Assembly: GCA_034439615.1 (NCBI GenBank)
Contig: JAWXAT010000035.1
Location: 1-64,000 of the forward strand
Length of the DNA: 64,000 nt
Reading direction: 5' to 3'
Origin: Oligoflexia bacterium
GTDB lineage: Bacteria; Bdellovibrionota; Bdellovibrionia; JABDDW01
The position numbers were made by a program, and so were the translations under genes. Shown piece by piece: positions 1 through 64,000 of the stretch. The first letter of the stretch is position 1. Each line of letters begins with the position of its first letter. The notes under the pieces are model-generated. The model worked only from the letters and a program-made list of their open reading frames with translations. It was not told the DNA's origin and did not search any database.

Positions 1-84
1 GTTTTGGTTTTAGGCTTTTTCTTGATGGACATTTCGCGTATTTACGCCTTCAAAACGCTCCAAAAATCTCAAAAGAATGATTGA
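1..84 (+). other. Possible 3' end of a gene entering from the left edge
   Basis: Two plus-strand frames are open from the left edge: one begins VLVLGFFLMDIS and stops with TGA at 82-84, the other stops with TGA at 78-80. The first has a hydrophobic start that could be the last membrane segment of a protein. The sequence inside the window cannot decide between them, and both could be chance. A strong inverted repeat follows at 107-130. From there to the end of the Fic gene at 224 I see nothing else. Confidence 0.2.
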
Positions 85-106
85 CAGTCAACAAAATGGC
101 TAAATG

Positions 107-130
107 TTTTGAGCACTTAAGTACTCAAAA
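107..130. repeat. Near-perfect 24-bp inverted repeat
   Basis: TTTTGAG (107-113) pairs with CTCAAAA (124-130), and the core ACTTAAGT (115-122) is itself a palindrome. Only the C114/A123 position fails to pair, so 11 of 12 positions are complementary. It lies about 25 bases past the possible gene end at the left edge. No T-run follows on either strand, so it is not a classical intrinsic terminator. It could be a protein-binding site or a transcript-end structure. Confidence 0.5.
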
Positions 131-223
131 GGAGACCCTACTTTCCAGATGGCAGCAGAGCTTGAGGACGCTCCTGCGTTGATGGTCAGTCTTGAGCTTT
201 TCATTAATGTAAACAAGATGCCT

Positions 224-1327
224 TCACCATTTCAACGAGTAGCTAATAGACCGACCGCCACCATCGTTACGCTGTAGGATGCCGCGCTTTTCAAGATCAG
301 CCAAATCACGTTTTGCAATTTCTCGGCTTACTTTATTTAAACTCACATACTTTCGATTAGTCATTCCGCCTTCAAAACCGTCTCGACCTGCTTCAAGCAA
401 ACGATTTACAACTTTTAGTTGTCGTTCATTTAAATCTGCCTGTGTGTGAGTTTGCCAAAATCTTGCAATCATCATGGCTTTGCTTACGATGTCTTGTGAG
501 TTATCAATCGCTCGAATAAACATTTCTAAAAACCATTCTAGCCACCTTGTTACATCACATGTATCTTTTTGGCTTTTCTCAAGAACGTCATAGTAATCGT
601 CACGCTCTTTACTTATTTGAGAAGATAAACTGTAAAGTCTGCGACCCGTCTTTTCATCTTGCGCTAAAGCCATATCTGTCAAAGCACGTGCGATCCGGCC
701 ATTACCATCTTCAAATGGATGTATCGTTACAAACCAAAAGTGAGCAAGACCTGCGCGAATGATTCCATCTAACGGAGGTGGATTATTCCACCACTTCAAT
801 AAACCTTTTATTTGGCTATTCATTTGGGTCGAAGGCGGAGCCTCATAGTGGACTTTTCTTTTTCCCATGGGCCCAGAAACCACCTGCATGGGCTCTTTAC
901 CTTTTCGCCACTTTCCAACAGCGATCTCCTCCAGATCTGAATAGCCTGTCGGAAATAAAGCGGTATGCCATCCAAAAAGTCTTTTTTCATTCAATGGTTT
1001 TTCATTACCACTCACCGCATCGGTGAGCATATTGACGAGGCCATCTATATTTCTTTGGGATGGGGGTAATCCCGCAGTAGGTAACCCCAATCGTCTTGCC
1101 ACAGAGGAGCGGATTGAATTTCGATCTAGCTTTTCGCCTTCGATGGCAGAAGTAGTGAAGGCTTCTTCAACCAAAATCTTGGCTTGCTCCTCAAGGCCTA
1201 TGAAGTCAGCTTGAGCGATAATTTTACCTTGAGCTTTTCGTGCCCTTCCCAAGAGTTCTAAAAGCTTATCACTTTGCCATTTTAAAGCCGGCCACTCAGG
1301 CTGTTGCCATATATATTTATGACCCAT
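224..1327 (-). CDS. Fic family protein (DUF4172-type N-terminus, winged-helix C-terminus)
   Basis: Fic enzymes transfer a nucleotide, usually AMP, to target proteins. The 367-residue product opens with an IWQQPEWPALKW block typical of DUF4172-Fic proteins. It carries an inhibitory-helix motif T59-x3-E63-G64 (class II-like self-inhibition) and an intact catalytic motif HPFEDGNGR at 203-211. The last ~60 residues (NRKYVSLNKVSREIAKRDLADLEKRG region) look like a winged helix, so DNA binding is plausible. The start is well supported: AGGAGG (1333-1338, minus strand) sits five bases before the ATG. The promoter just upstream contains two matched inverted repeats, suggesting repression, possibly autoregulation (inference). 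It stands alone, next to tRNA-Pro. Confidence 0.9.
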   Translation of the reverse strand: MGHKYIWQQPEWPALKWQSDKLLELLGRARKAQGKIIAQADFIGLEEQAKILVEEAFTTSAIEGEKLDRNSIRSSVARRLGLPTAGLPPSQRNIDGLVNMLTDAVSGNEKPLNEKRLFGWHTALFPTGYSDLEEIAVGKWRKGKEPMQVVSGPMGKRKVHYEAPPSTQMNSQIKGLLKWWNNPPPLDGIIRAGLAHFWFVTIHPFEDGNGRIARALTDMALAQDEKTGRRLYSLSSQISKERDDYYDVLEKSQKDTCDVTRWLEWFLEMFIRAIDNSQDIVSKAMMIARFWQTHTQADLNERQLKVVNRLLEAGRDGFEGGMTNRKYVSLNKVSREIAKRDLADLEKRGILQRNDGGGRSISYSLKW

Positions 1328-1340
1328 TTAGGCCTCCTAT

Positions 1341-1397
1341 TTGGGTTAATCTATGACCCAATTATACCGTATATTTGGGGCATAAAACAACCCAATT
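1341..1397 (-). promoter_or_regulatory. Fic promoter with two TTGGG-N11-CCCAA inverted repeats
   Basis: On the minus strand a consensus -10 TATAAT occupies 1361-1366 and a -35-like TTGTTT 1385-1390, with an 18-base spacer. Two inverted repeats with identical arms and spacing, TTGGG-N11-CCCAA, lie at 1341-1361 and 1375-1395, exactly 34 bases apart. The first sits between the -10 and the Shine-Dalgarno, the second covers the -35. A further CCAATT/AATTGG pair extends to 1420. This is the arrangement expected of a repressor operator. The -10 is also embedded in TTATACCGTATA (1362-1373), which recurs at the higBA promoter. Confidence 0.6.
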
Positions 1398-1454
1398 AAG
1401 CAGCCTTCTAGGGTAATTGGCTCGAAACCGAACTTTGCTGACGCAGTGCTAACG

Positions 1455-1472
1455 AAAAAGGTACCGGGTACC
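1455..1472 (-). terminator. Intrinsic terminator of tRNA-Pro
   Basis: Read on the minus strand just after the tRNA 3' end: a 5-bp stem GGTAC/GTACC with a three-base loop, followed by five Ts. The stem is short but correctly placed, about 15 bases past the encoded CCA. Confidence 0.5.
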
Positions 1473-1486
1473 GAAGAGATCGAAGA

Positions 1487-1563
1487 TGGTCGGCGCGACT
1501 GGATTCGAACCAGCGACCCCTTGCTCCCGAAGCAAGTGCTCTACCAGGCTGAGCCACGCGCCG
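1487..1563 (-). tRNA. tRNA-Pro (anticodon CGG)
   Basis: Read on the minus strand, a 7-bp acceptor stem CGGCGCG/CGCGCCG encloses a D-arm (GGCTCAGCCTGGTAGAGC), an anticodon stem CTTGC/GCAAG with loop TTCGGGA (anticodon CGG), and a T-arm with GGTTCGAATCC. Discriminator A and an encoded CCA (1487-1490) complete a 77-nt cloverleaf. The CGG anticodon reads proline codon CCG. It appears to be a single tRNA gene, followed by a short hairpin and T-run. Confidence 0.96.
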
Positions 1564-1659
1564 AATGCGGGTATAAACTACTGAACTTTGGTCGAGCTCA
1601 GTGCCTGTGATTTAGTTTTATGTTGCCATCACATCAAAGGTCAATGATCTTTAAACTAT

Positions 1660-1779
1660 ATGAACCAACATACAATTGTGAAAATCAATAGGACTGTACG
1701 AGTACTCACATTTCTAACGGCACTCGCCCTAGCAGGTGCGCTAGCTATGGGTATTAAGACCATACTCCTTGCAGGTTGA
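1660..1779 (+). CDS. Candidate 39-residue membrane microprotein
   Basis: An ATG-TGA frame encodes a basic N-terminus followed by a hydrophobic stretch (VLTFLTALALAGALAMGI), as in single-pass small membrane proteins. It fills the gap between tRNA-Pro and the convergent rsmI-like gene. No convincing Shine-Dalgarno precedes the ATG; the nearest purine run, AAAGG, is about 20 bases upstream. It could be a chance frame. I do not recognise it. Confidence 0.25.
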   Translation: MNQHTIVKINRTVRVLTFLTALALAGALAMGIKTILLAG

Positions 1780-1807
1780 GTTTTAAGCTCTGCATTTTAG
1801 GTATGTC

Positions 1808-2458
1808 TTATACAACTAAGAGTACAAATGGGGTCTTACCCAATGTGCGGCTGGCTAGTTCTGAAATGCGTGCGCGCATCACTTGATGTTTTTCCCCTGT
1901 TAAATCTAAACCTAAAACGCCAAGGCGTGAGCCGAAATCCACAGCTAATTCATTAAGCGTTGCTTGTAATCGATAAGGTGTATCCATGATCACAAAGGGG
2001 GATCTTAGATTTTTCAGCGTTGCTATTTTTTTATGTCGAGCTTCTTTTTCAGCGGGTAAAAAACCTACAAAATGAAATTCATTAAGCTCAACACCAGAAA
2101 GTGCGAATAAACTCATCAAACTTGAGGCACCCGGGTTTACATCGATCGTTATTTTATTTTTTGCACAAGCCTCTACAAGTTTTGCTCCTGGGTCACAAAA
2201 ACCTGGAGTTCCACAATCAGAAATGAGTGCCACATTTTTGGAGCGGCATAGTTCAACGAGTTCGGGTAAATCTTTTTCTTGTGAGTGTTCATTGAGTTGA
2301 AAAAGTTCTTTTTCGCCAATCTCAAGGCGTTTGAGTAATATGCGAGCGGGTTTAAGTTCTTCACAAATTATAACGTCGGCATTTTTTAGAGTTTTAATGG
2401 CGCGTAAAGTGATGTCTTCATAATTTCCGATGGGAGTGCTTACTACAACGAGGCTCAT
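1808..2458 (-). CDS. rsmI: RsmI-like 16S rRNA (cytidine-2'-O)-methyltransferase
   Basis: The product begins VVVSTPIGNYEDITLRAI, the hallmark of the tetrapyrrole-methylase family member RsmI, which 2'-O-methylates C1402 of 16S rRNA using SAM. Further family blocks are LISDCGTPGFCDPG (the SAM-site region) and NPGASSLMSLFALSG. At 216 residues it is shorter than typical RsmI (about 280) and lacks the usual C-terminal extension, so a related subfamily with another target is possible. Its ATG overlaps the stop of ttcA by four bases (ATGA), indicating a two-gene operon of RNA-modification enzymes. Confidence 0.8.
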   Translation of the reverse strand: MSLVVVSTPIGNYEDITLRAIKTLKNADVIICEELKPARILLKRLEIGEKELFQLNEHSQEKDLPELVELCRSKNVALISDCGTPGFCDPGAKLVEACAKNKITIDVNPGASSLMSLFALSGVELNEFHFVGFLPAEKEARHKKIATLKNLRSPFVIMDTPYRLQATLNELAVDFGSRLGVLGLDLTGEKHQVMRARISELASRTLGKTPFVLLVV

Positions 2459-3294
2459 TCAAACTTCCACATGCTTTTATCAAGTAGATGTGAAGCTTTG
2501 ACGTTTTTAAGACTGGCGAGTAAAGAGTTTCTAATATCCGGGATTTCTTTTTCTAATTGCCTGATAAGTTCTTTCACACGTCGACGTTTGTAATCACCGT
2601 GAACTGTTTCTCCGCACATGAGCGGGCATTGACAACAGACAACTGGAAAGTTTTTTTGCCGTGTGTATTGTTTAATCTCTTCCTCTAAAACATAAATGAG
2701 TGGTCTGATGACAACGTTTTTACCATCATCGGCTTGAAGTTTTGGCGCCATTGCTCCTAAACGCCCAATAAAAAAAGCATTTAAAAGTAAAGTTTCAATC
2801 ATGTCATCTTGGTGGTGTCCTAGTGCAATTTTATTACATTTTAATTCTTCAGCGAGGCCATAGAGACTTCCGCGGCGTAATCGACTGCACATTGAGCACC
2901 ACGTAGAACCGCCTTGGTTTTTTTCTTGTACAATTTTATTAATATTTTTTGCAGCCATATGATAACTGATGCCGTGTTTTTCAAGATAATCTTCGATGAT
3001 ATGAGTTTCATAACCTTCGTAGCCTTGATCTAGATTTACGGCGATAATATCGAAATTTACAGGAGCGCGTTTTTTTAAATCATTTAAAACCGAAAGCATA
3101 ACCCATGAGTCTTTTCCACCACTCACGGCCACCATGATTTTATCGCCTTCTTCGATCATATTAAAATCAACGATGGCTTGACCAACAGCTTTAAAAATAC
3201 GGCGTTCAAGTCGCTCAGGTGTAAGTTCATAATCACCCGGAGCCCTTTTGCTGGTAGGCGTTTGAGCTTTTATATTTTCAAGTGTTGGTTGCAT
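2455..3294 (-). CDS. ttcA: tRNA 2-thiocytidine (s2C32) synthetase TtcA
   Basis: TtcA activates C32 of tRNA with ATP and replaces its oxygen with sulfur, using an Fe-S cluster. The PP-loop motif SGGKDS lies at about residue 64 of the long frame. The cysteine pair in TWCSMCSRLRRG (about 139 and 142) and a downstream cysteine group CCQCPLMCGE followed by HGDYKRRRVKELI are characteristic. The open frame extends to a TTG at 3312, but the ATG at 3294 gives the expected N-terminus and leaves a 74-base gap to the divergent NUDIX gene. Neither start has a strong Shine-Dalgarno. It is translationally coupled to the rsmI-like gene. Confidence 0.92.
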   Translation of the reverse strand: MQPTLENIKAQTPTSKRAPGDYELTPERLERRIFKAVGQAIVDFNMIEEGDKIMVAVSGGKDSWVMLSVLNDLKKRAPVNFDIIAVNLDQGYEGYETHIIEDYLEKHGISYHMAAKNINKIVQEKNQGGSTWCSMCSRLRRGSLYGLAEELKCNKIALGHHQDDMIETLLLNAFFIGRLGAMAPKLQADDGKNVVIRPLIYVLEEEIKQYTRQKNFPVVCCQCPLMCGETVHGDYKRRRVKELIRQLEKEIPDIRNSLLASLKNVKASHLLDKSMWKFE

Positions 3295-3368
3295 TAATAT
3301 ATATCCGTTCAATGTTTTTACGCTTAAGGGCTTGATCCTAAACTAACATCCACTTAAAGTGAACCTCG

Positions 3369-3923
3369 ATGTCAGCAAATGATAAGAAATGGGTCAAAAT
3401 CAGCTCTCAAGAGCTACTTAAAACGTCTTTTTTTAGACTTCGTTGCGAAGAAGCAAGGTTGCCTAACGGAAAAGTGTGTCCGCGCTACTATATTTTAGAT
3501 TTTGTAGATTGGGTAAATATCGTTGCCCTCACAACAAAAGGTGAATTAATTTTAATAAAACAGTTTCGTTACCCCATTGATCAAACATGCATTGAAATTC
3601 CTGGTGGCGCTATGGATCCGCGCACAAACGAAACTCCTGAAACAGCTGCAAGGCGTGAATTGGTTGAAGAAACAGGTTATGTGCCCAGTGAAATGAAACT
3701 CATATTAGCGCAATATCCGAATCCTGCAATTCAGAGTAACAAACTATGGACTTTTCTCGCTTTGGGTTGTGAGAAAACACAAGATCAAAATCTTGATCCG
3801 TATGAAGACATAGATGTATTCACAGCGACGATTGATGAAACACTAAATATGATTAAAGTCGGCGAATTCACCCACTCGCTTTGTATTGCTTCGATTTATG
3901 TAGCACTTGCACACGTGAAATAA
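3369..3923 (+). CDS. NUDIX hydrolase (ADP-ribose pyrophosphatase-like)
   Basis: NUDIX enzymes cleave nucleoside diphosphates linked to another moiety. The box is present around residues 80-104 with ARRELVEETGY (R96, E97, E100, E101) intact. The loop from the glycine to the first glutamate is two residues longer than the canonical GX5E spacing. The fold context (LILIKQFRYPIDQTCIEIPGG) matches ADP-sugar pyrophosphatases. At 184 residues the size is normal. It is divergent from ttcA and convergent with the HAD gene, with a 7-base gap between stop codons. The exact substrate cannot be read from sequence. Confidence 0.85.
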   Translation: MSANDKKWVKISSQELLKTSFFRLRCEEARLPNGKVCPRYYILDFVDWVNIVALTTKGELILIKQFRYPIDQTCIEIPGGAMDPRTNETPETAARRELVEETGYVPSEMKLILAQYPNPAIQSNKLWTFLALGCEKTQDQNLDPYEDIDVFTATIDETLNMIKVGEFTHSLCIASIYVALAHVK

Positions 3924-3930
3924 ACTTCCC

Positions 3931-4668
3931 TTAAGTAGAGTATCCTTTAATACGTAAAACCTGAGGCGGGGGTGGAGCTTCTGATTCAGAATGAACGGTA
4001 TCTACGTAGACTAATTTAATATGTGGGCAATTTTCCAAAACCAATCGAATATTGATAGGCTCATTTTCAAAAAACCAAACACTTCCGTCGGTTTTATCCA
4101 TCTTCATGAAGAATTCTTTTTTAAAATTATAATCTTCAATTCCTGTACTGGGTTTTAAAATTAAATTTGCATGATCTTCGTTCAGTGGAAAACCCCATTG
4201 CTTTAAAGACGCCACAGAGCCTGTTTGCATGCGAGGCACATCGCGCCCTGTGAGATAATAAATATCAGCCCCAGCATTATGGAGATCATTCACAAATCCT
4301 ACGGCACCCTCGTAGGGCACATCATGAAACAAGTAATCACTGCCAAAAAAATACTTCTTCCAATAATCAACAAGCTGTTGGGCGAATTCGGCTGATGGAG
4401 ACAAGGAAAACCCGTAGCGAGCTAGTGTTCGTTTGACACCATAGTCTTCTGGATGAGGCTTCACTGTTAATAATAATTCAGATTCCTTCCGGTATTTGGC
4501 TTTGATTTCGGGTAGTTCAGCAAAAGCATGTAAAATTTTCGTGATCCTCGGACTCACGTCAAAGAGAGTGCTGTCGAGATCAAAGATGGCTTTAAGCCTT
4601 GTACCAGATGATTTGAGGGTAACGGCTTCCTTTAGGATTTCGTTAAGAATTGCAGGTCTTTTACTCAT
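3931..4668 (-). CDS. HAD-superfamily hydrolase
   Basis: FDLDSTLFDVSPR is HAD motif I, with the nucleophile aspartate and the acid/base aspartate two residues later. YYLTGRDVPRM supplies motif II (Thr after a hydrophobic strand). The motif III/IV region is less clear (LKPSTG; FFENEP near the end). The substrate is unknown; phosphatase activity is the default guess. The frame is open up to 4818, but that would overlap the divergent phnD-like gene. The internal ATG at 4668 (MSKRPAIL) gives a 245-residue protein and leaves 91 bases for two divergent promoters, so I prefer it. Confidence 0.75.
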   Translation of the reverse strand: MSKRPAILNEILKEAVTLKSSGTRLKAIFDLDSTLFDVSPRITKILHAFAELPEIKAKYRKESELLLTVKPHPEDYGVKRTLARYGFSLSPSAEFAQQLVDYWKKYFFGSDYLFHDVPYEGAVGFVNDLHNAGADIYYLTGRDVPRMQTGSVASLKQWGFPLNEDHANLILKPSTGIEDYNFKKEFFMKMDKTDGSVWFFENEPINIRLVLENCPHIKLVYVDTVHSESEAPPPPQVLRIKGYST

Positions 4669-4759
4669 TCTTAGAGGAAGTAACTTCTTTGTTCTCGATT
4701 TGCAAAGTCTTTGTTGGTAGAAAAGTCCAGAATTTGCTTCAACAAATAAAGGGGTCATT

Positions 4760-5662
4760 GTGCAGAAATCACTTCTTCTTTTAATATGTGTAGCATTGGG
4801 TCTTACGGCTTGTACCAAAAAATCTGACGAAGTTATTTATACAATGGGTTTTACACCGGCTGAAAACGCCGAAACTGTTAATACAAACGGTAAAGTAATA
4901 GCAGATATAATTTTTAAAAAAACAGGCATTAAAATTAAAACATATGTTGCCAGTGATTACACTGCCCTCATCGAATCAATGAAGGGTGGCACTGTTCAGT
5001 TTGGATGGTTAGCCTCTTTCGGATTCGTACTTGCTGAAAAACATGCAGGAGCCAAGGTTCTCTTAAAATCAGTAAGACATGGAAAACCATATTTCTACTC
5101 AGCAATTATCACACGTAGTGATAAACCCTTTCGAAAAATTGAAGATCTAAAAGGTAAAAACATTGCCTGGGTTGACCCCGCAAGTGCAAGCGGTTACATC
5201 GTTCCTAAGGCATCACTTCTTAACGACGGCATAGATGCTGATAAGTTTTTTAAAAAACAAGTATTCGCAGGCGGCCATGATTCAGTAGTTCTTGGAGTAA
5301 TCATGGGCTCAGTTGATGCAGGAGCTACTTTTACAAATGAACCTGAGGGATTAACAGGTTCATGGACAATGCTCACAAACGCAAAGCCAGAGTATAAAGA
5401 AAAAATCAGAACAGTGTATGTTTCACAGCCGATTCCAAATGATACGTTTGCAACAACTGATAATTTCAACAAAGCACATCCTGAAGTTGTAGCTAAGGTA
5501 ATGGAAGCCGTTAAATCTCTTGAGACAACAGAAGAAGGTAAAAAAGCACTAAAAGATCTTTACCGCATTGATTCACTCATCGAAGCAAAGTCAGAAGATT
5601 TTGAACCTCTTCGTAAGGCTGCAGACGTGATTAAAATTGATATCGGTGGAAAGAAAAAATGA
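4760..5662 (+). CDS. phnD: Phosphate/phosphonate-type ABC transporter substrate-binding lipoprotein
   Basis: A GTG start preceded by AAGGGG gives a 300-residue product with a lipoprotein signal ending LTAC (Cys18). The mature part is PhnD-like: FGWLASFGFVLAEK, a conserved DLKGKNIAWVDPASASGY block and FAGGHDSVVLGVIMGSVDAGA. Relatives bind phosphonates, phosphite or related oxyanions. There are no C-P lyase or phosphonate-degradation genes here, so the ligand is open. It is coupled to the ATPase gene by an ATGA overlap and starts a phnDCE-type operon that ends with a small secreted protein. Confidence 0.88.
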   Translation: MQKSLLLLICVALGLTACTKKSDEVIYTMGFTPAENAETVNTNGKVIADIIFKKTGIKIKTYVASDYTALIESMKGGTVQFGWLASFGFVLAEKHAGAKVLLKSVRHGKPYFYSAIITRSDKPFRKIEDLKGKNIAWVDPASASGYIVPKASLLNDGIDADKFFKKQVFAGGHDSVVLGVIMGSVDAGATFTNEPEGLTGSWTMLTNAKPEYKEKIRTVYVSQPIPNDTFATTDNFNKAHPEVVAKVMEAVKSLETTEEGKKALKDLYRIDSLIEAKSEDFEPLRKAADVIKIDIGGKKK

Positions 5663-6390
5663 TCCTGGCTCAAAACCTTTCTAAGCAATATCCCGATGGT
5701 ACAAAAGGCCTAGATGCGCTTAACGTAAAAATTGAGCAGGGTGAGTTTGTAGCAATCATCGGGCGTAGTGGTGCGGGGAAAAGTACTTTTTTAAGGCAAG
5801 TGAATGGAACAATACTTCCCACTGATGGAAAACTTGAAGTATTGGGTTGTAAAGTCAGAGAAGCTTCACTTTATGAGATTAAAAAATTACGCAGGCATAT
5901 CGGATTTATTTTTCAGCAGTTTAATTTAGTAAAAAGTCTCACAGTTATGGAAAATGTTTTGATCGGGCGCCTTGGGTATCATGGTGACGTTGGTGGAAGC
6001 ATGGGTCTATTTACTGATGAAGATAAAAATCTTGCCCGTCATTATTTGCAAGAAGTGGGGCTTGATGGTCGATTTAATTCTCGTGCAGATCAACTTTCTG
6101 GCGGGCAACAACAAAGAGTCGCTATTGCTCGTGCCCTAGTACAAGATCCTAAAATTATTTTGGCAGATGAACCGATGGCAAGTCTTGATCCAAAACTAAG
6201 TGAAGTGGTGCTTGATCTTCTAAAATTATTTAATGAGAAAAAGAAAATTACAGTAATCGTTAATATTCACGTTCTAGAGTTAGCAAAAAAATATGCGACT
6301 AGAATTATTGGTCTTAAAGCGGGGCGCCTCATCTATGATGGTCCTATTGATGGGTTAACCGATGAAAAGTTGAGGCTCATCTATGACTGA
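5659..6390 (+). CDS. phnC: PhnC-type ABC transporter ATPase
   Basis: A complete nucleotide-binding domain of 243 residues: Walker [10 protein letters not shown]-loop [11 protein letters not shown], signature [13 protein letters not shown], Walker [14 protein letters not shown] and H-loop [25 protein letters not shown] is typical of PhnC proteins. It powers uptake of the ligand bound by the upstream lipoprotein through the downstream permease. Its start overlaps the phnD stop by four bases and its end overlaps phnE by eight. Confidence 0.92.
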
Positions 6391-7252
6391 CACAACTATC
6401 CCACCATTGCCTTCAGCTGAAAAAAGAACTGTTGGAAATAAAGAACTTCAAGAGCACGCTGAATCTCATATATTTGAACGTTTTATGACTCTAAAATATT
6501 TCATTATTATTTCAGGCACGGCTTTATTTCTTTGGTCTGCTCGTGCAGTCGAGTTTGATCTTGCGATTTTATGGGCTAATCGCTCTCAGCTCTGGGATTT
6601 CATCACCGGAATGTTTCCTCCGGATATGGAAATTGCAAAACAAGTTTTTGACGAAGTAGTCGTAACAATACAATTGGCATTTGTGGGTACAGTGATAGCG
6701 ACTATTATTTCAATACCCCTGGGTTTTATGGCGGCATCAAATGTGATGCCTCAAACTAAGACCGGCAAATCTATTGTCGCAGCCACAAGATTTCTACTCA
6801 ACGCTGACCGTGCCATTGATGCTGTTATATTGGCATTGTTTTTCGCAGGAGCAGTAGGGCTGGGGCCTTTTGCCGGCACATTAGCATTAGCTATTCACTC
6901 AATCGGAATGCTCGGAAAACTTTTCTATGAAGCGATTGAAACCGTTGATAAGGGGCCAATCGAGGCTGTTGAAAGTGTGGGTGCCGGCAGACTTTCGATG
7001 ATTCGTTGGGCTGTTATTCCTCAAGTCATTCCTTATTTCATAACTTACTTCTTATTTCGCTTTGAATTAAATATCAGATCCGCTGTTGTTCTCGGAGTCG
7101 TTGGAGCCGGTGGTATCGGATTCTTGCTCCAAAGTTATATGAAGCTATTCCAGTATCAAAGAACCTGCACTGTTGTGTTAGTCATTTTGGTGTTGGTAAT
7201 GAGTCTTGATGCTTTTAGCACTCATCTTCGCAAAAAACTTATCGGGACATGA
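6383..7252 (+). CDS. phnE: PhnE-type ABC transporter permease
   Basis: A 289-residue membrane protein with about six hydrophobic segments. The first (residues ~36-56) is followed by a binding-protein-dependent transport domain. The EAA-like coupling loop is recognisable in EAVESVGAGRLSMIRWAVIPQVIPYF. It is the only permease in the operon, so it presumably works as a homodimer. Translation is coupled on both sides: 8 bases overlap with phnC, 4 with the next frame. Confidence 0.9.
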   Translation: MTDTTIPPLPSAEKRTVGNKELQEHAESHIFERFMTLKYFIIISGTALFLWSARAVEFDLAILWANRSQLWDFITGMFPPDMEIAKQVFDEVVVTIQLAFVGTVIATIISIPLGFMAASNVMPQTKTGKSIVAATRFLLNADRAIDAVILALFFAGAVGLGPFAGTLALAIHSIGMLGKLFYEAIETVDKGPIEAVESVGAGRLSMIRWAVIPQVIPYFITYFLFRFELNIRSAVVLGVVGAGGIGFLLQSYMKLFQYQRTCTVVLVILVLVMSLDAFSTHLRKKLIGT

Positions 7253-7699
7253 TAAACAAAAAACAAATAAGAATGGTTCTGTTTGGGATCTTACTCATTC
7301 CATCTTATGGGTTTAGTTCTAATGATGCTACCAGTGATACATTTCGATTTGTATGCACTAAAAGCAGTAAAAGCCCGCAATTGCAAATCACAGCTCACTA
7401 CACATTAACTTCAAGTAGTCTTACGGATGTGGCTATAAAAGGTGAGCGTGGTTTAAATTTATATCAAAAAATCGCTAATGCTGAATCCGGTTACAATCTT
7501 CGAAATCCACGCTTTAAAGAATTTTATCGATTTAATTTTACCCCCCTATAGACAGCGCGGAGCATATTACTATCTACTTTTGCCAAAGCGTATTTCATTA
7601 GTAGAGCGAGAATCATTTACTGGTTATTTTCTCAACGGTAATGAGAGTCGCGGGTTATCTAGTGTTACGCAATTAGTGTGCAATTTCTCGACAATTTAA
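7249..7699 (+). pseudogene. Small secreted protein, frameshifted at a C6 run
   Basis: The frame starts at an ATGA overlap with phnE, has a signal peptide (MVLFGILLIPSYGFSS) and stops at 7551 after 100 residues. Immediately at that point the +1 frame continues with similar character (YYYLLLPKRISLVERE, then SVTQLVCNFSTI) to 7699. Removing one C from the CCCCCC run at 7541-7546 joins the two into a single 149-residue secreted protein with one cysteine near each end, a plausible disulfide pair. Either the gene is broken, the run is a sequencing slip, or the run allows phase variation or frameshifting. I do not recognise the family. Confidence 0.6.
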
Positions 7700-7915
7700 C
7701 TCAAATTTCTTTCAATAAAAATTCTCATGTTTCCGGTCGTTCGGCCGATAGAGTTTTGTAGCAAAATGGTATGTCAGATTAATTTAAGTTTTATTGACGA
7801 AGTTTTTGACAGCCAAAAGAATGCTCGCTCTGAATGAATGTGGGATAGGTGCGTTTGACTAGCACCAAAGATAAGTGTAGCCTTAATATATAGGGATTAC
7901 TTTTTCAGGAGTTTT

Positions 7916-8758
7916 ATGAAGAAGTTTTTTATCAATAATGGTGGCCAAAACATTGGGCCTTTAGATATGGAATCCATATTCCAAAAGGTTTCTACATCTG
8001 AATTAAAAACTACAGATCATATTTATCTTGGTGATAAAGATGAATGGATTCCTATTAGTCAACATACTGAATACGCAAAATACTCAAATACTCAGAAGCT
8101 CATGGAAAATACAAAAAACACTGAATCACCAGTATCTAAAATACAGGTTAGTGAAACTTCAGTTTCCGCAGATCAAGTTGCTGCAATATTACCTTTAAGT
8201 ATCAGTGGTGATGAATGGTTTGTGCTTAAAGGCAAAGATCGTCACGGGCCATATCTCTATTCAGGCATGATCAAAATGCTTCAGCAGAAAATTTTATTTG
8301 AATTTGACTACATTTGGCATCAAGGAATGGCGTCATGGATGCGTATCGCTGAAGTTGCAGATTTTCAACCTGAGCATATTCGCACGATAATCAAAAGCAT
8401 GAGTGTAATTGAGGCTAGCGAAATATTTTTTAGACGTAAACACACACGTTCACCTTATGAATGCCCCGTGATTATTCATGATAACTCACGCGTATGGAAA
8501 GGCCATAGCATTGAGGTTAGTGATGGTGGTGCTGGAATCATCATGGAAAACGCCATGGTATTGCCTGGTCAAAATGTTTATTTGCATTTTAAACCCGGGC
8601 CACATTCAAAATCATTTAATGTATTATGTGAAGTAGTAAGCAAGAGATACGTCAAAGGCATTAAAGATAAAAATACGCCTCTTGTTTATGGAATTAAATT
8701 TATCAATATACAAAAGCTTCATAAAGAAGAGTTAAAAACGGTTCATGCTGTGGCATAA
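7916..8758 (+). CDS. Tandem GYF-like domains plus PilZ domain protein
   Basis: Residues ~1-60 and ~98-155 look like two copies of a GYF_2 (DUF4339) module: FFINNGGQNIGPLDMESI... DEWIPIS, then WFVLKGKDRHGPYLYSGMI... WMRIAEV. Residues ~170-275 form a PilZ domain with the c-di-GMP motif RxxxR intact (R174-KHT-R178) and EVSDGG in place of the usual [DN]xSxxG, so the second ligand motif has Glu for Asp/Asn. No membrane segment is evident. CAGGAG sits six bases before the ATG. It precedes the TolQR/TPR cluster on the same strand with a 63-96 base gap, so it may be its c-di-GMP-responsive regulator (inference). Confidence 0.75.
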   Translation: MKKFFINNGGQNIGPLDMESIFQKVSTSELKTTDHIYLGDKDEWIPISQHTEYAKYSNTQKLMENTKNTESPVSKIQVSETSVSADQVAAILPLSISGDEWFVLKGKDRHGPYLYSGMIKMLQQKILFEFDYIWHQGMASWMRIAEVADFQPEHIRTIIKSMSVIEASEIFFRRKHTRSPYECPVIIHDNSRVWKGHSIEVSDGGAGIIMENAMVLPGQNVYLHFKPGPHSKSFNVLCEVVSKRYVKGIKDKNTPLVYGIKFINIQKLHKEELKTVHAVA

Positions 8759-8823
8759 GCTGTCACAGTAAAATAGCGGTCATTTGCAGTATGTACACTC
8801 CGACCACACATAAATTGTTAAGT

Positions 8824-8845
8824 GCGAAGCTTTGTTTTGCTTCGT
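8824..8845 (+). promoter_or_regulatory. Hairpin abutting the ribosome-binding site of the VWA gene
   Basis: CGAAGC (8825-8830) and GCTTCG (8839-8844) form a perfect 6-bp stem with an 8-base T-rich loop, extendable by G-U pairs. The Shine-Dalgarno GGGGG (8846-8850) follows directly, so the hairpin could affect translation initiation or mark a processing site. It also argues against the GTG at 8822 as start codon. Confidence 0.4.
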
Positions 8846-8854
8846 GGGGGACAA

Positions 8855-9853
8855 GTGTTGAGGGGTTTACATATTCAAAAGCTAAAGTACTTACCTGCAG
8901 TTTTAACTGTGGTTGGGCTTCTTTTTAGCACTGCTTGTGGAACACCTGCGCAGTTTGGTCTTAATGAACAGACTGAATCATTTGGACAAGTTGTTACTTA
9001 CAATACTCAAGTCGACATGCTTCTTGTTGTTGATAACTCTGGCTCCATGGGAACAAAACAAACCCAACTCTCACAACAGCTTTTACCATTCATCGATTAC
9101 TTGGTTACAAGTGGTTTTGATTTTCGCATAGCAGTTACAACGATGGATATGAGTGGTAGCGGTGCAAGGGGAAGTTTTGTGGGTTCACCAAATGTACTTA
9201 CAAAATCAACTCCTGATCTTCGCAACGCATTTATTCGAAATATTTCACAGGGTACTCGAGGTAGTGATCTCAGCCGTGGATTAGAGGCTATGGCTTTTGC
9301 CATTAGTGATTCAAAACTTGCCGGTGAAAATTCTGGATTTTGGAGAAAAGAAGCATTACTTGCTGTTATTTTCCTAACTGACGAAGAAGATGCAAGTGCT
9401 AACAACACACAGTACTATATTGAGCTTCTTGATCAGAAAAAACCTTTATTTATTGGTGGGTCACGTGGCTGGCTTGCAAGTAGTATTGTTGTAAAAGAAT
9501 TAAGTCAGCAGTGCACTTCACTTAATCAATTTGCATCACCAGGTTATCGTTACGTAGGTTTATCTGATGCGAGTAATGGAATTATTGAATCGATATGCTC
9601 ACCTGATCTCATCCAAGCAAGTGCAAATATCAAAGCGCGCATCACTGAAGTACTCACACAATACCATCTAGCATCTGATGCAGATGTAGAGACAATTCGT
9701 ATTTTTATAAATGGAAAATTAATTGCAAATGATCCTAGCAATGGTTGGACCTACGATTCACGTGGATACACGATAACATTTCACGGGAGTTCTATACCTC
9801 CAGCTAATGCAAAAGTTCAAATTTCATATAAACCAAAAAAGGCTAGAGCATAG
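8855..9853 (+). CDS. VWA-domain lipoprotein of the envelope machine
   Basis: A GTG at 8855 (or the TTG right after it) behind GGGGG starts a 332-residue protein; the longer frame from 8822 has no ribosome site. A lipoprotein signal ends LLFSTAC (Cys28). The von Willebrand A domain begins at VDMLLVVDNSGSMG, with a complete MIDAS triad start D60-x-S62-x-S64 and a later TDEEDAS. A C-terminal region (~250-332) is beta-rich. VWA domains bind protein partners through a metal ion. Position at the head of a TolQR/TPR/FHA cluster suggests an outer-membrane component, with CglB of the Myxococcus gliding system as a possible analogue (inference). Confidence 0.8.
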   Translation: MLRGLHIQKLKYLPAVLTVVGLLFSTACGTPAQFGLNEQTESFGQVVTYNTQVDMLLVVDNSGSMGTKQTQLSQQLLPFIDYLVTSGFDFRIAVTTMDMSGSGARGSFVGSPNVLTKSTPDLRNAFIRNISQGTRGSDLSRGLEAMAFAISDSKLAGENSGFWRKEALLAVIFLTDEEDASANNTQYYIELLDQKKPLFIGGSRGWLASSIVVKELSQQCTSLNQFASPGYRYVGLSDASNGIIESICSPDLIQASANIKARITEVLTQYHLASDADVETIRIFINGKLIANDPSNGWTYDSRGYTITFHGSSIPPANAKVQISYKPKKARA

Positions 9854-9873
9854 GCCAGGCTAAGGGAGAAGTT

Positions 9874-10596
9874 ATGTTTAGCGAGTTTGGAAAATTTATT
9901 ATTGACGGTGGAGTAGCAGTATACAGCATGTTGTTGTTAGCTGGTTTCTCTGGTGCAATTATCTATGAAAGAGTCCAAGCTCTTTACTTTAGATACGGCT
10001 TAAAAACAGACGCTTTCTTGGCGCAAATTAAAGCCATGATTGTTGGCGATCGCATTGAAGAGGCGATTGCATTTTGTTCAGCACAAGGCCAAGCTCTGCT
10101 CCCAAAAGTAGTTAAGCAGATTCTTGAACGCTCAGACCGTGATGATGAGAGCATTAAAAACGCTCAAGATATTTCTACAATGGAAATTGTACCTTTGATC
10201 ACTCAACGTATGGGTTATCTGGTTATGGTGGCCAACGTTGCGACACTCATTGGTCTCTTGGGTACAATTCACGGTTTGATTCAATCATTCCAAGCTGTAA
10301 GTTTTGCTGACCCGGTACAAAAGCAAACATTACTTGCGCAAGGTATTTCAATTTCTATGAATACCACAGCTCTTGGTCTACTCGTTGCCATTCCTGTGAT
10401 GATTATTTACAGCTTTTTGCAAGCGCGCCAAAACAAGATGTTAGAAGATATTATTGGTGTGAGTGCCAAGGTAGTTGATCTTTTGATGTCTAGAAATTAC
10501 CACGCTTATGACGAAAACGCAGCCTTTGCACCAGGAGAAACAATTCCTCCTGTATCTAAAGTAGGCAATAGCTCAGCTAAACGTAAATCGGCTTAA
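9874..10596 (+). CDS. MotA/TolQ/ExbB proton-channel subunit (AglR-like)
   Basis: A 240-residue protein with three hydrophobic segments (about 12-30, 113-137 and 155-180) in the TolQ/ExbB layout and the family block GTIHGLIQSFQAV before the third helix. With the next two TolR-like proteins it should form a proton-motive-force-driven motor in the inner membrane that pulls on periplasmic partners. Pairing with two TolR-type subunits is the arrangement of AglR-AglQ-AglS in Myxococcus gliding motility. AAGGGAG precedes the ATG by six bases. Confidence 0.88.
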   Translation: MFSEFGKFIIDGGVAVYSMLLLAGFSGAIIYERVQALYFRYGLKTDAFLAQIKAMIVGDRIEEAIAFCSAQGQALLPKVVKQILERSDRDDESIKNAQDISTMEIVPLITQRMGYLVMVANVATLIGLLGTIHGLIQSFQAVSFADPVQKQTLLAQGISISMNTTALGLLVAIPVMIIYSFLQARQNKMLEDIIGVSAKVVDLLMSRNYHAYDENAAFAPGETIPPVSKVGNSSAKRKSA

Positions 10597-10605
10597 GGAG
10601 TAGAT

Positions 10606-11136
10606 ATGCGCATATCACGTTTTAGAGACAATGCAGCACATGCGACATTTGAGCTAAATTTGGCTCCGATGATGGATATGTTTGTTTCAATTATTCCTTT
10701 CATGATGCTTTCAGTTTCTTTTATGCAGATTATGCTCATCGATGTTCCATTGCCAGTTCCAGTGTCGCAAGCACTTGCGGATGATCGTGCACAAACAAAG
10801 CGAGAAGTTGCAATCAGCATTAAAATGGAAAACAAACTTGGTTTTGCCATTGATGTAAAAGATGAGCGGGGTCGTAACACGCGATTATCAGTAGGTAAAA
10901 TTGGATCTGATTTTGACTATGTTGGGTTACATAAAAAACTAGTTGAAGTTAAGCAGAGATTTCCAAAAGTTTTCAGAGTTGAGCTTAATCCAGATGACAG
11001 CGTTGATTATAAATCAATCGTTCAAGCCATGGATGCATCTCGAAGTATTGAAAAAAATGATCCAAAGATCATGATTGATAAAACTGAGTCACCACTTTTG
11101 TTTCCGGACGTAATTTTGTCCAATGTGATGGGGTAA
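10606..11136 (+). CDS. TolR/ExbD-like motor subunit, first copy
   Basis: A 176-residue protein with one membrane helix (residues ~22-46, MDMFVSIIPFMMLSVSFMQI) that carries the conserved aspartate (D24) needed for proton coupling in TolR/ExbD. The rest is a periplasmic domain. Nine bases separate it from the TolQ-like gene and AAGGAG supports the ATG. It probably forms a heteromeric motor with the next TolR-like protein rather than a separate machine, since both flank one TolQ-like gene. Confidence 0.85.
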   Translation: MRISRFRDNAAHATFELNLAPMMDMFVSIIPFMMLSVSFMQIMLIDVPLPVPVSQALADDRAQTKREVAISIKMENKLGFAIDVKDERGRNTRLSVGKIGSDFDYVGLHKKLVEVKQRFPKVFRVELNPDDSVDYKSIVQAMDASRSIEKNDPKIMIDKTESPLLFPDVILSNVMG

Positions 11137-11140
11137 GAGT

Positions 11141-11650
11141 ATGAATGCTGCAGTAAGAGCATTAAGGCAAAATCAAAGTGGAACATTTGCGCTTCAGATC
11201 ACAAGTATGATCGATATGTTCACTATTATTCTTGTTTTCTTATTAAAGAGCTATTCATCAAGCGTCGTTGATATGGCTCCTATGAAAGATCTTCGACTTC
11301 CTTCATCAACCGCAACCGTATCACCTGTAGAAGCGCTTAAATTGGCTGTGTCTAAAGACGGAATTTATGTTGATGATAAATCAATTGTAGTTTTTGAAAA
11401 CGGACAACTACCTAAGAGTGCAACTGACGCTTCTGATACTCGTTTTATTAAGCCGTTGTTTGAAGCGCTTAATACACTGGCGCAAAAATCAAAAAATATT
11501 GCTAAGCAAAATGAGAATGTAACGTTTGATGGAAAAATAGTATTTCAGGCTGATCAATCTTTGAATTATCAGCTGATCAAAAAGGTAATGTACACAGCTA
11601 CTATAGCCGGTTATAGCGATTTTAAATTCGCTGTAGTAGCGCAGCAGTAA
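11141..11650 (+). CDS. TolR/ExbD-like motor subunit, second copy
   Basis: A 169-residue ExbD/TolR relative with a single N-terminal helix containing the conserved Asp (TSMIDMFTIILVFLLKSY, D25), then a periplasmic domain ending in a TolR-like strand-helix (IKKVMYTATIAGYSDFKFAVV). It is clearly diverged from the preceding copy. The gap to that copy is only four bases. The FKFAVV ending is a usual ExbD C-terminus. Confidence 0.87.
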   Translation: MNAAVRALRQNQSGTFALQITSMIDMFTIILVFLLKSYSSSVVDMAPMKDLRLPSSTATVSPVEALKLAVSKDGIYVDDKSIVVFENGQLPKSATDASDTRFIKPLFEALNTLAQKSKNIAKQNENVTFDGKIVFQADQSLNYQLIKKVMYTATIAGYSDFKFAVVAQQ

Positions 11651-11659
11651 GGGACGGCG

Positions 11660-14620
11660 ATGAGACTTTTGTTTCGCTTGCCTACAATTCTAATTACTCT
11701 CCTGGCTCTAAGTCTTGTCAGTGGCTACGACTTTGCTTACGCGCAAAATAAATCTACTAACCTAAATGAAGAACTAAAATTAAATATCGGCGATGAAGTA
11801 GGTAATGAGATTAAATCGCTAAAAACTGAGCTGCTTATTAATAGCAATGATGAAAAAGCATTACGGCAACTCACAAAGCTTTTACAAAAATATAAAGGCA
11901 CCGCCCTCGAAGCCTCTCTTAATTTTCGATTAGCAGAGCTTTATATGAGACGCGCTAAAACAGCCCGGTTTTTTGAAATCCATAGAGATAATTCACAAAT
12001 CGTACACTTCACGCCAAAAGAAACTAAATCGGCATCAAGTCGTGGTTGGATCACCAAAGCAGTAGGTGTATATGACTTAATTGAAAAACGTTTTACCCAT
12101 TATCGCGATATGGATCTTGTTTTATTTAACAATGCATTTGCGCGCCAAATGATTGGTGAAGAAAAGCAAGCATTGATTCGTTATCGTAAAGTGATTACAG
12201 ACTTTGCTGAGTCAGCGTTAGTTCCAGATTGTCATCTAGCAATTGGTGAATCACTTTTTAATTCAAAGTCATTTCAAGCGGCATTTGATGAATTTCAAAA
12301 AATTAGACAGTTTAACGATTCACGAGTTTATCCATACGGCCTTTATAAAGCGGCATGGGCACTGTACAGCCTGCGTCGTACAGCAGAGGGCCTAAGTGTA
12401 TTAGAAGAAGTTGTTTCTTATTCAAAGCTTTTACCTTCAGAAGAGACGAGGAGTCGTCTTGATCTCACGCGAGAAGCGCTTGATGATATGGTCGTATTTT
12501 TTGAAGACGTAAAAAAACCTACTGAGGCTGTGAGTTACTTTCGAAAACAAGGTGGAGATGATAAAGCCGGTAATCTGTTATTAAAGCTTGGTAAAATATA
12601 TCAACGTCATTCACGTCATGGGCATCTTGAAATTGTATTTATAGATCTTCTTGATACTGTGCCGGGTACACCCGAGCGACCTGAGATACATCGAGATCTT
12701 ATTGAAAGTTTTGAAATTACAAAACAACGAACAAAAGCAGTGGTCCATTTAGAAACGCTATCAGATATTTGCCAAGAAAAAAGCAAATGGTCAAAACTTC
12801 AAAAAATTGAAATTCAAAAATCATGCTGGGAACATCTTGAGCAAACAGGCAAAAAATACGCAAGCAAATGGCATAAGGATTATAAGAAATCACCAAACGC
12901 TGAACTAGCGCATCTTACAGCACGTTCCTATGAATCATTGTTAAAGAATGAACAAAAAATTAGTGATGAAGACAAAACTCGTTTCAGTTACGCTGAGCTC
13001 TTATTTCAACAAAATGATTACCGTCGTGCAAGTTCTCAGTATTCAAAAGTTGCATATATCACCAAAGATCTCAAACTTCGTCACGACTCTTCATACGCAG
13101 CACTAGTGAGTGTTGAAAAAGCAGTGGGCGATAAATGGTCTGATTCTGATGAGCGTTTATTTGCAATCTTAGCACATGATTATATATCGCTTAATCCTAA
13201 AGGCCAGTTTCTCACCGATGTAAAATTCAAAAAGGCGTTTATTGCTTATGATAAAGGTCGTTACGAAGAAGCTGCGCCTCAGCTCAAAGATCTTGCACTG
13301 GGTTACAACAATTCAGAGCGCGGTAGAAAAGCTGCGCATTTATATTTAGATATTCTTAATATCCAGAAAAAATACAGTCAATTGCGCGATGAGAGTTTTT
13401 TGTTTGTACAAAAACTTACACTCGATGCGCCGATGAAGGCTGAGTTTATGAAGATATACCAGCAGGCATCATTTATTGTAATTCAAGATCTTGAATCTAA
13501 GGGTAAGTATCAAGAAGCGGTAAAAGGTTATATTAATTTTGTAAATGGAGATCCAAAATCAGTCCTAGCTGATAGAGCGCTATACAATGCTGTGCGTTCT
13601 GCTAATTTGGCTGGCGATTTACTTCAGGCTTCAAAACTTGGAGAGCGAGTAATTAAAGATTATCCACAATCCACTTACAAACTTGAACTTGCTCGAGCAC
13701 TGGTAACTCTTTATGAAGCGCAAGCTCAGCTTGGGCCCGCTGGGCAAATGCTTATTCGCCTTGCTGATTGGGATACAGAAAAAAGATTAGCTTATCTTCT
13801 CACAGGTGCAGATTATAAAGCGCTTAATAATGAGTGGGATAAAGCTGTTCAGATTTATCATCAACTTTCTTTGAAGGCTGGTAATAAAATAGAAGGTAAA
13901 ATCGCATTAGAACGGCTCGCTGGTTACAACGAGCGTTTTAATAAATGGGATAAATCGCGCAAAATATTTGAGCAACTTATCGAACTTAGAGTTCAGCCAC
14001 AGGCAAGTCTTGCTCTGTTAAAGTTAGTTTTGCATGCATACAATGTTGAGAAAAATAGTGAGAAAGCATTTAAGTTAGCAAAACAAGTTGTAAGCATGAA
14101 GAATGATGGCAAAGTTTCAACATACGCTTTGGCTCAGGCCCGTTTGATTCAAGGCAAAATATTAGAAGCAGAATTTGATATGGTTGGTGTAAAGGCTAGA
14201 CCTGAGCGACTCAGTTATGTTCTTCAAATTAAAACAGAAAAATTAGATAACGCGCAAAAGGCCTATCAAGAAGTTATTAGTTTTGGCGATAGACCCACAG
14301 CTGTTGAAGCACTTATTCGATTAGCAAAATGTTATGAAAAATTCTCCATTGCCATTCATTCAATTGAAGCCCCAGTTGATGCACCAGATGCTGATAAAAA
14401 GAAATTTTATCAAGAGCTCGACAATATGGCCATGCCTATTGAAGAGAAAAATGCTGAAACTTTACAGATAGCACTTAAACAAGCCAAAGATATTAAACTT
14501 CGAGATGGAAGTATTGGAAATATTCAAATGGAACTCAATCGTTTGTCGCGCCGAGCAGTCTCCAGCCGCATAGCTATAGATTTAACAACGCCTGAAAACG
14601 TTTTACCGATGGTGAACTAA
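11660..14620 (+). CDS. Large periplasmic TPR protein
   Basis: A 986-residue protein with a signal peptide (cleavage likely after SGYDFAYA, residue ~29) and repeated helix pairs of tetratricopeptide type almost to the C-terminus, e.g. FNNAFARQMIGEEKQALIRY, LLFQQNDYRRASSQYSKVA, KKAFIAYDKGRYEEAAPQL. TPR arrays are protein-binding scaffolds. Large periplasmic TPR proteins occur in Agl-Glt clusters next to AglRQS-type motors. GGGACGG lies just before the ATG, nine bases after the TolR-like stop, and the next gene starts immediately at the stop, so it belongs to one operon. Confidence 0.85.
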   Translation: MRLLFRLPTILITLLALSLVSGYDFAYAQNKSTNLNEELKLNIGDEVGNEIKSLKTELLINSNDEKALRQLTKLLQKYKGTALEASLNFRLAELYMRRAKTARFFEIHRDNSQIVHFTPKETKSASSRGWITKAVGVYDLIEKRFTHYRDMDLVLFNNAFARQMIGEEKQALIRYRKVITDFAESALVPDCHLAIGESLFNSKSFQAAFDEFQKIRQFNDSRVYPYGLYKAAWALYSLRRTAEGLSVLEEVVSYSKLLPSEETRSRLDLTREALDDMVVFFEDVKKPTEAVSYFRKQGGDDKAGNLLLKLGKIYQRHSRHGHLEIVFIDLLDTVPGTPERPEIHRDLIESFEITKQRTKAVVHLETLSDICQEKSKWSKLQKIEIQKSCWEHLEQTGKKYASKWHKDYKKSPNAELAHLTARSYESLLKNEQKISDEDKTRFSYAELLFQQNDYRRASSQYSKVAYITKDLKLRHDSSYAALVSVEKAVGDKWSDSDERLFAILAHDYISLNPKGQFLTDVKFKKAFIAYDKGRYEEAAPQLKDLALGYNNSERGRKAAHLYLDILNIQKKYSQLRDESFLFVQKLTLDAPMKAEFMKIYQQASFIVIQDLESKGKYQEAVKGYINFVNGDPKSVLADRALYNAVRSANLAGDLLQASKLGERVIKDYPQSTYKLELARALVTLYEAQAQLGPAGQMLIRLADWDTEKRLAYLLTGADYKALNNEWDKAVQIYHQLSLKAGNKIEGKIALERLAGYNERFNKWDKSRKIFEQLIELRVQPQASLALLKLVLHAYNVEKNSEKAFKLAKQVVSMKNDGKVSTYALAQARLIQGKILEAEFDMVGVKARPERLSYVLQIKTEKLDNAQKAYQEVISFGDRPTAVEALIRLAKCYEKFSIAIHSIEAPVDAPDADKKKFYQELDNMAMPIEEKNAETLQIALKQAKDIKLRDGSIGNIQMELNRLSRRAVSSRIAIDLTTPENVLPMVN

Positions 14621-15559
14621 ATGAAGTACTTAGTTTTGGTTTTTGCATTATTGGCTGTACAGATTTTAATGACGGGTTGTTCATCAACTCAGACGCAGCC
14701 ACAATACGATGCAAGGGTATCTGAAGCGGCATATGTTTACAAAAAATCAATTCAATCCATTACCATGGCTGAGGTAAAATCAGATCTTTGCACTAAAAAT
14801 GCTGGTAAAATTAAGGCTCAATGGAATTGGAAACAAGCTATCGAAGTAGCTGATAGCTGTATGAAGACACGTCAATTTGCAATGGCTGAAGAAATTGGAA
14901 ATGAACTCTCTACTCGAGAACCAGCAGGGCCATGGGGGCCGTATTTCTTAGCGAGTGTTGCTCGTGAACGCGGTGAGCTTGAGCGAGCTCTATGGATGAG
15001 CGAACTTGCAATGAAGCGTGCTCATGAAGTTGGGATTTTACATTATCTAAGAGCGCAAGTTTTATGGGATAAAAAAGAATACGGTGCAGCAGTTGCCAGT
15101 TTTGAGAAAAGTACTGAGCTTGATTCTTCCATTGTTCCAGCGCATCTTTTCTTAGGGCAAATTTATTATCGTGATCAAGATTATACCGCTGCTTCAAAAC
15201 ATTTTTATGCGGTATTAAAAATAATTCCGAGACATCCAATAGCGCTTTCTGGTCTGGCTGAAAGTCAGTTGAGAGAAAATAATGTTCAAGGGGCCCTAGA
15301 TGCCTACTCAAGACTTGCTGATTCTTATTCAAACGACGGCTTGTATTTAGCTCGCATTGGTGAAATCTATGAAACTGTCTTGCACGATATTCCCAAAGCA
15401 TTAAGTGCTTACAGAAAATTACACGGCCTCATTCAAAGTGGTCGCATTACTAAAAATAGTGAAATTTCACTTGATGCAAAGATCAAAGAATTAGAACTCA
15501 GCACTCAAGAAAAGAGAACTCTGGCAGCCTCCGACGAGAAAGGAAGTCAGATTAAATGA
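14621..15559 (+). CDS. TPR lipoprotein of the envelope machine
   Basis: A 312-residue protein with lipoprotein signal (ILMTGC, Cys20, followed by Ser, so outer-membrane sorting is expected). TPR motifs follow from ~residue 90, e.g. LRAQVLWDKKEYGAAVASFEKS and LGQIYYRDQDYTAASKHFYAV. It resembles small TPR lipoproteins of gliding-type clusters such as GltE (inference from architecture and neighbours). Its ATG directly abuts the TAA of the large TPR gene, and its stop overlaps the next start by four bases. Confidence 0.83.
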   Translation: MKYLVLVFALLAVQILMTGCSSTQTQPQYDARVSEAAYVYKKSIQSITMAEVKSDLCTKNAGKIKAQWNWKQAIEVADSCMKTRQFAMAEEIGNELSTREPAGPWGPYFLASVARERGELERALWMSELAMKRAHEVGILHYLRAQVLWDKKEYGAAVASFEKSTELDSSIVPAHLFLGQIYYRDQDYTAASKHFYAVLKIIPRHPIALSGLAESQLRENNVQGALDAYSRLADSYSNDGLYLARIGEIYETVLHDIPKALSAYRKLHGLIQSGRITKNSEISLDAKIKELELSTQEKRTLAASDEKGSQIK

Positions 15560-15807
15560 AGTACTTAGTAATGATTATTTTCATAGTTCAAGTTTTTAAT
15601 TCCTCAGCAATTGCTGAGAATAAAAAAACTGTCATTATGAGAAAAACCCAATCAGTTGATTTTGATGGCGACACCGTTGATGGTAAAGGTCGAAATCCTG
15701 ATGGCGCCTATTTAGTACAAAAACGCTCAGTTGATTTTATACCACTCTACAAAATACGTGAGCATTTTGATAAGAATATTAAAGCTAGTATTGACTACCT
15801 AAAATGA
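15556..15807 (+). CDS. Small secreted protein between TPR lipoprotein and FHA protein
   Basis: An 83-residue protein with a signal peptide (cleavage near AIAEN). Its short mature domain is charged and contains two SVDF boxes (QSVDFDGDTVDGKGRNPDG and KRSVDFIPLYKIREHFD). The first 14 bases of the gene are identical to the first 14 bases of the preceding lipoprotein gene. An ATGA overlap couples it to that gene, and GAGG plus ten bases lead to the FHA gene. I cannot name the family. The tight placement and high sequence complexity make it a real gene and a likely structural part of the machine. Confidence 0.8.
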   Translation: MKYLVMIIFIVQVFNSSAIAENKKTVIMRKTQSVDFDGDTVDGKGRNPDGAYLVQKRSVDFIPLYKIREHFDKNIKASIDYLK

Positions 15808-15817
15808 GGATGAAGTC

Positions 15818-17218
15818 ATGCATGCATTGAAAATTAGAATGCCCTTGATGGTGCGACATACGGTAAAAGGCCGTCAGGTGCGCGTTCATCAATTTCGTGG
15901 CCCTGAGCGTATGATTGGTACTGCGCGGGGTTCTGACATTCGATTGCTTACAAAGGGTATCTCAGGTGTTGTGTGCATGATTGAAAGACGTCCTCAAGGA
16001 TGGTTTATCGTAGATCTTGGGAGTCAGCCAGACGTAAAAATCGATGGAAAGCCCTTTGTCGAACATATGATTACTGAGAAATGCGTTCTACAAATCGGTG
16101 AAAATAATTTGGAGTTTAATCTTCAAAAGAAACGCCGTGAAATCTTCACTGATCAACAAGATCTTCAAGGTAATCACAAGTTATCAGTTATGAAGTGGCG
16201 CGGTCGTATATTAACTACAACCCAAAATGCTTCGGAGCTGATTCCTTATAAGTCATTAGATAATGTTGAAATCTCACAGTTTAATTTGCCAATACCTAAG
16301 GTCATTGAAAAAGAAAATTTTACGATTGATCCGCATCTTAAACGCCCGATGCAGGGAACCTTTTTGGCTATACTGTTGTTTTTTGTTTTTCTGATTGGCA
16401 TACCGATGCCTAAAAAAGAACTCGAAAAACCAAAAGATAATGTTTATACACGCATGATTTTTGACAGCAAAGTGCTTAATCAAAAACGTAAACAACTTGT
16501 CAGTCATGGTGTGAAAACTCAAACAGGTACTGGTGCTGGCAACGGCAGTTTGTCTGAAGGCCAAAAAGGTGCAAAGGCTCAGGTTAATAAAGCTGTGAGC
16601 TCATTACGTAAAGCAGGTTTGCAATCAGTGATTAGTAAAATTGCTTCTCGTGCAGCAGCCAATGCAAAACTCATTGCTGTTCTTGCGGGAACTCCACAAG
16701 CAGATGCGAGTATACCGTCGCAAATGGGTGGAATCGCACCCTCCAGTGTTATCGATAACAAGCAAGGCATCACAGGAAATAATAAAGGTTTTAAAATGGG
16801 CGCCATTGGCACCGGAGGCAAGGGTGGCGGCACAGGTGGATACAAAGCTGGCACAGGGTTAGGTACCGGTAGTGTCGGTAATGGTGAGGTTGGAATCGAC
16901 GATGAAGAATCAATAGTAGAAGGTGGACTTGATCGTGAAGTCATTGCTGCAGTAATACGAGAACATTTAGGGCAGATTCGCTACTGTTATGAGCGACAAC
17001 TCTCTGCAAGCCCTGATCTTTATGGAAAAGTAAAAATTAAATTTAGTATTGATGCTGGTGGACTTGTTGACACGCAATCCATTGGTCAAACAACTTTAAA
17101 AAACGCGATGGTAGAGGAATGTATTTTGAGGCGCATCGCCACATGGAAGTTCCCTAAGCCAAAAGGCGGGACAAAAGTTCTTGTCTCTTACCCGTTCTTA
17201 TTTAAGAGCGTTCAGTAA
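15818..17218 (+). CDS. FHA - transmembrane - glycine-rich - AgmX/PglI C-terminal domain protein (GltG/GltJ-like)
   Basis: Residues ~1-105 form an FHA-like phosphothreonine-binding fold (RMIGTARGSDIRL, then WFIVDLGSQPDVKIDGKPF). A membrane helix lies at ~179-198 (FLAILLFFVFLIGIPMP). A long Gly-rich linker (~230-365) follows, and the C-terminal ~95 residues match the AgmX/PglI-type TonB-like domain (VIREHLGQIRYCYERQL, then KVKIKFSIDAGGLV). This cytoplasm-to-outer-membrane layout is that of GltG/GltJ in Myxococcus focal adhesions, where such proteins transmit TolQR motor force. The FHA end suggests control by Ser/Thr phosphorylation (inference). Confidence 0.87.
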   Translation: MHALKIRMPLMVRHTVKGRQVRVHQFRGPERMIGTARGSDIRLLTKGISGVVCMIERRPQGWFIVDLGSQPDVKIDGKPFVEHMITEKCVLQIGENNLEFNLQKKRREIFTDQQDLQGNHKLSVMKWRGRILTTTQNASELIPYKSLDNVEISQFNLPIPKVIEKENFTIDPHLKRPMQGTFLAILLFFVFLIGIPMPKKELEKPKDNVYTRMIFDSKVLNQKRKQLVSHGVKTQTGTGAGNGSLSEGQKGAKAQVNKAVSSLRKAGLQSVISKIASRAAANAKLIAVLAGTPQADASIPSQMGGIAPSSVIDNKQGITGNNKGFKMGAIGTGGKGGGTGGYKAGTGLGTGSVGNGEVGIDDEESIVEGGLDREVIAAVIREHLGQIRYCYERQLSASPDLYGKVKIKFSIDAGGLVDTQSIGQTTLKNAMVEECILRRIATWKFPKPKGGTKVLVSYPFLFKSVQ

Positions 17219-17242
17219 GAGTCATAGAGCATTGGAGGATAT

Positions 17243-18085
17243 ATGCGTACTCTCAATATATTAGGCACACTTGTGTGTCTTTTACTCGTACTTGTATGTG
17301 AGTCCACAGAGGCTCGAACTAATAAGTATGATCGTGGAAGTTCTAAGAAAAGTGATAGTGCTCTAAAAGATTCAGCACCCGCTGAAACTGATAAGGCCAC
17401 TTCGGCGACGTCTTCTCCGGGTAATGCTGAGAAAAAGATCGATATCAGTGATCTTGAAAATAAGTATTGGACAGCAAAAGATACTGAATTCAATGTTGTT
17501 CAAAACCGTCTGTATACTAAAGCAAAAAAGTTTTCTGTTACACCTACAACTGGGCCCTTATTAACTGATTCATTTAACACGTCCTGGAACTACGGTGTGG
17601 CGTTGAACTATTATTTTACCGAACGAGAGGGTGTTGAGGTGACAGGGTGGAAAACTGCTTCGACTCCTTCGAGTACAACGAGTTATTTTACCAATCGATT
17701 TGCTGTGCAACCTGATTATAATATTCACTCAGGTTTTATCGGGGTTTCTTATAATTGGATTCCAGTTTATGCAAAACTAAGCTTACTTGAAAAAAAGATA
17801 TTTTATTTTGATATGTCTCTTTCTCCAGGTTTGGGTGTTAGTTTTATGAATTCAAATACATTTGCGACTACTGTTTCTAATTCAGCTGCAAGAGCACAAA
17901 CGCCAATAACATTGTCACTGGATTTTGCACAGCAAGTATTCATCTCTGAACACTTTGCACTTCGCTTAGATCTTCGTAATCATTTTTACCAAGAGAAGAT
18001 TTATAAAGCAGATCTTCAAACAGAAGTGCAAAGTAAATCGACGTACTACGGTTCAATTATGTTGGGTGTGACGATCTTTCAATAA
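17243..18085 (+). CDS. Outer-membrane beta-barrel protein of the envelope machine
   Basis: A 280-residue protein with a signal peptide (residues 1-~25), a low-complexity Ser/Lys/Ala linker (~30-70), then alternating strands ending in aromatic-rich hairpins and a C-terminal ITIF-Q-like strand (SIMLGVTIFQ), as in outer-membrane barrels. It resembles the myxobacterial outer-membrane beta-barrel domain proteins found in adventurous-gliding clusters. GGAGG lies four bases before the ATG. It probably forms the outer-membrane end of the complex driven by the TolQR-like motor. Confidence 0.8.
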   Translation: MRTLNILGTLVCLLLVLVCESTEARTNKYDRGSSKKSDSALKDSAPAETDKATSATSSPGNAEKKIDISDLENKYWTAKDTEFNVVQNRLYTKAKKFSVTPTTGPLLTDSFNTSWNYGVALNYYFTEREGVEVTGWKTASTPSSTTSYFTNRFAVQPDYNIHSGFIGVSYNWIPVYAKLSLLEKKIFYFDMSLSPGLGVSFMNSNTFATTVSNSAARAQTPITLSLDFAQQVFISEHFALRLDLRNHFYQEKIYKADLQTEVQSKSTYYGSIMLGVTIFQ

Positions 18086-18109
18086 ATGTAGAAGGGTACG
18101 GGGAAGTGC

Positions 18110-20524
18110 ATGGGTAATTTAATTGGTTTCATTATTGTGAGTATAATGGCTTCATCTGTGGTTCAAGCCCGCATGATGGATCATGAAGGCAATTTGTCAG
18201 ATCACGCCCAAACAGTAAAAATTGAATCGCCTCAAATAAAGTCAGTATGGTCATGGAATACTTTAAAGGCTAAAGTGACTAATAAAATGAACAGTTGGTT
18301 TAATAAATCTCCTATTGTGAATTCAATTGTGAAATCTGCTGATACAGAAATTGATTCATCAGCACGCTCCATTGCTAGTTTTGAAGCGGCAAAAGTCAGT
18401 ATGAAAAAGGCTGTTGAACAAGTGAAAGTCTTGCAGGTAGTGAAGGTTGCTACCAAAGGAGTTCCATTTAAAGATGAAAATCTAATTTTAGGGCGTAATA
18501 ATGTGCCCGTATTTGAATTTAAAAAGTTTAAAGCCCGTGTATTGGCTTTGAAAATCAAAAAGATACCAGAGCTAAATATCGGAAGTGAAGCTGTTTTAGA
18601 TTCAGATACACTTAAAGAATTTGTCGTTGAGCCCTTACCATTAGTCAAATTTACCGATATCAAAGCACTTGATTCGCCCGAACTTTTGTCAGATCTAAAA
18701 TTTAAACAAGAACTTGGCGAGTCAGTTATTTTGGCAAAAGATCAAGTAGTAATTGACATCCCCATTCTTACTGAAAAAGAGAAAGTAACTTCTGAAAAAA
18801 TCGATAAGCTAGTATATAAACTTGATTCTGAATTTCAAGTCGTAGAAATGCCAGTTAATAAGCTCAATGAAGAAGAGTTAAAAATGCTTCGTGCCATGAT
18901 ACTTTTTGAAAAAAAAGATCAGTGTCATATTGCTTCAGGAATATTTTCAGACCTGACTAATTCTGAAAATTATCAAGTAAAAGAAAGTAGTAGGTTTTAC
19001 CTGGGGCTTTGTCTTCATGAAATGCGCTTGCCTTCGGAAGCTTTGCATTATCTTTTAAAAATTATTAGAGCAAATGATGTTCGTTACACAGCGGCAGCCA
19101 TCGCAGCGAGTGTTGAAGAGATTCAACTTCAACATGAGAATGATGTGGCTGAGGCGATTTTATCTGTAAAAGATGTGAAGTTATACCCAGCAGATAAAAT
19201 ATCTGACGTGCACTATTTGTTAGCGAAATATTTTATCAAAAAAGATCAGCCAGAAAAAGCGCTTGATCATGCTCAGAAAGTTCAGCCAAAGAATGTTCAT
19301 TATTATAAAGCTCAATATATCGCATCAGTAGCTGAATACGTTGTTGGTAAATTAGATGCTTCATTAAAACGTCAGAATGAAATTGCCGCTGAACTTATTC
19401 GTAAGAATACAAATAAAGATATTCTAGCTCTTATTCAGGTAAATACTGGTCGCGTTGCATTTCAAAAAGGAAAGTACAAAGATTCATTAGAGGCATTTAG
19501 AAAAGTTCCGAAAGACCATCCTGTATGGATGCAAGCACTTACTGAGCAGGCTTGGGCGCAACTTCAGTATAAAGATGCAGCTGGTGCCATTGGCAATATG
19601 CATTCCATACATTCACCTTATTTTGAATCGGTGTTTAAGCATGAAAGTTATGTCGTGCGTTCTATTGGCTATTTAAATATTTGCCAATATGCAGATGCAT
19701 ATAAGTCACTTGCTTATCTTGAGCACAAGTATCTTCCTTGGCTGGCTAAGATGGAAGAGTACAATAAGAAAAGTGATTTAAAGAAGGTATATCAAACTGT
19801 TGCTACATATCTTCAGGGCAAATCTAGTATGAATGTTGATAATGTACCCTATCAGGCACTTCGCGAGGTAGCTCGTCAAAGAGATTTTTTAAACGCACAA
19901 GATAGTATAAATCAACTTATTGATGAGCATGGTGGTTATGCGTTCGTTAAAAGGCTAATTGAAAAAGATAAAATAAATCTTTTGGCTAGACGCAATGCTA
20001 CCATTACTAAGATTGCTCAAATACAACAAAAAATTAAAAAGATTAAGAATACTCCAAGTGCCCCTCGTCAATCAGAAGCTTGGCGCTTTGAACTCACTAA
20101 TCTTGAAGACTTTCTATCTATTTATGAATTTAAAGTGTTAACTCTTAAAGAAAGTTTGACGGGGATTGAACGCCTAGCGCCAGTTGCTCAAGAGCGTATT
20201 GCAAAATCAAAAAATGAAATTCGAGTGCAAGCTGGTAAAATTTTAAAACAAAATTTTACACAACTCATTCGCGATTTAAAAAAGAACTTAGATAATAATG
20301 AACTTATTAAGTATGAAATCTATGCAGATAGTGGCGAAAATATTAGGTATCAAGTTGCTGGTGGAAAAGTCGGGGGGCCAAGCAAATTGAGTGAAAGTCG
20401 AAAACCCACAGGTATGAATTGGGATTTCGACGGTGAATTTTGGGAAGATGAAATTGGAAATTACAGATCGTCATTAAAGAATAACTGCCAAGCCAATAGT
20501 GCTGTGCAGGCTAAAAAGGAGTAG
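18110..20524 (+). CDS. Large secreted TPR-containing protein
   Basis: An 804-residue protein with an N-terminal signal peptide (MGNLIGFIIVSIMASSVVQA). The first ~260 residues are lysine/valine-rich without clear motifs. Residues ~270-560 contain helix pairs of TPR type (SRFYLGLCLHEMRLPSEAL, LLAKYFIKKDQPEKALDHA, VNTGRVAFQKGKYKDSLEA). A coiled-coil stretch follows around 650-720. The last ~60 residues are acidic and glycine-rich. GGGGAAG precedes the ATG. It is the second large TPR scaffold of the cluster and not simply a copy of the 986-residue one. Confidence 0.8.
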   Translation: MGNLIGFIIVSIMASSVVQARMMDHEGNLSDHAQTVKIESPQIKSVWSWNTLKAKVTNKMNSWFNKSPIVNSIVKSADTEIDSSARSIASFEAAKVSMKKAVEQVKVLQVVKVATKGVPFKDENLILGRNNVPVFEFKKFKARVLALKIKKIPELNIGSEAVLDSDTLKEFVVEPLPLVKFTDIKALDSPELLSDLKFKQELGESVILAKDQVVIDIPILTEKEKVTSEKIDKLVYKLDSEFQVVEMPVNKLNEEELKMLRAMILFEKKDQCHIASGIFSDLTNSENYQVKESSRFYLGLCLHEMRLPSEALHYLLKIIRANDVRYTAAAIAASVEEIQLQHENDVAEAILSVKDVKLYPADKISDVHYLLAKYFIKKDQPEKALDHAQKVQPKNVHYYKAQYIASVAEYVVGKLDASLKRQNEIAAELIRKNTNKDILALIQVNTGRVAFQKGKYKDSLEAFRKVPKDHPVWMQALTEQAWAQLQYKDAAGAIGNMHSIHSPYFESVFKHESYVVRSIGYLNICQYADAYKSLAYLEHKYLPWLAKMEEYNKKSDLKKVYQTVATYLQGKSSMNVDNVPYQALREVARQRDFLNAQDSINQLIDEHGGYAFVKRLIEKDKINLLARRNATITKIAQIQQKIKKIKNTPSAPRQSEAWRFELTNLEDFLSIYEFKVLTLKESLTGIERLAPVAQERIAKSKNEIRVQAGKILKQNFTQLIRDLKKNLDNNELIKYEIYADSGENIRYQVAGGKVGGPSKLSESRKPTGMNWDFDGEFWEDEIGNYRSSLKNNCQANSAVQAKKE

Positions 20525-20527
20525 TTT

Positions 20528-21166
20528 ATGGTTATGGTGAAATTTTTTGTCTCATTAAGTATTATATTGTTTTTTACACGCGCTGCTTGGAGCCAAGAGG
20601 TTAAAAGTCAACTTGAGCAAATGAATACCAATGCTGTGAATAGTGAGAAAAATAAAGAAAACTATGAAAAGAATCAAAAGACTGCAGAGCAAAATTTAAA
20701 AACTATCGACGATAATTTAAAAACACTTTCAGAGCAACGTAATCAAATTCGTGAAAATAGTAAAAAAGCAGATCAAAATGTATTAACAATGGGCAAACAA
20801 GAATTGCAAATTCAAGAGTTAGTTAAAAAAGAGAAAGTGACAATTGACACAGAGAAAAAACAAATTGAGCAACTTCAAGTTAAGATGGATCAGGTAAATA
20901 AAAACATCAAAAAACGTGATGAGAATCTTCTGGCATATAAAACCAAGCTTGAGACCATTTCAAAAGAAAAAGAAGAATGGCTTAATCAAAAAAAGGCTGC
21001 TCAAAGTCTTGAAAAATCAATCGATGAAAAAGAAAAATTAGCTCAGACTGATAGAGGTGAGTGGAAGAAAAAAGCTCAAGCCTATTCAGCCGAAGTTGCT
21101 AAATGGAAAAATGAGGCCAATGAGAATAAAGCGCTTCATAAGAAATACGAGAAACTTAATAAATAA
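20528..21166 (+). CDS. Periplasmic coiled-coil protein
   Basis: A 212-residue protein with a signal peptide (cleavage near RAAWSQ) whose mature part is almost entirely charged heptad-repeat sequence (e.g. KTIDDNLKTLSEQRNQIREN). It should be a long periplasmic coiled coil. AAGGAG sits seven bases before the first ATG. It begins three bases after the stop of the large TPR gene and closes the cluster. It could act as a spacer or tether across the periplasm (inference). Confidence 0.8.
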   Translation: MVMVKFFVSLSIILFFTRAAWSQEVKSQLEQMNTNAVNSEKNKENYEKNQKTAEQNLKTIDDNLKTLSEQRNQIRENSKKADQNVLTMGKQELQIQELVKKEKVTIDTEKKQIEQLQVKMDQVNKNIKKRDENLLAYKTKLETISKEKEEWLNQKKAAQSLEKSIDEKEKLAQTDRGEWKKKAQAYSAEVAKWKNEANENKALHKKYEKLNK

Positions 21167-21221
21167 CTATTCGACATGGGTGTAACTTTGAGTCTATCTA
21201 TCTCTTAAGAAGAGGTAATGA

Positions 21222-21911
21222 GTGGCTCAAGTTGATCGCATTAAAATTGAACCTGAGTGGAAAGCACTGCTTAAATATGAGTTTGCGATGCCTTACATGG
21301 TAGAGCTTAGGGCATTTCTTAAAGAGCAATTGTCCAAAAAGAAAATTATTTATCCAAAGCCTTCAGAGATTTTTAATGCTTTTAAACATACTCCTTATAG
21401 CAAAGTAAAAGTCGTGATTCTAGGGCAAGACCCTTATCACGGCCCAGGTCAAGCTCACGGGCTTTGCTTTTCAGTGCGTAAAGGAGTGAAGCCTCCGCCA
21501 TCTTTGCAAAATATATTTAAAGAAATCGAAACAGATGTGAAAATTTCGCGCCCTACAAATGGCGAGCTTACCTATTGGGCCGATCAAGGTGTTTTACTTT
21601 TAAATACAGTTTTAACTGTCGAAAATGCCAAAGCCGGTTCTCATCATGGCAAAGGCTGGGAGCGATTCACTGATCGGGTGATTCAAACTCTAAACCACAG
21701 CGAGAAACCTTTGATTTTTGTTCTGTGGGGAAGCCCCGCTCAGAAAAAAGCAGAGCTGATTACGAATAAAAAACATGTGATTTTAAAATCTCCTCATCCT
21801 TCACCACTGTCAGCTCACCGCGGGTTTTTAGGCAATAAGCATTTTTCTAAAATCAATTCTTGTTTGGTAAAATGGGGAGAAAAGCCCATTGATTGGGCAA
21901 CGAATTATTGA
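21222..21911 (+). CDS. ung: Uracil-DNA glycosylase, family 1
   Basis: Removes uracil from DNA to start base-excision repair. The 229-residue product has the family-1 motifs: VVILGQDPYHGPGQAHGLCFSV with catalytic Asp70, the uracil-pocket block LLLNTVLTV, and the DNA-intercalation loop HPSPLSAHRGF. A GTG start is supported by AGAAGAGG about seven bases upstream. It stands alone, convergent with the methyltransferase gene. Confidence 0.96.
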   Translation: MAQVDRIKIEPEWKALLKYEFAMPYMVELRAFLKEQLSKKKIIYPKPSEIFNAFKHTPYSKVKVVILGQDPYHGPGQAHGLCFSVRKGVKPPPSLQNIFKEIETDVKISRPTNGELTYWADQGVLLLNTVLTVENAKAGSHHGKGWERFTDRVIQTLNHSEKPLIFVLWGSPAQKKAELITNKKHVILKSPHPSPLSAHRGFLGNKHFSKINSCLVKWGEKPIDWATNY

Positions 21912-21922
21912 TGCGTTTGGAG

Positions 21923-22579
21923 TTATTTCTTTTTAGCTAAAACGTAAAATTGTCCCGTGAGAAAATCAGTGAAGGCCCCAAAAAGCAGGGAATTCAAAAC
22001 GCTATATTTTGAAGAAGCCATGATTTTTCGTTGGAGTGATTCGATTTCAAACCCTGTGCGATTAACCATTTGAGAAACTTCTTTGCGCGTGAAAAATCGA
22101 ATATGATCAATGTCTAAAATTCCAGAATCTTGGTAGGTGAATTCACCTTTGAAAATCAAAGATCGCAAAATACGATAATGGCGAATATTTGGAATAGAAA
22201 TTAAAATATGGCCACCTGCTTTTAGATAGGGGCGAAACTTAAGTAAAATTCCCCACGGATCATAGAGATGCTCAAGCACATCAGCAAAGACAATACAGTC
22301 AAAGCTTGCTTCGCTGAAAGGAAGCTTAGTATTTTCAATATCACCGACAACGACTTCTTTAATATTCTTACGCGCTTTTTCTGCGGCTTCAGAATTTAAT
22401 TCGATTCCTGAGACTTCACCCTTAAAGTTTTTCCAGCCTTCAGCAGCTCCGCAACCAACGTCTAATATTTTTTTACAGCCTGGTGGTATCATGGCAATAA
22501 GATCATCGCGCCGACTTTCGAAGTACTCAGGTTTTTTTTGAAAGAGTGAGCTTGATGTGCCCTGTTTTGTGAGATCCAT
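21923..22579 (-). CDS. Class I SAM-dependent methyltransferase
   Basis: A 218-residue protein with a Rossmann-type SAM site: motif I KILDVGCGAAEGW, acidic strand-2 end GIELNSEAAEKA, VVGDIENTKLPFSEASFDCIVFADVLEHLYDP (motifs II-III) and the ISIPNIRHY strand. The pattern is that of UbiG/Methyltransf_11-like enzymes acting on small molecules or on glycolipid intermediates. The substrate is not readable. No strong Shine-Dalgarno. A short hairpin GCTCA/TGAGC (22658-22671) lies upstream, between this gene and the next minus-strand gene. Confidence 0.82.
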   Translation of the reverse strand: MDLTKQGTSSSLFQKKPEYFESRRDDLIAMIPPGCKKILDVGCGAAEGWKNFKGEVSGIELNSEAAEKARKNIKEVVVGDIENTKLPFSEASFDCIVFADVLEHLYDPWGILLKFRPYLKAGGHILISIPNIRHYRILRSLIFKGEFTYQDSGILDIDHIRFFTRKEVSQMVNRTGFEIESLQRKIMASSKYSVLNSLLFGAFTDFLTGQFYVLAKKK

Positions 22580-22686
22580 AAGAGCTAAAATATGCAGGAA
22601 TCTGAAATATTTAAAGTAAATTCGGTCTTTTTAAAATCCAGCTTAAACCCACTATAAGCTCAGATGTGAGCAAGGCGGTATTAAAA

Positions 22687-23721
22687 CTAGTTATTAATGT
22701 GCAAATGGGTCCAGCGGATCTGAATCAACTCCACCTCATGCTGTGGAAAATCATGGGGATTTCTGTTGCCTGTTGTACTAAATATATCCTGATTTTCAGG
22801 TCTGAATCCATTTTCTGTTCTATGAAAACCCGGCCCAAATGTTCCATTACCTGAAGGCCCCGGATACCAAAAATCTGCTATGAGTGTTGTTGGATTTCCA
22901 CCCAGTGTTCCAAACCATGTGGCATCAGCTTTATATAATTTTTCATGTCCAAAAGCAGTAAAAGTAAATAAATATCCTTGGTATCCTGAAGGATCATACA
23001 TGATGTCAACCCCGGGCGTGGCATGGCATCCGCCCTGATAATTTTCAAAACATAATCGCTTTGGAGTAATTTCGTTGTTGGGACCCGTCCAATTTACACC
23101 ATCCCAAGATTCGACATTATATACGGCATCAGTCGAGTTGTTTTTGACTTGGGTATACACAGCGACAAATCTATCATTTGGAATCTTTATGATTCTAAAA
23201 TGCTGACAGCCCAGACTGCTTGAAGAGGTACAATTCAAATTTAGAGGACCAGAAAGCCTGGTCCAAGATGTGCCATTTGACGATACAGCAATTCCAATCT
23301 TACCATCATTATCAGTATTTGCAGAGTAAGGCCCACCAGTGTAATACATTACATAATTGTATGTTGTTCCCCCAATAGCGACGTTTTTTAAAACGGAGGG
23401 ATCACAGACATGATAGCCATCAAAGCTTGCACCCCCACTGCTTTTAAAAACCTCTTGTGGGGCTGACCAATTTATTCTGTCATATGTCCATGAGTGCCAA
23501 ATACTATCACGATTTCCAGTAGCATTATCGGTACCGCACCACCAAGATTTCCATTTTGAGTCGCTAGTATCAAAAAGAATTGTGGGGCCATAGTCATAAG
23601 ATCCAAGATGGGCAGGATACGGTTTCTCATCAGGCCAAAGTTGTGGGGTTGGGGTAAATGAATCTGATGCGCTAACTGTTGCAATAGTTCTGGATGTAAA
23701 CTGCTGTTGTTCACATGCCAA
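22687..23721 (-). CDS. Probable beta-propeller (GH43/GH32-like) protein, apparently missing its lipoprotein signal
   Basis: A 344-residue frame starting at a TTG. Repeated blocks such as GPTILFDTSDSKWKSWWCG, IGIAVSSNGTSWTRL and HVCDPSVLKN, with conserved Asp, Tyr and Trp, resemble the five-bladed propellers of glycoside-hydrolase family 43/32 relatives; the sugar target is unknown. Reading upstream in frame, the codons spell N-N-S-V-S-S-L-A-C: SLAC is a good lipobox, but a TGA stops the frame eight residues before TTG. The hydrophobic signal is therefore absent. The gene seems cut exactly where the higBA promoter region begins, so it may be non-functional or no longer exported. Confidence 0.6.
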   Translation of the reverse strand: MACEQQQFTSRTIATVSASDSFTPTPQLWPDEKPYPAHLGSYDYGPTILFDTSDSKWKSWWCGTDNATGNRDSIWHSWTYDRINWSAPQEVFKSSGGASFDGYHVCDPSVLKNVAIGGTTYNYVMYYTGGPYSANTDNDGKIGIAVSSNGTSWTRLSGPLNLNCTSSSSLGCQHFRIIKIPNDRFVAVYTQVKNNSTDAVYNVESWDGVNWTGPNNEITPKRLCFENYQGGCHATPGVDIMYDPSGYQGYLFTFTAFGHEKLYKADATWFGTLGGNPTTLIADFWYPGPSGNGTFGPGFHRTENGFRPENQDIFSTTGNRNPHDFPQHEVELIQIRWTHLHINN

Positions 23722-23771
23722 TGAAGAAACACTGTTGTTGCATCAATTTAAAAAACTGGCTAAAAATACCG

Positions 23772-23785
23772 TTATACCGTATAAT
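23772..23785 (+). promoter_or_regulatory. higBA promoter and palindromic operator
   Basis: A perfect inverted repeat TTATAC-C-GTATAA (23772-23784) overlaps a consensus -10 TATAAT (23780-23785), 21 bases before the higB start. No clear -35 is present at 16-18 bases. Type II antitoxins such as HigA bind palindromes across their own promoter. The core TTATACCGTATA also occurs at the Fic promoter (1362-1373). Confidence 0.55.
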
Positions 23786-23806
23786 GTAATAATTGAGGAT
23801 AGCAGC

Positions 23807-24103
23807 ATGATCAAAGACTTTGGTAATAAGGCAGCTCAAGAAATATGGGAGACAGATTCTTCCAAGACTTTGCCGAATGAATTTTGGCTTCGAGCTAAAG
23901 CCCTTTTAACCATCATGCATAGCACTTCAACATTAGATGATTTGAAGATTCGAGGACAGCCGTCAAATGTACGTTTGCATAAACTCAAAGGGGATCGAAA
24001 ACATCAGTGGAGTGTTACAATTAAACTCCCTTGGTGCATCACCTTCGAGTTTAAAAGTGGAGAGTTTTCGAATGTTAGAATTGAAAATTATCACAAAGGA
24101 TAG
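23807..24103 (+). CDS. higB: HigB-type toxin (RelE fold mRNA interferase)
   Basis: HigB toxins cut mRNA on the ribosome. The 98-residue product MIKDFGNKAAQEIWETDSSK, then LPNEFWLRAKALLTIMHST, WSVTIKLPWCITFEF and a C-terminal VRIENYHKG has the length and block order of HigB proteins. The open frame extends to 23735, but TTGAGGAT six bases before the ATG at 23807 decides the start. It is followed after three bases by its antitoxin gene, in the toxin-first order typical of higBA. Confidence 0.92.
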   Translation: MIKDFGNKAAQEIWETDSSKTLPNEFWLRAKALLTIMHSTSTLDDLKIRGQPSNVRLHKLKGDRKHQWSVTIKLPWCITFEFKSGEFSNVRIENYHKG

Positions 24104-24106
24104 AAT

Positions 24107-24370
24107 ATGATTAAAAATCCAAAACCGATGCATCCAGGACAAATCTTGAGTGAAATTTATATGACTGAAATGGGTCTTAACCAAACTCAGTTAGCTAACA
24201 AGTGTGGTTGCTCACCAAGAAAGATCAATGAGATCGTCAACGGCAAGCGCGCGATTTCCCCTGAGTTTGCCATTGAGCTAGAAAAAGTTCTTGGTATCAC
24301 GGCAGAGATGTGGGTTCGCATGCAAGCAGAGTTTGATCTTTGGCGGGCTCGTCAGCAGGCAGCTTCTTAA
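24107..24370 (+). CDS. higA: HigA-type antitoxin (XRE family)
   Basis: An 87-residue HTH protein: MHPGQILSEIYMTEMGLNQ, a helix-turn-helix at ~28-50 (QTQLANKCGCSPRKINEIVN) and KRAISPEFAIELEKVLGITAEMW, all characteristic of HigA. It should neutralise HigB and repress the operon through the palindrome at 23772-23784. The 162 bases to the next gene hold nothing I can identify. Confidence 0.93.
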   Translation: MIKNPKPMHPGQILSEIYMTEMGLNQTQLANKCGCSPRKINEIVNGKRAISPEFAIELEKVLGITAEMWVRMQAEFDLWRARQQAAS

Positions 24371-24532
24371 TCCGCAATTTAATGTGAAATCTTGGCCCAA
24401 TTTCGTCTTTTGGCAAGGAGCTTAACAGTATAGCTGCGCTCTAATGTAATCAAGGGGTAGCTGACGATTGAATCTATAGGCTCAGGCTTTGCATTTTAAT
24501 TTTGTGAATTACCTGATTATAAGAGGGTTAGT

Positions 24533-25309
24533 ATGATGAAGTACCGAATTTTTACTCTGACTTCCATAGCCTTTACGGTTTTAACTGTACTTGTTATTTC
24601 AAAATCCTCATTTGGTTTGTCTGTAACGCCTCAGTTTGCGACCTCTCGTTTCATCAAAAGCGCACCACAAACTGATTCATCAAAATGTGTTAATCACGTA
24701 CAAAGTGTACTTAACGATCACTCTAAGCATGCAGGTACTATGGTTTATGCACGGCAACTTCAACTTGATGAACTTACAAAAATGCGCAGTCATGCTTGGA
24801 AGATCGCAAGTTTTTCGACAATCCTTTTTGCTTTTAGCTTGGCACTTTTATGCACCCTTATTTTTTGGAAGTATATCTTTACTCAGCGATTTTCAAATTC
24901 CATGGCCATTGCACTTTCTGGTGTTTTGATCACGGTTAATTTTTGCGGTGCATTTTTCTGGGTCAGACACTCAGCCGATTCACATAAGAAATATGTGCAA
25001 CAATTCAAAGCCAATTTAGACGATATTAATGTCGAAGTTTTACAGAGTAAAGGAAAACAAGCCCGCGGTAATTTAGGAAAATTTATTGTGAAAGTTCATT
25101 CAAGTTATATGGAAGTACCTAAAGCTTATTGGATTGCCATTAAAGATTTACCAAAAAAATCACGATGGTGGACTTTGGGGTGGGACTCTGTTTATTCAAT
25201 TGATTTTGAATTAGCGACGGCTCAAGTTCTTAAAAATAGATTTGAACTTGAGGCCGCCGGAATGAAGAATGCTTTACCAATGATTAAGGAACTATGTTCC
25301 CAAGGCTGA
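24533..25309 (+). CDS. Membrane protein of unknown function
   Basis: A 258-residue protein with an N-terminal hydrophobic segment (~8-30, signal anchor or signal peptide), a periplasm-sized loop (~30-85) and two further membrane helices (~92-113 and ~124-145). A soluble basic C-terminal region includes KAYWIAIKDLPKKSRWWTLGWDSVYSIDF. AGAGGG lies seven bases before the ATG. Its 3' end overlaps the convergent carboxypeptidase gene by 26 bases. I do not recognise the family. Confidence 0.7.
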   Translation: MMKYRIFTLTSIAFTVLTVLVISKSSFGLSVTPQFATSRFIKSAPQTDSSKCVNHVQSVLNDHSKHAGTMVYARQLQLDELTKMRSHAWKIASFSTILFAFSLALLCTLIFWKYIFTQRFSNSMAIALSGVLITVNFCGAFFWVRHSADSHKKYVQQFKANLDDINVEVLQSKGKQARGNLGKFIVKVHSSYMEVPKAYWIAIKDLPKKSRWWTLGWDSVYSIDFELATAQVLKNRFELEAAGMKNALPMIKELCSQG

Positions 25310-26648
25310 TGTTCATGTAATTCCCGTTGTTGGGAATAGCTTGTAAAAGCCCGACAGTAGTTTCAAATTCCGCACTTCGACCTGATACAGCTTTTACTAC
25401 AAAGCGATATTTTCCAGGTTCAAGAACTTTGAAAAATTCTGAATTCCAAAAAGGAAATTTTCCTAATGAAATAGGCTGTGCTTTTAAATGGATAACCTCA
25501 ACGAGTCCAACCTGATTAGCTTCGTTAATCTTAAAACCCGCGCCTTGATGAACTGTTTGTAAGAAGGCTAAGAGTGCGACTTTGTTATCGCGGTAATAAC
25601 CATCAATGGTTGAGTATTGTGGCCATTTCTCGCCAGAGAGTTCTACCGTGAAGTGAAGATCGTTGTACCAATAGGTGGTGTAATCTTGCATCCCGCCATT
25701 AACTTCATACCAATCATAACCATTGGTGATTCCATTTTGAAATTCAGTAGAATTTGCCATGTAGGGAACGCGGCTTGCGTAGTCGAGGCTGATTTTGCGG
25801 GCAAGACTATCTTGTGGGTGACGAACATGTGCGGTATCCCAAACATAGTTCACCACTTCGGCGCCAGTGTGAAAGTTTGCAGACATCGAAAAGTGATGAG
25901 CTACTTCAAATTTCATCATGGCTTGTGTTTCGGGTTCGCGGCCTTCAGCGATGTTGGTATTGCTGAGTACTGAGAAGTCAGGAAAGTTTCTATTTAAATC
26001 AAGACCTCGTCCGTTGTAACGAGTGCGCGCTTCAGAACCATCGGGGTTCATGCTGGGCATGATATAAACCTCAGTATTATTGATGAGGGTTGTGATTTCT
26101 TGATTTACTCCGTAGCCTTTTCCTAAATCATCAATGAGTCTCATCATGAGTTCTCGACCCGTGATTTCATCGCCATGCATGCTTGAAACAAATTTTACTT
26201 CTGGTTCTATTTCATCACTTTGAACATTGTCTGAAATTTTCACCATCCAAAGATCGCGGCCTCTGTGACTTTTGCCCAATGAAGTCAGTGTCATGATACT
26301 CGGATATTTTGCTTGGAGATCTTGTAAGCCCTTTGTGATTTGTGCATAAGTCGGATAATCAGCCATCGGGTCAAGTGGGTCCATGGGAATTTCTAAGCGC
26401 TTGTATGAAATCTTTTTTGCATCGAGCATCTTTTCAAAACCTGTAGGGCCATAAAGTTCATAGCCTTTAGAGCTGACGTGATCGATAACTAAACTTTTGC
26501 TATTTTTAAATTCACCAAGAAACTGTTTATCTGGATCTTGAACAAAGACACCACTTTGTACGAATACTTCATATTCTTTATTTGCTGTACTAAAAGCTGT
26601 TATCGCAACAGTGAGTATCGTGAGTAATGCAACGAGTCCGTGTTTCAT
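25284..26648 (-). CDS. M14-family zinc carboxypeptidase, secreted
   Basis: Metallocarboxypeptidases remove C-terminal residues. After a signal peptide the M14 domain shows the zinc motif VSSMHGDEITGRELMMRL (H-x2-E), Asn/Arg substrate residues in YNGRGLDLNRNFPD, the third zinc ligand in ANFHTGAEVVNYVWDT and the catalytic glutamate in FTVELSGEKWP. A C-terminal ~90-residue beta domain resembles the transthyretin-like extension of the CPN/CPE subfamily. The frame opens at 26660, but GGGGGA six bases before the ATG at 26648 favours MKHGLVALL. Probably a periplasmic or secreted peptidase for scavenging peptides or trimming proteins. Confidence 0.9.
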   Translation of the reverse strand: MKHGLVALLTILTVAITAFSTANKEYEVFVQSGVFVQDPDKQFLGEFKNSKSLVIDHVSSKGYELYGPTGFEKMLDAKKISYKRLEIPMDPLDPMADYPTYAQITKGLQDLQAKYPSIMTLTSLGKSHRGRDLWMVKISDNVQSDEIEPEVKFVSSMHGDEITGRELMMRLIDDLGKGYGVNQEITTLINNTEVYIMPSMNPDGSEARTRYNGRGLDLNRNFPDFSVLSNTNIAEGREPETQAMMKFEVAHHFSMSANFHTGAEVVNYVWDTAHVRHPQDSLARKISLDYASRVPYMANSTEFQNGITNGYDWYEVNGGMQDYTTYWYNDLHFTVELSGEKWPQYSTIDGYYRDNKVALLAFLQTVHQGAGFKINEANQVGLVEVIHLKAQPISLGKFPFWNSEFFKVLEPGKYRFVVKAVSGRSAEFETTVGLLQAIPNNGNYMNISLGNIVP

Positions 26649-26986
26649 TATATCCCCCATAAATGCATCACATAGTAAGTCGCCCCGTGCGACTGTGCCT
26701 GATGTGTGTTGTGAAAATTGTATGGCTAGATTGGTTTTTGAAGCAAATGATTAATGTTTGGGATGTGTGTGTAATGAGCTTTCGAAGATTAGGGGCATGG
26801 GTGGTTTCGTGGTGCGTAATGATTGTTTGATGAATATTTTGTGGCGGCTGGTTGAGGGGTGAGTGCCGCAGGAAAAATAAAAACAACCTGCAGAGAAAAC
26901 TTGTCATTAAAATAAATTATGGGAAAACCTGGCATCAAAATTAAGTGCAATTTACAGATTATTTAATTTGACGATGTTTTTGTGAA
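26649..26986. other. 338-base gene-free stretch with a hairpin and a cytosine-poor tract
   Basis: The carboxypeptidase leader contains a perfect 6-bp hairpin AGTCGC/GCGACT with a 5-base loop (26678-26694). From 26701 to 26865 the plus strand has only nine cytosines in 165 bases and is rich in TGTG, GGTGG and TTTG. A weak GCAGG/CCTGC pair follows (26868-26891), then ordinary AT-rich sequence. The minus-strand frame that crosses it is a His/Thr-rich composition artefact. No promoter or RNA family is recognised. Confidence 0.4.
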
Positions 26987-28072
26987 GTGGTCGATTCAAC
27001 AATTAAGAATTTAATCTTGTATTATGAGCAAAAGGGTGTCACTGCTCAAAACATTAGTTTCTTAACTTCGGCTTTTTTTATTACTGTTACATCGTCATTT
27101 TACTTAGGAAATGAAATTCCGCCAAATAGACGCTATATTCTTGATTTTATCACAAGACATCTTGATCTGATTCTGCAGGCAGATCCCAATGGAGTTGGTA
27201 CAAGAAATACGGTTCTAGTTTTGTGTGCTATGACTATGCCTCATCTTTACGAAAAAGTTGTGAATACGATTCTTGCTCAGGCTCAAACATCTCGCACTGA
27301 AACTGATATCAAAATTTTACCAGATCATATTCGAAATTTAGCATGGTCCCCCCTAGCTCGAAAAATTAACTATATGCCTGAATCTCTTTTCTTGCGTGTT
27401 TTGGCTGTGACACCAAATGAAGTTCAGGCGCTTTCAGCATTTGCACAATATGTAAGTAGGGCTGGTTATAGTTTAGAAACCACTCGTAGTTTCTACAGTC
27501 GAATAGAAAAACATCCTGATTTAGGTTCATCTGAAATTTGTGGTCTTATGAACGCATACGCAAAGTCAAATCTACCTATTCAAGAAAGAAAAATGGCGAT
27601 TCAAAGACTTCAAAAAAATCCAACAGGAGGCCATTTAATGCCTCCTTGTACTTTAATAGTCGGGCTGATAAAGCCGGATTTATTTTCAAACCTGATCGGC
27701 TTAGCTGATCAATACGTGTCCAACCAGAGTCATGAGCCCTATGTGCGTGGTGGCGCCATACTTGTATATGGTTTGTCTGACTTGCCGTTTGCTCAAAGAA
27801 AAGCAAAGATCGAGAGTGTATTAAGATCAAACCAATTTAGTAATGAATCTATGCAAGCTTTGATGCCTTACCTGATCGACGGATTCGGCATTACAAATAT
27901 TGAACAATATATGGAAATCCTACGTATCGTTGCGACATACCGCCAAATTGAGGATGAAAGTCAAATTGGATATGTGGTCAACTTTCTGAATACAACTAAA
28001 TCGTTGAGTGATGCACAAAAAGCAGAAATTCGAAGGCTCTTTCATCTTCCAAAAGAAGTAAGCATGAATTGA
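26987..28072 (+). CDS. Protein of unknown function, possibly helical-repeat
   Basis: A 361-residue protein without signal peptide or membrane segments, made mostly of predicted-looking helices (e.g. PHLYEKVVNTILAQAQ, SALQ-like AFAQYVSRAGYSLETT), reminiscent of HEAT/armadillo-type solenoids. No catalytic motif is visible. The GTG start lacks a convincing Shine-Dalgarno, and a TGA lies six codons upstream in frame, so the gene may be 5'-truncated or start further inside. It is convergent with the ABC exporter genes (three-base gap). I do not recognise it. Confidence 0.6.
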   Translation: MVDSTIKNLILYYEQKGVTAQNISFLTSAFFITVTSSFYLGNEIPPNRRYILDFITRHLDLILQADPNGVGTRNTVLVLCAMTMPHLYEKVVNTILAQAQTSRTETDIKILPDHIRNLAWSPLARKINYMPESLFLRVLAVTPNEVQALSAFAQYVSRAGYSLETTRSFYSRIEKHPDLGSSEICGLMNAYAKSNLPIQERKMAIQRLQKNPTGGHLMPPCTLIVGLIKPDLFSNLIGLADQYVSNQSHEPYVRGGAILVYGLSDLPFAQRKAKIESVLRSNQFSNESMQALMPYLIDGFGITNIEQYMEILRIVATYRQIEDESQIGYVVNFLNTTKSLSDAQKAEIRRLFHLPKEVSMN

Positions 28073-28075
28073 AAT

Positions 28076-29872
28076 TCAATGAGCGACTTGTTTACTCAGC
28101 TGCAAATTATAAAGCTTGTTGTAAATTCCACCAGACGCGAGTAGCTCATCATGACTTCCTTGTTCGGCGAGTTTTCCGCCATCAAGAACTAAAATACGAT
28201 CGCATTCCAAAATAGTTGAAAGCCTATGCGCAATTATAATGCTCGTTCGCCCTTTGGTAACTTCTTTTGTGGCTTGTTGAATGAGCATTTCACTTTGTGA
28301 ATCAATGTGAGCTGTGGCCTCATCTAAAATCAAGACATCGGGATTAAACGCTAACACGCGAGCAAAGCTGAGGAGTTGTTTTTCTCCTGTTGATAGATTT
28401 GCACCACGTTCTTGAATTTCTGCATCAAGCCCATGAGCGTGTTTACTTATGAGCTCTTCGCAGTTTGCTTTTATTGCAGCTTGTCTGACTCGTTCCCGTG
28501 AAATAAGTGGATCATTCAACGAAATATTTGAAGCGATGGTTCCTTTAAACACTAAGTAATCTTGTTGAACTACACCAATACGGCGTCTGAGTTCATGTTT
28601 ATGCACCGTACGCACATCTTGACCATCTAATAAAATACTTCCGCCACTATCAGTGTCGAGTTCATAAAATCCTTGTAGTAAACTCACGATAGTGCTTTTG
28701 CCACTTCCAGTTGCTCCTACGATGGCAATGCTTTGCCCAGGCTTTATTGAAAAATTAATTTCCTCAAGAACATTGCCCACATCACTTGTGTAGGCAAAGT
28801 GAACATTTTTAAATTCAATGTGCCCCATGACTTTTGCCGGCATGAGTTTACCATCAATGCGTTCTTGTTTTTCATCAAGTACAGTAAAGATTCTTTCTGC
28901 ACTGGCAAGGCTTGCTTGAAAGGTTTGGTATTTTTCTAAAATATTTCTTAACGGTGATAAAAAATCTTGTACGTGCATCAAAAATGCAATCAAAGACCCA
29001 ACAGCAATTGCTGATTGATCATTGAGCATTCCGCCATAATAAAGTGCAACTGTCACAGTTATAGCATTAAACCCGCTAAGCACGGGGTTTAGCCATGCCA
29101 GATACTTTAAGTTTTCTAATTGCACGTCTCGATAATCGGTATTGAGTTTTTTAAATCTATCGATGTGCCGATTTTCTTGAACGTAGAGTTGAATGACTTT
29201 CATTCCAGAAATATTTTCTGCGACAAAAGAATTAATCATGGCTAGACGTTTTTTAAGGCGACGTAAAGTGTCTCGCGCTTTTTGACTCAGCCAAATTGAA
29301 ACCCAAAGCATCACAGGAGAAATTGCCAAAACAACCAACGTGAGTTTCACACTGATAAAAGCCATGGCACCAACGATAGCTATAAGGCTGATTGAATCTG
29401 TAAATACGCTCACTAGACCCGCAGTAAAAAGATCAGCAAGTGAACTAAAATCATTTGTTACGCGAGTCACAAGTCTACCCACCGGGGTACGATCAAAAAA
29501 TCTGATGGGTAGTTTTTGAATATGTGAGTAAACGTTTGAGCGCAGATCATATATGACTTTAAGACCTAAAACTTGAAAGAAATAAGTTTCTGCAATAACC
29601 ATCAAAAGTCTTAAGACTTCTAAAGAAAAATATACGGCACAAATTTTCCAGAGAAGTTCTAAATTTTTGGGCAAGATTACATTATCGACGGCATAACCAA
29701 CAAGATTTGGTAATATACGGCCAACGATAGTGTGAACAATCACAAGGCCCGTTACAAAAAGAAGGTGCCATTTATACTCAGCAATGTAAGGCCAAATACG
29801 TACGACTAAATCTTTGTAGCGTGTACGTGCAGAAAGTACGTCTTCTTGCATGCCGCTATTTTGTTCGCTCAT
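28076..29872 (-). CDS. ABC exporter half-transporter, MdlB-like
   Basis: A 598-residue fusion of a six-helix exporter domain (~30-320) and an ATPase (~350-590). Walker A is GATGSGKST. The signature is the unusual LSTGEKQLLSFAR, and Walker B LILDEATAHID keeps the catalytic glutamate. This combination matches MdlB, the partner of MdlA in heterodimeric exporters. It overlaps the upstream half-transporter by four bases (ATGA), which supports assembly as a pair. The substrate is unknown; drugs, lipids or peptides are usual. Confidence 0.88.
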   Translation of the reverse strand: MSEQNSGMQEDVLSARTRYKDLVVRIWPYIAEYKWHLLFVTGLVIVHTIVGRILPNLVGYAVDNVILPKNLELLWKICAVYFSLEVLRLLMVIAETYFFQVLGLKVIYDLRSNVYSHIQKLPIRFFDRTPVGRLVTRVTNDFSSLADLFTAGLVSVFTDSISLIAIVGAMAFISVKLTLVVLAISPVMLWVSIWLSQKARDTLRRLKKRLAMINSFVAENISGMKVIQLYVQENRHIDRFKKLNTDYRDVQLENLKYLAWLNPVLSGFNAITVTVALYYGGMLNDQSAIAVGSLIAFLMHVQDFLSPLRNILEKYQTFQASLASAERIFTVLDEKQERIDGKLMPAKVMGHIEFKNVHFAYTSDVGNVLEEINFSIKPGQSIAIVGATGSGKSTIVSLLQGFYELDTDSGGSILLDGQDVRTVHKHELRRRIGVVQQDYLVFKGTIASNISLNDPLISRERVRQAAIKANCEELISKHAHGLDAEIQERGANLSTGEKQLLSFARVLAFNPDVLILDEATAHIDSQSEMLIQQATKEVTKGRTSIIIAHRLSTILECDRILVLDGGKLAEQGSHDELLASGGIYNKLYNLQLSKQVAH

Positions 29873-31632
29873 GTGTACCCCTGAAGTTGAAGGAGTTCAC
29901 GATATGTACTACTTGTAGTGCGCAGTTCTTCTGGTGTGCCAAAACCTTCAATGGCTCCATCTTTTAAAACCATAATGCGATTACAAAGTGAGAGTGTGCT
30001 CAGGCGATGACTAATAATAATTGTTGTGTGTTTTTGCGTTTCTTCTTTAAGACGACGCAAAATCAGGGTTTCAGTTTCGGCGTCAACAGCAGAAAGTGAA
30101 TCATCAAAAATAATGACCGGGCTTTTACGTAAAAGTGCTCGGGTAATGGTCATGCGTTGTTTTTGCCCACCCGATAAATTTACACCCCTTTCACCAAGCA
30201 TTGTGTCGTAACGCTGAGGAAGGGCTTCGATTTCATCTTCAAGTTTTGCAATTTGAGCAACACGTGTGAGGTGATCAACCGATGCAGTGGCTTCCATTCC
30301 AAATGACATATTTTCTGTGATACTTGCGCTAAATAAAAATGTGTCTTGTGGAACCAGAGAAATATGTCGTCTCAAAGTTTGAAGTGAAATGTCATTGATA
30401 TCGATTGAGTTAATAAAAATTTTTCCGCGCTCAACGGCATAGAGATGGCATAGAAGTTGTGCTATTGTTGTTTTTCCAGAACCCACGGGGCCGACAATTC
30501 CTAATGTGTCCCCTGGGTAAATATTCAAAGAAATATCTTTAAGTGCTAATCGAGTTGAGTAGGGGTAACTAAAATTTAAATTTTTAATTTCAATGAGACC
30601 ATTTAATTGAGGCTCAACAACTTGATCGATTTTAACAGTCGGCATTGAATTGTTAAGTTTATGCGCGTGTAGTTGAACATCAGGTGCTGTATTTAAAAAC
30701 TCATCGATGCGCTCAAGACTAGCGCGTGCTTGTGAGATAAGTGAAAACCCCCAACCTACAGCCGTCATTGGCCAAACCATTTTTATGATGTAACGTTGGA
30801 ATGCGACAAACCCACCAATGGTGAGAACACCGCCGAGAACATCTTTTGAACCAAGATAAAGTAAAACAACAACACCAACTGATACGCAAAATTCCATCAC
30901 GGGGTGCATAAAGCTCTCAGCCCAAGCGACCGTCTGGCTATGATCTTGCCACTTGCAACTTGCGGTATTAAATACCTTCACCTGATTTTCTTCTTGAACA
31001 TAACTTTTAATGATACGAATTCCGGTTATACCTTCTTGCGTGATGCCTGATAATTCACTGAATCTTTCTTGAACTTCGAGAAATCGTCGGTGAATCACGT
31101 TTCCTAACCAATGAATAAAAAATGGAAGAATCGGCAAGAGCGCTAAAGTTTTAAAAGTCAGTGGAATCGATAGCGCCATCATGATTGGTGGTATAGTTAA
31201 AAAATAAAGAAATGCATCGGTGAGTACCAAAAGCCCCGGACCCATTCCCATGCGAATAGTTTCAACATCATTGGTGACTAAACTCATGAGTTCACCAATT
31301 GGATTTTTAGAATAAAATGTTGGCCCTAATTCTGTGAGTTTTTTAAATACCCGCTCACGCAAATCTTTTGCGAGGTTTTGATGAAATTTTCCAAATTGCA
31401 TGCGCCAATGAAATCTCACAATGGCCAAAGCAAAAGTAATTATGGCAAAAAGTGCTGCGGTTTTTCCCAATTCATTAAGAGGTGCTTTATTTGTGATTTG
31501 ATCAACTCCACGCATGATGATCAGCGGAGGTAGCACATCAAGGATATTGGTAAGGACGAGAAAACCTATACCGATCCAAAAATAGCGGCCATAAAGTGCC
31601 ATATAAAAACGTAAGTATCTGTAATATTGCAT
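29869..31632 (-). CDS. ABC exporter half-transporter, MdlA-like with degenerate Walker B
   Basis: A 587-residue exporter half: six membrane helices (~10-310) and an ATPase with Walker A GPVGSGKTT, canonical signature LSGGQKQRMTITR, but Walker B VIIFDDSLSAVD with Asp instead of the catalytic Glu. In heterodimeric exporters (MdlA, LmrC, TM287 type) one partner has exactly this degenerate Walker B. It is encoded upstream of, and translationally coupled to, the partner that keeps the glutamate. Confidence 0.88.
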   Translation of the reverse strand: MQYYRYLRFYMALYGRYFWIGIGFLVLTNILDVLPPLIIMRGVDQITNKAPLNELGKTAALFAIITFALAIVRFHWRMQFGKFHQNLAKDLRERVFKKLTELGPTFYSKNPIGELMSLVTNDVETIRMGMGPGLLVLTDAFLYFLTIPPIMMALSIPLTFKTLALLPILPFFIHWLGNVIHRRFLEVQERFSELSGITQEGITGIRIIKSYVQEENQVKVFNTASCKWQDHSQTVAWAESFMHPVMEFCVSVGVVVLLYLGSKDVLGGVLTIGGFVAFQRYIIKMVWPMTAVGWGFSLISQARASLERIDEFLNTAPDVQLHAHKLNNSMPTVKIDQVVEPQLNGLIEIKNLNFSYPYSTRLALKDISLNIYPGDTLGIVGPVGSGKTTIAQLLCHLYAVERGKIFINSIDINDISLQTLRRHISLVPQDTFLFSASITENMSFGMEATASVDHLTRVAQIAKLEDEIEALPQRYDTMLGERGVNLSGGQKQRMTITRALLRKSPVIIFDDSLSAVDAETETLILRRLKEETQKHTTIIISHRLSTLSLCNRIMVLKDGAIEGFGTPEELRTTSSTYRELLQLQGYT

Positions 31633-31641
31633 AGATGTGAA

Positions 31642-31965
31642 TTAAGTCTCTTTGTCTGGTCCTAAAATTTGTTCTAAAACTTTGCGATCTTCTGGAGATA
31701 TTACCGTACTTTTTAAAAGGCTGCGAGCCTTGGCGCGTTGTTCTTCGGGATCATGTTTTAATTGTTTGGTGCCTGTAGGTTGTTCATCTTGAGTTTTTTC
31801 TTGTTTACTCACTGCGACGACGAAAGCGGGGCTGGTGGCTGATTCTGATGAATCTTGGGTCTTTGATTTTTTTCTTTTAGTACTATGATGTGGTCCGTCG
31901 GAGAGTGGCTTTGCCTCGACGGCCTTTTGAGCGGGCGATTTAGATTTTTCTGCAATTTTGCTCAT
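31642..31965 (-). CDS. Small, probably disordered charged protein
   Basis: A 107-residue protein rich in Lys, Ser, Glu and Gln (KPLSDGPHHSTKRKKSKTQD) with no hydrophobic core until a short C-terminal helix (SPEDRKVLEQILGPDKET). It lies nine bases upstream of the MdlA-like gene on the same strand, so it may be first in that operon. No family recognised. The sequence complexity and spacing support a real gene, but only moderately. Confidence 0.5.
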   Translation of the reverse strand: MSKIAEKSKSPAQKAVEAKPLSDGPHHSTKRKKSKTQDSSESATSPAFVVAVSKQEKTQDEQPTGTKQLKHDPEEQRAKARSLLKSTVISPEDRKVLEQILGPDKET

Positions 31966-32177
31966 ACATTATTCCTCGGCTTATTCTCAATTATGAAGGG
32001 GCACTAAACATCAGTACAAGACCGGTTTAAGAGTTAAAAATAACTCCCAGCGTTACTAAGATTTCAGTGGTCTAGAAAGATAGGTCTATGTCAAAGTAAG
32101 TCGATACATCATATTTCGAAAACACTAAGCGTGTAGGGTATATAAGTAATGCACGGCAATTCAAAAAGGTAAGACAA

Positions 32178-32711
32178 GTGCCAGTACAGAATACGACAAA
32201 TAATATTCAAATTGAAGTGAACCCAAATGACATGGATCAAATGTTAAATACAGGGGTTCTCACGACTAAGGCCCAGCAGTTTATTAGTTGGGGAAGAAAA
32301 AACGCACTTTGGCCACTCCCTTTTGGTACTGCCTGTTGCGGAATCGAATTCATGTCAGTTGTTGGACCTCGCTATGACGTTGCTCGTTTTGGTGCAGAGG
32401 TTGTTAGGTTTTCTCCTCGCCAAAGTGATCTGCTTATTGTCGCAGGAACCATTACTGAAAAAATGGCACCTGTACTTAAACTTATCTACGATCAAATGCT
32501 CGACCCTAAATGGGTTTTGAGTATGGGAGCTTGTGCTTCGAGTGGCGGTTTTTATCGTGCATACCATGTTCTTCAGGGAGCAGATAAAATTATTCCAGTT
32601 GATGTTTATGTCCCCGGGTGTCCACCGACTCCTGAAGCTGTTATAGATGGCATTATGAAAATTCAAGAACTCATTGGCTCAGGTAAAAAACGTTCCTACG
32701 CAAGATCATAA
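32178..32711 (+). CDS. nuoB: NADH-quinone oxidoreductase subunit B (NuoB)
   Basis: NuoB carries cluster N2, the last Fe-S centre before quinone in complex I. The four ligand cysteines are in place: TACCGIEF (tandem), [10 protein letters not shown] and [10 protein letters not shown]. 177 residues is normal. A GTG start follows AAAAGGT. It opens an eleven-gene operon with overlapping or near-contiguous frames to 41400. The 212-base leader holds a hairpin GAGTTA-AAAA-TAACTC (32031-32046) and a TATATAAG -10-like box near 32139-32146 without a good -35. Confidence 0.96.
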
Positions 32712-32724
32712 GTAAAGGGTAGAA

Positions 32725-34404
32725 ATGAAAGAGATTTTAAAAAGAATCCAAGAAGATCTATCGCGAAATTTTCAACAGGAATTGAAATTTTCAGAATCCT
32801 TTGGCGATTTTGTAATCAACTTTCCCAAAGAAAAAGTTGTACCCTTGATGAAGTATCTTAAAGAGCGCCATAAATTTGATTTTATGCTCGATCTCTGCGG
32901 CGTTGATTACCCCAATAGAACAAAACGATTTGATGTGGTTTATCACCTCTATGCTCCGTCTACAAAAGCCCGTGTGCGCCTAAAGACTGAAGTTGGTGAA
33001 AATGAAACCATTGATTCTATTTGCACTGTTTGGAAGGGCGCAAATTGGTTTGAGCGTGAAGCTTACGACATGTTTGGTTTGATATTTAAAAATCATCCCA
33101 ATTTAAGAAAACTTCTCACCCATCAAAATTTCGTTGGTCATCCGTTAAGAAAAGATTACGACGCCAATCATCAGCAATCGACAAATTCAGTTGAACCTAT
33201 TTGGTTTAACCCGGATCCAGAATATAAATTTGATCCTGAAAAACCGTTGGTGCCGATTAATATTGGCCCAAGTCATCCGGCAACACACGGCACACTTAGA
33301 ATTATGGCAGAGCTCGACGGAGAAACTGTCACTCGCTGTAACGTGGAAATTGGTTATCTTCACCGCTGTTTTGAAAAAATGGCTGAGACACATCTGTATA
33401 ACCAAATTATTCCATACACAGATCGTTTGAATTACTGCTCAGCTCCTATGAACAATGTTGGTTTTTGTAAAACAGTTGAGCGTATGCTTGATGTTGAGCT
33501 TCCACCAAAAGCAATTGCCATGAGAGTAGTACTCTCTGAACTTTCCCGTGTGATTGATCATCTGGTTTGCATTGGTACCAACGCTGTTGATTTGGGTGCA
33601 CTCACTGTTTTTTGGTATATCTTTGAACAGCGCGAACGGGTTTACACTTTGTTTGAAAAACTTTGTGGTGCGCGCCTCACAGTAGCACTCACACGTATTG
33701 GCGGGATGGCTTATGATAATCCTCCTGGCTGGGAAAAAGAATGTCTTGAGACCGTAGCTGGAATCAAAAAAGCTGTTGAAGAATTAGACAATCTTCTCAC
33801 AGAAAATAAAATTTTTATTGGCCGTACACAAGGTGTTGGGAAAATCTCAGCTGAAGACGCCATCGCATACGGCTACACAGGCCCCTGCTTACGCGCAAGT
33901 GGTGTTAATTTAGATTTAAGAAAAGCTGAACCTTATTACGGTTATGATCAACTTGATTTTGATGTTCCCATCGGAACAAACGGCGACACCTATGATCGCT
34001 ATCTTGTTCGTATGGAAGAAATGCGCCAATCACTTAAAATCGTCGAGCAAGTTTGTAAAAACATGCCCGCAGGTGATTACACAATTCGCGATAAAAATAT
34101 TGTATTGCCTGACAAAAAAGATGTTTGGGGAAATATCGAAGGTCTGATGAATCACTTCATGCTTGTCATTAAGGGTGTGAGACCTCCGGTTGGTGAAATT
34201 TATGATTACACCGAAGCCGCAAATGGTGAGTTGGGTTTTTATCTCATCAGCGATGGTGGCCCCAAACCGTATCGCTTAAAAGTGCGACCGCCGTGTTTTC
34301 CGATTTATCAATCTTTCCCCGCGATGATGAAGGGCTCCTATGTGGCCGACGTTGTTGCGGCTCTGGGAAGTCTTAATATTGTAGCTGGAGAATTAGATCG
34401 ATGA
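32725..34404 (+). CDS. nuoCD: Fused NADH-quinone oxidoreductase subunits C and D (NuoCD)
   Basis: 559 residues combine NuoC (to about 155; WFEREAYDMFGLIF and HPLRKDYD) and NuoD (from ~178; INIGPSHPATHGTLR with the quinone-site His). Further NuoD blocks are IPYTDRLNYCSAPMNN, ELSRVIDHLVCIGTNAVDLG and the C-terminal LNIVAGELDR. The C-D fusion is known from many bacteria. Cys ligands of the hydrogenase ancestor are absent, as usual. The stop overlaps nuoE by four bases. Confidence 0.96.
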   Translation: MKEILKRIQEDLSRNFQQELKFSESFGDFVINFPKEKVVPLMKYLKERHKFDFMLDLCGVDYPNRTKRFDVVYHLYAPSTKARVRLKTEVGENETIDSICTVWKGANWFEREAYDMFGLIFKNHPNLRKLLTHQNFVGHPLRKDYDANHQQSTNSVEPIWFNPDPEYKFDPEKPLVPINIGPSHPATHGTLRIMAELDGETVTRCNVEIGYLHRCFEKMAETHLYNQIIPYTDRLNYCSAPMNNVGFCKTVERMLDVELPPKAIAMRVVLSELSRVIDHLVCIGTNAVDLGALTVFWYIFEQRERVYTLFEKLCGARLTVALTRIGGMAYDNPPGWEKECLETVAGIKKAVEELDNLLTENKIFIGRTQGVGKISAEDAIAYGYTGPCLRASGVNLDLRKAEPYYGYDQLDFDVPIGTNGDTYDRYLVRMEEMRQSLKIVEQVCKNMPAGDYTIRDKNIVLPDKKDVWGNIEGLMNHFMLVIKGVRPPVGEIYDYTEAANGELGFYLISDGGPKPYRLKVRPPCFPIYQSFPAMMKGSYVADVVAALGSLNIVAGELDR

Positions 34405-34880
34405 CACAAAAGTCAGAGTTACCTTTAAAAAGTAAAACTTATATTCAAAAAGAATTAAAGCGTTACGAAGTGCGTGAGTCAGCATTAATACCTGCACTTT
34501 TTGAAGCGCAAAAAGTATTTGGGCATATCACACCTGAGGTCATCGATATTTTGGCTATGGAAATGGACATCCCTCAAGCACGGATTTCTGAAGTGGCAAA
34601 TTTCTACACGATGTTTAATAAAAAACCTGTGGGCAAATTTCATATTCAAGTTTGTACAAACATCAGTTGTGCCATGGTCGGTGCTCGAGAAACAATGGAT
34701 TATATTTGTGAAAAAACAGGCAGTAAGCCTGAAGAAATTAGTAATGATGGGCGATTCACCGTTTCAGCAGTTGAATGTTTGGGTTCATGCGGAACAGCTC
34801 CTATGGCACAAATCAATGATGAGTATCATGAGAATTTAACTCATGAAAAAATCGATAAATTATTGGAGAAGCTTAAATAA
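34401..34880 (+). CDS. nuoE: NADH-quinone oxidoreductase subunit E (NuoE)
   Basis: A 159-residue thioredoxin-like 2Fe-2S subunit. The N1a cysteines are seen in CTNISCAMVGA and AVECLGSCGTAPMAQIN, and the N-terminal helical block ESALIPALFEAQKVFGHI is typical. It forms part of the NADH-oxidising module with NuoF and NuoG. Overlaps: four bases with nuoCD, one base with nuoF (TAATG). Confidence 0.95.
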   Translation: MTQKSELPLKSKTYIQKELKRYEVRESALIPALFEAQKVFGHITPEVIDILAMEMDIPQARISEVANFYTMFNKKPVGKFHIQVCTNISCAMVGARETMDYICEKTGSKPEEISNDGRFTVSAVECLGSCGTAPMAQINDEYHENLTHEKIDKLLEKLK

Positions 34881-36169
34881 TGGAAACAAAACTTCTCTCT
34901 GAACATTACGAAAATCCACAATTTGTAACCCTTGAAGGCTACAAGAAAAACGATGGCTACACGGCCATTAAAAAAGCATTCAAGATGAAGCCTGAAGAAG
35001 TAATTGCGGAAGTAAAAGCCTCAGGGCTTCGCGGTCGCGGTGGTGCTGGTTTTATGACGGGTATGAAATGGGGATTTTTACCTAAAAATGATGAACCTCG
35101 TTATTTACTTTGTAATGCTGATGAAGGAGAGCCAGGCACATTTAAAGACCGCATGATGATGGAGCGTGCTCCCCATCAATTAATTGAAGGCATGATCATT
35201 TCAGCTTATGCAATTTCATCTAAAAAATCTTACATCTATATTCGCGGTGAATATTATCACTGTTACAAAATTATTGAAAAAGCACTTCAAGAAGCTTACG
35301 ACGCAGGTTATTTGGGTAAAAATATTTTAGGTTCAGGTTTTGACCACGATATGGATGTATACCGAGGCGCTGGTGCCTACATCGTCGGTGAAGAGACAGC
35401 CCTTATCAGTTCTCTTGAAGGTAAAAAGGGTCAGCCAAAATTAAAACCGCCATTTCCTGCTGTTAAAGGTTATTTAACTAAACCTACAATTGTTAACAAT
35501 GTTGAAACTCTTGCAACGGTTACTTGGATTCTCAATAACGGTGCTCAAGCTTTCAGAAAATATGGCACCGAAAAATCAACAGGTTCAAAACTTTATTCAG
35601 TCAGCGGAAATGTGAATAAACCAGGTGTTTATGAGGTTCCACTGGCTTATCCATTTAAAGATCTTTTAGAAAATGAATGCGGTGGGATGAAGCCTGGCTA
35701 TAAATTAAAAGCACTCATTCCTGGAGGGCCATCGTGTCCGGTGCTTACTGCTGAAGAAGCCATGCGTGCCACCATGGATTACGAATGCATGCAGACAATG
35801 GGTTCAATGCTGGGCTCAGGTGGTGTTATTGTTATCGATGACAAACAGTGCATGGTGGATCTGCTCTCAATATTGATGAAATTTTATCATCATGAAAGCT
35901 GTGGGCAATGCACACCTTGTCGCGAAGGCACAGGCTGGCTTGAAAAATTAACTACATCTATTGGTACCGGAAAAGCAAAATTAGCAGAAGTAACATTACT
36001 CGACAAAGTGGCTAGGCACATGATGGGTACAACAATTTGTGCCTTGTCTGATGCAGCGGCTATGCCTGTTATAAGTTTTGTCTCAAAGTTTCGTGATGAG
36101 TTTGAATTTCATATTCACGAGAAGCGTTGCAAAGTGAAGGGAACATGTCATGCCCAAAATCACCATTAA
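34880..36169 (+). CDS. nuoF: NADH-quinone oxidoreductase subunit F (NuoF)
   Basis: A 429-residue flavoprotein that oxidises NADH. The NADH/FMN region reads GLRGRGGAGFMTGMKW, LLCNADEGEPGTFKDR and the YRGAGAYIVGEETALI block. The N3 4Fe-4S motif is SCGQCTPCREGTGW plus a later Cys in GTTICALSDAA. The stop lies 20 bases inside nuoG, a tight coupling. Confidence 0.96.
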   Translation: METKLLSEHYENPQFVTLEGYKKNDGYTAIKKAFKMKPEEVIAEVKASGLRGRGGAGFMTGMKWGFLPKNDEPRYLLCNADEGEPGTFKDRMMMERAPHQLIEGMIISAYAISSKKSYIYIRGEYYHCYKIIEKALQEAYDAGYLGKNILGSGFDHDMDVYRGAGAYIVGEETALISSLEGKKGQPKLKPPFPAVKGYLTKPTIVNNVETLATVTWILNNGAQAFRKYGTEKSTGSKLYSVSGNVNKPGVYEVPLAYPFKDLLENECGGMKPGYKLKALIPGGPSCPVLTAEEAMRATMDYECMQTMGSMLGSGGVIVIDDKQCMVDLLSILMKFYHHESCGQCTPCREGTGWLEKLTTSIGTGKAKLAEVTLLDKVARHMMGTTICALSDAAAMPVISFVSKFRDEFEFHIHEKRCKVKGTCHAQNHH

Positions 36170-37646
36170 CGATCAAACCGTCGAAGTCCCCAATGGATGG
36201 ATGGTTATTCAGGCAGCACAAAAATTAAATATTCCCATTGCTCACTACTGTTGGCATGAGGGCTTGAGCATCGCTGGTGCTTGCCGCATGTGTATGGTTG
36301 AAGTTGAGAAAATGCCAAAACTCCAAGTGGCCTGCAATACTCCCATCACTGATGGAATGATTGTTCGTACAGATACTGAAAAAGTTAAAGACGCTGTTAA
36401 ATGGGCCCTTGATTTTCATTTGATCAATCATCCACTTGATTGCCCAATTTGTGATCAAGCCGGTGAGTGTAAACTTCAAGACTATTACATGACCTATGGT
36501 CTTTACACACCTGAGATGAATCAGGATAAAGTTAAAAAAGAAAAAGTCATCGGTTTAGGTGATCGCGTTGTTTTAGATCAAGAGCGTTGCATTCTTTGCT
36601 CACGTTGCGTGAGATTTACGTCAGAAGTTTCTAAAACTCACGAACTCGGTATTTTTAATCGTGGTGATCGAAGTGTTATTGGCACATTTGAAAATCGCCC
36701 GCTCAATAATAATTACAGCGTAAATACCGTTGATATTTGCCCTGTGGGAGCACTCACGAGTAAAGATTTTAGATTTAAACAACGCGTTTGGTTTTTAAAA
36801 GAATTTGATTCCGTTTGTAATCGGTGCTCCACAGGTTGCAATGTGACTGTTAGCTATAATCAAAATGGCGTTTTCAGAGTAAAACCAAAAGTAAATCACG
36901 AAGTAAATGGCTTTTGGATGTGTGATCTAGGACGCGATGTTTATAAACACACCAATAAAGAATACCGTCTTGATCAGGTTGTTGAAAAAAATCATGAGTT
37001 AGGGGGAGCCTCAGTTAAAGGTAAACCCGTAGCTCAAGCGATTCAAGAAATCGCAAAGAGTATGAAAAATCACATTTCTCAACATGGTTCTGAAAGTGTA
37101 GCCATCGTCTTAACAGCTCAATACACTGTTGAAGAATTAGAAACCTTTGTTGAGTTTTTCAGTCAGAAATTAAAAGTAAATCGATTTTACTACTGGAAGA
37201 ATAACGAAGAGTCCTTTGATGCATTTGACGGACTATTACTCAGGGGCGATAAAAATCCTAATACCAATGGCCTCATGAAAGTAATGTCGCAGCATAAAAT
37301 TAAAGGGTCATGGCAAGATTTTGAAAAAGCAGTCGCTAGTGGTGAAATAAAAATGACTGTTGTTGCGGGCCCCGAAGATCAAGAGGTCTATTCTGATTTA
37401 GAGGCTAAATTACCTGTATTTAAAAAAGCAGGTGAAATGGTTTGGCTCACGAGTTGTAAGAATGAAAAATTTAATGATTTTAAATGGCAAATCCCCATGA
37501 AGAGTTTTGTTGAAAAAGAAGGAACTTTTGTAAACTTCAAAGGAATTGAACAAAAAATTAAAGCCGGCGTAAAAATTATTCCAAGTGCCATTTCATTAAA
37601 AGAAGTGGCCGCAGGCTTGAAAGAAAGTATGGGAGTAGCTCAATGA
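36150..37646 (+). CDS. nuoG: NADH-quinone oxidoreductase subunit G (NuoG), short form
   Basis: The N-terminal 2Fe-2S domain (IAHYCWHEGLSIAGACRMC), the His/Cys ligand of N5 (DFHLINHPLDCPICDQAGECKLQ region), N4 (CILCSRCVRF) and a complete N7-type motif C-x2-C-x3-C-x27-C (CNRCSTGCN to WMCD) are present. The molybdopterin-oxidoreductase-like C-terminal part is much shorter than in E. coli (498 residues against about 900) and shows no cofactor site. AAGGGAAC precedes the ATG. Overlaps nuoF by 20 bases and nuoI by four. Confidence 0.93.
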   Translation: MPKITINDQTVEVPNGWMVIQAAQKLNIPIAHYCWHEGLSIAGACRMCMVEVEKMPKLQVACNTPITDGMIVRTDTEKVKDAVKWALDFHLINHPLDCPICDQAGECKLQDYYMTYGLYTPEMNQDKVKKEKVIGLGDRVVLDQERCILCSRCVRFTSEVSKTHELGIFNRGDRSVIGTFENRPLNNNYSVNTVDICPVGALTSKDFRFKQRVWFLKEFDSVCNRCSTGCNVTVSYNQNGVFRVKPKVNHEVNGFWMCDLGRDVYKHTNKEYRLDQVVEKNHELGGASVKGKPVAQAIQEIAKSMKNHISQHGSESVAIVLTAQYTVEELETFVEFFSQKLKVNRFYYWKNNEESFDAFDGLLLRGDKNPNTNGLMKVMSQHKIKGSWQDFEKAVASGEIKMTVVAGPEDQEVYSDLEAKLPVFKKAGEMVWLTSCKNEKFNDFKWQIPMKSFVEKEGTFVNFKGIEQKIKAGVKIIPSAISLKEVAAGLKESMGVAQ

Positions 37647-38167
37647 GCGTAGTCAAAAGGCCGAGTGCAAAATCAAAGTGGTACCTCCCAGGTATTCTCA
37701 CTGGTATGGCCATTACAATGAAGCACATGATTTTTAATCTCACGCACAGAAAAGATATCTTTACTATTGAGTACCCTGAAGAAAGATATCCCTACAGTGA
37801 TCGCTTTAAAGGGAATCATATTCTCACTGTTAAAAAAGATGGTTCACTTCGTTGTACGGCTTGCATGTTGTGTGCGACATATTGCCCAGCAGAATGTATT
37901 TCAATTACTGCGGCTGAGCATGATGATCCTAATGTTGAAAAATATCCTATTTCATATGAAATCGATATTTTGCGATGTGTATTTTGTGGGCTTTGTGAAG
38001 AAGCTTGCCCCGTGGATGCGATTCGCATGGGCCCTGAGCACCAAACAGCAGCTATTGCTGGAGAAAATTTCATCTATGATATCAATCGCCTCGCGTATCG
38101 ACCACAACTCAAGGGTGGAACTTTGAGTAAGGTAGATGATGAGGAACGTCGTAAGAAAGGCCTATGA
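37643..38167 (+). CDS. nuoI: NADH-quinone oxidoreductase subunit I (NuoI)
   Basis: A 174-residue ferredoxin-like subunit with two 4Fe-4S motifs, CTACMLCATYCPAECI and CVFCGLCEEACPVDAI (N6a and N6b), linking NuoG to NuoB. FTIEYPEERYPYSDRFKG is the usual pre-cluster block. It completes the peripheral arm. No nuoA, H, J, K, L, M or N follows; a second Nuo-like set begins at an ATGA overlap instead. Confidence 0.95.
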   Translation: MSVVKRPSAKSKWYLPGILTGMAITMKHMIFNLTHRKDIFTIEYPEERYPYSDRFKGNHILTVKKDGSLRCTACMLCATYCPAECISITAAEHDDPNVEKYPISYEIDILRCVFCGLCEEACPVDAIRMGPEHQTAAIAGENFIYDINRLAYRPQLKGGTLSKVDDEERRKKGL

Positions 38168-38649
38168 GCTGGCTGACAACGCGGTATGAAACCATTGTCA
38201 CACGTCTTGAAAACAAACATCACTTTCCTTGGGTAATGTCAGAAGGTTGTTGCACAACTGAATTAGAAAATGCAGGGCTGGCAACATACGACTGGCAACG
38301 ATTAGGTGTTGATGACATTGCCACAGACCCAAGTCAGTCTAACCTTCTTCTCATTGCTGGATGGATCAACGAAAAACGCGCTGAAGAAATTAAATTTATC
38401 TACGATCAAATGCGAAAACCAACATCTGTAATTGCTATTGGAGCATGTGTACTTTCAGGCAGCCCCTATAGTTTAACACGCAATAAATCAGAGGTCATCA
38501 GGGCGTCTGATCTTGTTCCTGTCGACATTAATGTTGTGGGTTGTCCTCCAAGACCTGAGGCTATTTTATCTGCGATACTAGAATTGCAGAAAAAACTAAA
38601 ACCCGGTCCGTCCGCTAGAGAGGTCTTACATGAAGCCCTCCGAGGTTGA
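38164..38649 (+). CDS. NuoB / group 4 hydrogenase small-subunit-like protein
   Basis: A 161-residue NuoB paralogue clearly different from the copy at 32178. All N2-type ligands are kept: SEGCCTTELE (tandem Cys), GACVLSGSPY and VVGCPPRPEA. SNLLLIAGWINEKRAEEIKFIYDQM matches the NuoB core. Its ATGA overlap with nuoI places it in the same operon. It is expected to hold a proximal 4Fe-4S cluster next to the NuoD-like subunit encoded two genes on. It could derive from a membrane-bound hydrogenase or an Ehr-type complex. Confidence 0.85.
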   Translation: MSWLTTRYETIVTRLENKHHFPWVMSEGCCTTELENAGLATYDWQRLGVDDIATDPSQSNLLLIAGWINEKRAEEIKFIYDQMRKPTSVIAIGACVLSGSPYSLTRNKSEVIRASDLVPVDINVVGCPPRPEAILSAILELQKKLKPGPSAREVLHEALRG

Positions 38650-38911
38650 TTTTAATGAAGTAACTGTTCAAAAGCCAATTGAGGTGAATATCAATGAGCT
38701 CACCGCCTTTTTAAAAAAATGGCGCGTAGAACATGATGTGAGTAGTTATCTGGGTGCTATGATGACGACAAAAGGAATGCTGATATTATTATTTTCTCCG
38801 CGTTTTAATAAAGACATCGCTTTTTTAGTTATCGGATCAGAAGCTTCAAAAGCTTTAACTCGAACATTTGAAACCTTAGAACTCGTCATGCCAGTGCAGG
38901 GAGTTTATTGA
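38630..38911 (+). CDS. Small subunit in NuoC position, unrecognised
   Basis: A 93-residue protein (VNINELTAFLKKWRVEHDVS, then GMLILLFSPRFNKDIAFLV). Order B-x-D-I suggests it replaces the NuoC-like subunit, but the NuoC signature ExEREAYDMFG is missing and it is far shorter than NuoC. It overlaps its upstream neighbour by 20 bases and the next gene by four, so it is very probably expressed. Function beyond a complex component cannot be stated. Confidence 0.7.
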   Translation: MKPSEVDFNEVTVQKPIEVNINELTAFLKKWRVEHDVSSYLGAMMTTKGMLILLFSPRFNKDIAFLVIGSEASKALTRTFETLELVMPVQGVY

Positions 38912-39951
38912 TGTTAGATTCAATCAATGCCTCATTAGCATATGATGGTGATCTGATTGCTTCTGTTCAAATTAAGCGCGGTGCAAATATTCGCCCACTA
39001 TGGGCCAAGATGGAATCCCTTCACCCTGAACATATGATTTTATGGGCTGATCGATTTGATAGTCTGTGTCCGATCGCAAGTGAATGGGCACTTTGCCAAG
39101 CGCTTGAAGCTTCAGCAAAAATTAAAATTCCGAAACGCGCACAGTTTGTGCGCACCATATTGTGCGAGATCAATCGACTTGTATGGCTTACGACTTACCT
39201 GGGCCGTTTTACTCATGCTTTAGGTCAACGTGGTTTGACTCAACATGCTCTTCTTTTACGTGAACAAGTTTATCAAAGACAAGAAGAGCTCACCGGTGGA
39301 AGAATTCTTCCTCAAGCGTTTAATTTGGGTGGATGTCGTCGAGAGCTTGCTATTGGTGATGTGCAAAAAGTTAGACAATTCATTCAGGGCTTAAGATTTT
39401 CATGGGAGAAATGGCTCAATCTTGTAGCCGATGATCCGCTCGTACGTAGTCGTCTCACTGGGTTACTCGTGATTCCTCATGAATATATCGAGCGCATGTC
39501 TTGGTGGGGAGTAGTGGGTAAGGCGGGTGGTGTAAATTACGATAGTCGTCGCCATCGTCCTCATGGGGCTTATCCTTTTATTGATTTTACAATTCCTACA
39601 CGTAGTGCAAGCGATGCACATTCTCGCTTTGAAGTTGCGATAGATGAAATTAATAATAGTCTTTCGATTATTGAAAACTTGTTGCGCATAATTCCATCAG
39701 AAATTGAACCTACTCCTGAGTATAAAACTTTCTCTCCAGGTTTTTATTTTGGCTCTGCTGAATCAGCAAAGGGGCCTGTGATTAGTGCTCTTGAAGTTAC
39801 AGATAAGGGTGTCATCGCTTCGGTTAGACTCTTTACTTCGGGTCAAAGAGTGTGGCCCACTATCGATGAGATGTTTGAAGGTACAAGAGTCGAAGATTTT
39901 CAATTGGCATTAGCATCTTTAGGATTAGATCCTGAGGAGGCTGAACTTTGA
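38908..39951 (+). CDS. NuoD / hydrogenase large-subunit-like protein lacking nickel ligands
   Basis: 347 residues align in blocks with NuoD: RTILCEINRLVWLTTYLGRF, RILPQAFNLGGCRRE, GGVNYDSRRHRPHGAY and NSLSIIENLLRIIP. The RR-x-RP-like element is closer to group 4 hydrogenases than to NuoD. The nickel-binding CxxC pairs are not kept: the N-terminal site reads SLCPIASEW (second Cys replaced) and the C-terminus ends GLDPEEAEL where hydrogenases have DPCxxC. The quinone-site HGTLR of NuoD is also absent. Hence it is probably neither a hydrogenase nor a standard quinone-reducing subunit. Overlaps both neighbours by four bases. Confidence 0.82.
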   Translation: MMLDSINASLAYDGDLIASVQIKRGANIRPLWAKMESLHPEHMILWADRFDSLCPIASEWALCQALEASAKIKIPKRAQFVRTILCEINRLVWLTTYLGRFTHALGQRGLTQHALLLREQVYQRQEELTGGRILPQAFNLGGCRRELAIGDVQKVRQFIQGLRFSWEKWLNLVADDPLVRSRLTGLLVIPHEYIERMSWWGVVGKAGGVNYDSRRHRPHGAYPFIDFTIPTRSASDAHSRFEVAIDEINNSLSIIENLLRIIPSEIEPTPEYKTFSPGFYFGSAESAKGPVISALEVTDKGVIASVRLFTSGQRVWPTIDEMFEGTRVEDFQLALASLGLDPEEAEL

Positions 39952-40397
39952 TCATGCGTTTAAGTCGTATCATTGCAAATCGCCTCAAAGCACTTAGCCA
40001 AGAACCATCAGCTACAGTTGAGTTTCCGTATGCGATTCGACATGCACCGCAAGGTGCGCGGGTGAGTTTACGAAATAATTTTTCAGAATGTATAGGGTGT
40101 CTTAAGTGTGAAGCTGTATGCCCTGTTCAGTGTATCGATATTACTTCTGAGAATTTTCCTACTCAAGAAAAAGTTCCTCGCACATCAAAAGGCGTTTTGT
40201 TTGAAAAGCGAGTCACAAGTTATGTGATTGATTTTAATCAATGTGTGAATTGTGGTTTGTGTGTTGGAATTTGCCCAACGGGTAGTTTAACCAACGAGCG
40301 CACCTTTATTACCCCAAGACAAGATGAGCGCCATTTAAAAATAGACCTTGTTCATCGCCCACGTGCCTTGAGAAAAGATCAAGGTTATGAAGATTAA
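39948..40397 (+). CDS. NuoI-like ferredoxin with two 4Fe-4S motifs
   Basis: A 149-residue protein with CIGCLKCEAVCPVQCIDI and CVNCGLCVGICPTGSLT, the paired motifs of NuoI and hydrogenase ferredoxin subunits. It differs strongly from the NuoI at 37643. It probably wires electrons to or from the NuoB-like cluster of the second set. Its stop overlaps the next start by 11 bases. Confidence 0.88.
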   Translation: MIMRLSRIIANRLKALSQEPSATVEFPYAIRHAPQGARVSLRNNFSECIGCLKCEAVCPVQCIDITSENFPTQEKVPRTSKGVLFEKRVTSYVIDFNQCVNCGLCVGICPTGSLTNERTFITPRQDERHLKIDLVHRPRALRKDQGYED

Positions 40398-41400
40398 TCT
40401 TTATCCGTTTGAGAAGCTTGAACAACATAAATTCAATCTTCGTGAAAAATTACATATTCCTGAGAATGTGCAAATTGAAGTTGCTCTTGATCTTGTACAC
40501 GGACTCAATGAACTGACACGTTCAGTAGCGCAACTTCATCCGCATAAAATTTCTATCGCTATTTTAGGGCCTCAACCACAACCCATAAAAGATATTATTA
40601 AAGGTTTTAGTACGGAAGGGTTTGTGATTCAGGAACTTCCTGTTTCATTTATGAATCCAGATGAAAAACCATTAGCGGAAGCCTGGGAAAAATTAAAAAA
40701 AGACACACTTTTTGTATTGGGTTCTGCGGTAGAACCACTCACAGGTTGCATTTATCCTTTTGAATGGATTCGGCGTGAAGCGCCTAAGAAAAATATTTTT
40801 TCACTCATGTATTATTCTCCTGATGCTTTAAAGAAAAAATTTATCCTACCAAGTACTCCTTGGGAGGGAATAGTCGCTGATCCACTTTGGGATGAAGAGC
40901 ATACATTGTCGTTGGTCTTAAAAGGTGAGCGTTGTCAGGGTGAGGGGTTACTTTGGGGAGTTGTGCATTTCTCTGAAGAAGGTATTAAGCTATTAGGTGA
41001 TACGCTTATGTCAGGCCGAGGTGAAGAATCGTCTCAAACTGAAGATAAAACCTTGGTACAAAGATTTGAAAAAGATCTAAGTAAATCATTAAACAATACG
41101 GTTGTTTTGTTACCCGACGCGTGTGCGAGAATTTTTGATCGAGCTGTATTATTTATCAATGGAGTGAATGGTGATGCGTTGTTACATAAACTCAAAGAAT
41201 TAGGTTTTGAAACAATGACGGGTGCAGCTTGTAGTTGGAACAGCCCCTATTTGAATAACTGGCTTCCACCAACAGGTATTAGTATAGAAATGGTGCAAAC
41301 TAGTCTGATTGTTCCACTCAAAACACTTCATAATGCTGCATTTTCAACACAGCTTTTAAAGTGTGTCTCTGAACTTCGTAAAATTTCTAATTTCAAATAA
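40387..41400 (+). CDS. Diverged cysteine-desulfurase-like (class V aminotransferase fold) protein
   Basis: 337 residues; no assignment is obvious at first sight. The C-terminal half follows NifS/IscS: FINGVNGDALLHKLKELGFE, then GAACSWNS, matching the desulfurase GSACSSGS loop with its active-site Cys (Cys282 here). Upstream, LLWGVVHFSEEG and SGRGEESSQTED match the GALYVRRG and GGGQERGLRSGTEN-type blocks. Aligning backwards without gaps places Lys179 (LVLKGERC) at the PLP lysine of the GHK motif. The N-terminal start differs from normal desulfurases. It is the last gene of the complex-I operon, overlapping the NuoI-like gene. It may be catalytic or a PLP-fold scaffold (inference). Confidence 0.55.
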   Translation: MKINLYPFEKLEQHKFNLREKLHIPENVQIEVALDLVHGLNELTRSVAQLHPHKISIAILGPQPQPIKDIIKGFSTEGFVIQELPVSFMNPDEKPLAEAWEKLKKDTLFVLGSAVEPLTGCIYPFEWIRREAPKKNIFSLMYYSPDALKKKFILPSTPWEGIVADPLWDEEHTLSLVLKGERCQGEGLLWGVVHFSEEGIKLLGDTLMSGRGEESSQTEDKTLVQRFEKDLSKSLNNTVVLLPDACARIFDRAVLFINGVNGDALLHKLKELGFETMTGAACSWNSPYLNNWLPPTGISIEMVQTSLIVPLKTLHNAAFSTQLLKCVSELRKISNFK

Positions 41401-41492
41401 ATCTGTTAACTAAATTATCCTGACTCTCAAAAAACTATGGAATTTTTATCTCCATAATCTTGTCATCCACAGTATAGAAGTTTTTAGGCGGT

Positions 41493-42605
41493 ATGGATTA
41501 TGCTTTATTAAGATTCGGGATGTGGAATCAAATAGGTTGGGGATATGTTTTTATATTTATTCAAATTTTAGCAAGTAGTAGCCTTGCTAATATCGATTCA
41601 CGTAATTTTCAACCAACACCGATTTCAGTAAATGAAAACTTCATAGAACAGCAATGCGACAACGAAGAAGTGCTTAGGCGCGTTTGTGGTGAAGGTGGTT
41701 TTCGTACACCAACAACTTTTGACAGTACCGGTATTGGCTTTACGTATTTACAACTTCGTGAAAGGCAAAATTACCGGTCTTATAAAAAACCTCAAGAAGA
41801 ATTGATATCAATAGAAGGTGCTCGTCGTTTCAATCAAATCTATAAAAGTGTCAATCAAGAGTATGTTTATTTATTTACTCGACTTGTTCCAGAAAATAGA
41901 TCCGCGTTAAATCGTCGACTCGCTGAACTTGGTTTAAGTAGTCGCGAATTTAATAATTATTTTCTGGATAATGGAGAGAAAAATTTCTCGCAAAGAATCC
42001 AAGAAAAATTTTGGCACATTGATCATGCGCTTAGATGCAAAAATCTAAAACATAATCATCAAAATATAAGCCCAGGAGCCTATTATCATCCAGAGTCTCA
42101 AACCGTATTAGGTAGTACTGCCATGCTCAATGAACCTTTGCTTTCTGAAGCTACTTTGTTTTTTGTTTTAGCCCATGAAATTGGGCATCATTTGGATCCT
42201 ATCAATATAAATAAAGATTACAGAGTACAAAAAGTTTTTTGGCCAATTGAATCAATTAGATGTTTTGCACAGTCACATTATCTTGGCTCATTTCAAATGG
42301 AAGAATTTGCCGATTGGGTGGCTTCAATAATTTTAGAACAACGACTGTTAAGAATTGCAGATGCATTGAATAAAAAAAGATATGCTCAAAATGCTGTGAA
42401 ATTTTTCTGTGACGGCATCACAAGTGAGTCAACTAATTTTGTGCACCCTCCTAATCGTGATAGAGTCGTAAGATTTTTTCGCCAACCAGGGCTGCGAAAG
42501 GCAATTGGCTGTGTTGGCAAAATCATTGAAAATACTCGCGAAGTACGCGCCTGTGGAGTCGCTTATTCTCAAGATATGCCCAAATTTTCAATAAATCCTA
42601 AGTAA
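41493..42605 (+). CDS. Secreted HEIGH zinc metallopeptidase
   Basis: 370 residues with a hydrophobic N-terminal segment (~12-32, WGYVFIFIQILASSSLA). The zinc site is FVLAHEIGHHLDP (HExxH, about residue 228) with the third ligand probably Glu in MEEFADWVAS about 40 residues later (ExxAD), a gluzincin-type layout as in M48-like or related families. Several conserved-looking cysteines suggest periplasmic folding. AGGCGG is close to the ATG; a second ATG nine codons in is possible. It is followed at 90 bases by a large secreted protein on the same strand. Confidence 0.75.
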   Translation: MDYALLRFGMWNQIGWGYVFIFIQILASSSLANIDSRNFQPTPISVNENFIEQQCDNEEVLRRVCGEGGFRTPTTFDSTGIGFTYLQLRERQNYRSYKKPQEELISIEGARRFNQIYKSVNQEYVYLFTRLVPENRSALNRRLAELGLSSREFNNYFLDNGEKNFSQRIQEKFWHIDHALRCKNLKHNHQNISPGAYYHPESQTVLGSTAMLNEPLLSEATLFFVLAHEIGHHLDPININKDYRVQKVFWPIESIRCFAQSHYLGSFQMEEFADWVASIILEQRLLRIADALNKKRYAQNAVKFFCDGITSESTNFVHPPNRDRVVRFFRQPGLRKAIGCVGKIIENTREVRACGVAYSQDMPKFSINPK

Positions 42606-42695
42606 TTACATAATCATTAAATATTTCAATGGTTTATGAGATATAAAATTGATTCCAAGCTATTGATTTTATTTAATAAACACCGATAAGTCTGT

Positions 42696-45335
42696 ATGCG
42701 GTTACGGGCAATTCATACTTTGATTTTAGTTTTCACAGTGGCTCACGTTCTACTTTGCACGAAAGTGCATGCAGAAAATCGAGCGCGCTCGCAATCTTCT
42801 GCCATAAACAATGGCGTTTCAGACATAAATTGCATGAACAGTCTAAATGATGAAATGTTAGAGCGTCAAAAAAATGGTCTCAAATGTTCATCAAGTTTTT
42901 TAGGCAAGTTAAGTGAAGAATCTGCTGACACGAGTTGCAAGCCAAATTCAATTACAGATAGTTCCTCTATATATTCCCCACGTTTTGAATGTCAATTAAG
43001 ACAAAGTGCTATTTTTTCTGTTGGGCAAAATCCTCCAGTTAGTTATGCAAAAGAATATTGCGAGAGACAAAGTACAAATACTATTGTGGCAGATTATTAT
43101 TACTACATGAATAGAATCAATCAGGGAGAACTTCGAACAGTCGATGAGATTGCGACATTAGATATTGCCCTTGGTATTAAGCCACTCCGTGGAATCAAAT
43201 CAAATATTAGTCCTGACAACCCACAATTAGAAGCACGCATAAATAAATATGCCAATGATTCAAGTTGTAACAACAATCACAGAAAAGAATTGATGAATAG
43301 TTTTGTTAAACAAACAAAACAGGCATTAGAGAAACTTCAACATAATGAACGGGTTCGAGAAAAATTACGAAATACAAAAGTGTCCTATAAAGAAAAAGGT
43401 TCAATCAATGCCAATGCATTAGATGCCCAAACAGCTGAAAAGTTAAATGATTCAGATCGGGCTATCTTAAGTGTTGTTCCTTGGGTTGTAGGTCGTTCAT
43501 TTGATTCACTAAGAAAAAAAGATCTTACCAGCTATGCAAGCGAGGCTTTGTTAAACGAAGTTTTGTTAAATGCAACGAGTACAGAACTAAATATTGAGAG
43601 AGAAAAACTTGCTAGGCGCGTATTTCATGATTATCGCCAAGCTAAATCCTGTCTTAATGAAAAACCAGGAACCCCTTCAGGGGATTGCGCTGGAATTGAT
43701 ACATTTTCCAATACATTGGCATCTACACCAGATGTAAATCTCTCTGACCTTGATAAATTATCGTCAGCTGGCGGTGATATTCGAGACCATATGAAATACT
43801 CTGCTTGTAAGTCGGGTAAACTCAATGCAAAACGCGAGCGAAAGCAAAGTATCAAAACTATTGGAGTCGCTGTTGGTATGAGTGCTTTTACAGTGGCAAG
43901 TGGTTTTGTGGCGGGCCCTGTTGGAGTTTCATTAACTTTAGCAAACTTGGGTCTTGGTGCATATGCAGCAAATGAAATAGGAAAAAATTATGCAAAGTGT
44001 GATTCCTTAAATCGCAACTTCGATCTACAAATTAAAGGCGTAAGCAGTGTGGGGTGTTCAAGCAAAAGTCTTGAGCTATATCGAAGCATGAACGAATCTC
44101 GCAACTGTATACTCGAAGCTGCAGGGGAATTTGCACTCATTGCAGCTCCACTTGCAGTACAAACTGCGGGTGGTCTGGGTAATGCACTTAAAGTAAGTAA
44201 TATAAAAGCTCCAGTTGCTCCACTTAATCCTGCGGTTGCAGATGATGCAGTTAATGCAGCACGCTTGTCAGTAAATAATGTGCCAGAAGAATTGGTTCAA
44301 ATAGCGCGAGCTAACAAAAGTTCCACGCCAAGTATGCCCCTAGCTGGGAGAAGATATACCGATGAAAGTGGCGTAATTTATACTCTCGAAAAAGGGCTTT
44401 ATCCAGGAAGTCATCGAATGAGTGGACCAAACGGAATCGTGATACCCCCTGGTGGTAAAGTACCGGGAGCTTTTAAGTTAATACCTGCGAATTTAGACAA
44501 AGTCAGAATTTACAATCGTTCAAATAAACTAGTCGGCGAGGGTTACTTAGATGGAGTAGATCAAAATGGTAATACGTTGTTACGCCAAATTCCCCCGCTA
44601 AGTGGCGAGTCTAATGTGGGTGGTATTTATAGTAGAGTGGTGATTGAACCTGGTTATCGTATTAAGATCGTTGAACCCTATGTTTCACCAAAAAAATTAA
44701 CTGAAGCTGAAATAAAATTTCAAAAAACTTTGGCAGAATTAAAATTAAATGATGAAGCGGCGGCTAAGGCAAATGCCGCTAAAATAAGACCTGCAAAAAA
44801 TATAGACTCAAGTGATGCACCTGGTAAACCAGGGACTTTTGTCAGAGGCCCCGGTGAACGAACAAGAGTTGAGTATACTGATAACCAAAAGCAAATCGCT
44901 GATGATCTTGCAGCAGCGATGCGAAAATCTGACGGCCCTGTTACCGAGGGTGTATCAGGTAACGCTCATGTTTTTGAGGCTGCAAGTTATGTCTTGCCCG
45001 ATGGTACGGTTGTAAATGGTATGTACAATGGACGAGTTTTATATACTGGTACAAAAATGCCGATATTTAGTATTGGTGGGAAACAAATTCCGTACGATAA
45101 AATCAGCGCACCCGTGAAGTCATTGGGAAAAACATTCCAACGAATAGAAATCTCTGTTGGAGAAACGGTTTTGATTCCGAATCCAAAAGGTCAAGGTTAT
45201 ATCCGTGGTGTTTACACTGGGTCTGATCGTGGGGATGCCGTAATAAAATACACAGGTGAAAATGGCAAAGAAATATTTAAAGCTATTGCATTTCCTAAAT
45301 TGGCATTGCCACCTGTGCCGTTGCCGCCCTTTTAA
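42696..45335 (+). CDS. Large secreted protein of unknown function
   Basis: 879 residues with a signal peptide (cleavage near KVHAEN). The N-terminal third is cysteine-containing and helical. A glycine/alanine-rich hydrophobic stretch at ~388-430 (VGMSAFTVASGFVAGPVGVS) could be a membrane hairpin. A Pro/Ala-rich linker (~690-730) precedes beta-rich C-terminal modules with repeated GN-x-V-x-G patterns, ending PPVPLPPF. No catalytic motif recognised. Its pairing with the metallopeptidase suggests a secreted two-gene unit (inference). Stop is adjacent to the convergent dehydrogenase stop. Confidence 0.72.
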   Translation: MRLRAIHTLILVFTVAHVLLCTKVHAENRARSQSSAINNGVSDINCMNSLNDEMLERQKNGLKCSSSFLGKLSEESADTSCKPNSITDSSSIYSPRFECQLRQSAIFSVGQNPPVSYAKEYCERQSTNTIVADYYYYMNRINQGELRTVDEIATLDIALGIKPLRGIKSNISPDNPQLEARINKYANDSSCNNNHRKELMNSFVKQTKQALEKLQHNERVREKLRNTKVSYKEKGSINANALDAQTAEKLNDSDRAILSVVPWVVGRSFDSLRKKDLTSYASEALLNEVLLNATSTELNIEREKLARRVFHDYRQAKSCLNEKPGTPSGDCAGIDTFSNTLASTPDVNLSDLDKLSSAGGDIRDHMKYSACKSGKLNAKRERKQSIKTIGVAVGMSAFTVASGFVAGPVGVSLTLANLGLGAYAANEIGKNYAKCDSLNRNFDLQIKGVSSVGCSSKSLELYRSMNESRNCILEAAGEFALIAAPLAVQTAGGLGNALKVSNIKAPVAPLNPAVADDAVNAARLSVNNVPEELVQIARANKSSTPSMPLAGRRYTDESGVIYTLEKGLYPGSHRMSGPNGIVIPPGGKVPGAFKLIPANLDKVRIYNRSNKLVGEGYLDGVDQNGNTLLRQIPPLSGESNVGGIYSRVVIEPGYRIKIVEPYVSPKKLTEAEIKFQKTLAELKLNDEAAAKANAAKIRPAKNIDSSDAPGKPGTFVRGPGERTRVEYTDNQKQIADDLAAAMRKSDGPVTEGVSGNAHVFEAASYVLPDGTVVNGMYNGRVLYTGTKMPIFSIGGKQIPYDKISAPVKSLGKTFQRIEISVGETVLIPNPKGQGYIRGVYTGSDRGDAVIKYTGENGKEIFKAIAFPKLALPPVPLPPF

Positions 45336-46961
45336 TTAATTCCAAGTTGGCGTGAAATAATCTTTCAAAACACTAGCCCCTGTAGACTGGCTATGAGCTT
45401 GTTCAGTATCAATTTGTGCAAGTTGTAATTGCCCGCTCATATCAACATTCACCGCCTGCCATTTTGTGTAAGCATCAATTACCCAAACTCCTGATTCACG
45501 GGTTCCATTACCTGAACCTTTTGTGCCGCCAAAGGGGAGATGTGCTTCTGCACCTGTTGTTGAGTTATTGATTGAGGTCATGCCCGCATCAATACCGTTT
45601 TTAAAGAGATACATGTACTGTGGATTATTTGTGAAGATCGCACTTGATAAACCGTAGGCTACATTATTTGCAGCGGTGAGAGCCTCTTCAAAGCCTTTTA
45701 CTTTTACAATATTAACTGTAGGGCCAAAAACTTCTGTTTGTGCAATATTCATTTTCATATTCACGTTTGTCCATAAAGTTGGATACACGTAGTAACCTGA
45801 ATTTACATCACCTACGAAATCTTTTGGCTTATTTTGATCAGTGATTCGACCTTTACCCATAACCATTTCAGCGCCGTCTTTTTTAGCCATCTCAAAATGC
45901 TCAACAAATCGTTGGCCAAAGCGTTCGTTAATCAATGGGCCATAGTAAGCTTTGCTGTCTAAACAAGGATTACCTATTCTTAATTTTTCAGCACCGCTGG
46001 CGAAGTCGCTTAAAAATTTATCATAAACCTTTTCGTGAATGATGATGTTTCCTGTACTTGTGCAGCGTTGGCCACCGGTTCCGTAACAAGAAAAAAGAGT
46101 GGCTTCAACGGCTTTTGTCAAATTGGCATCTTCCATAATCACAAGTGGGTTTTTTCCGCCGAGTTCAAGTGATGGAACTTGCAATTGGCGGCCACAGGCC
46201 TCACCAATAATACGGCCGATGGCTGTACTGCCAGTGAAACTGAATTTTTGAAAATAACCTTTATCAATTCCTTTGATCATCATTTCGCCAGTGCTTTTTG
46301 CTCCAAAGCCATTGACGACATTGATTGCGCCCGCTGGTAAACCAGCTTCTTCAAAAAGTTTAGCAAAAAGGTAAGCAATTGTTGGTGCATCTTCTGAGGG
46401 TTTCCAAACAACTGTATTACCACAAAGAAGAGCTGGAATAATTTTCCAACTTGGTACAGCAATCGGGAAGTTACCCGCTGTGATAATGCCCACAACACCA
46501 TAAGGTCTTCGATAGGTCATGCATTCTTTATTACGCATCTCAGACCAAACAGTTTGCCCGTAGAGTCTTCGACCTTCACTTTGAAAAAACTGTGCAGTGT
46601 CAATAACCTCTTGCACTGAACCTAAGGCTTCGCGTTTTGTTTTTCCGATTTCACGAGTGACAACCCAGGCTAATTCTTCTTTATTTTGTGTAAGCAGTTG
46701 CCCAAAGCGACCAATGATTTCACCGCGAATAGGTGCAGGAGTATTGCTCCATTTTTCATAAGCTTTACGTGCGGCTTCAACACTTCTAAGAATTTCATTT
46801 TCACCTGCGATGGGGAAAGTTCCAACAACATCATTATTATCTGAAGCGTTGAGTGCTTTAAATATTTCACCATTTGTATCTTCTTGGCCGCCAATGATAT
46901 TGGCACCCACAAGGGTTTTTCCGTATTTGCGACCTTTTTCGGTGTTCTCAGTAAATTTCAT
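45336..46961 (-). CDS. Aldehyde dehydrogenase, ALDH7-like (2-aminoadipate-semialdehyde / piperideine-6-carboxylate dehydrogenase)
   Basis: 541 residues of the NAD(P)-dependent aldehyde dehydrogenase fold: Asn in [13 protein letters not shown], cofactor Lys in [19 protein letters not shown], catalytic Glu in LELGGKNP and catalytic Cys in [32 protein letters not shown] fits ALDH7-type enzymes. It sits 19 bases after the lysine 6-aminotransferase gene, so oxidation of allysine to 2-aminoadipate is the likely reaction. ALDH7 against other ALDH subfamilies is judged by eye and context only. Confidence 0.85.
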
Positions 46962-46980
46962 TGTTTGTACCTTTCAAAAA

Positions 46981-48300
46981 TTATTTTTGAAGTTTTTTAA
47001 ACGTATCTTCAAAGAGTCCCATTGCTTCATCAATATCATTTTTAGAAATATCAAGCACAGGGCGCAGTCGAATTGATTTATCTCCACAGACTAAAACTAG
47101 AAGACCGAGATCCCAGGCAACTCGCCGATAGTGATCTCGCTCTTGTGTCGTGGGTAAATCAAAAGCGATGAGTAATCCACGACCGCGAATATTGGTCATT
47201 TGTGGATATTTTTTACTTAACTCATGAAACTGGCTTAAGATGTACTCACCTTGCATCGCTGCGTTTTTTTCTAATTTCTCATCTTTAATAATTTTTAAAT
47301 ACTGGGTGCATCTAACCATGTCGGTGAGATTGCCGCCAAATGTTGAATTAATGCGACTTGAAATTTTAAATACGCTATCAACCTCATTGATTTTTTCAGA
47401 AGTGGCGATACCGCCGACTTGGGCTTTTTTGCCAAACGCAATCAAATCAGGTTTTACACCAAATTGTTCATAAGCCCAAAACGAACCTGTAAGACAAAAC
47501 CCAGTTTGCACTTCATCAAAAATCAAAAGTGCTTCGTTTTCATCACAAGCCTTTCGAAGTGCTTGCAAAAATTCAGGTCTAAAGTGGTTATCACCACCTT
47601 CAGATTGAATGGGCTCAATGAGTATACAGGCAATGTCGTCAGGATTTTGTTCAAAGGCATCTTTAATTTGTTTAAGTGCTTTGTTCTCATTTTCAATCAC
47701 TTGTTTGCGAACTGTTTCAGTGAGTGGAAATGTAAGTTTTGGATTTGTTATGCGTGGCCATTTAAATTTCGGGAAATACATAATTTTTTTAGGATCAGTA
47801 TTGGTCAAAGACATTGTGTATCCACTTCGACCATGAAAGGCCTGTTCAAAGTGAATGACTTGCATTCCTTTTTCGCCCTTCCCCTTTGCCAGGTTTTTTC
47901 TAACTTTCCAGTCAAAGGCCGCTTTGATGGCATTTTCAACCGCAAGTGCACCACCCTCAACGAAGAAATATTTTGAAAAATGATTTTGTCCTGCACTTTG
48001 CGCAAATGTTTCAACAAATTGGGCATACTCAGGCGTGTAGATATCAGCTAGTACGGGTTTAATTTTTGCGACACGTGTGAGTGTTTTTATAAATTCAGGT
48101 TCATTCATGCGGGGATGGTTGTAACCAAGTGGGTTACTGGCAAAAAAACTAAAGAAGTCGAAATACTTTTTACCACTTTGGGCATCAATTAGATGTGAAC
48201 CTTTGCTTTTCTCAAAATCGACGACAACGGGGTAGCCATCTACGAGGATGTGACGACGCAAGACATCAATAGTGTTCGTCGCCGTGATTTTTTCGGCCAT
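46981..48300 (-). CDS. lat: L-lysine 6-aminotransferase
   Basis: A PLP class III aminotransferase of 439 residues with lysine-epsilon-aminotransferase features: RRHILVDGYPVVVDFEKSKG, FFVEGGALAVENAIKAAFDWK, FHGRSGYTMSLTNT, IFDEVQTGF and the PLP-lysine block FGKKAQVGG. LAT transfers the epsilon amino group of lysine to 2-oxoglutarate, giving allysine. Together with the downstream dehydrogenase it forms the two-step route to 2-aminoadipate, for lysine catabolism. Divergent from the glycosyltransferase gene with a 79-base gap. Confidence 0.9.
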   Translation of the reverse strand: MAEKITATNTIDVLRRHILVDGYPVVVDFEKSKGSHLIDAQSGKKYFDFFSFFASNPLGYNHPRMNEPEFIKTLTRVAKIKPVLADIYTPEYAQFVETFAQSAGQNHFSKYFFVEGGALAVENAIKAAFDWKVRKNLAKGKGEKGMQVIHFEQAFHGRSGYTMSLTNTDPKKIMYFPKFKWPRITNPKLTFPLTETVRKQVIENENKALKQIKDAFEQNPDDIACILIEPIQSEGGDNHFRPEFLQALRKACDENEALLIFDEVQTGFCLTGSFWAYEQFGVKPDLIAFGKKAQVGGIATSEKINEVDSVFKISSRINSTFGGNLTDMVRCTQYLKIIKDEKLEKNAAMQGEYILSQFHELSKKYPQMTNIRGRGLLIAFDLPTTQERDHYRRVAWDLGLLVLVCGDKSIRLRPVLDISKNDIDEAMGLFEDTFKKLQK

Positions 48301-48379
48301 GGGCTTTGACTCCTTAGTTAATGTAGCCGATCATTATGATGGGTGAGCTTCAAAAATACAACCCCTGAGGGTACCTATA

Positions 48380-49543
48380 ATGACGGCCAAAAGTGGTGTC
48401 GTAAAAAGCATATTGGTTATAAAGCTTGGAGGCTGGGCTGACACGGTGCTTTCAAGCTTTGTGGCGCCAGCACTTAAAGAAAAATACCCTGAGGCAAAGA
48501 TCACCTTGCTTCTGGGTAAGTCCCTTTCAGATTGGGCAAGTTCTCTTCACTATGACGATGTGATTTTGGTAAACGACAAACTCTTTTATTCCAAAAGCCC
48601 CCTACAACAGGCGGCGGAGTCGGCGTCACTTGTATTTAAAATTAAACAAAGAAATTTTGATCTAGGAATCAGTCTTCATAATTCATGGCATTTTGCAGTA
48701 CTTATGAAGGCAGCTGGTGTGAAACATACAGTGGGCCTTATTCGAGAGGATGCCGTTACACCAAAAGATTCGTTGGCAAGGCATCTCCCAAGTATGCTTA
48801 ATCCACTTTTTTCTTTAGTCCCCAAAGAATTAACAGAAAAATTTCATGCATTTGATAAGCCTGTTTTACTTCGAAAAAATGTCAGTGAAATGGATCGCTA
48901 TCTTGATGTTTTAGCCGCCATTGATGTGAAGCCTGAAAAACTCAATTTCAAACTAAAAGTCAGACAAGGTGTGCATGATGAAGTCATGCTTCGCTTAGCA
49001 GGTGAGGGCCTAAGATCAAAAGGCTACTTGGTGGTGAGTCCCGGTGGCGGAGAAAATGCTCAACGAAAATTTTATCACAAACGTTGGACTTATTTTTCTG
49101 AGTTCTTACGACTATTTTGTCAAAAAACGGGATTACCTATTTTACTTCTTGGCGGTGAAACAGACCGTGATCTTGTGCCGCCACTCATGCATATAGAGCC
49201 GGGGCGTATTTTTTCATGGGTCGGAAGCACAACCCGTGAAGAAGCTTTATCGATTATCGGTGAGGCGTATGCTTTTGTAGGGTGTGACTCAGGTTTGAGT
49301 CATGTTGCTGGTGCTGTGGGTGTGCCCTCCGTTGTTATTCATGGGCCCACAAGTTCAAAGACAAATCATCCTCCTGGTTTAGGAAAAACCGTAATTTGTC
49401 TTGATGCTCAAATACCATGCTCGCCATGTTATAAAGATGATGGAAATTTTAATTGGAGTTGTAGTGATAATGTTTGTGTGAAATCTATTTCGCCACAACA
49501 TGTATGGCAAGCGCTTGCTCAAATCGCAAAGTTCCCAGCATAA
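48380..49543 (+). CDS. Family 9 glycosyltransferase (heptosyltransferase-like)
   Basis: 387 residues with two Rossmann-like halves. The N-terminus reads LVIKLGGWADTVLSSFVAPAL, like the start of ADP-heptose:LPS heptosyltransferases. The C-terminal half has VVSPGGGENAQRKFYHKRW and the donor-site block FVGCDSGLSHVAGAVGVPSVVIHGPT. It probably adds a sugar to the LPS core. GAGGG lies before the ATG. Its last 25 bases overlap the 3' end of the convergent glycosyltransferase gene. Confidence 0.85.
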   Translation: MTAKSGVVKSILVIKLGGWADTVLSSFVAPALKEKYPEAKITLLLGKSLSDWASSLHYDDVILVNDKLFYSKSPLQQAAESASLVFKIKQRNFDLGISLHNSWHFAVLMKAAGVKHTVGLIREDAVTPKDSLARHLPSMLNPLFSLVPKELTEKFHAFDKPVLLRKNVSEMDRYLDVLAAIDVKPEKLNFKLKVRQGVHDEVMLRLAGEGLRSKGYLVVSPGGGENAQRKFYHKRWTYFSEFLRLFCQKTGLPILLLGGETDRDLVPPLMHIEPGRIFSWVGSTTREEALSIIGEAYAFVGCDSGLSHVAGAVGVPSVVIHGPTSSKTNHPPGLGKTVICLDAQIPCSPCYKDDGNFNWSCSDNVCVKSISPQHVWQALAQIAKFPA

Positions 49544-50607
49544 ATCGCCAAAGTTTCTTCAGCCATTTTCTGCCTCGTGATTACATTGTGATTTGTATTT
49601 TCATTTTTGGAATGCTGATTATCTAATGCGTGTATCATAAGTTTTGTCAGAGCATCAGAACTTTCAGCAGGCCTGTAAAATGCAATATTACCCCCACGAA
49701 ATTCAGCATTCGCCGAAGTATCTGCAACAATTGCGGGGCATCCCACTGCAAGCGCTTCAGCAACGGGGTAGTTATACCCTTCAAGTAGACTAGGGCTAAT
49801 AAGTGCCACTGAATTTTTATAATAGGTCATGAGTTCTTGATCAGATGCTTGATTGAGTAAAACTATTTTTTTCAATTGTGATGGAGTGAGATCCCAATCG
49901 TCAGGAATTTTTTCTCCTCCTAATGAAAGTACTAAAGAAAAATCTTTTCCATCACTCCAAAGTTTTTGACAAGAGCGAATCAAAGTAATCACGTTTTTAT
50001 GAGGTTTGGGATTACTGAGGCATAAAAAGTAAGAATTACTGAGGGTAAGTTTTGAATTATACAAAGATTTGTTTTGCTGGTCACTTTCAAACCATTTTTC
50101 TTCAAGCCCGTTTCGCACAACAGAGATTTTATCTAAAGGGGTTTTTAAATATTTATGAATTTCATTTTTTGTCCATTCAGAAACAGCGATTACTTTTTTG
50201 GCACGACTCAAACCGTGGCGAACAATAGAGCTATAATAAAGAATATTACGGGGTTTAGCGGGTTTATGCAGATGAGTCATGTCATGCAATGTAACAACAC
50301 AATTCTCAGGCATAACCAAAGGTAAATCAAATGAAGGGAAATGAATGATATCAAACTTCTTTTTTCGAAGTGCTATGCTGAGATCAAGGGGGGCGAGTGG
50401 GCTTACAAAATCTTTTTTGCAAGTGATGACGTCGGTTATAAATTTTTCGCCAATTATTTCTTTGGTCTGCATTGAATTAGTTAATATAGAAACGTTTTGG
50501 CCCAAAAGTGAAAGCCCCTGCACAAGATTCACAACATAGCGGCCAATACCATGGGTATTTTGATAAACCATGCGGGCATCGATTAAAATTCGAAAATTAT
50601 TTATCAT
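49519..50607 (-). CDS. Family 4 glycosyltransferase
   Basis: GT-B fold enzyme of ~362 residues. N-terminal LIDARMVYQNTHGIGRYVVNLV is the acceptor-side signature of family 4 transferases. FLCLSNPKPHKNVITLIRSC starts the donor domain and LISPSLLEGYNYPVAEALAVGCPAI is the E-x7-E-type nucleotide-sugar motif. Sugar and acceptor unknown. The frame opens with TTG at 50616 but the ATG at 50607 is preferred. It overlaps the family 9 gene tail-to-tail. Confidence 0.87.
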   Translation of the reverse strand: MINNFRILIDARMVYQNTHGIGRYVVNLVQGLSLLGQNVSILTNSMQTKEIIGEKFITDVITCKKDFVSPLAPLDLSIALRKKKFDIIHFPSFDLPLVMPENCVVTLHDMTHLHKPAKPRNILYYSSIVRHGLSRAKKVIAVSEWTKNEIHKYLKTPLDKISVVRNGLEEKWFESDQQNKSLYNSKLTLSNSYFLCLSNPKPHKNVITLIRSCQKLWSDGKDFSLVLSLGGEKIPDDWDLTPSQLKKIVLLNQASDQELMTYYKNSVALISPSLLEGYNYPVAEALAVGCPAIVADTSANAEFRGGNIAFYRPAESSDALTKLMIHALDNQHSKNENTNHNVITRQKMAEETLAIYAGNFAI

Positions 50608-50655
50608 AGACCACAATATGACGTGTCTTGATTCTTACGTGCAACCAAAAACTTT

Positions 50656-51984
50656 TTATCTTAGTTCAGAGAGCTCTTTGATGATTTTTTTAGTGTCAGG
50701 CCTGCCTTTAAACGCAACTTTACTCACACTTCCTTTATCCGGAATATTGTACTTTTTCATCAGTGCTTTTATTTCAATGCCCGATAAATTGGGTCTGTAA
50801 CTTAAAATTAACCCAGCCGTTCCGGCAATACCGGGAGCAGCCATACTGGTGCCACTCATGGGTGAAAACTCATCACCTGGTATTGTGCTTTCAATCATGT
50901 CGCCAGCAATTGAGGTATGTACTTTTATATTCCCATAATTTGACCACCAAGGAAGATAAACATCAGTCGTGTAGAGAGCTGCTGTGGTTAATTGATTTGG
51001 TAAATCAAACCCTGCAGGATAATATCCTGAGAGATTAATATCTGTACCCGCATTGCCAGCAGCCACGGCTAAAATTATTCCTGCGCGATCTGCAGCTTGA
51101 AAAATTTCTAATAGGGGGAGGCTTTCTTCTTTTCCGCCCCATGAACAATTAATTATTTGGGCTTTCATCTTAATGGCATATTCAACTGAGCGAACAGCGT
51201 CTATGTCTTCGCCACTTCCGTTAGCACCAATGAATCTAAGGGGCATTATTGAGCACCGAGGGCAAACGCCGCTGATGCCAAATCCATTTCCCCCCACAGC
51301 TGCTGCAACGCCAGACGTGTGTGTGCCATGGCCGTGGTCATCCCAGGGAAGATTGTTTTTATCGACATAATTCCAACCAATGAAATCATCGATGTAACCA
51401 TTTTTATCATCATCGGTTTTATTTTTACGTTTATCGTTACCCTGTTGATCTAAACCTTCTTCTCCAGAGTTTCTCCACATATTTGCTGCCAAATCTTTAT
51501 GATTGTAATCAACACCTGTATCAATATCGGCAATAATGATTTTTGAATCGCCAATTGTGTATTTCTCCCAAATATCTGGAACCGAAGACATCAACGCCGC
51601 TTGCACGGGCCCGTTTGGATCATCAATCCATTTTGCTTGTGTTTGGGGTTTTTCTATTGGGTAGGGAGCCTCGGTAGATTTTGTAGAGATAGCTTTTGTA
51701 TCTACAGTGCGAAAGTAATTATACGAAGTGTATTGAATGCCTTGTAATTTTGTAAGTTGATTTTTAGTTTCTTCAAGTGTTGTGCTTGAAGCTAGCTCAA
51801 CGTAATAAAGACCAGTGGCATAAGTGAAGGATTCAATGCTTTTGATGCCATTTATTTTGAGGATGTCTGCTTTTTTACCACTCTCAAGTTTTACGAAAAA
51901 ACCTTCATGTGAGTAGCTTTTACTTAAAGCATAAGCAGGCAGCATTGCAATAAGCACTACCATATAAATGGCACTCGCGAGCAC
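50656..51984 (-). CDS. Secreted S8 subtilisin-like serine protease
   Basis: 442 residues: signal peptide (1-~22), an inhibitor-I9-like propeptide (~25-92) and the S8 catalytic domain with Asp155 (DIDTGVDYNHKDLA), His219 (DDHGHGTHTSG) and Ser380 (MSGTSMAAPG), all intact. An acidic DDDKNGYIDDFIGWN insert resembles a calcium site. A GTG start follows GGGGGA. It ends about 60 residues past the Ser block, without extra C-terminal domains. Likely a periplasmic or secreted protease. Confidence 0.93.
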   Translation of the reverse strand: MLASAIYMVVLIAMLPAYALSKSYSHEGFFVKLESGKKADILKINGIKSIESFTYATGLYYVELASSTTLEETKNQLTKLQGIQYTSYNYFRTVDTKAISTKSTEAPYPIEKPQTQAKWIDDPNGPVQAALMSSVPDIWEKYTIGDSKIIIADIDTGVDYNHKDLAANMWRNSGEEGLDQQGNDKRKNKTDDDKNGYIDDFIGWNYVDKNNLPWDDHGHGTHTSGVAAAVGGNGFGISGVCPRCSIMPLRFIGANGSGEDIDAVRSVEYAIKMKAQIINCSWGGKEESLPLLEIFQAADRAGIILAVAAGNAGTDINLSGYYPAGFDLPNQLTTAALYTTDVYLPWWSNYGNIKVHTSIAGDMIESTIPGDEFSPMSGTSMAAPGIAGTAGLILSYRPNLSGIEIKALMKKYNIPDKGSVSKVAFKGRPDTKKIIKELSELR

Positions 51985-52065
51985 GGATCCCCCTTATTTA
52001 AGATTGCTCTTGGCTACCCGTCGCCTTATCATAACAACGACTCATCCGACTGAGGGAGCATTTCG

Positions 52066-53187
52066 TTGAAACTGGACAATCGTCAAAGCGATTTACCAAA
52101 ATTTTTAGATAGAAAAATTGGAATCCTGCTTGTCTTTTTATTAAGCTGCATTCGGCCTTTGTTGAAACTTGTCCAAGGTCTAGAGCCTCAAGGTAAAAAA
52201 CGATTTCTTATTATTAAATTATCTGCCCTTGGTGATGTGGTTGTGATGCTGCCTGCACTCAGACTTTTAAAAAATCAATATCCTGATAGTGAAATTGTTT
52301 TTTTGGGAAGTTCTTCTAATAAAGAAATGTGTCTGAGTGTTCCCATGATTTCTAAGTTTGAAACATTTTCGATTAAAAATATTTTTAAACTACGTAAAGA
52401 ATTTTTCACAGCCGTTATAGATTTTGATCAGTGGGTGAGAACTACGGCTATTATTGCCGCACTTATGAAAACTTCGTTTAGTGTCGGTTTTAAATCACCT
52501 AGTCAATATCGACATTTTGCCCATGATGAGATCGTTGAATTTTCAAAAAACATTCACACAGGCAGTAATTTTTGGAATCTTACAAAAAAACTACTTACGA
52601 AATTGGGCAATTCAGTCACGAGTACTTTTGAAGAAGATTGCGATAAAGTTCAAAAAGAATGGCTGAAAACTTTTACCCACAAACCCACAATGAAACATTT
52701 GCCAGAAAATTTTATCGTCATACATCCAGGGTGCGGAGAAAATGGAGTCTATAGACAATGGCCTATCGACTCATGGAAAAATTTGGTGATCATGCTCACC
52801 CAGAAATTCAACCCCACTGAAATTCTAATTACAGGGCAGGGCGATTATGAGGTGGCATTGGCGCAATCAATTTCCCAAGCCGGTGGAACATCAATTGCTG
52901 GAAAAGTAAGTTTTCAAGAACTTATTGAGATCTTAACAAGAGCAAAACGAGTCTATTCTTCAAACACAGGTATAATGCATCTTGCTAGTTTTTTGGGTAA
53001 TCGGGTCATTGTTCTTAATGGACCTACAAATTCTGTGCTTTGGAAACCACTTTGGGGTGGCCTTACACTTAACTCGCCAGTGGCTTGTGCTCCTTGCTTG
53101 ACGTGGGGAAATGACTATGGTTGTTCTGACCCTGTATGTGTAAAGATAATGACTCCACAACTGGTTTTTGAGGCTAGCAATGCTTAA
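52066..53187 (+). CDS. Family 9 glycosyltransferase (heptosyltransferase), second copy
   Basis: 373 residues. After a hydrophobic N-terminal segment (ILLVFLLSCIRPLLKL) comes FLIIKLSALGDVVVMLPALRLL, the classic heptosyltransferase start, then VIHPGCGENGVYRQWP and VYSSNTGIMHLASFLGNRVIVLNGPT in the donor domain. A TTG start behind GAGGGAG is the best choice. It belongs to LPS core synthesis and overlaps the sugar-phosphate transferase gene by eight bases. Confidence 0.86.
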   Translation: MKLDNRQSDLPKFLDRKIGILLVFLLSCIRPLLKLVQGLEPQGKKRFLIIKLSALGDVVVMLPALRLLKNQYPDSEIVFLGSSSNKEMCLSVPMISKFETFSIKNIFKLRKEFFTAVIDFDQWVRTTAIIAALMKTSFSVGFKSPSQYRHFAHDEIVEFSKNIHTGSNFWNLTKKLLTKLGNSVTSTFEEDCDKVQKEWLKTFTHKPTMKHLPENFIVIHPGCGENGVYRQWPIDSWKNLVIMLTQKFNPTEILITGQGDYEVALAQSISQAGGTSIAGKVSFQELIEILTRAKRVYSSNTGIMHLASFLGNRVIVLNGPTNSVLWKPLWGGLTLNSPVACAPCLTWGNDYGCSDPVCVKIMTPQLVFEASNA

Positions 53188-54586
53188 AGAACATCAGCGT
53201 TATTTTAATATGTTTTTTCAATTCTTTGACATGTTCATTGTAGCACTCGCCTGGGTGTTGTCTTATCCGCTACGATTTATTTATCTCGCGGATATAATAC
53301 CTGTACGTAAAGGTTATCCACTTTATGATGAATATTTTTACATCACAGGTGTTATAGTTATTATTTGGTATGCCGTTTTTAATCTTACTGGTGTTTATAA
53401 ATCTCGTCGCACACAAAGTCTTTGGCCCGAACTTTTAGCACTTGCTCGTGCACAAACAGTTGCTTTTATTATTTTTGCTGCACTCACTTTTTTAACTACA
53501 GCGGTCATGTTTTCCCGTGGTGTTTTGCTTGTTTTCTTTGTTCTCGTAAATGTTTTTTTCGTAGTTGAACGTATCGCACTTCGATTTTTTCTTAAAAATT
53601 TACGAAGAAAAGGTTTTAATCGACGAAACGTACTTATCGTTGGGGATAATGAAATCGCAAAAGCATTTTTAGAGAGATTACATTATCATCCTGAATTGGG
53701 GCTTGCCGTAATGGGGGTTATCCGTCTGGATGAATTACCTGAATCAAGTCGCACAGGTTTACAAGTATTAGGCACTTGTGCTGATTTAACGAAGGTATTA
53801 ACGCTTCATAAAATCGATCAAGTATTTTTGGCACTTCGAAACGCTGATCGCGATCAACTCGATATGATTCTTTCAAGTGTGATGGAGCAAAATGTTGATG
53901 TACGTATTATTCCAGATCTACATCAATTTATTACATTAGGTTGTGATGTTGAGGAGTTTGAGGGCATGCCCCTTATTTCTCTAAATCAAAGCCCCATTGT
54001 CGGTTGGAATAGTGTGGCTAAACGAATTTCTGATATTTTATATGCCAGCCTCGCATTTTTAATTTTTTCGCCCTTGATGGCTTTGATCGCTCTAGCGATA
54101 AAAATATTTTCACCAGGCCCCATCATCCACCGTCAACAACGTATGGGGCTTGATGGTCGTGTTTTTCAAATGCTGAAGTTTCGCACCATGCGCGTAGATG
54201 CAGAGAGCGCCACAGGTGCAGTGTGGGCGACAAAAAATGATAATAGAGTTACATGGATCGGTAAAATCTTACGTCGCACCTCTCTTGATGAGCTTCCTCA
54301 GTTTATTAATGTGCTTAAGGGTGAAATGAGTTGTGTAGGGCCACGTCCTGAGCGGCCCGAACTTGTACAAAAATTTAAACACGATATACCAAAGTATATG
54401 CTCAGGCATAAAGTAAAAGCTGGAATCACAGGTTGGGCTCAAGTGAATGGCTTAAGAGGCGACACCAGCCTTGAAAAACGCATCGAGTATGATCTTTATT
54501 ATATTTCAAATTGGTCTTTGTTTTTCGATTTCAAAATCATGATCATGACTTTGTTCAAAGGCTTTGTTTCTAAGAACGCGTATTAA
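53180..54586 (+). CDS. Undecaprenyl-phosphate sugar-1-phosphate transferase (WcaJ-like)
   Basis: About 468 residues: four N-terminal membrane helices, a Rossmann-like middle domain (NVLIVGDNEIAKAFLERL), then a fifth hydrophobic segment and the bacterial sugar-transferase domain with QQRMGLDGRVFQMLKFRTM, TRRTSLDELPQ-type block (RTSLDELPQFINVLKGEM) and CVGPRPERPEL. Such enzymes load the first sugar phosphate onto undecaprenyl phosphate for exopolysaccharide or O-antigen. The frame has a TTG at 53168, but TGAGG six bases before the ATG at 53180 decides. Confidence 0.92.
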   Translation: MLKEHQRYFNMFFQFFDMFIVALAWVLSYPLRFIYLADIIPVRKGYPLYDEYFYITGVIVIIWYAVFNLTGVYKSRRTQSLWPELLALARAQTVAFIIFAALTFLTTAVMFSRGVLLVFFVLVNVFFVVERIALRFFLKNLRRKGFNRRNVLIVGDNEIAKAFLERLHYHPELGLAVMGVIRLDELPESSRTGLQVLGTCADLTKVLTLHKIDQVFLALRNADRDQLDMILSSVMEQNVDVRIIPDLHQFITLGCDVEEFEGMPLISLNQSPIVGWNSVAKRISDILYASLAFLIFSPLMALIALAIKIFSPGPIIHRQQRMGLDGRVFQMLKFRTMRVDAESATGAVWATKNDNRVTWIGKILRRTSLDELPQFINVLKGEMSCVGPRPERPELVQKFKHDIPKYMLRHKVKAGITGWAQVNGLRGDTSLEKRIEYDLYYISNWSLFFDFKIMIMTLFKGFVSKNAY

Positions 54587-54612
54587 AAAAGGCTCTCACC
54601 TAACAGGAGCTT
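54584..54612 (-). terminator. Intrinsic terminator between convergent polysaccharide genes
   Basis: Minus strand: stem AAGCTC/GAGCCT (54612-54607 with 54595-54590, one G-U) around an 11-base loop, followed by six Ts (complement of 54585-54590 region). It lies just past the UDP-xylose-synthase stop and up against the WcaJ-like stop. On the plus strand it has no T-run. Confidence 0.5.
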
Positions 54613-54614
54613 AC

Positions 54615-55550
54615 TTATACAAGCGTTGATTTAAAATACTCCAACGTCTTTTCAAAACCTTCACGCAATGAAACTTTTGGTTCCCATTTTAATTCGCGTT
54701 TAGCTTTTGTAATGTCAGGTCGACGCTGTTTAGGATCAGACGGAGGAAGTGGTTTATGCTCTGTCTTAAAATCAACCTTACAAGCAAGTCCAACATTTTT
54801 GGCGATATCTAAAATCGTATATTCATCAGGATTACCAATATTAGTTGGTGTGTTAATTGAACTTTGCATAAGCATATGCATACCTTCAACTAAATCAGTT
54901 ACATAACAAAGACTGCGCGTTTGTTTGCCATCACCATAAATGGTAAATGGTTGCTTTTTTAACGCTTGCATAAAAAAGTTAGGAATAACACGGCCGTCTT
55001 CAGGTCGCATGCGTGGACCATAAGTATTAAAAATGCGCATGATCTTTGTGTCGATTTTGTATCGTCGATGGTAGGCCATGGTCATCGCTTCAGCAAATCG
55101 TTTTGCTTCATCGTAACAACCGCGAATACCCGTGCAATCAACATTGCCTAGATATGTTTCTTTTTGCGGGTGTTCTAGGGGATCACCATAAACTTCAGAA
55201 GTAGAAGCGATTAAAATACGGGCATTTTGTTGTTGAGCCCACTGTAAAAGATTGAGATGCCCAATAGAACCGGTACGCAAAATAAAATCAGGAATTTTTT
55301 CAAAATCTATGGGGCTTGCTGGGCTTGCAAGGTTGTAAATTTCATCGCAAGCAACATTCATGTGTAGGGGGTTGTTTATATCGTGTTCTATCCAACTAAA
55401 ACTTTTATTATTAATAAGATGTTCGATATTGCTACGTCTACCGGTGACAAGATTATCAATGGCATAAACGCGGTAGTTTTTTGCAAGCAAAAGTTCACAA
55501 AGATGGCTTCCAATAAAGCCAGCACCACCGGCGACTAAAGCAACTTTCAT
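54615..55550 (-). CDS. UDP-glucuronate decarboxylase (UDP-xylose synthase)
   Basis: A 311-residue short-chain dehydrogenase of the extended type: GGAGFIGSHLCELLL (NAD site), a Thr/Ser in STSEVYGDPLEHPQ, catalytic Y-x3-K in CYDEAKRFAEAM, and the UXS-like blocks YNLASPASPI and RIFNTYGPRMRPEDGRVI. UXS oxidatively decarboxylates UDP-glucuronate to UDP-xylose. Its ATG overlaps the ugd stop by four bases, which fits the two-step pathway from UDP-glucose. Confidence 0.9.
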   Translation of the reverse strand: MKVALVAGGAGFIGSHLCELLLAKNYRVYAIDNLVTGRRSNIEHLINNKSFSWIEHDINNPLHMNVACDEIYNLASPASPIDFEKIPDFILRTGSIGHLNLLQWAQQQNARILIASTSEVYGDPLEHPQKETYLGNVDCTGIRGCYDEAKRFAEAMTMAYHRRYKIDTKIMRIFNTYGPRMRPEDGRVIPNFFMQALKKQPFTIYGDGKQTRSLCYVTDLVEGMHMLMQSSINTPTNIGNPDEYTILDIAKNVGLACKVDFKTEHKPLPPSDPKQRRPDITKAKRELKWEPKVSLREGFEKTLEYFKSTLV

Positions 55551-56851
55551 GTTTTTTCTCTACCAATACTGAAATAGGTAAAACCAAGGCTTCTCATATT
55601 TTCTGGTTCATAAATATTTCGCCCATCAAAAACAACTTTTTGTTTCATAAGAGCTTTCATCGAATTAAAGTCAGGGCTTCTAAATTCATTCCATTCAGTA
55701 ACGATGACAAGACCATCGCTCCCTTTAAGAGCACTCATGGCATCAGCAGTCCAGTTTACTTTATCGCCATAAGTTTTTTTCATATTATCGATAGCAGCTG
55801 GATCATACGCTTGAATCTTTACACCCTCTTTAAGAAGGGCGTCGATGATAACAGCAGCCGGAGCCTCACGAATATCATCGGTTCTGGGTTTAAATGCCAA
55901 ACCCCAAAGTGAAAGTGTTAAGCCCGATAGTTTTGGATAATGTTTTTTAATCTTTTTAATTATAACTGTTTTTTGATTTTCATTTGCTGTGTCTGTGGCT
56001 TTAACCACATTGAGACTTACACCGTACTCATCAGCAGTTTTCACAAGTGCCTTAACGTCTTTAGGAAAACAACTGCCCCCATAGCCAACACCTGGGTAAA
56101 AGAACGCTGATCCAATACGTGAATCTGAGGTAAAACCATTTTTAACTTCAGAAACGTCAGCACCAACTGCATCACAAAAAAGTGCAAGCTCATTGATGAA
56201 ACTGATTTTGGTAGCTAAGAATGCATTTGCAGCGTATTTCGTAATTTCCGCAGCTTTGTTTGACATGAATAAAATTGGCCTGCCGTTTTTAACAAACGGT
56301 GCATAGATTTGTTCCATTGCTTTTCGTGCAGCATCAGAAGAGCAGCCAATTACCACGCGATCAGGACGCAAAAAATCATCAATGGAAGCACCCTCTTTAA
56401 GAAACTCAGGGTTACTCACCACATCAAATTTAATTTTCGTGAATTTTGAAACTGTTTTTGAAATTTTCTCAGCTGTACCCACTGGAACTGTACTTTTCAT
56501 TACAATAATTTTTTCATCAGTCATATTTTGACCAATAAATTCGGCAACGTTTAGAACATGACTAAGATCGGCTGATCCGTCTTCTCCTTCGGGAGTGCCT
56601 ACTGCAATAAAAATAACTTGTGATTCTTTAACTGCTTTTTTACCGTCAGTAGTGAATTCAATTCTTCCAGCTTTAAGTGTGCTTTTAAGTAAGTCATCAA
56701 GCCCCGGTTCATAGATAGGTACAATACCGTCTTGCAGGGCTTGAATCTTTTTAGCATCGATGTCGATGCCAATGACGTTATTTCCTGCATCTGCAAAACA
56801 AACTCCTGCAACTAAACCTACATAACCTGTTCCAAACACTGAGATTTTCAA
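55547..56851 (-). CDS. ugd: UDP-glucose 6-dehydrogenase
   Basis: 434 residues. GTGYVGLVAGVCFADAGNNV is the NAD site. FVGVGTP-like block (IFIAVGTPEGEDGSAD), STVPVGTAEKI and NPEFLKEGASIDDFLRPDRVV follow, and the catalytic Cys is in YGGSCFPKDVKAL. It oxidises UDP-glucose to UDP-glucuronate, which the overlapping downstream gene would decarboxylate. It is divergent from the flippase-like gene across 98 bases. Confidence 0.95.
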   Translation of the reverse strand: MKISVFGTGYVGLVAGVCFADAGNNVIGIDIDAKKIQALQDGIVPIYEPGLDDLLKSTLKAGRIEFTTDGKKAVKESQVIFIAVGTPEGEDGSADLSHVLNVAEFIGQNMTDEKIIVMKSTVPVGTAEKISKTVSKFTKIKFDVVSNPEFLKEGASIDDFLRPDRVVIGCSSDAARKAMEQIYAPFVKNGRPILFMSNKAAEITKYAANAFLATKISFINELALFCDAVGADVSEVKNGFTSDSRIGSAFFYPGVGYGGSCFPKDVKALVKTADEYGVSLNVVKATDTANENQKTVIIKKIKKHYPKLSGLTLSLWGLAFKPRTDDIREAPAAVIIDALLKEGVKIQAYDPAAIDNMKKTYGDKVNWTADAMSALKGSDGLVIVTEWNEFRSPDFNSMKALMKQKVVFDGRNIYEPENMRSLGFTYFSIGREKT

Positions 56852-56949
56852 AAATAACTCCTTGATCGTATAATTGACTTGAGTGATTAATTAAACTATC
56901 ACTTAAAGGTGCAAGTCAACCATACTCGTTAAGGCCTTAGGGAACGGTT

Positions 56950-57942
56950 TTGAAGAAAACAATCACTTCTTTTTTAAAATTTGCTTTAGCAGTCGGGCTT
57001 ATCTATTGGCTCGTAGCCACAGAAAAGATTACGGCTGAGCCTTTTTTACGCTTATGGGATAAGCCATGGCTCATACCGTTTATGTTTGCCACGGTATTTT
57101 GTCTTATTTTTATTAATAATTATCGTTGGTTATTGCTCCTGCAAGGGCAACAAATCGCATCTTCAGTGAAGCAAACTTTGTCTCTTACATTTATCGGACT
57201 CTTTTTTAATCTCGCCATGCCAGGGAGCGTTGGTGGCGATGTGATTAAGGCCTTTTATATTGTGAAAGAGCAACCGGGTACACGTTTGAGGGCCGCAACT
57301 AGCGTTTTGATGGATCGCGTTGTAGGGCTCTATGCTATGGGGCTTGTTGCTTTAACTTCAGTGATTATTAATTATGAAAAAATCGGAAGTATTCCCCAGC
57401 TTCGTATACTCGCTTTATTTATTATTGCTCTAGTTGGAGCCTTCACGGTTTTTTTCATGATTGGTTTTTCAAGACGCGTTCGTAACCACAGTTTGATGCA
57501 TAAAATTTTAGACAAAACTCCTGGAGGCAAATTAATAGAACGCATTTATGATGCCGTTCACGGATTTCGAAATGGAAAAACACAATTTGCACTTGGAATT
57601 CTTCTTAGTATCGGGGTTCAAGGTCTTAACATCACCTCACTTTATATTTTAGCTAGAGCTTTGGGTTTTGAAACTGCCTCGCTCTCAGGGTTTTTCTTTA
57701 TTATCCCACTCGGATTAATTGCCACAGCTATTCCTATTAGCCCCGCAGGCATTGGTGTGGGGCAAGCTGTGTTTTTGGCCCTGTTTACTTGGTACGACGG
57801 CTCTACAACACAAGTTGGACCAGCACTTATTACGATTTCACAAGTTGTGCAGGCTGCTTGGGCTATTGTTGGAGCTATACTTTATTTTTTAAGAAAAGCT
57901 CCCATTGACGTTAAGGTTCCCGCCGAAGCTGGCGGCAAATGA
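56950..57942 (+). CDS. YbhN/AglD-type flippase-like membrane protein
   Basis: 330 residues with about eight membrane helices and the UPF0104/LPG-synthase-TM signature: FIGLFFNLAMPGSVGGDVIKAF, RAATSVLMDRVVGLYAM and the ISPAGIGVGQAVFL loop. Members act in glycolipid synthesis or transbilayer movement of lipid-linked sugars. A TTG start follows AGGGAACGG. The stop overlaps recO by four bases. Confidence 0.85.
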   Translation: MKKTITSFLKFALAVGLIYWLVATEKITAEPFLRLWDKPWLIPFMFATVFCLIFINNYRWLLLLQGQQIASSVKQTLSLTFIGLFFNLAMPGSVGGDVIKAFYIVKEQPGTRLRAATSVLMDRVVGLYAMGLVALTSVIINYEKIGSIPQLRILALFIIALVGAFTVFFMIGFSRRVRNHSLMHKILDKTPGGKLIERIYDAVHGFRNGKTQFALGILLSIGVQGLNITSLYILARALGFETASLSGFFFIIPLGLIATAIPISPAGIGVGQAVFLALFTWYDGSTTQVGPALITISQVVQAAWAIVGAILYFLRKAPIDVKVPAEAGGK

Positions 57943-58700
57943 GTTCGGTAAATCACGAAACAAAAGGTCAGGGTTTTATTTTAAGAATCACCGCCGCTCA
58001 AGAAGCTGATGTGATTGTAAAAATACTTTCTTCAAACGGCGAAAAAATATCAGCCTTTGCAAAGGCCGGGTTAAAAAGCCGCAAGCGCTTTGGCGGATCC
58101 CTTCAACCACTTTTTAACATCACCTATCGCCTCACAAAAAAATCTCCTCAACAAGATCTCTACTTTTTAGAAGAAGCACATGTGCGCCATGATTTTAAAA
58201 ATCTGCGTACTCAACTTGAGCGTCTCACATCAGCGAGTTATGCTGCTGAGCTCGTAGAATTATGCGCACACGAAGGTTTAGAAAATACTGAACTCTATAA
58301 TCTCTTTGGTGCGACTTTACGTGCCCTAGATTCAGGTTTGTCTGTTGAGGGTGTTCTAAGACAATTTGAGGTGAAGCTTTTATCTATTTTGGGTTGGCTC
58401 CCTGGTCTTCAAAAATGTGCCTCTTGTGGTGTTGAAGAAAAAGAGCTTACCCTAAACCCCGATCAGGGGTTGGTTGTCTGTAGAGATTGTGGAAGATTTC
58501 CGTTAATACTTACTCGTGAAGTGGCTCAACACATTTTAAATCTTTTAGGAACTTCAGTTTTAGAAAATGATCTTGATGAATCACAAGCCCAGAGAATTGG
58601 CCAGATTACTATGGCTCTATTGCAATCTCATTGGGGGCATCAAAAACCAAAAGCACTTCAATTTATGGCCAGCATGAGACGTTTTCAAAAAAATCCTTAA
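57939..58700 (+). CDS. recO: DNA repair protein RecO
   Basis: 253 residues. An N-terminal OB-fold (GFILRITAAQEADVIVKILSSNGEKI, AKAGLKSRKRFGGSLQPLF), a helical middle (SASYAAELVELCAHEG) and a zinc ribbon CASCG...CRDCG around residues 167-187 are typical. RecO loads RecA onto SSB-coated DNA with RecR. It is coupled to the flippase-like gene by an ATGA overlap and convergent with gmhB. Confidence 0.92.
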   Translation: MSSVNHETKGQGFILRITAAQEADVIVKILSSNGEKISAFAKAGLKSRKRFGGSLQPLFNITYRLTKKSPQQDLYFLEEAHVRHDFKNLRTQLERLTSASYAAELVELCAHEGLENTELYNLFGATLRALDSGLSVEGVLRQFEVKLLSILGWLPGLQKCASCGVEEKELTLNPDQGLVVCRDCGRFPLILTREVAQHILNLLGTSVLENDLDESQAQRIGQITMALLQSHWGHQKPKALQFMASMRRFQKNP

Positions 58701-58708
58701 ATAGAGTT

Positions 58709-59278
58709 TTATCGATACTTCATTTGTTGTTGGTGTTCTTTAAACTTTTGAATCATTAATTTTGCCGCTTCTAAAACATTGCTAGCTATATATTTTGGAG
58801 CTGCGTAGGAAGTATCAATGGGGGGAGTTGTTTCATTTTGAAGTAAAATGCTTTGGCAACCGGCTCGAAGGCCTGCCTCTACATCTGACATGCGATCACC
58901 CACCATCCATGAAAGCTTCATATCGATATCGTATTTTTGGCCAGCTTGTTGAAGCATTCCTGCATTTGGTTTGCGACAAATGCATCCTCCGTCGACGGGG
59001 TGTGGGCAATAATAAACATCATGTATAATAGCCCCGTTTTTTTTGAAATCTTCAACGATCATTGAATTGATTTTTTTCAGGATGTTTTCATCAACAATCC
59101 CACGCGCGACACCACTTTGGTTTGTGGCCAAAATAACCTTAAAGCCATTCTCGTTTAATAGCTTTATGGCCTCATAAGATTCCTTATACGTCTCAATTCG
59201 ATTAGGATCGTTAAGGTAAATAACATCTTTAATGATTGTGCCATCGCGGTCTAAAAATGCAGCTTTTGAGTTGCTCAT
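58709..59278 (-). CDS. gmhB: D-glycero-D-manno-heptose 1,7-bisphosphate 7-phosphatase (GmhB-like)
   Basis: HAD phosphatase of the HisB-N/GmhB type: FLDRDGTIIKDVIYL (nucleophile Asp, acid/base Asp), LATNQSGVARG (motif II), RKPNAGM (Lys-equivalent region) and MVGDRMSDVEAG (motif IV). The zinc loop CPHPVDGGCICRKP (C-x-H...C-x-C) marks GmhB-like enzymes. It would make heptose 1-phosphate for ADP-heptose, which the two family 9 transferases use. The frame opens at 59329, but MSNSKAAFLDRDG at 59278 gives the normal length (189). Confidence 0.88.
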   Translation of the reverse strand: MSNSKAAFLDRDGTIIKDVIYLNDPNRIETYKESYEAIKLLNENGFKVILATNQSGVARGIVDENILKKINSMIVEDFKKNGAIIHDVYYCPHPVDGGCICRKPNAGMLQQAGQKYDIDMKLSWMVGDRMSDVEAGLRAGCQSILLQNETTPPIDTSYAAPKYIASNVLEAAKLMIQKFKEHQQQMKYR

Positions 59279-59347
59279 CACAATCGTTTTAGAATAGAAA
59301 ATTAGTAGAACACAACTCATTTGTGACATTTGTTAAAGGAATTTTTT

Positions 59348-61075
59348 TTGGAAAGCATCAAACGACTTTTTCCGTATCTAAAACCCTATCGTGGAACGAT
59401 CATCGTCACACTTATTTTGGGTGTGCTGCTTGGCGCCACGAATATCGGTATGGCTAAAATCGTTCAAGTCGTTAATGACGATATATTTATTAAAAAAGAT
59501 CAAAGAATGCTGCTCCTTGTACCGCTTGCAGCAATTGCGCTTTATTTTGTGATGGGTTTATTACGCTACTTTCATATGTACTATCTCAGATACACAGGTG
59601 ATCGAATATCAGTAGATATTCGAAATGATCTTCAAACCCAATACGCAAATCTTAGTCTTGATTTTCATACAGAGAACTCATCAGGTAGTTTGATCAGTAA
59701 AACCATGAACGATGTGGTGCTTGTACAATTAGGTCTCACACTCCTTGCTGATATCGTTCGCGAACCACTGACCATCATCGCACTATTAGGATATCTTTTT
59801 TATACTAACTGGATGCTCGCCGCTGCGATTTTTCTTGCAGCACCGATTGTGATTATTGTTTCAAAAAGTCTTGGCCGTAGTGTTCGTAAATACAGTCATA
59901 TGATGCAAGAGACCAACGAAGAATGGACTAGCACCATTAAAGAGACCATTGATGGCATCAGAGTTGTGAAAGCCTTTGGGCTCGAAACCCATATGGTCAA
60001 CAAGTTTAAAAAAGTTGCTGATAAATTTTTATTCACACGACGAAAAATCTTGGGCCGCGAAGAATTAGCTGGGCCCGTGTTTGAACTTCTTGCTGCTGTA
60101 GTAGTTGCAGGCATTTTGTACTTTGCTGGATTACAAATCATTCAAGGTAAAATGACTCCAGGTGAATTTTTATCTATAATTTCAGTATTGGCAATGCTTC
60201 AAGGCCCTATTAAAAAACTTCAAGATGCCCATGTGCGTTTGCAACATACAATCGCCGCTGCACAAAGGGTATTTGCGATCATTGATACTCCTGTAAAAGT
60301 TCAAGATCCTGAAAAACATAATCGCAAATCAATACCTTGGCCCGATCAATGGGACACCATCGATTTTAAAAACGTGCAGTTCTCATACGGTAATCACCCA
60401 ATTCTTCGCGGTATTAACCTTAAAGTACGTCGTGGTGAAGTTGTGGCGATCGTAGGCGCTAGCGGAGCAGGAAAAACAACTCTCGTAAATTTACTTCCAC
60501 GTTTTTATGATGTCGAAGGTGGGCAAATAACAGTTGGTGGTGTTGACGTCAAAGACATGCAGGTTCGTGATCTGCGTGGTCATATCGGGCTTGTAACCCA
60601 AGACGTGTTTTTATTTAATGAATCAATCAAAGATAATATTTTAGCCGGCAATACAGGTAATGAACCAGATGTGAAGTCAGCCCTCGAAGCTGCTCACGCA
60701 TTGGCGTTTGTACAAAATCTTCCTCATAAAACTGAAACACGTGTGGGTGATCGCGGAGCTAAACTTTCAGGCGGTGAACGTCAACGTATCAGTATCGCTC
60801 GTGCTGTTTTTAAAAATGCGCCTGTTCTCATTTTAGATGAGGCTACGAGTAGTCTTGATTCTCAAAGTGAACTTGAGGTTCAAAAAGCTCTTGATGAACT
60901 CATGCGCGGGCGTACTACATTTGTAATTGCCCACAGACTTTCTACAATTCAAAAAGCGCATCGCATTATTGTTTTGTCCGAGGGTAAAATCATTGAAGAG
61001 GGAAGTCACACTGAACTTCTCACTCGCCAGGGTGCTTATCAAAAACTTCATTCTATTCAATTTAATGGAGCGTAA
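59348..61075 (+). CDS. msbA: Lipid A-core flippase MsbA-like ABC exporter
   Basis: About 575 residues: six membrane helices (~10-300) and an ATPase with Walker A GASGAGKTT, signature LSGGERQRISIARA, Walker B LILDEATSSLD and H-loop IAHRLST. Helix 1-2 and intracellular loops (NDDIFIKKDQRMLLLVPLAAIALYFVMG region, DFHTENSSGSLISKTMND) fit MsbA. The frame opens with TTG at 59330, but AAAGGA six bases before the TTG at 59348 makes that the better start. Placed next to gmhB, it fits LPS export. Confidence 0.88.
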   Translation: MESIKRLFPYLKPYRGTIIVTLILGVLLGATNIGMAKIVQVVNDDIFIKKDQRMLLLVPLAAIALYFVMGLLRYFHMYYLRYTGDRISVDIRNDLQTQYANLSLDFHTENSSGSLISKTMNDVVLVQLGLTLLADIVREPLTIIALLGYLFYTNWMLAAAIFLAAPIVIIVSKSLGRSVRKYSHMMQETNEEWTSTIKETIDGIRVVKAFGLETHMVNKFKKVADKFLFTRRKILGREELAGPVFELLAAVVVAGILYFAGLQIIQGKMTPGEFLSIISVLAMLQGPIKKLQDAHVRLQHTIAAAQRVFAIIDTPVKVQDPEKHNRKSIPWPDQWDTIDFKNVQFSYGNHPILRGINLKVRRGEVVAIVGASGAGKTTLVNLLPRFYDVEGGQITVGGVDVKDMQVRDLRGHIGLVTQDVFLFNESIKDNILAGNTGNEPDVKSALEAAHALAFVQNLPHKTETRVGDRGAKLSGGERQRISIARAVFKNAPVLILDEATSSLDSQSELEVQKALDELMRGRTTFVIAHRLSTIQKAHRIIVLSEGKIIEEGSHTELLTRQGAYQKLHSIQFNGA

Positions 61076-61645
61076 GTGAGTCTAGATTCAAAAACAGATT
61101 TTGAAGATTCACAAAAGATCATCGATAAAACGGTGAGCTGGCTTGAGACGATCGTTATTGGTCTTAATCTGTGTCCATTTGCCAAGGCAGTTCATACAAA
61201 AAAACAAATTCGGTACGTAGTAACTCAATCAGTATCATCTGATGAATTATTAAAAATTTTAAAATCTGAATTAAAAAGCCTTCATGCAACAAATCCTAAT
61301 GTCGCTGACACAACACTCATCATTCACCCTCAATGTTTAAAAGATTTTTTAGATTACAATGAGTTTTTACAAGTGGCAGAAAATGCGATTGCACAAATAG
61401 GTTTAGAAGGTGTGCTTCAGCTTGCGAGCTTTCATCCACAGTATCAGTTTGCAGGTTCAGAGCCCGACGCTATTGACAATTACACAAATCGTTCACCTTA
61501 CCCAATGCTTCACATCTTACGCGAAGCCAGCGTTTCAAAAGCAGTAGAACTTTTTCCAGAAGCCGTAATGATACCTGCAAATAATGTAGAAACAATGAAC
61601 ACGCTAGGCTTTGAAAAATTAAAAAAGCTTCTCGATACTTTCTAA
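61076..61645 (+). CDS. DUF1415 family protein
   Basis: 189 residues matching the DUF1415 family pattern: WLETIVIGLNLCPFAKAVH near the N-terminus and LASFHPQYQFAGSEPDAIDNYTNRSPYPMLH-type block (LQLASFHPQYQFAGSEPDA, then YTNRSPYPMLHILRE). The function of the family is unknown; a Cys and several His/Asp could bind metal. A GTG start directly follows the msbA TAA. An AT-rich 8-bp hairpin TTCAAAAA/TTTTTGAA (61657-61681) follows the stop and may mark the end of the transcript. Confidence 0.85.
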   Translation: MSLDSKTDFEDSQKIIDKTVSWLETIVIGLNLCPFAKAVHTKKQIRYVVTQSVSSDELLKILKSELKSLHATNPNVADTTLIIHPQCLKDFLDYNEFLQVAENAIAQIGLEGVLQLASFHPQYQFAGSEPDAIDNYTNRSPYPMLHILREASVSKAVELFPEAVMIPANNVETMNTLGFEKLKKLLDTF

Positions 61646-61848
61646 GCAACTCCAATTTCAAAAAAATCCCTTGTTTTTGAAGCCAGAATGAATGGCGTGC
61701 TTACACTTCATCCGCTTATGAATATTGATGCAGCTCGGAACGAGAAGTCGAGTGACGCCTTCTAGTAAAAAAGTTGCCTATGGTCTCTAATTTAGGTAAA
61801 AATGAAGAATAAGATGTGAGTTTAGTCATTTATTGAATGAGGCCTTTG

Positions 61849-62139
61849 ATGACACTTTCTCAAATCAAGGATATTCTAAAAACTAAAGAGGCAGAGCTTC
61901 TTGGGCTTCACGTCAAATCATTATTTGTTTTTGGATCGGTCGCCAGAGGTGAAGAAAAAAAAACAAGTGATATTGATTTCTTGGTTGAATTCAGCCAACC
62001 TGTGGGGATGTTTGATTTTTTGGGACTGATGTATTTTCTCGAAGACCTTCTAAAAACCAAAATTGATTTAGCCACTAAAAAAGCACTTCACCCACGTCTT
62101 AGAGACGATATTTTGAAAGAAGCCATTCGTGTCGCCTAG
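61849..62139 (+). CDS. mntA: MntA-type nucleotidyltransferase antitoxin
   Basis: A 96-residue minimal nucleotidyltransferase. The motif GS-x10-D-x-D is exact (GSVARGEEKKTSDIDF). MntA antitoxins inactivate HepT by adding AMP to its tyrosine. An ATG at 61837 is also in frame, but TGAGG six bases before the ATG at 61849 decides. It overlaps the toxin gene by 11 bases. The 200 bases upstream hold only the AT hairpin and a 25-codon frame I reject. Confidence 0.9.
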   Translation: MTLSQIKDILKTKEAELLGLHVKSLFVFGSVARGEEKKTSDIDFLVEFSQPVGMFDFLGLMYFLEDLLKTKIDLATKKALHPRLRDDILKEAIRVA

Positions 62140-62476
62140 AGCCTGGAAATTACGAATTCATGATATTCTAGATGGAATCAAAGATATTAAATCATTTATA
62201 GCCGATAGAACCCGCGAGCAGTTTAGCGCAGATAAAAAAACTTATTTGGCTGTTATTCGTTCTCTGGAAGTCATTGGCGAGGCTGCTCATCATACGCCGG
62301 ATGCGATCAAGAAAAAATATCCTGAAATCCCATGGCGTAAAATCAAGGACTTTCGAAATGTTTTGGTCCATCAATATTTTGGTATCGACAATGACATCAT
62401 ATGGAAAACAATTAACGATGAGCTTTTATCTCTTGTTCAAGTTTTTGAAAAAATTCTTAGCCAAGAATCTGAGTAA
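62129..62476 (+). CDS. hepT: HepT-type HEPN RNase toxin (DUF86)
   Basis: A 115-residue HEPN-fold protein with the toxin motif R-x4-H-x-Y exact (RNVLVHQYFG, near residue 70-78) and SLEVIGEAAHHTPDAIKKKYP typical of DUF86. HepT cleaves RNA, and the Tyr is the AMPylation site used by MntA. GTG start overlapping mntA. Followed by a perfect 16-bp palindrome and the convergent recombinase gene. Confidence 0.92.
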   Translation: MSPRAWKLRIHDILDGIKDIKSFIADRTREQFSADKKTYLAVIRSLEVIGEAAHHTPDAIKKKYPEIPWRKIKDFRNVLVHQYFGIDNDIIWKTINDELLSLVQVFEKILSQESE

Positions 62477-62481
62477 TTTTT

Positions 62482-62497
62482 GTTCAGAATTCTGAAC
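62482..62497. repeat. Perfect 16-bp palindrome GTTCAGAATTCTGAAC
   Basis: It lies six bases after the hepT stop, between hepT and the convergent recombinase gene. No T-run follows on either strand (five Ts precede it on the plus strand), so it is not a normal terminator. It could be a protein-binding site. Confidence 0.5.
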
Positions 62498-62528
62498 CTC
62501 ATTCGCTGGCGCTCTGTTAAATATTTTA

Positions 62529-63386
62529 TTATCTAGTAGTGCGCCGACGCACTTTTGAATTCACCGGATGTTTGTCTTCTAATGTCTGAGCCAGCTTATC
62601 AATAGTGACATGGGTATAGCGTTCAGTAGTTTGCAAACTTGAGTGTCCGAGTAGTTCTTGAATGTTTCTTAAATTAGCCCCTCCCTCTAATAGATGAGTC
62701 GCAAATGAATGTCTAAGCATATGAGGGTGTAACGGGCGACTTAAACCTGCCTTTATGCCCATCTGCCTAATACGTCGATGAAGTGTTCGCACATTAAGTG
62801 GTTTATCGTTTTCACCTTCAAAAACATATTTTTCGCCGTGCACATGTGCGTACACGCGTTTAGTTTCTTCTAGTAATGGCACCCATCGCCACTTACGACC
62901 TTTTCCTAAGACTTCAATCGCATTTTTTTCTAATGAGAAGCGACTTACCTCAGCATTGGCAGTTTCTGAAACTCTTAAGCCTGCGCCATACATGAGTAGA
63001 AAAATAAGTTGATCGCGATAACCTTCAGAGGTTTTGTCTTTTGAGATTTCAGACCACAATAAAAGTGCTTCATCGGCAGAAAGATAATGTGGAAGTTTTC
63101 GTGGCACTTTAGTTTTTCCAAATGTCGATGCCAGATCATCTGCAATAAAGCCCTCATCAAATGCCCAGTGAAGAAAACCTTTGAGGGCCGCAATTTTTCG
63201 AGCACGTGTTGCCGGTGAAAAGCGCGTTAATCCCAACGCACATTTCATAATCACGGGCCGGTTGAGTGAAATTCCCTGACTAAAAAACTGAATTATGTCA
63301 GATTTATAGGCTCTGAAGGTCTCAGAGGATTGGAATTTTTTCTCTATTACTTCCAAATATTTAGGTATGATTACCGATAGTTCCAT
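62529..63386 (-). CDS. Tyrosine recombinase (XerC/XerD-like)
   Basis: 285 residues with the catalytic set of Xer recombinases: Arg in GAGLRVSETA, Lys in VLGKGRKWRWVPL, His/Arg in HPHMLRHSFATHLLEGG, His in LLGHSSLQTTERYTH and the nucleophile Tyr in the same block. The N-terminal SAM-like core-binding domain (~1-90) is present. Length fits chromosomal XerC/D; an integrase is less likely because no mobile-element genes are seen. The C-terminal codons form an inverted repeat AGTGCG-CCGA-CGCACT (62538-62553). Confidence 0.88.
   Translation of the reverse strand: MELSVIIPKYLEVIEKKFQSSETFRAYKSDIIQFFSQGISLNRPVIMKCALGLTRFSPATRARKIAALKGFLHWAFDEGFIADDLASTFGKTKVPRKLPHYLSADEALLLWSEISKDKTSEGYRDQLIFLLMYGAGLRVSETANAEVSRFSLEKNAIEVLGKGRKWRWVPLLEETKRVYAHVHGEKYVFEGENDKPLNVRTLHRRIRQMGIKAGLSRPLHPHMLRHSFATHLLEGGANLRNIQELLGHSSLQTTERYTHVTIDKLAQTLEDKHPVNSKVRRRTTR
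62538..62553 (+). terminator. Possible weak terminator for mntA-hepT
   Basis: On the plus strand a 6-bp GC-rich stem AGTGCG/CGCACT with a four-base loop is followed by TTTTG. It overlaps the last codons of the convergent recombinase gene. The stem position fits a terminator about 60 bases past hepT, but the T-run is short. Confidence 0.3.
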
Positions 63387-63438
63387 GCTGGTGTCATTTT
63401 GACCTTACCTTTCTTCATAGCGCAGTGCAATATTTAGC

Positions 63439-63467
63439 TTGTACCAAATACACCATAATGGTATAAG
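63439..63467 (+). promoter_or_regulatory. Promoter with embedded palindrome before the sigma-54 activator gene
   Basis: TTGTAC (63439-63444) and TATAAG (63462-63467) are 17 bases apart, a good vegetative promoter geometry. The spacer ends in the palindrome ACCAT-A-ATGGT (63452-63462), which touches the -10 and could be an operator. A leader of roughly 65 bases precedes the ATG at 63541. Confidence 0.4.
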
Positions 63468-63540
63468 TTTCTCTCCTGGTGAACACAGGAAATGGAGCCA
63501 TCCCCAGGAAGTAGGTGGCATGTAAAGTAGTGAGGTTACT

Positions 63541-64000
63541 ATGAGCGAATTCCAAGGTTCTCCTTTTGCCCCAAACACTTCGAGTAATACCAATGCAGTA
63601 CCAGCTGCTATCCCAAGCCCAAGACCACAAGGGTCACATAATGTTCAGATGATCTATAAATCTGACATTGTATCCCAGTTGGTGAAGATGATTGAGCGCG
63701 TGGCTCCATCACAGGCTACTGTCCTTATTTTAGGACAAAGTGGTACAGGAAAGGAACTCATTGCGCGTCTTATTCATGAAAAAAGTAATCGCAAGAACAA
63801 GCCTTTCGTCGCAATTAATTGCGGCGCACTTCGCGAGACACTTTTAGAGAGTGAACTTTTCGGTCATGAAAAAGGATCATTCACTGGTGCCTATACACGT
63901 AAAATCGGTCTTGCTGAAATCGCAAACGGTGGAACATTGTTCCTCGATGAAATCGGTGAGCTCACACAAGGCATTCAATCAAAGCTTTTAAGATTCCTAC
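63541..64000 (+). CDS. Sigma-54-dependent transcriptional activator, N-terminal part (runs off the window)
   Basis: The first 153 residues are visible. After a short Ser/Pro/Asn-rich N-terminus (~1-35) the AAA+ sigma-54 interaction domain starts: Walker A GQSGTGKE (65-72), sigma-54 loop GSFTGA (112-117) and Walker [12 protein letters not shown] (131-141). There is no receiver or GAF domain in front, so control must come from elsewhere or from the missing C-terminus. TGAGG precedes the ATG by five bases. Divergent from the recombinase gene. Confidence 0.9.

What the first reader, a model, noticed from the sequence alone, without database searches (positions are those of the whole stretch)
38164..41400. 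Second, divergent NuoB/NuoD/NuoI-like set without nickel ligands, fused into the complex I operon
Directly after nuoI, with overlapping frames, come a second NuoB-like (N2 ligands intact), an unrecognised 93-residue subunit, a NuoD/hydrogenase-large-like subunit and a second NuoI-like ferredoxin. The large-subunit-like protein lost the CxxC nickel sites (SLCPIASEW; C-terminal GLDPEEAEL) and the NuoD quinone-site HGTLR. Thus it should be neither a hydrogenase nor a classical quinone-reducing module. Overlap with nuoI suggests coexpression and perhaps a hybrid complex.
Basis: partly seen in the sequence, partly recalled or inferred. Interest (0 to 1): 0.8.

Follow-up and report, generated by a model that had tools for sequence, protein, structure and literature searches.

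The report
Pump-dead twin of respiratory complex I
Next to their normal respiratory complex I, some uncultured relatives of Bdellovibrio keep a second, complete complex I in which the electron-carrying iron-sulphur sites are intact but nearly every residue known to bind quinone or pump protons is gone; what such a machine does is an open question.

Summary
Window 38164-40397 encodes a second NuoB, a 93-residue NuoC-like protein, a NuoD and a NuoI, in overlapping frames after nuoI. The block is half of something larger. Elsewhere in the same genome, directly upstream of the canonical nuoA-H-J-K-L-M-N, lie seven extra membrane genes in the order A2-H2-J2-K2-L2-M2-N2. The same two-part arrangement occurs in 7 genomes of the class (3 families); an eighth has the soluble half only; nine genomes without the soluble block lack the membrane half. 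In 7 genomes of sister families a less diverged version is one tandem locus: [A-B-C-D-H-I-J-K-L-M-N] followed by the canonical nuo operon; its NuoD is found in 31 genomes. In that second set the quinone-site His, Tyr and Asp of NuoD, the E-channel acids of NuoA/H/K and nearly all antiporter Lys/Glu of NuoL/M/N are replaced, while the cluster cysteines are kept; ordinary 11-subunit complexes of the phylum keep almost all. Best reading: a conserved, non-pumping, iron-sulphur-bearing paralogue of complex I, inherited and probably expressed with the real one. Function and physical pairing are inferred. I found no description of it in the papers searched. Not a hydrogenase.

The parts
38164..38649 (+). 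B2: second NuoB-like subunit, all four N2 [4Fe-4S] cysteines kept
   Evidence: 8/8 relatives keep CC, GxC and GCPP
38630..38911 (+). C2: 93-aa protein in the NuoC position, probably a shortened NuoC (30 kDa) core
   Evidence: position between B2 and D2; hhalign to NuoCD E 0.0043 over 58 columns, best of 8 canonical subunit profiles; AF2 pLDDT 74; weak Foldseek hits to NuoC/NDUFS3/MbhK (E about 0.1). Suggestive only
38908..39951 (+). D2: NuoD-like subunit without the quinone-site His, Tyr and Asp and without nickel ligands
39948..40397 (+). I2: NuoI-like ferredoxin, both 4-Cys motifs kept
   Evidence: 7/7 relatives
40387..41400 (+). Y: 337-aa degenerate cysteine-desulfurase-like protein; older neighbour of nuoI, present in many Bdellovibrionia without the second complex, so not necessarily a subunit
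37643..38167 (+). nuoI of the canonical complex; overlaps B2
32178..32711 (+). nuoB of the canonical complex, first gene of the operon
32725..34404 (+). nuoCD of the canonical complex, quinone-site residues intact
34401..37646 (+). nuoE, nuoF and (short) nuoG: the only NADH module beside the two sets

Best explanation
The four genes are the B-C-D-I part of a second, complete, paralogous complex I of the 11-subunit (NuoEFG-less) kind. Its membrane arm A2-H2-J2-K2-L2-M2-N2 is encoded beside the canonical membrane genes. It keeps the three iron-sulphur clusters N6a, N6b and N2 but has lost the quinone-protonating site and the proton path, so it should not work as a quinone-driven proton pump. Most likely it is a redox-active, non-pumping companion of the canonical complex I, made in step with it and probably (inferred, about 0.35 to 0.4) physically paired with it as a structural, regulatory or electron-branching twin. 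Shown: gene content, order, conservation, residue losses, cysteine retention. Inferred: assembly, cluster loading, co-expression, pairing and function. Sub-claims: second complex I paralogue, about 0.9; loss of pumping and canonical quinone chemistry, about 0.85 for the f24/f26 sets and 0.7 for the window lineage, where L2, M2 and A2 could not be aligned.
For: Window block and its homologues in the same place in three families, plus the soluble block alone in a fourth. Seven TM-rich genes in A-H-J-K-L-M-N order directly upstream of canonical nuoA in 7 of the 8 block-bearing genomes and in none of 9 block-less ones examined (Fisher p about 4e-4 by hand, kinship not corrected). H2 hits Pfam NADHdh in three genomes. 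In f24/f26 the second set is a full A,B,C,D,H,I,J,K,L,M,N directly before the canonical operon and beside mfd; its NuoD is found in 31 genomes. H2 matches that set's H (6.8e-9) and N2 its N (6e-11). Trees of B and D each give one clade for the second set, sister to the f24/f26 set. Residue table: L E151/K235/H260/K348/K404, M E136/K258/E400, N E142/K226/K256, K E36/E72, A D79/E81, H E157/E216/E218 and D His/Tyr/Asp all replaced; the canonical set keeps all and ordinary 11-subunit sets keep all but M K227. Cysteines kept. pN/pS 0.26-0.57 for B2, C2, D2, I2. Roles of these residues: PMC10212512.
Against: Assembly, cluster loading and association are untested. In Bdellovibrionia, L2 and M2 have no significant similarity to any Nuo profile and A2 and K2 only sub-significant, so their identity rests on order, length and hydrophobicity; across lineages the seven membrane genes are not alignable. 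Long branches make the tree placement unsure. G222 (f9) has the soluble block without a second membrane arm beside nuoA, and G132 has no recognisable C2. NuoN TM12 Lys and NuoM TM7 (as Arg) are kept in f24/f26. One f26 genome (L051) has CGC where the others have CC in NuoB. High pN/pS in L2 (0.81) fits relaxed constraint.
Confidence: 0.6

Rival explanations
1. An independent, soluble-donor-driven electron-transfer complex (for example ferredoxin to an unknown acceptor) that works without the canonical complex and without pumping; the D pocket is remodelled for another substrate.
For: Iron-sulphur chain kept while the quinone site is replaced by a conserved motif in f24/f26 NuoD (GPYHxxLPGPxRL, DRLDP). 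Known 11-subunit complexes lack NuoEFG and use other donors (PMC11238625).
Against: No donor gene travels with the set. It is always linked to the canonical operon, in the same order, and was split in the same way.
Confidence: 0.22
2. A relic of an old second complex I that is slowly decaying and has little function.
For: Very fast sequence change, shortened L2/M2/C2, pN/pS up to 0.81 in L2, absence from most Bdellovibrionia.
Against: Eleven or twelve open reading frames in order across families that share under 30% identity; all 12 cluster cysteines kept in Bdellovibrionia; pN/pS 0.26-0.57 for B2, C2, D2, I2; in f24/f26 structural residues are kept while catalytic ones are replaced uniformly.
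Confidence: 0.1
3. B2-C2-D2-I2 are alternative subunits that enter the canonical complex I in place of, or beside, B1-CD1-I1.
For: Overlap with nuoI; G222 has the soluble block with no second membrane arm beside nuoA.
Against: A dedicated membrane arm co-occurs in 7 of 8 genomes, and the f24/f26 set is a self-contained 11-gene complex.
Confidence: 0.06
4. A group 4 [NiFe]-hydrogenase or Ehr-type relative.
For: Same superfamily; no nickel ligands, as in Ehr (Ehr definition from general knowledge).
Against: HMM ranking is NuoD 4.6e-45 against nickel hydrogenase 0.029. Subunit set is Nuo-like (A, J, K and three antiporters) and the tree puts it inside Nuo, not with HyfG.
Confidence: 0.02

Closest known systems
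[quoted passage not shown] Desulfitobacterium hafniense; PMC11238625)
   Same: Subunits A, B, C, D, H, I, J, K, L, M, N and no NADH module; clusters N6a, N6b and N2 predicted
   Different: Known ones keep quinone-site and proton-path features (stated in PMC11238625; seen in three ordinary sets of this phylum, NuoM TM7 Lys excepted); here they are replaced. Here it is always linked to a canonical 14-subunit operon, and in Bdellovibrionia split in two
14-subunit respiratory complex I (NuoA-N)
   Same: Homologous subunit by subunit; N2 and N6 ligands; gene order
   Different: No NuoEFG of its own; quinone-site His/Tyr/Asp, E-channel acids and nearly all antiporter Lys/Glu replaced
Group 4 [NiFe] hydrogenases and Ehr complexes
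   Same: Same superfamily; Ehr also lacks nickel ligands (from general knowledge)
   Different: Sequence, tree and subunit set are Nuo-type

Membership tests
14-subunit respiratory complex I | Own NADH module NuoEFG | tested here: not met
   E, F, G occur once, within the canonical set
14-subunit respiratory complex I | N2 ligands in NuoB (4 Cys) and two 4Fe-4S motifs in NuoI (8 Cys) | tested here: met
   B2 8/8 and I2 7/7 genomes; f24/f26 NuoI 7/7, NuoB 5/6
14-subunit respiratory complex I | NuoD quinone-site His (HGTLR), Tyr and Asp | tested here: not met
   All three absent in 7/7 D2 and 7/7 f24/f26 NuoD
14-subunit respiratory complex I | Proton path: TM5 Glu, TM7/8/12 Lys/Glu of L, M, N; NuoK E36/E72; NuoA D79/E81; NuoH acids | tested here: not met
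   Replaced in f24/f26 except NuoN TM12 Lys and NuoM TM7 (Arg). In the window lineage shown for N2, H2, K2; L2, M2, A2 not alignable
[quoted passage not shown]
   Complete in f24/f26 by profile comparison. In the window genome B2, D2, I2, H2, N2 by similarity; J2 and C2 moderate to weak; A2, K2, L2, M2 by order and length
[quoted passage not shown]
   with ordinary 11-subunit sets as control
Group 4 [NiFe] hydrogenase | Nickel ligands CxxC near both ends of the large subunit | tested here: not met
   None in D2
Ehr complex | Closer to group 4 hydrogenases than to Nuo | tested here: not met
   HMM ranking and tree; no Ehr sequence was itself in the tree
Cysteine desulfurase (for Y) | PLP lysine and catalytic Cys loop | tested here: inconclusive
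   Profile hits to IscS/NifS at residues 54-134 and 211-314; the Cys is not invariant, PLP lysine not located

The most novel reading that the evidence does not exclude
Members of this phylum build an obligate heteromeric complex I: a working pump paired with a pump-dead, quinone-dead twin that keeps its iron-sulphur wire and acts as a regulatory or electron-branching half.
Probability: 0.3. Interest if true: 0.95.

Novelty: new variant of a known kind. Interest (0 to 1): 0.82.

Why it matters
Complex I has been read for decades through the few charged residues that bind quinone and carry protons. Here evolution has kept a whole eleven-subunit copy beside the working one, replaced nearly all of those residues, and kept the iron-sulphur ligands. 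It is a natural experiment on which parts of complex I are needed for assembly and electron transfer and which only for pumping. If the twin pairs with the real enzyme, it would be the first heteromeric complex I I know of.

Tried and rejected
Hydrogenase/Ehr reading: rejected by HMM ranking and tree. Hybrid without own membrane arm: set aside once A2-N2 was found. Y as a dedicated subunit: weakened, since 45 of 80 named loci carry a Y homologue, most without the block. AF2 of M2: pLDDT 45, Foldseek hits meaningless. Profile comparison of all lineages' membrane genes pooled: uninformative because too diverged; split by lineage and bridged through f26 it worked for H2 and N2. Charged-residue density in hydrophobic stretches: no useful difference. 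Promoter/terminator scans: at or below shuffle expectation in the window, terminators about 1 sd above in the membrane locus; nothing that separates the two sets. Paper searches found no report of such a second complex, but only open-access papers are held.

Full report
What is in the window. The operon at 32178-41400 reads nuoB, nuoCD, nuoE, nuoF, a short nuoG, nuoI, then B2 (38164-38649), a 93-aa protein C2 (38630-38911), D2 (38908-39951), I2 (39948-40397) and a 337-aa protein Y (40387-41400), from nuoCD on nearly all overlapping or abutting. B2, D2 and I2 are NuoB-, NuoD- and NuoI-like.

The missing half. The window's operon has no membrane subunits. A search of the same genome placed nuoL, M and N on another contig, C31. 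There, canonical nuoA-H-J-K-L-M-N (L039 7762-15378) is directly preceded by seven further membrane ORFs of 110, 304, 132, 92, 429, 375 and 482 aa (L039 1994-7749). The second hits Pfam NADHdh (1.7e-7, NuoH), the fourth hits Oxidored_q2 weakly (NuoK, 0.0055, below cut-off), and the seventh aligns best to NuoN (hhalign 4.6e-7). I name them A2, H2, J2, K2, L2, M2, N2. N2 ends 9 bases before nuoA.

Conservation. The soluble block sits after nuoI in three genomes of the window's family and order (G000, G001, G002), three of family f11 (G270, G271, G272), one of f2 (G132, without recognisable C2 or Y) and one of f9 (G222) (in G270 split over short contigs). Upstream of nuoA the seven extra membrane ORFs occur in seven of these eight; G222 lacks them there. 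In nine genomes without the block, no such extra genes occur upstream of nuoA and the next gene is a large ORF that looks like mfd. The membrane genes of different families are not alignable to each other, but number, order and lengths agree.

A less diverged relative. The D2 profile scored highest outside the class in a family of another class, f26. There the locus is mfd, then A-B-C-D-H-I-J-K-L-M-N, then the canonical operon A to N with E, F, G; f24 has the same. This arrangement was read in seven genomes (six f26, one f24); the second-set NuoD is found in 31 of 369 genomes of the phylum in families f23, f24, f26 and f27. Profile comparison assigns seven second-set membrane subunits to their canonical counterparts (A 1.5e-7, H 1e-29, J 3e-12, K 2e-8, L 6e-7, M 6e-63, N 3e-60), and the window family's H2 and N2 match this set (6.8e-9, 6e-11). 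Trees of D and B give a single clade for the window-type proteins (100/100 and 92/99), sister to the f24/f26 set and not to the canonical proteins of their own operons; branches are long, so this is support rather than proof. The simplest history is an ancestral tandem of two complexes that in Bdellovibrionia was cut into a soluble and a membrane cluster, each carrying both copies. In the NuoB tree the block-bearing lineages are the earliest branches of the class, so later loss in the rest is likely.

What was lost and kept. One search compares known functional positions (roles in PMC10212512) in canonical sets, three ordinary 11-subunit sets of the same phylum, and the tandem second sets. Numbers for L, M, N are those of G000; those for A, H, K are of E. 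coli. Canonical sets keep all; the ordinary 11-subunit sets keep all except NuoM TM7 Lys (Leu). The second sets have replaced NuoL E151, K235, H260, K348, K404; NuoM E136, K258, E400 (K227 is Arg); NuoN E142, K226, K256 (K404 kept or Arg; K256 is mostly Arg); NuoK E36 and E72 (mostly Gln); NuoA D79 and E81; NuoH E157, E216, E218; and NuoD His, Tyr and Asp of the quinone site. Structural charged residues are kept in many places. D2 of the window lineage lacks the His, Tyr and Asp in 7 of 7, and N2, H2 and K2 lack the corresponding charges. L2, M2 and A2 could not be aligned reliably, so for them the loss is not shown. The cysteines for N2, N6a and N6b are all kept in Bdellovibrionia (8/8 B2, 7/7 I2) and in f24/f26 except one NuoB with CGC instead of CC.

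Selection. Between G000 and G002 pN/pS is 0.11-0.25 in canonical subunits, 0.26 in B2, 0.31 in I2, 0.43 in D2, 0.57 in C2 and 0.45-0.81 in the membrane genes. Synonymous sites are near saturation, so these are rough; they say constrained but fast.

C2 and Y. C2 lies where NuoC belongs, aligns weakly to NuoC (0.0043), and its AF2 model (pLDDT 74) finds complex I NuoC/NDUFS3 and MbhK chains among non-significant Foldseek hits. Y belongs to a degenerate cysteine-desulfurase-like family that follows nuoI in many Bdellovibrionia without the second complex; it may be an assembly helper but is not specific to this system.

How it probably works. A complex with an intact iron-sulphur chain, no canonical quinone chemistry and no proton path cannot be a classical complex I. 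Since both halves of the second set have stayed with the corresponding halves of the real complex through an operon split, stoichiometric co-expression is likely, and a paired (heteromeric) arrangement is the most economical idea. An independent non-pumping electron-transfer complex is the main rival. I could not test either.

Known or new. [quoted passage not shown] Eight literature searches found no account of a second, residue-stripped complex I. Occurrence outside Bdellovibrionota was not testable here.

Noticed in passing
L131/L048/L181 (G222, family f9): Has the soluble block B2-C2-D2-I2-Y after nuoI but no second membrane arm beside nuoA; membrane genes may lie elsewhere or be lost.
   Followed up: partly
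window 40387-41400; A9: Y, a degenerate cysteine-desulfurase-like protein with invariant His53, Arg248, Asp251, Arg252, follows nuoI or precedes a recO-like gene in many Bdellovibrionia; role unknown.
   Followed up: partly
L045, L046 (G163, G134): Ordinary 11-subunit complex I operons preceded by two ORFs (about 650 and 350 aa) that look like a 2-oxoacid:ferredoxin oxidoreductase pair, suggesting a ferredoxin-fed complex I in some Bdellovibrionaceae.
   Followed up: no
L045, L046, L047 NuoM: NuoM TM7 lysine aligns to Leu in otherwise canonical 11-subunit sets; may be real or a local alignment shift.
   Followed up: no
window 36150-37646: NuoG is short (498 aa), with only a weak partial match to the C-terminal molybdopterin-type domain.
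   Followed up: no
L207, L208, L210, L211 (family f12): NuoB-C-D-I as an isolated four-gene cluster with no other nuo genes in the stretch read.
   Followed up: no
L116, L149: NuoCD appears as two separate ORFs (split or frameshifted).
   Followed up: no
L099 (CALQIT020000018.1): Public record titled Streptomyces griseus carries a Bdellovibrionia-type nuo locus; probably mislabelled.
   Followed up: no
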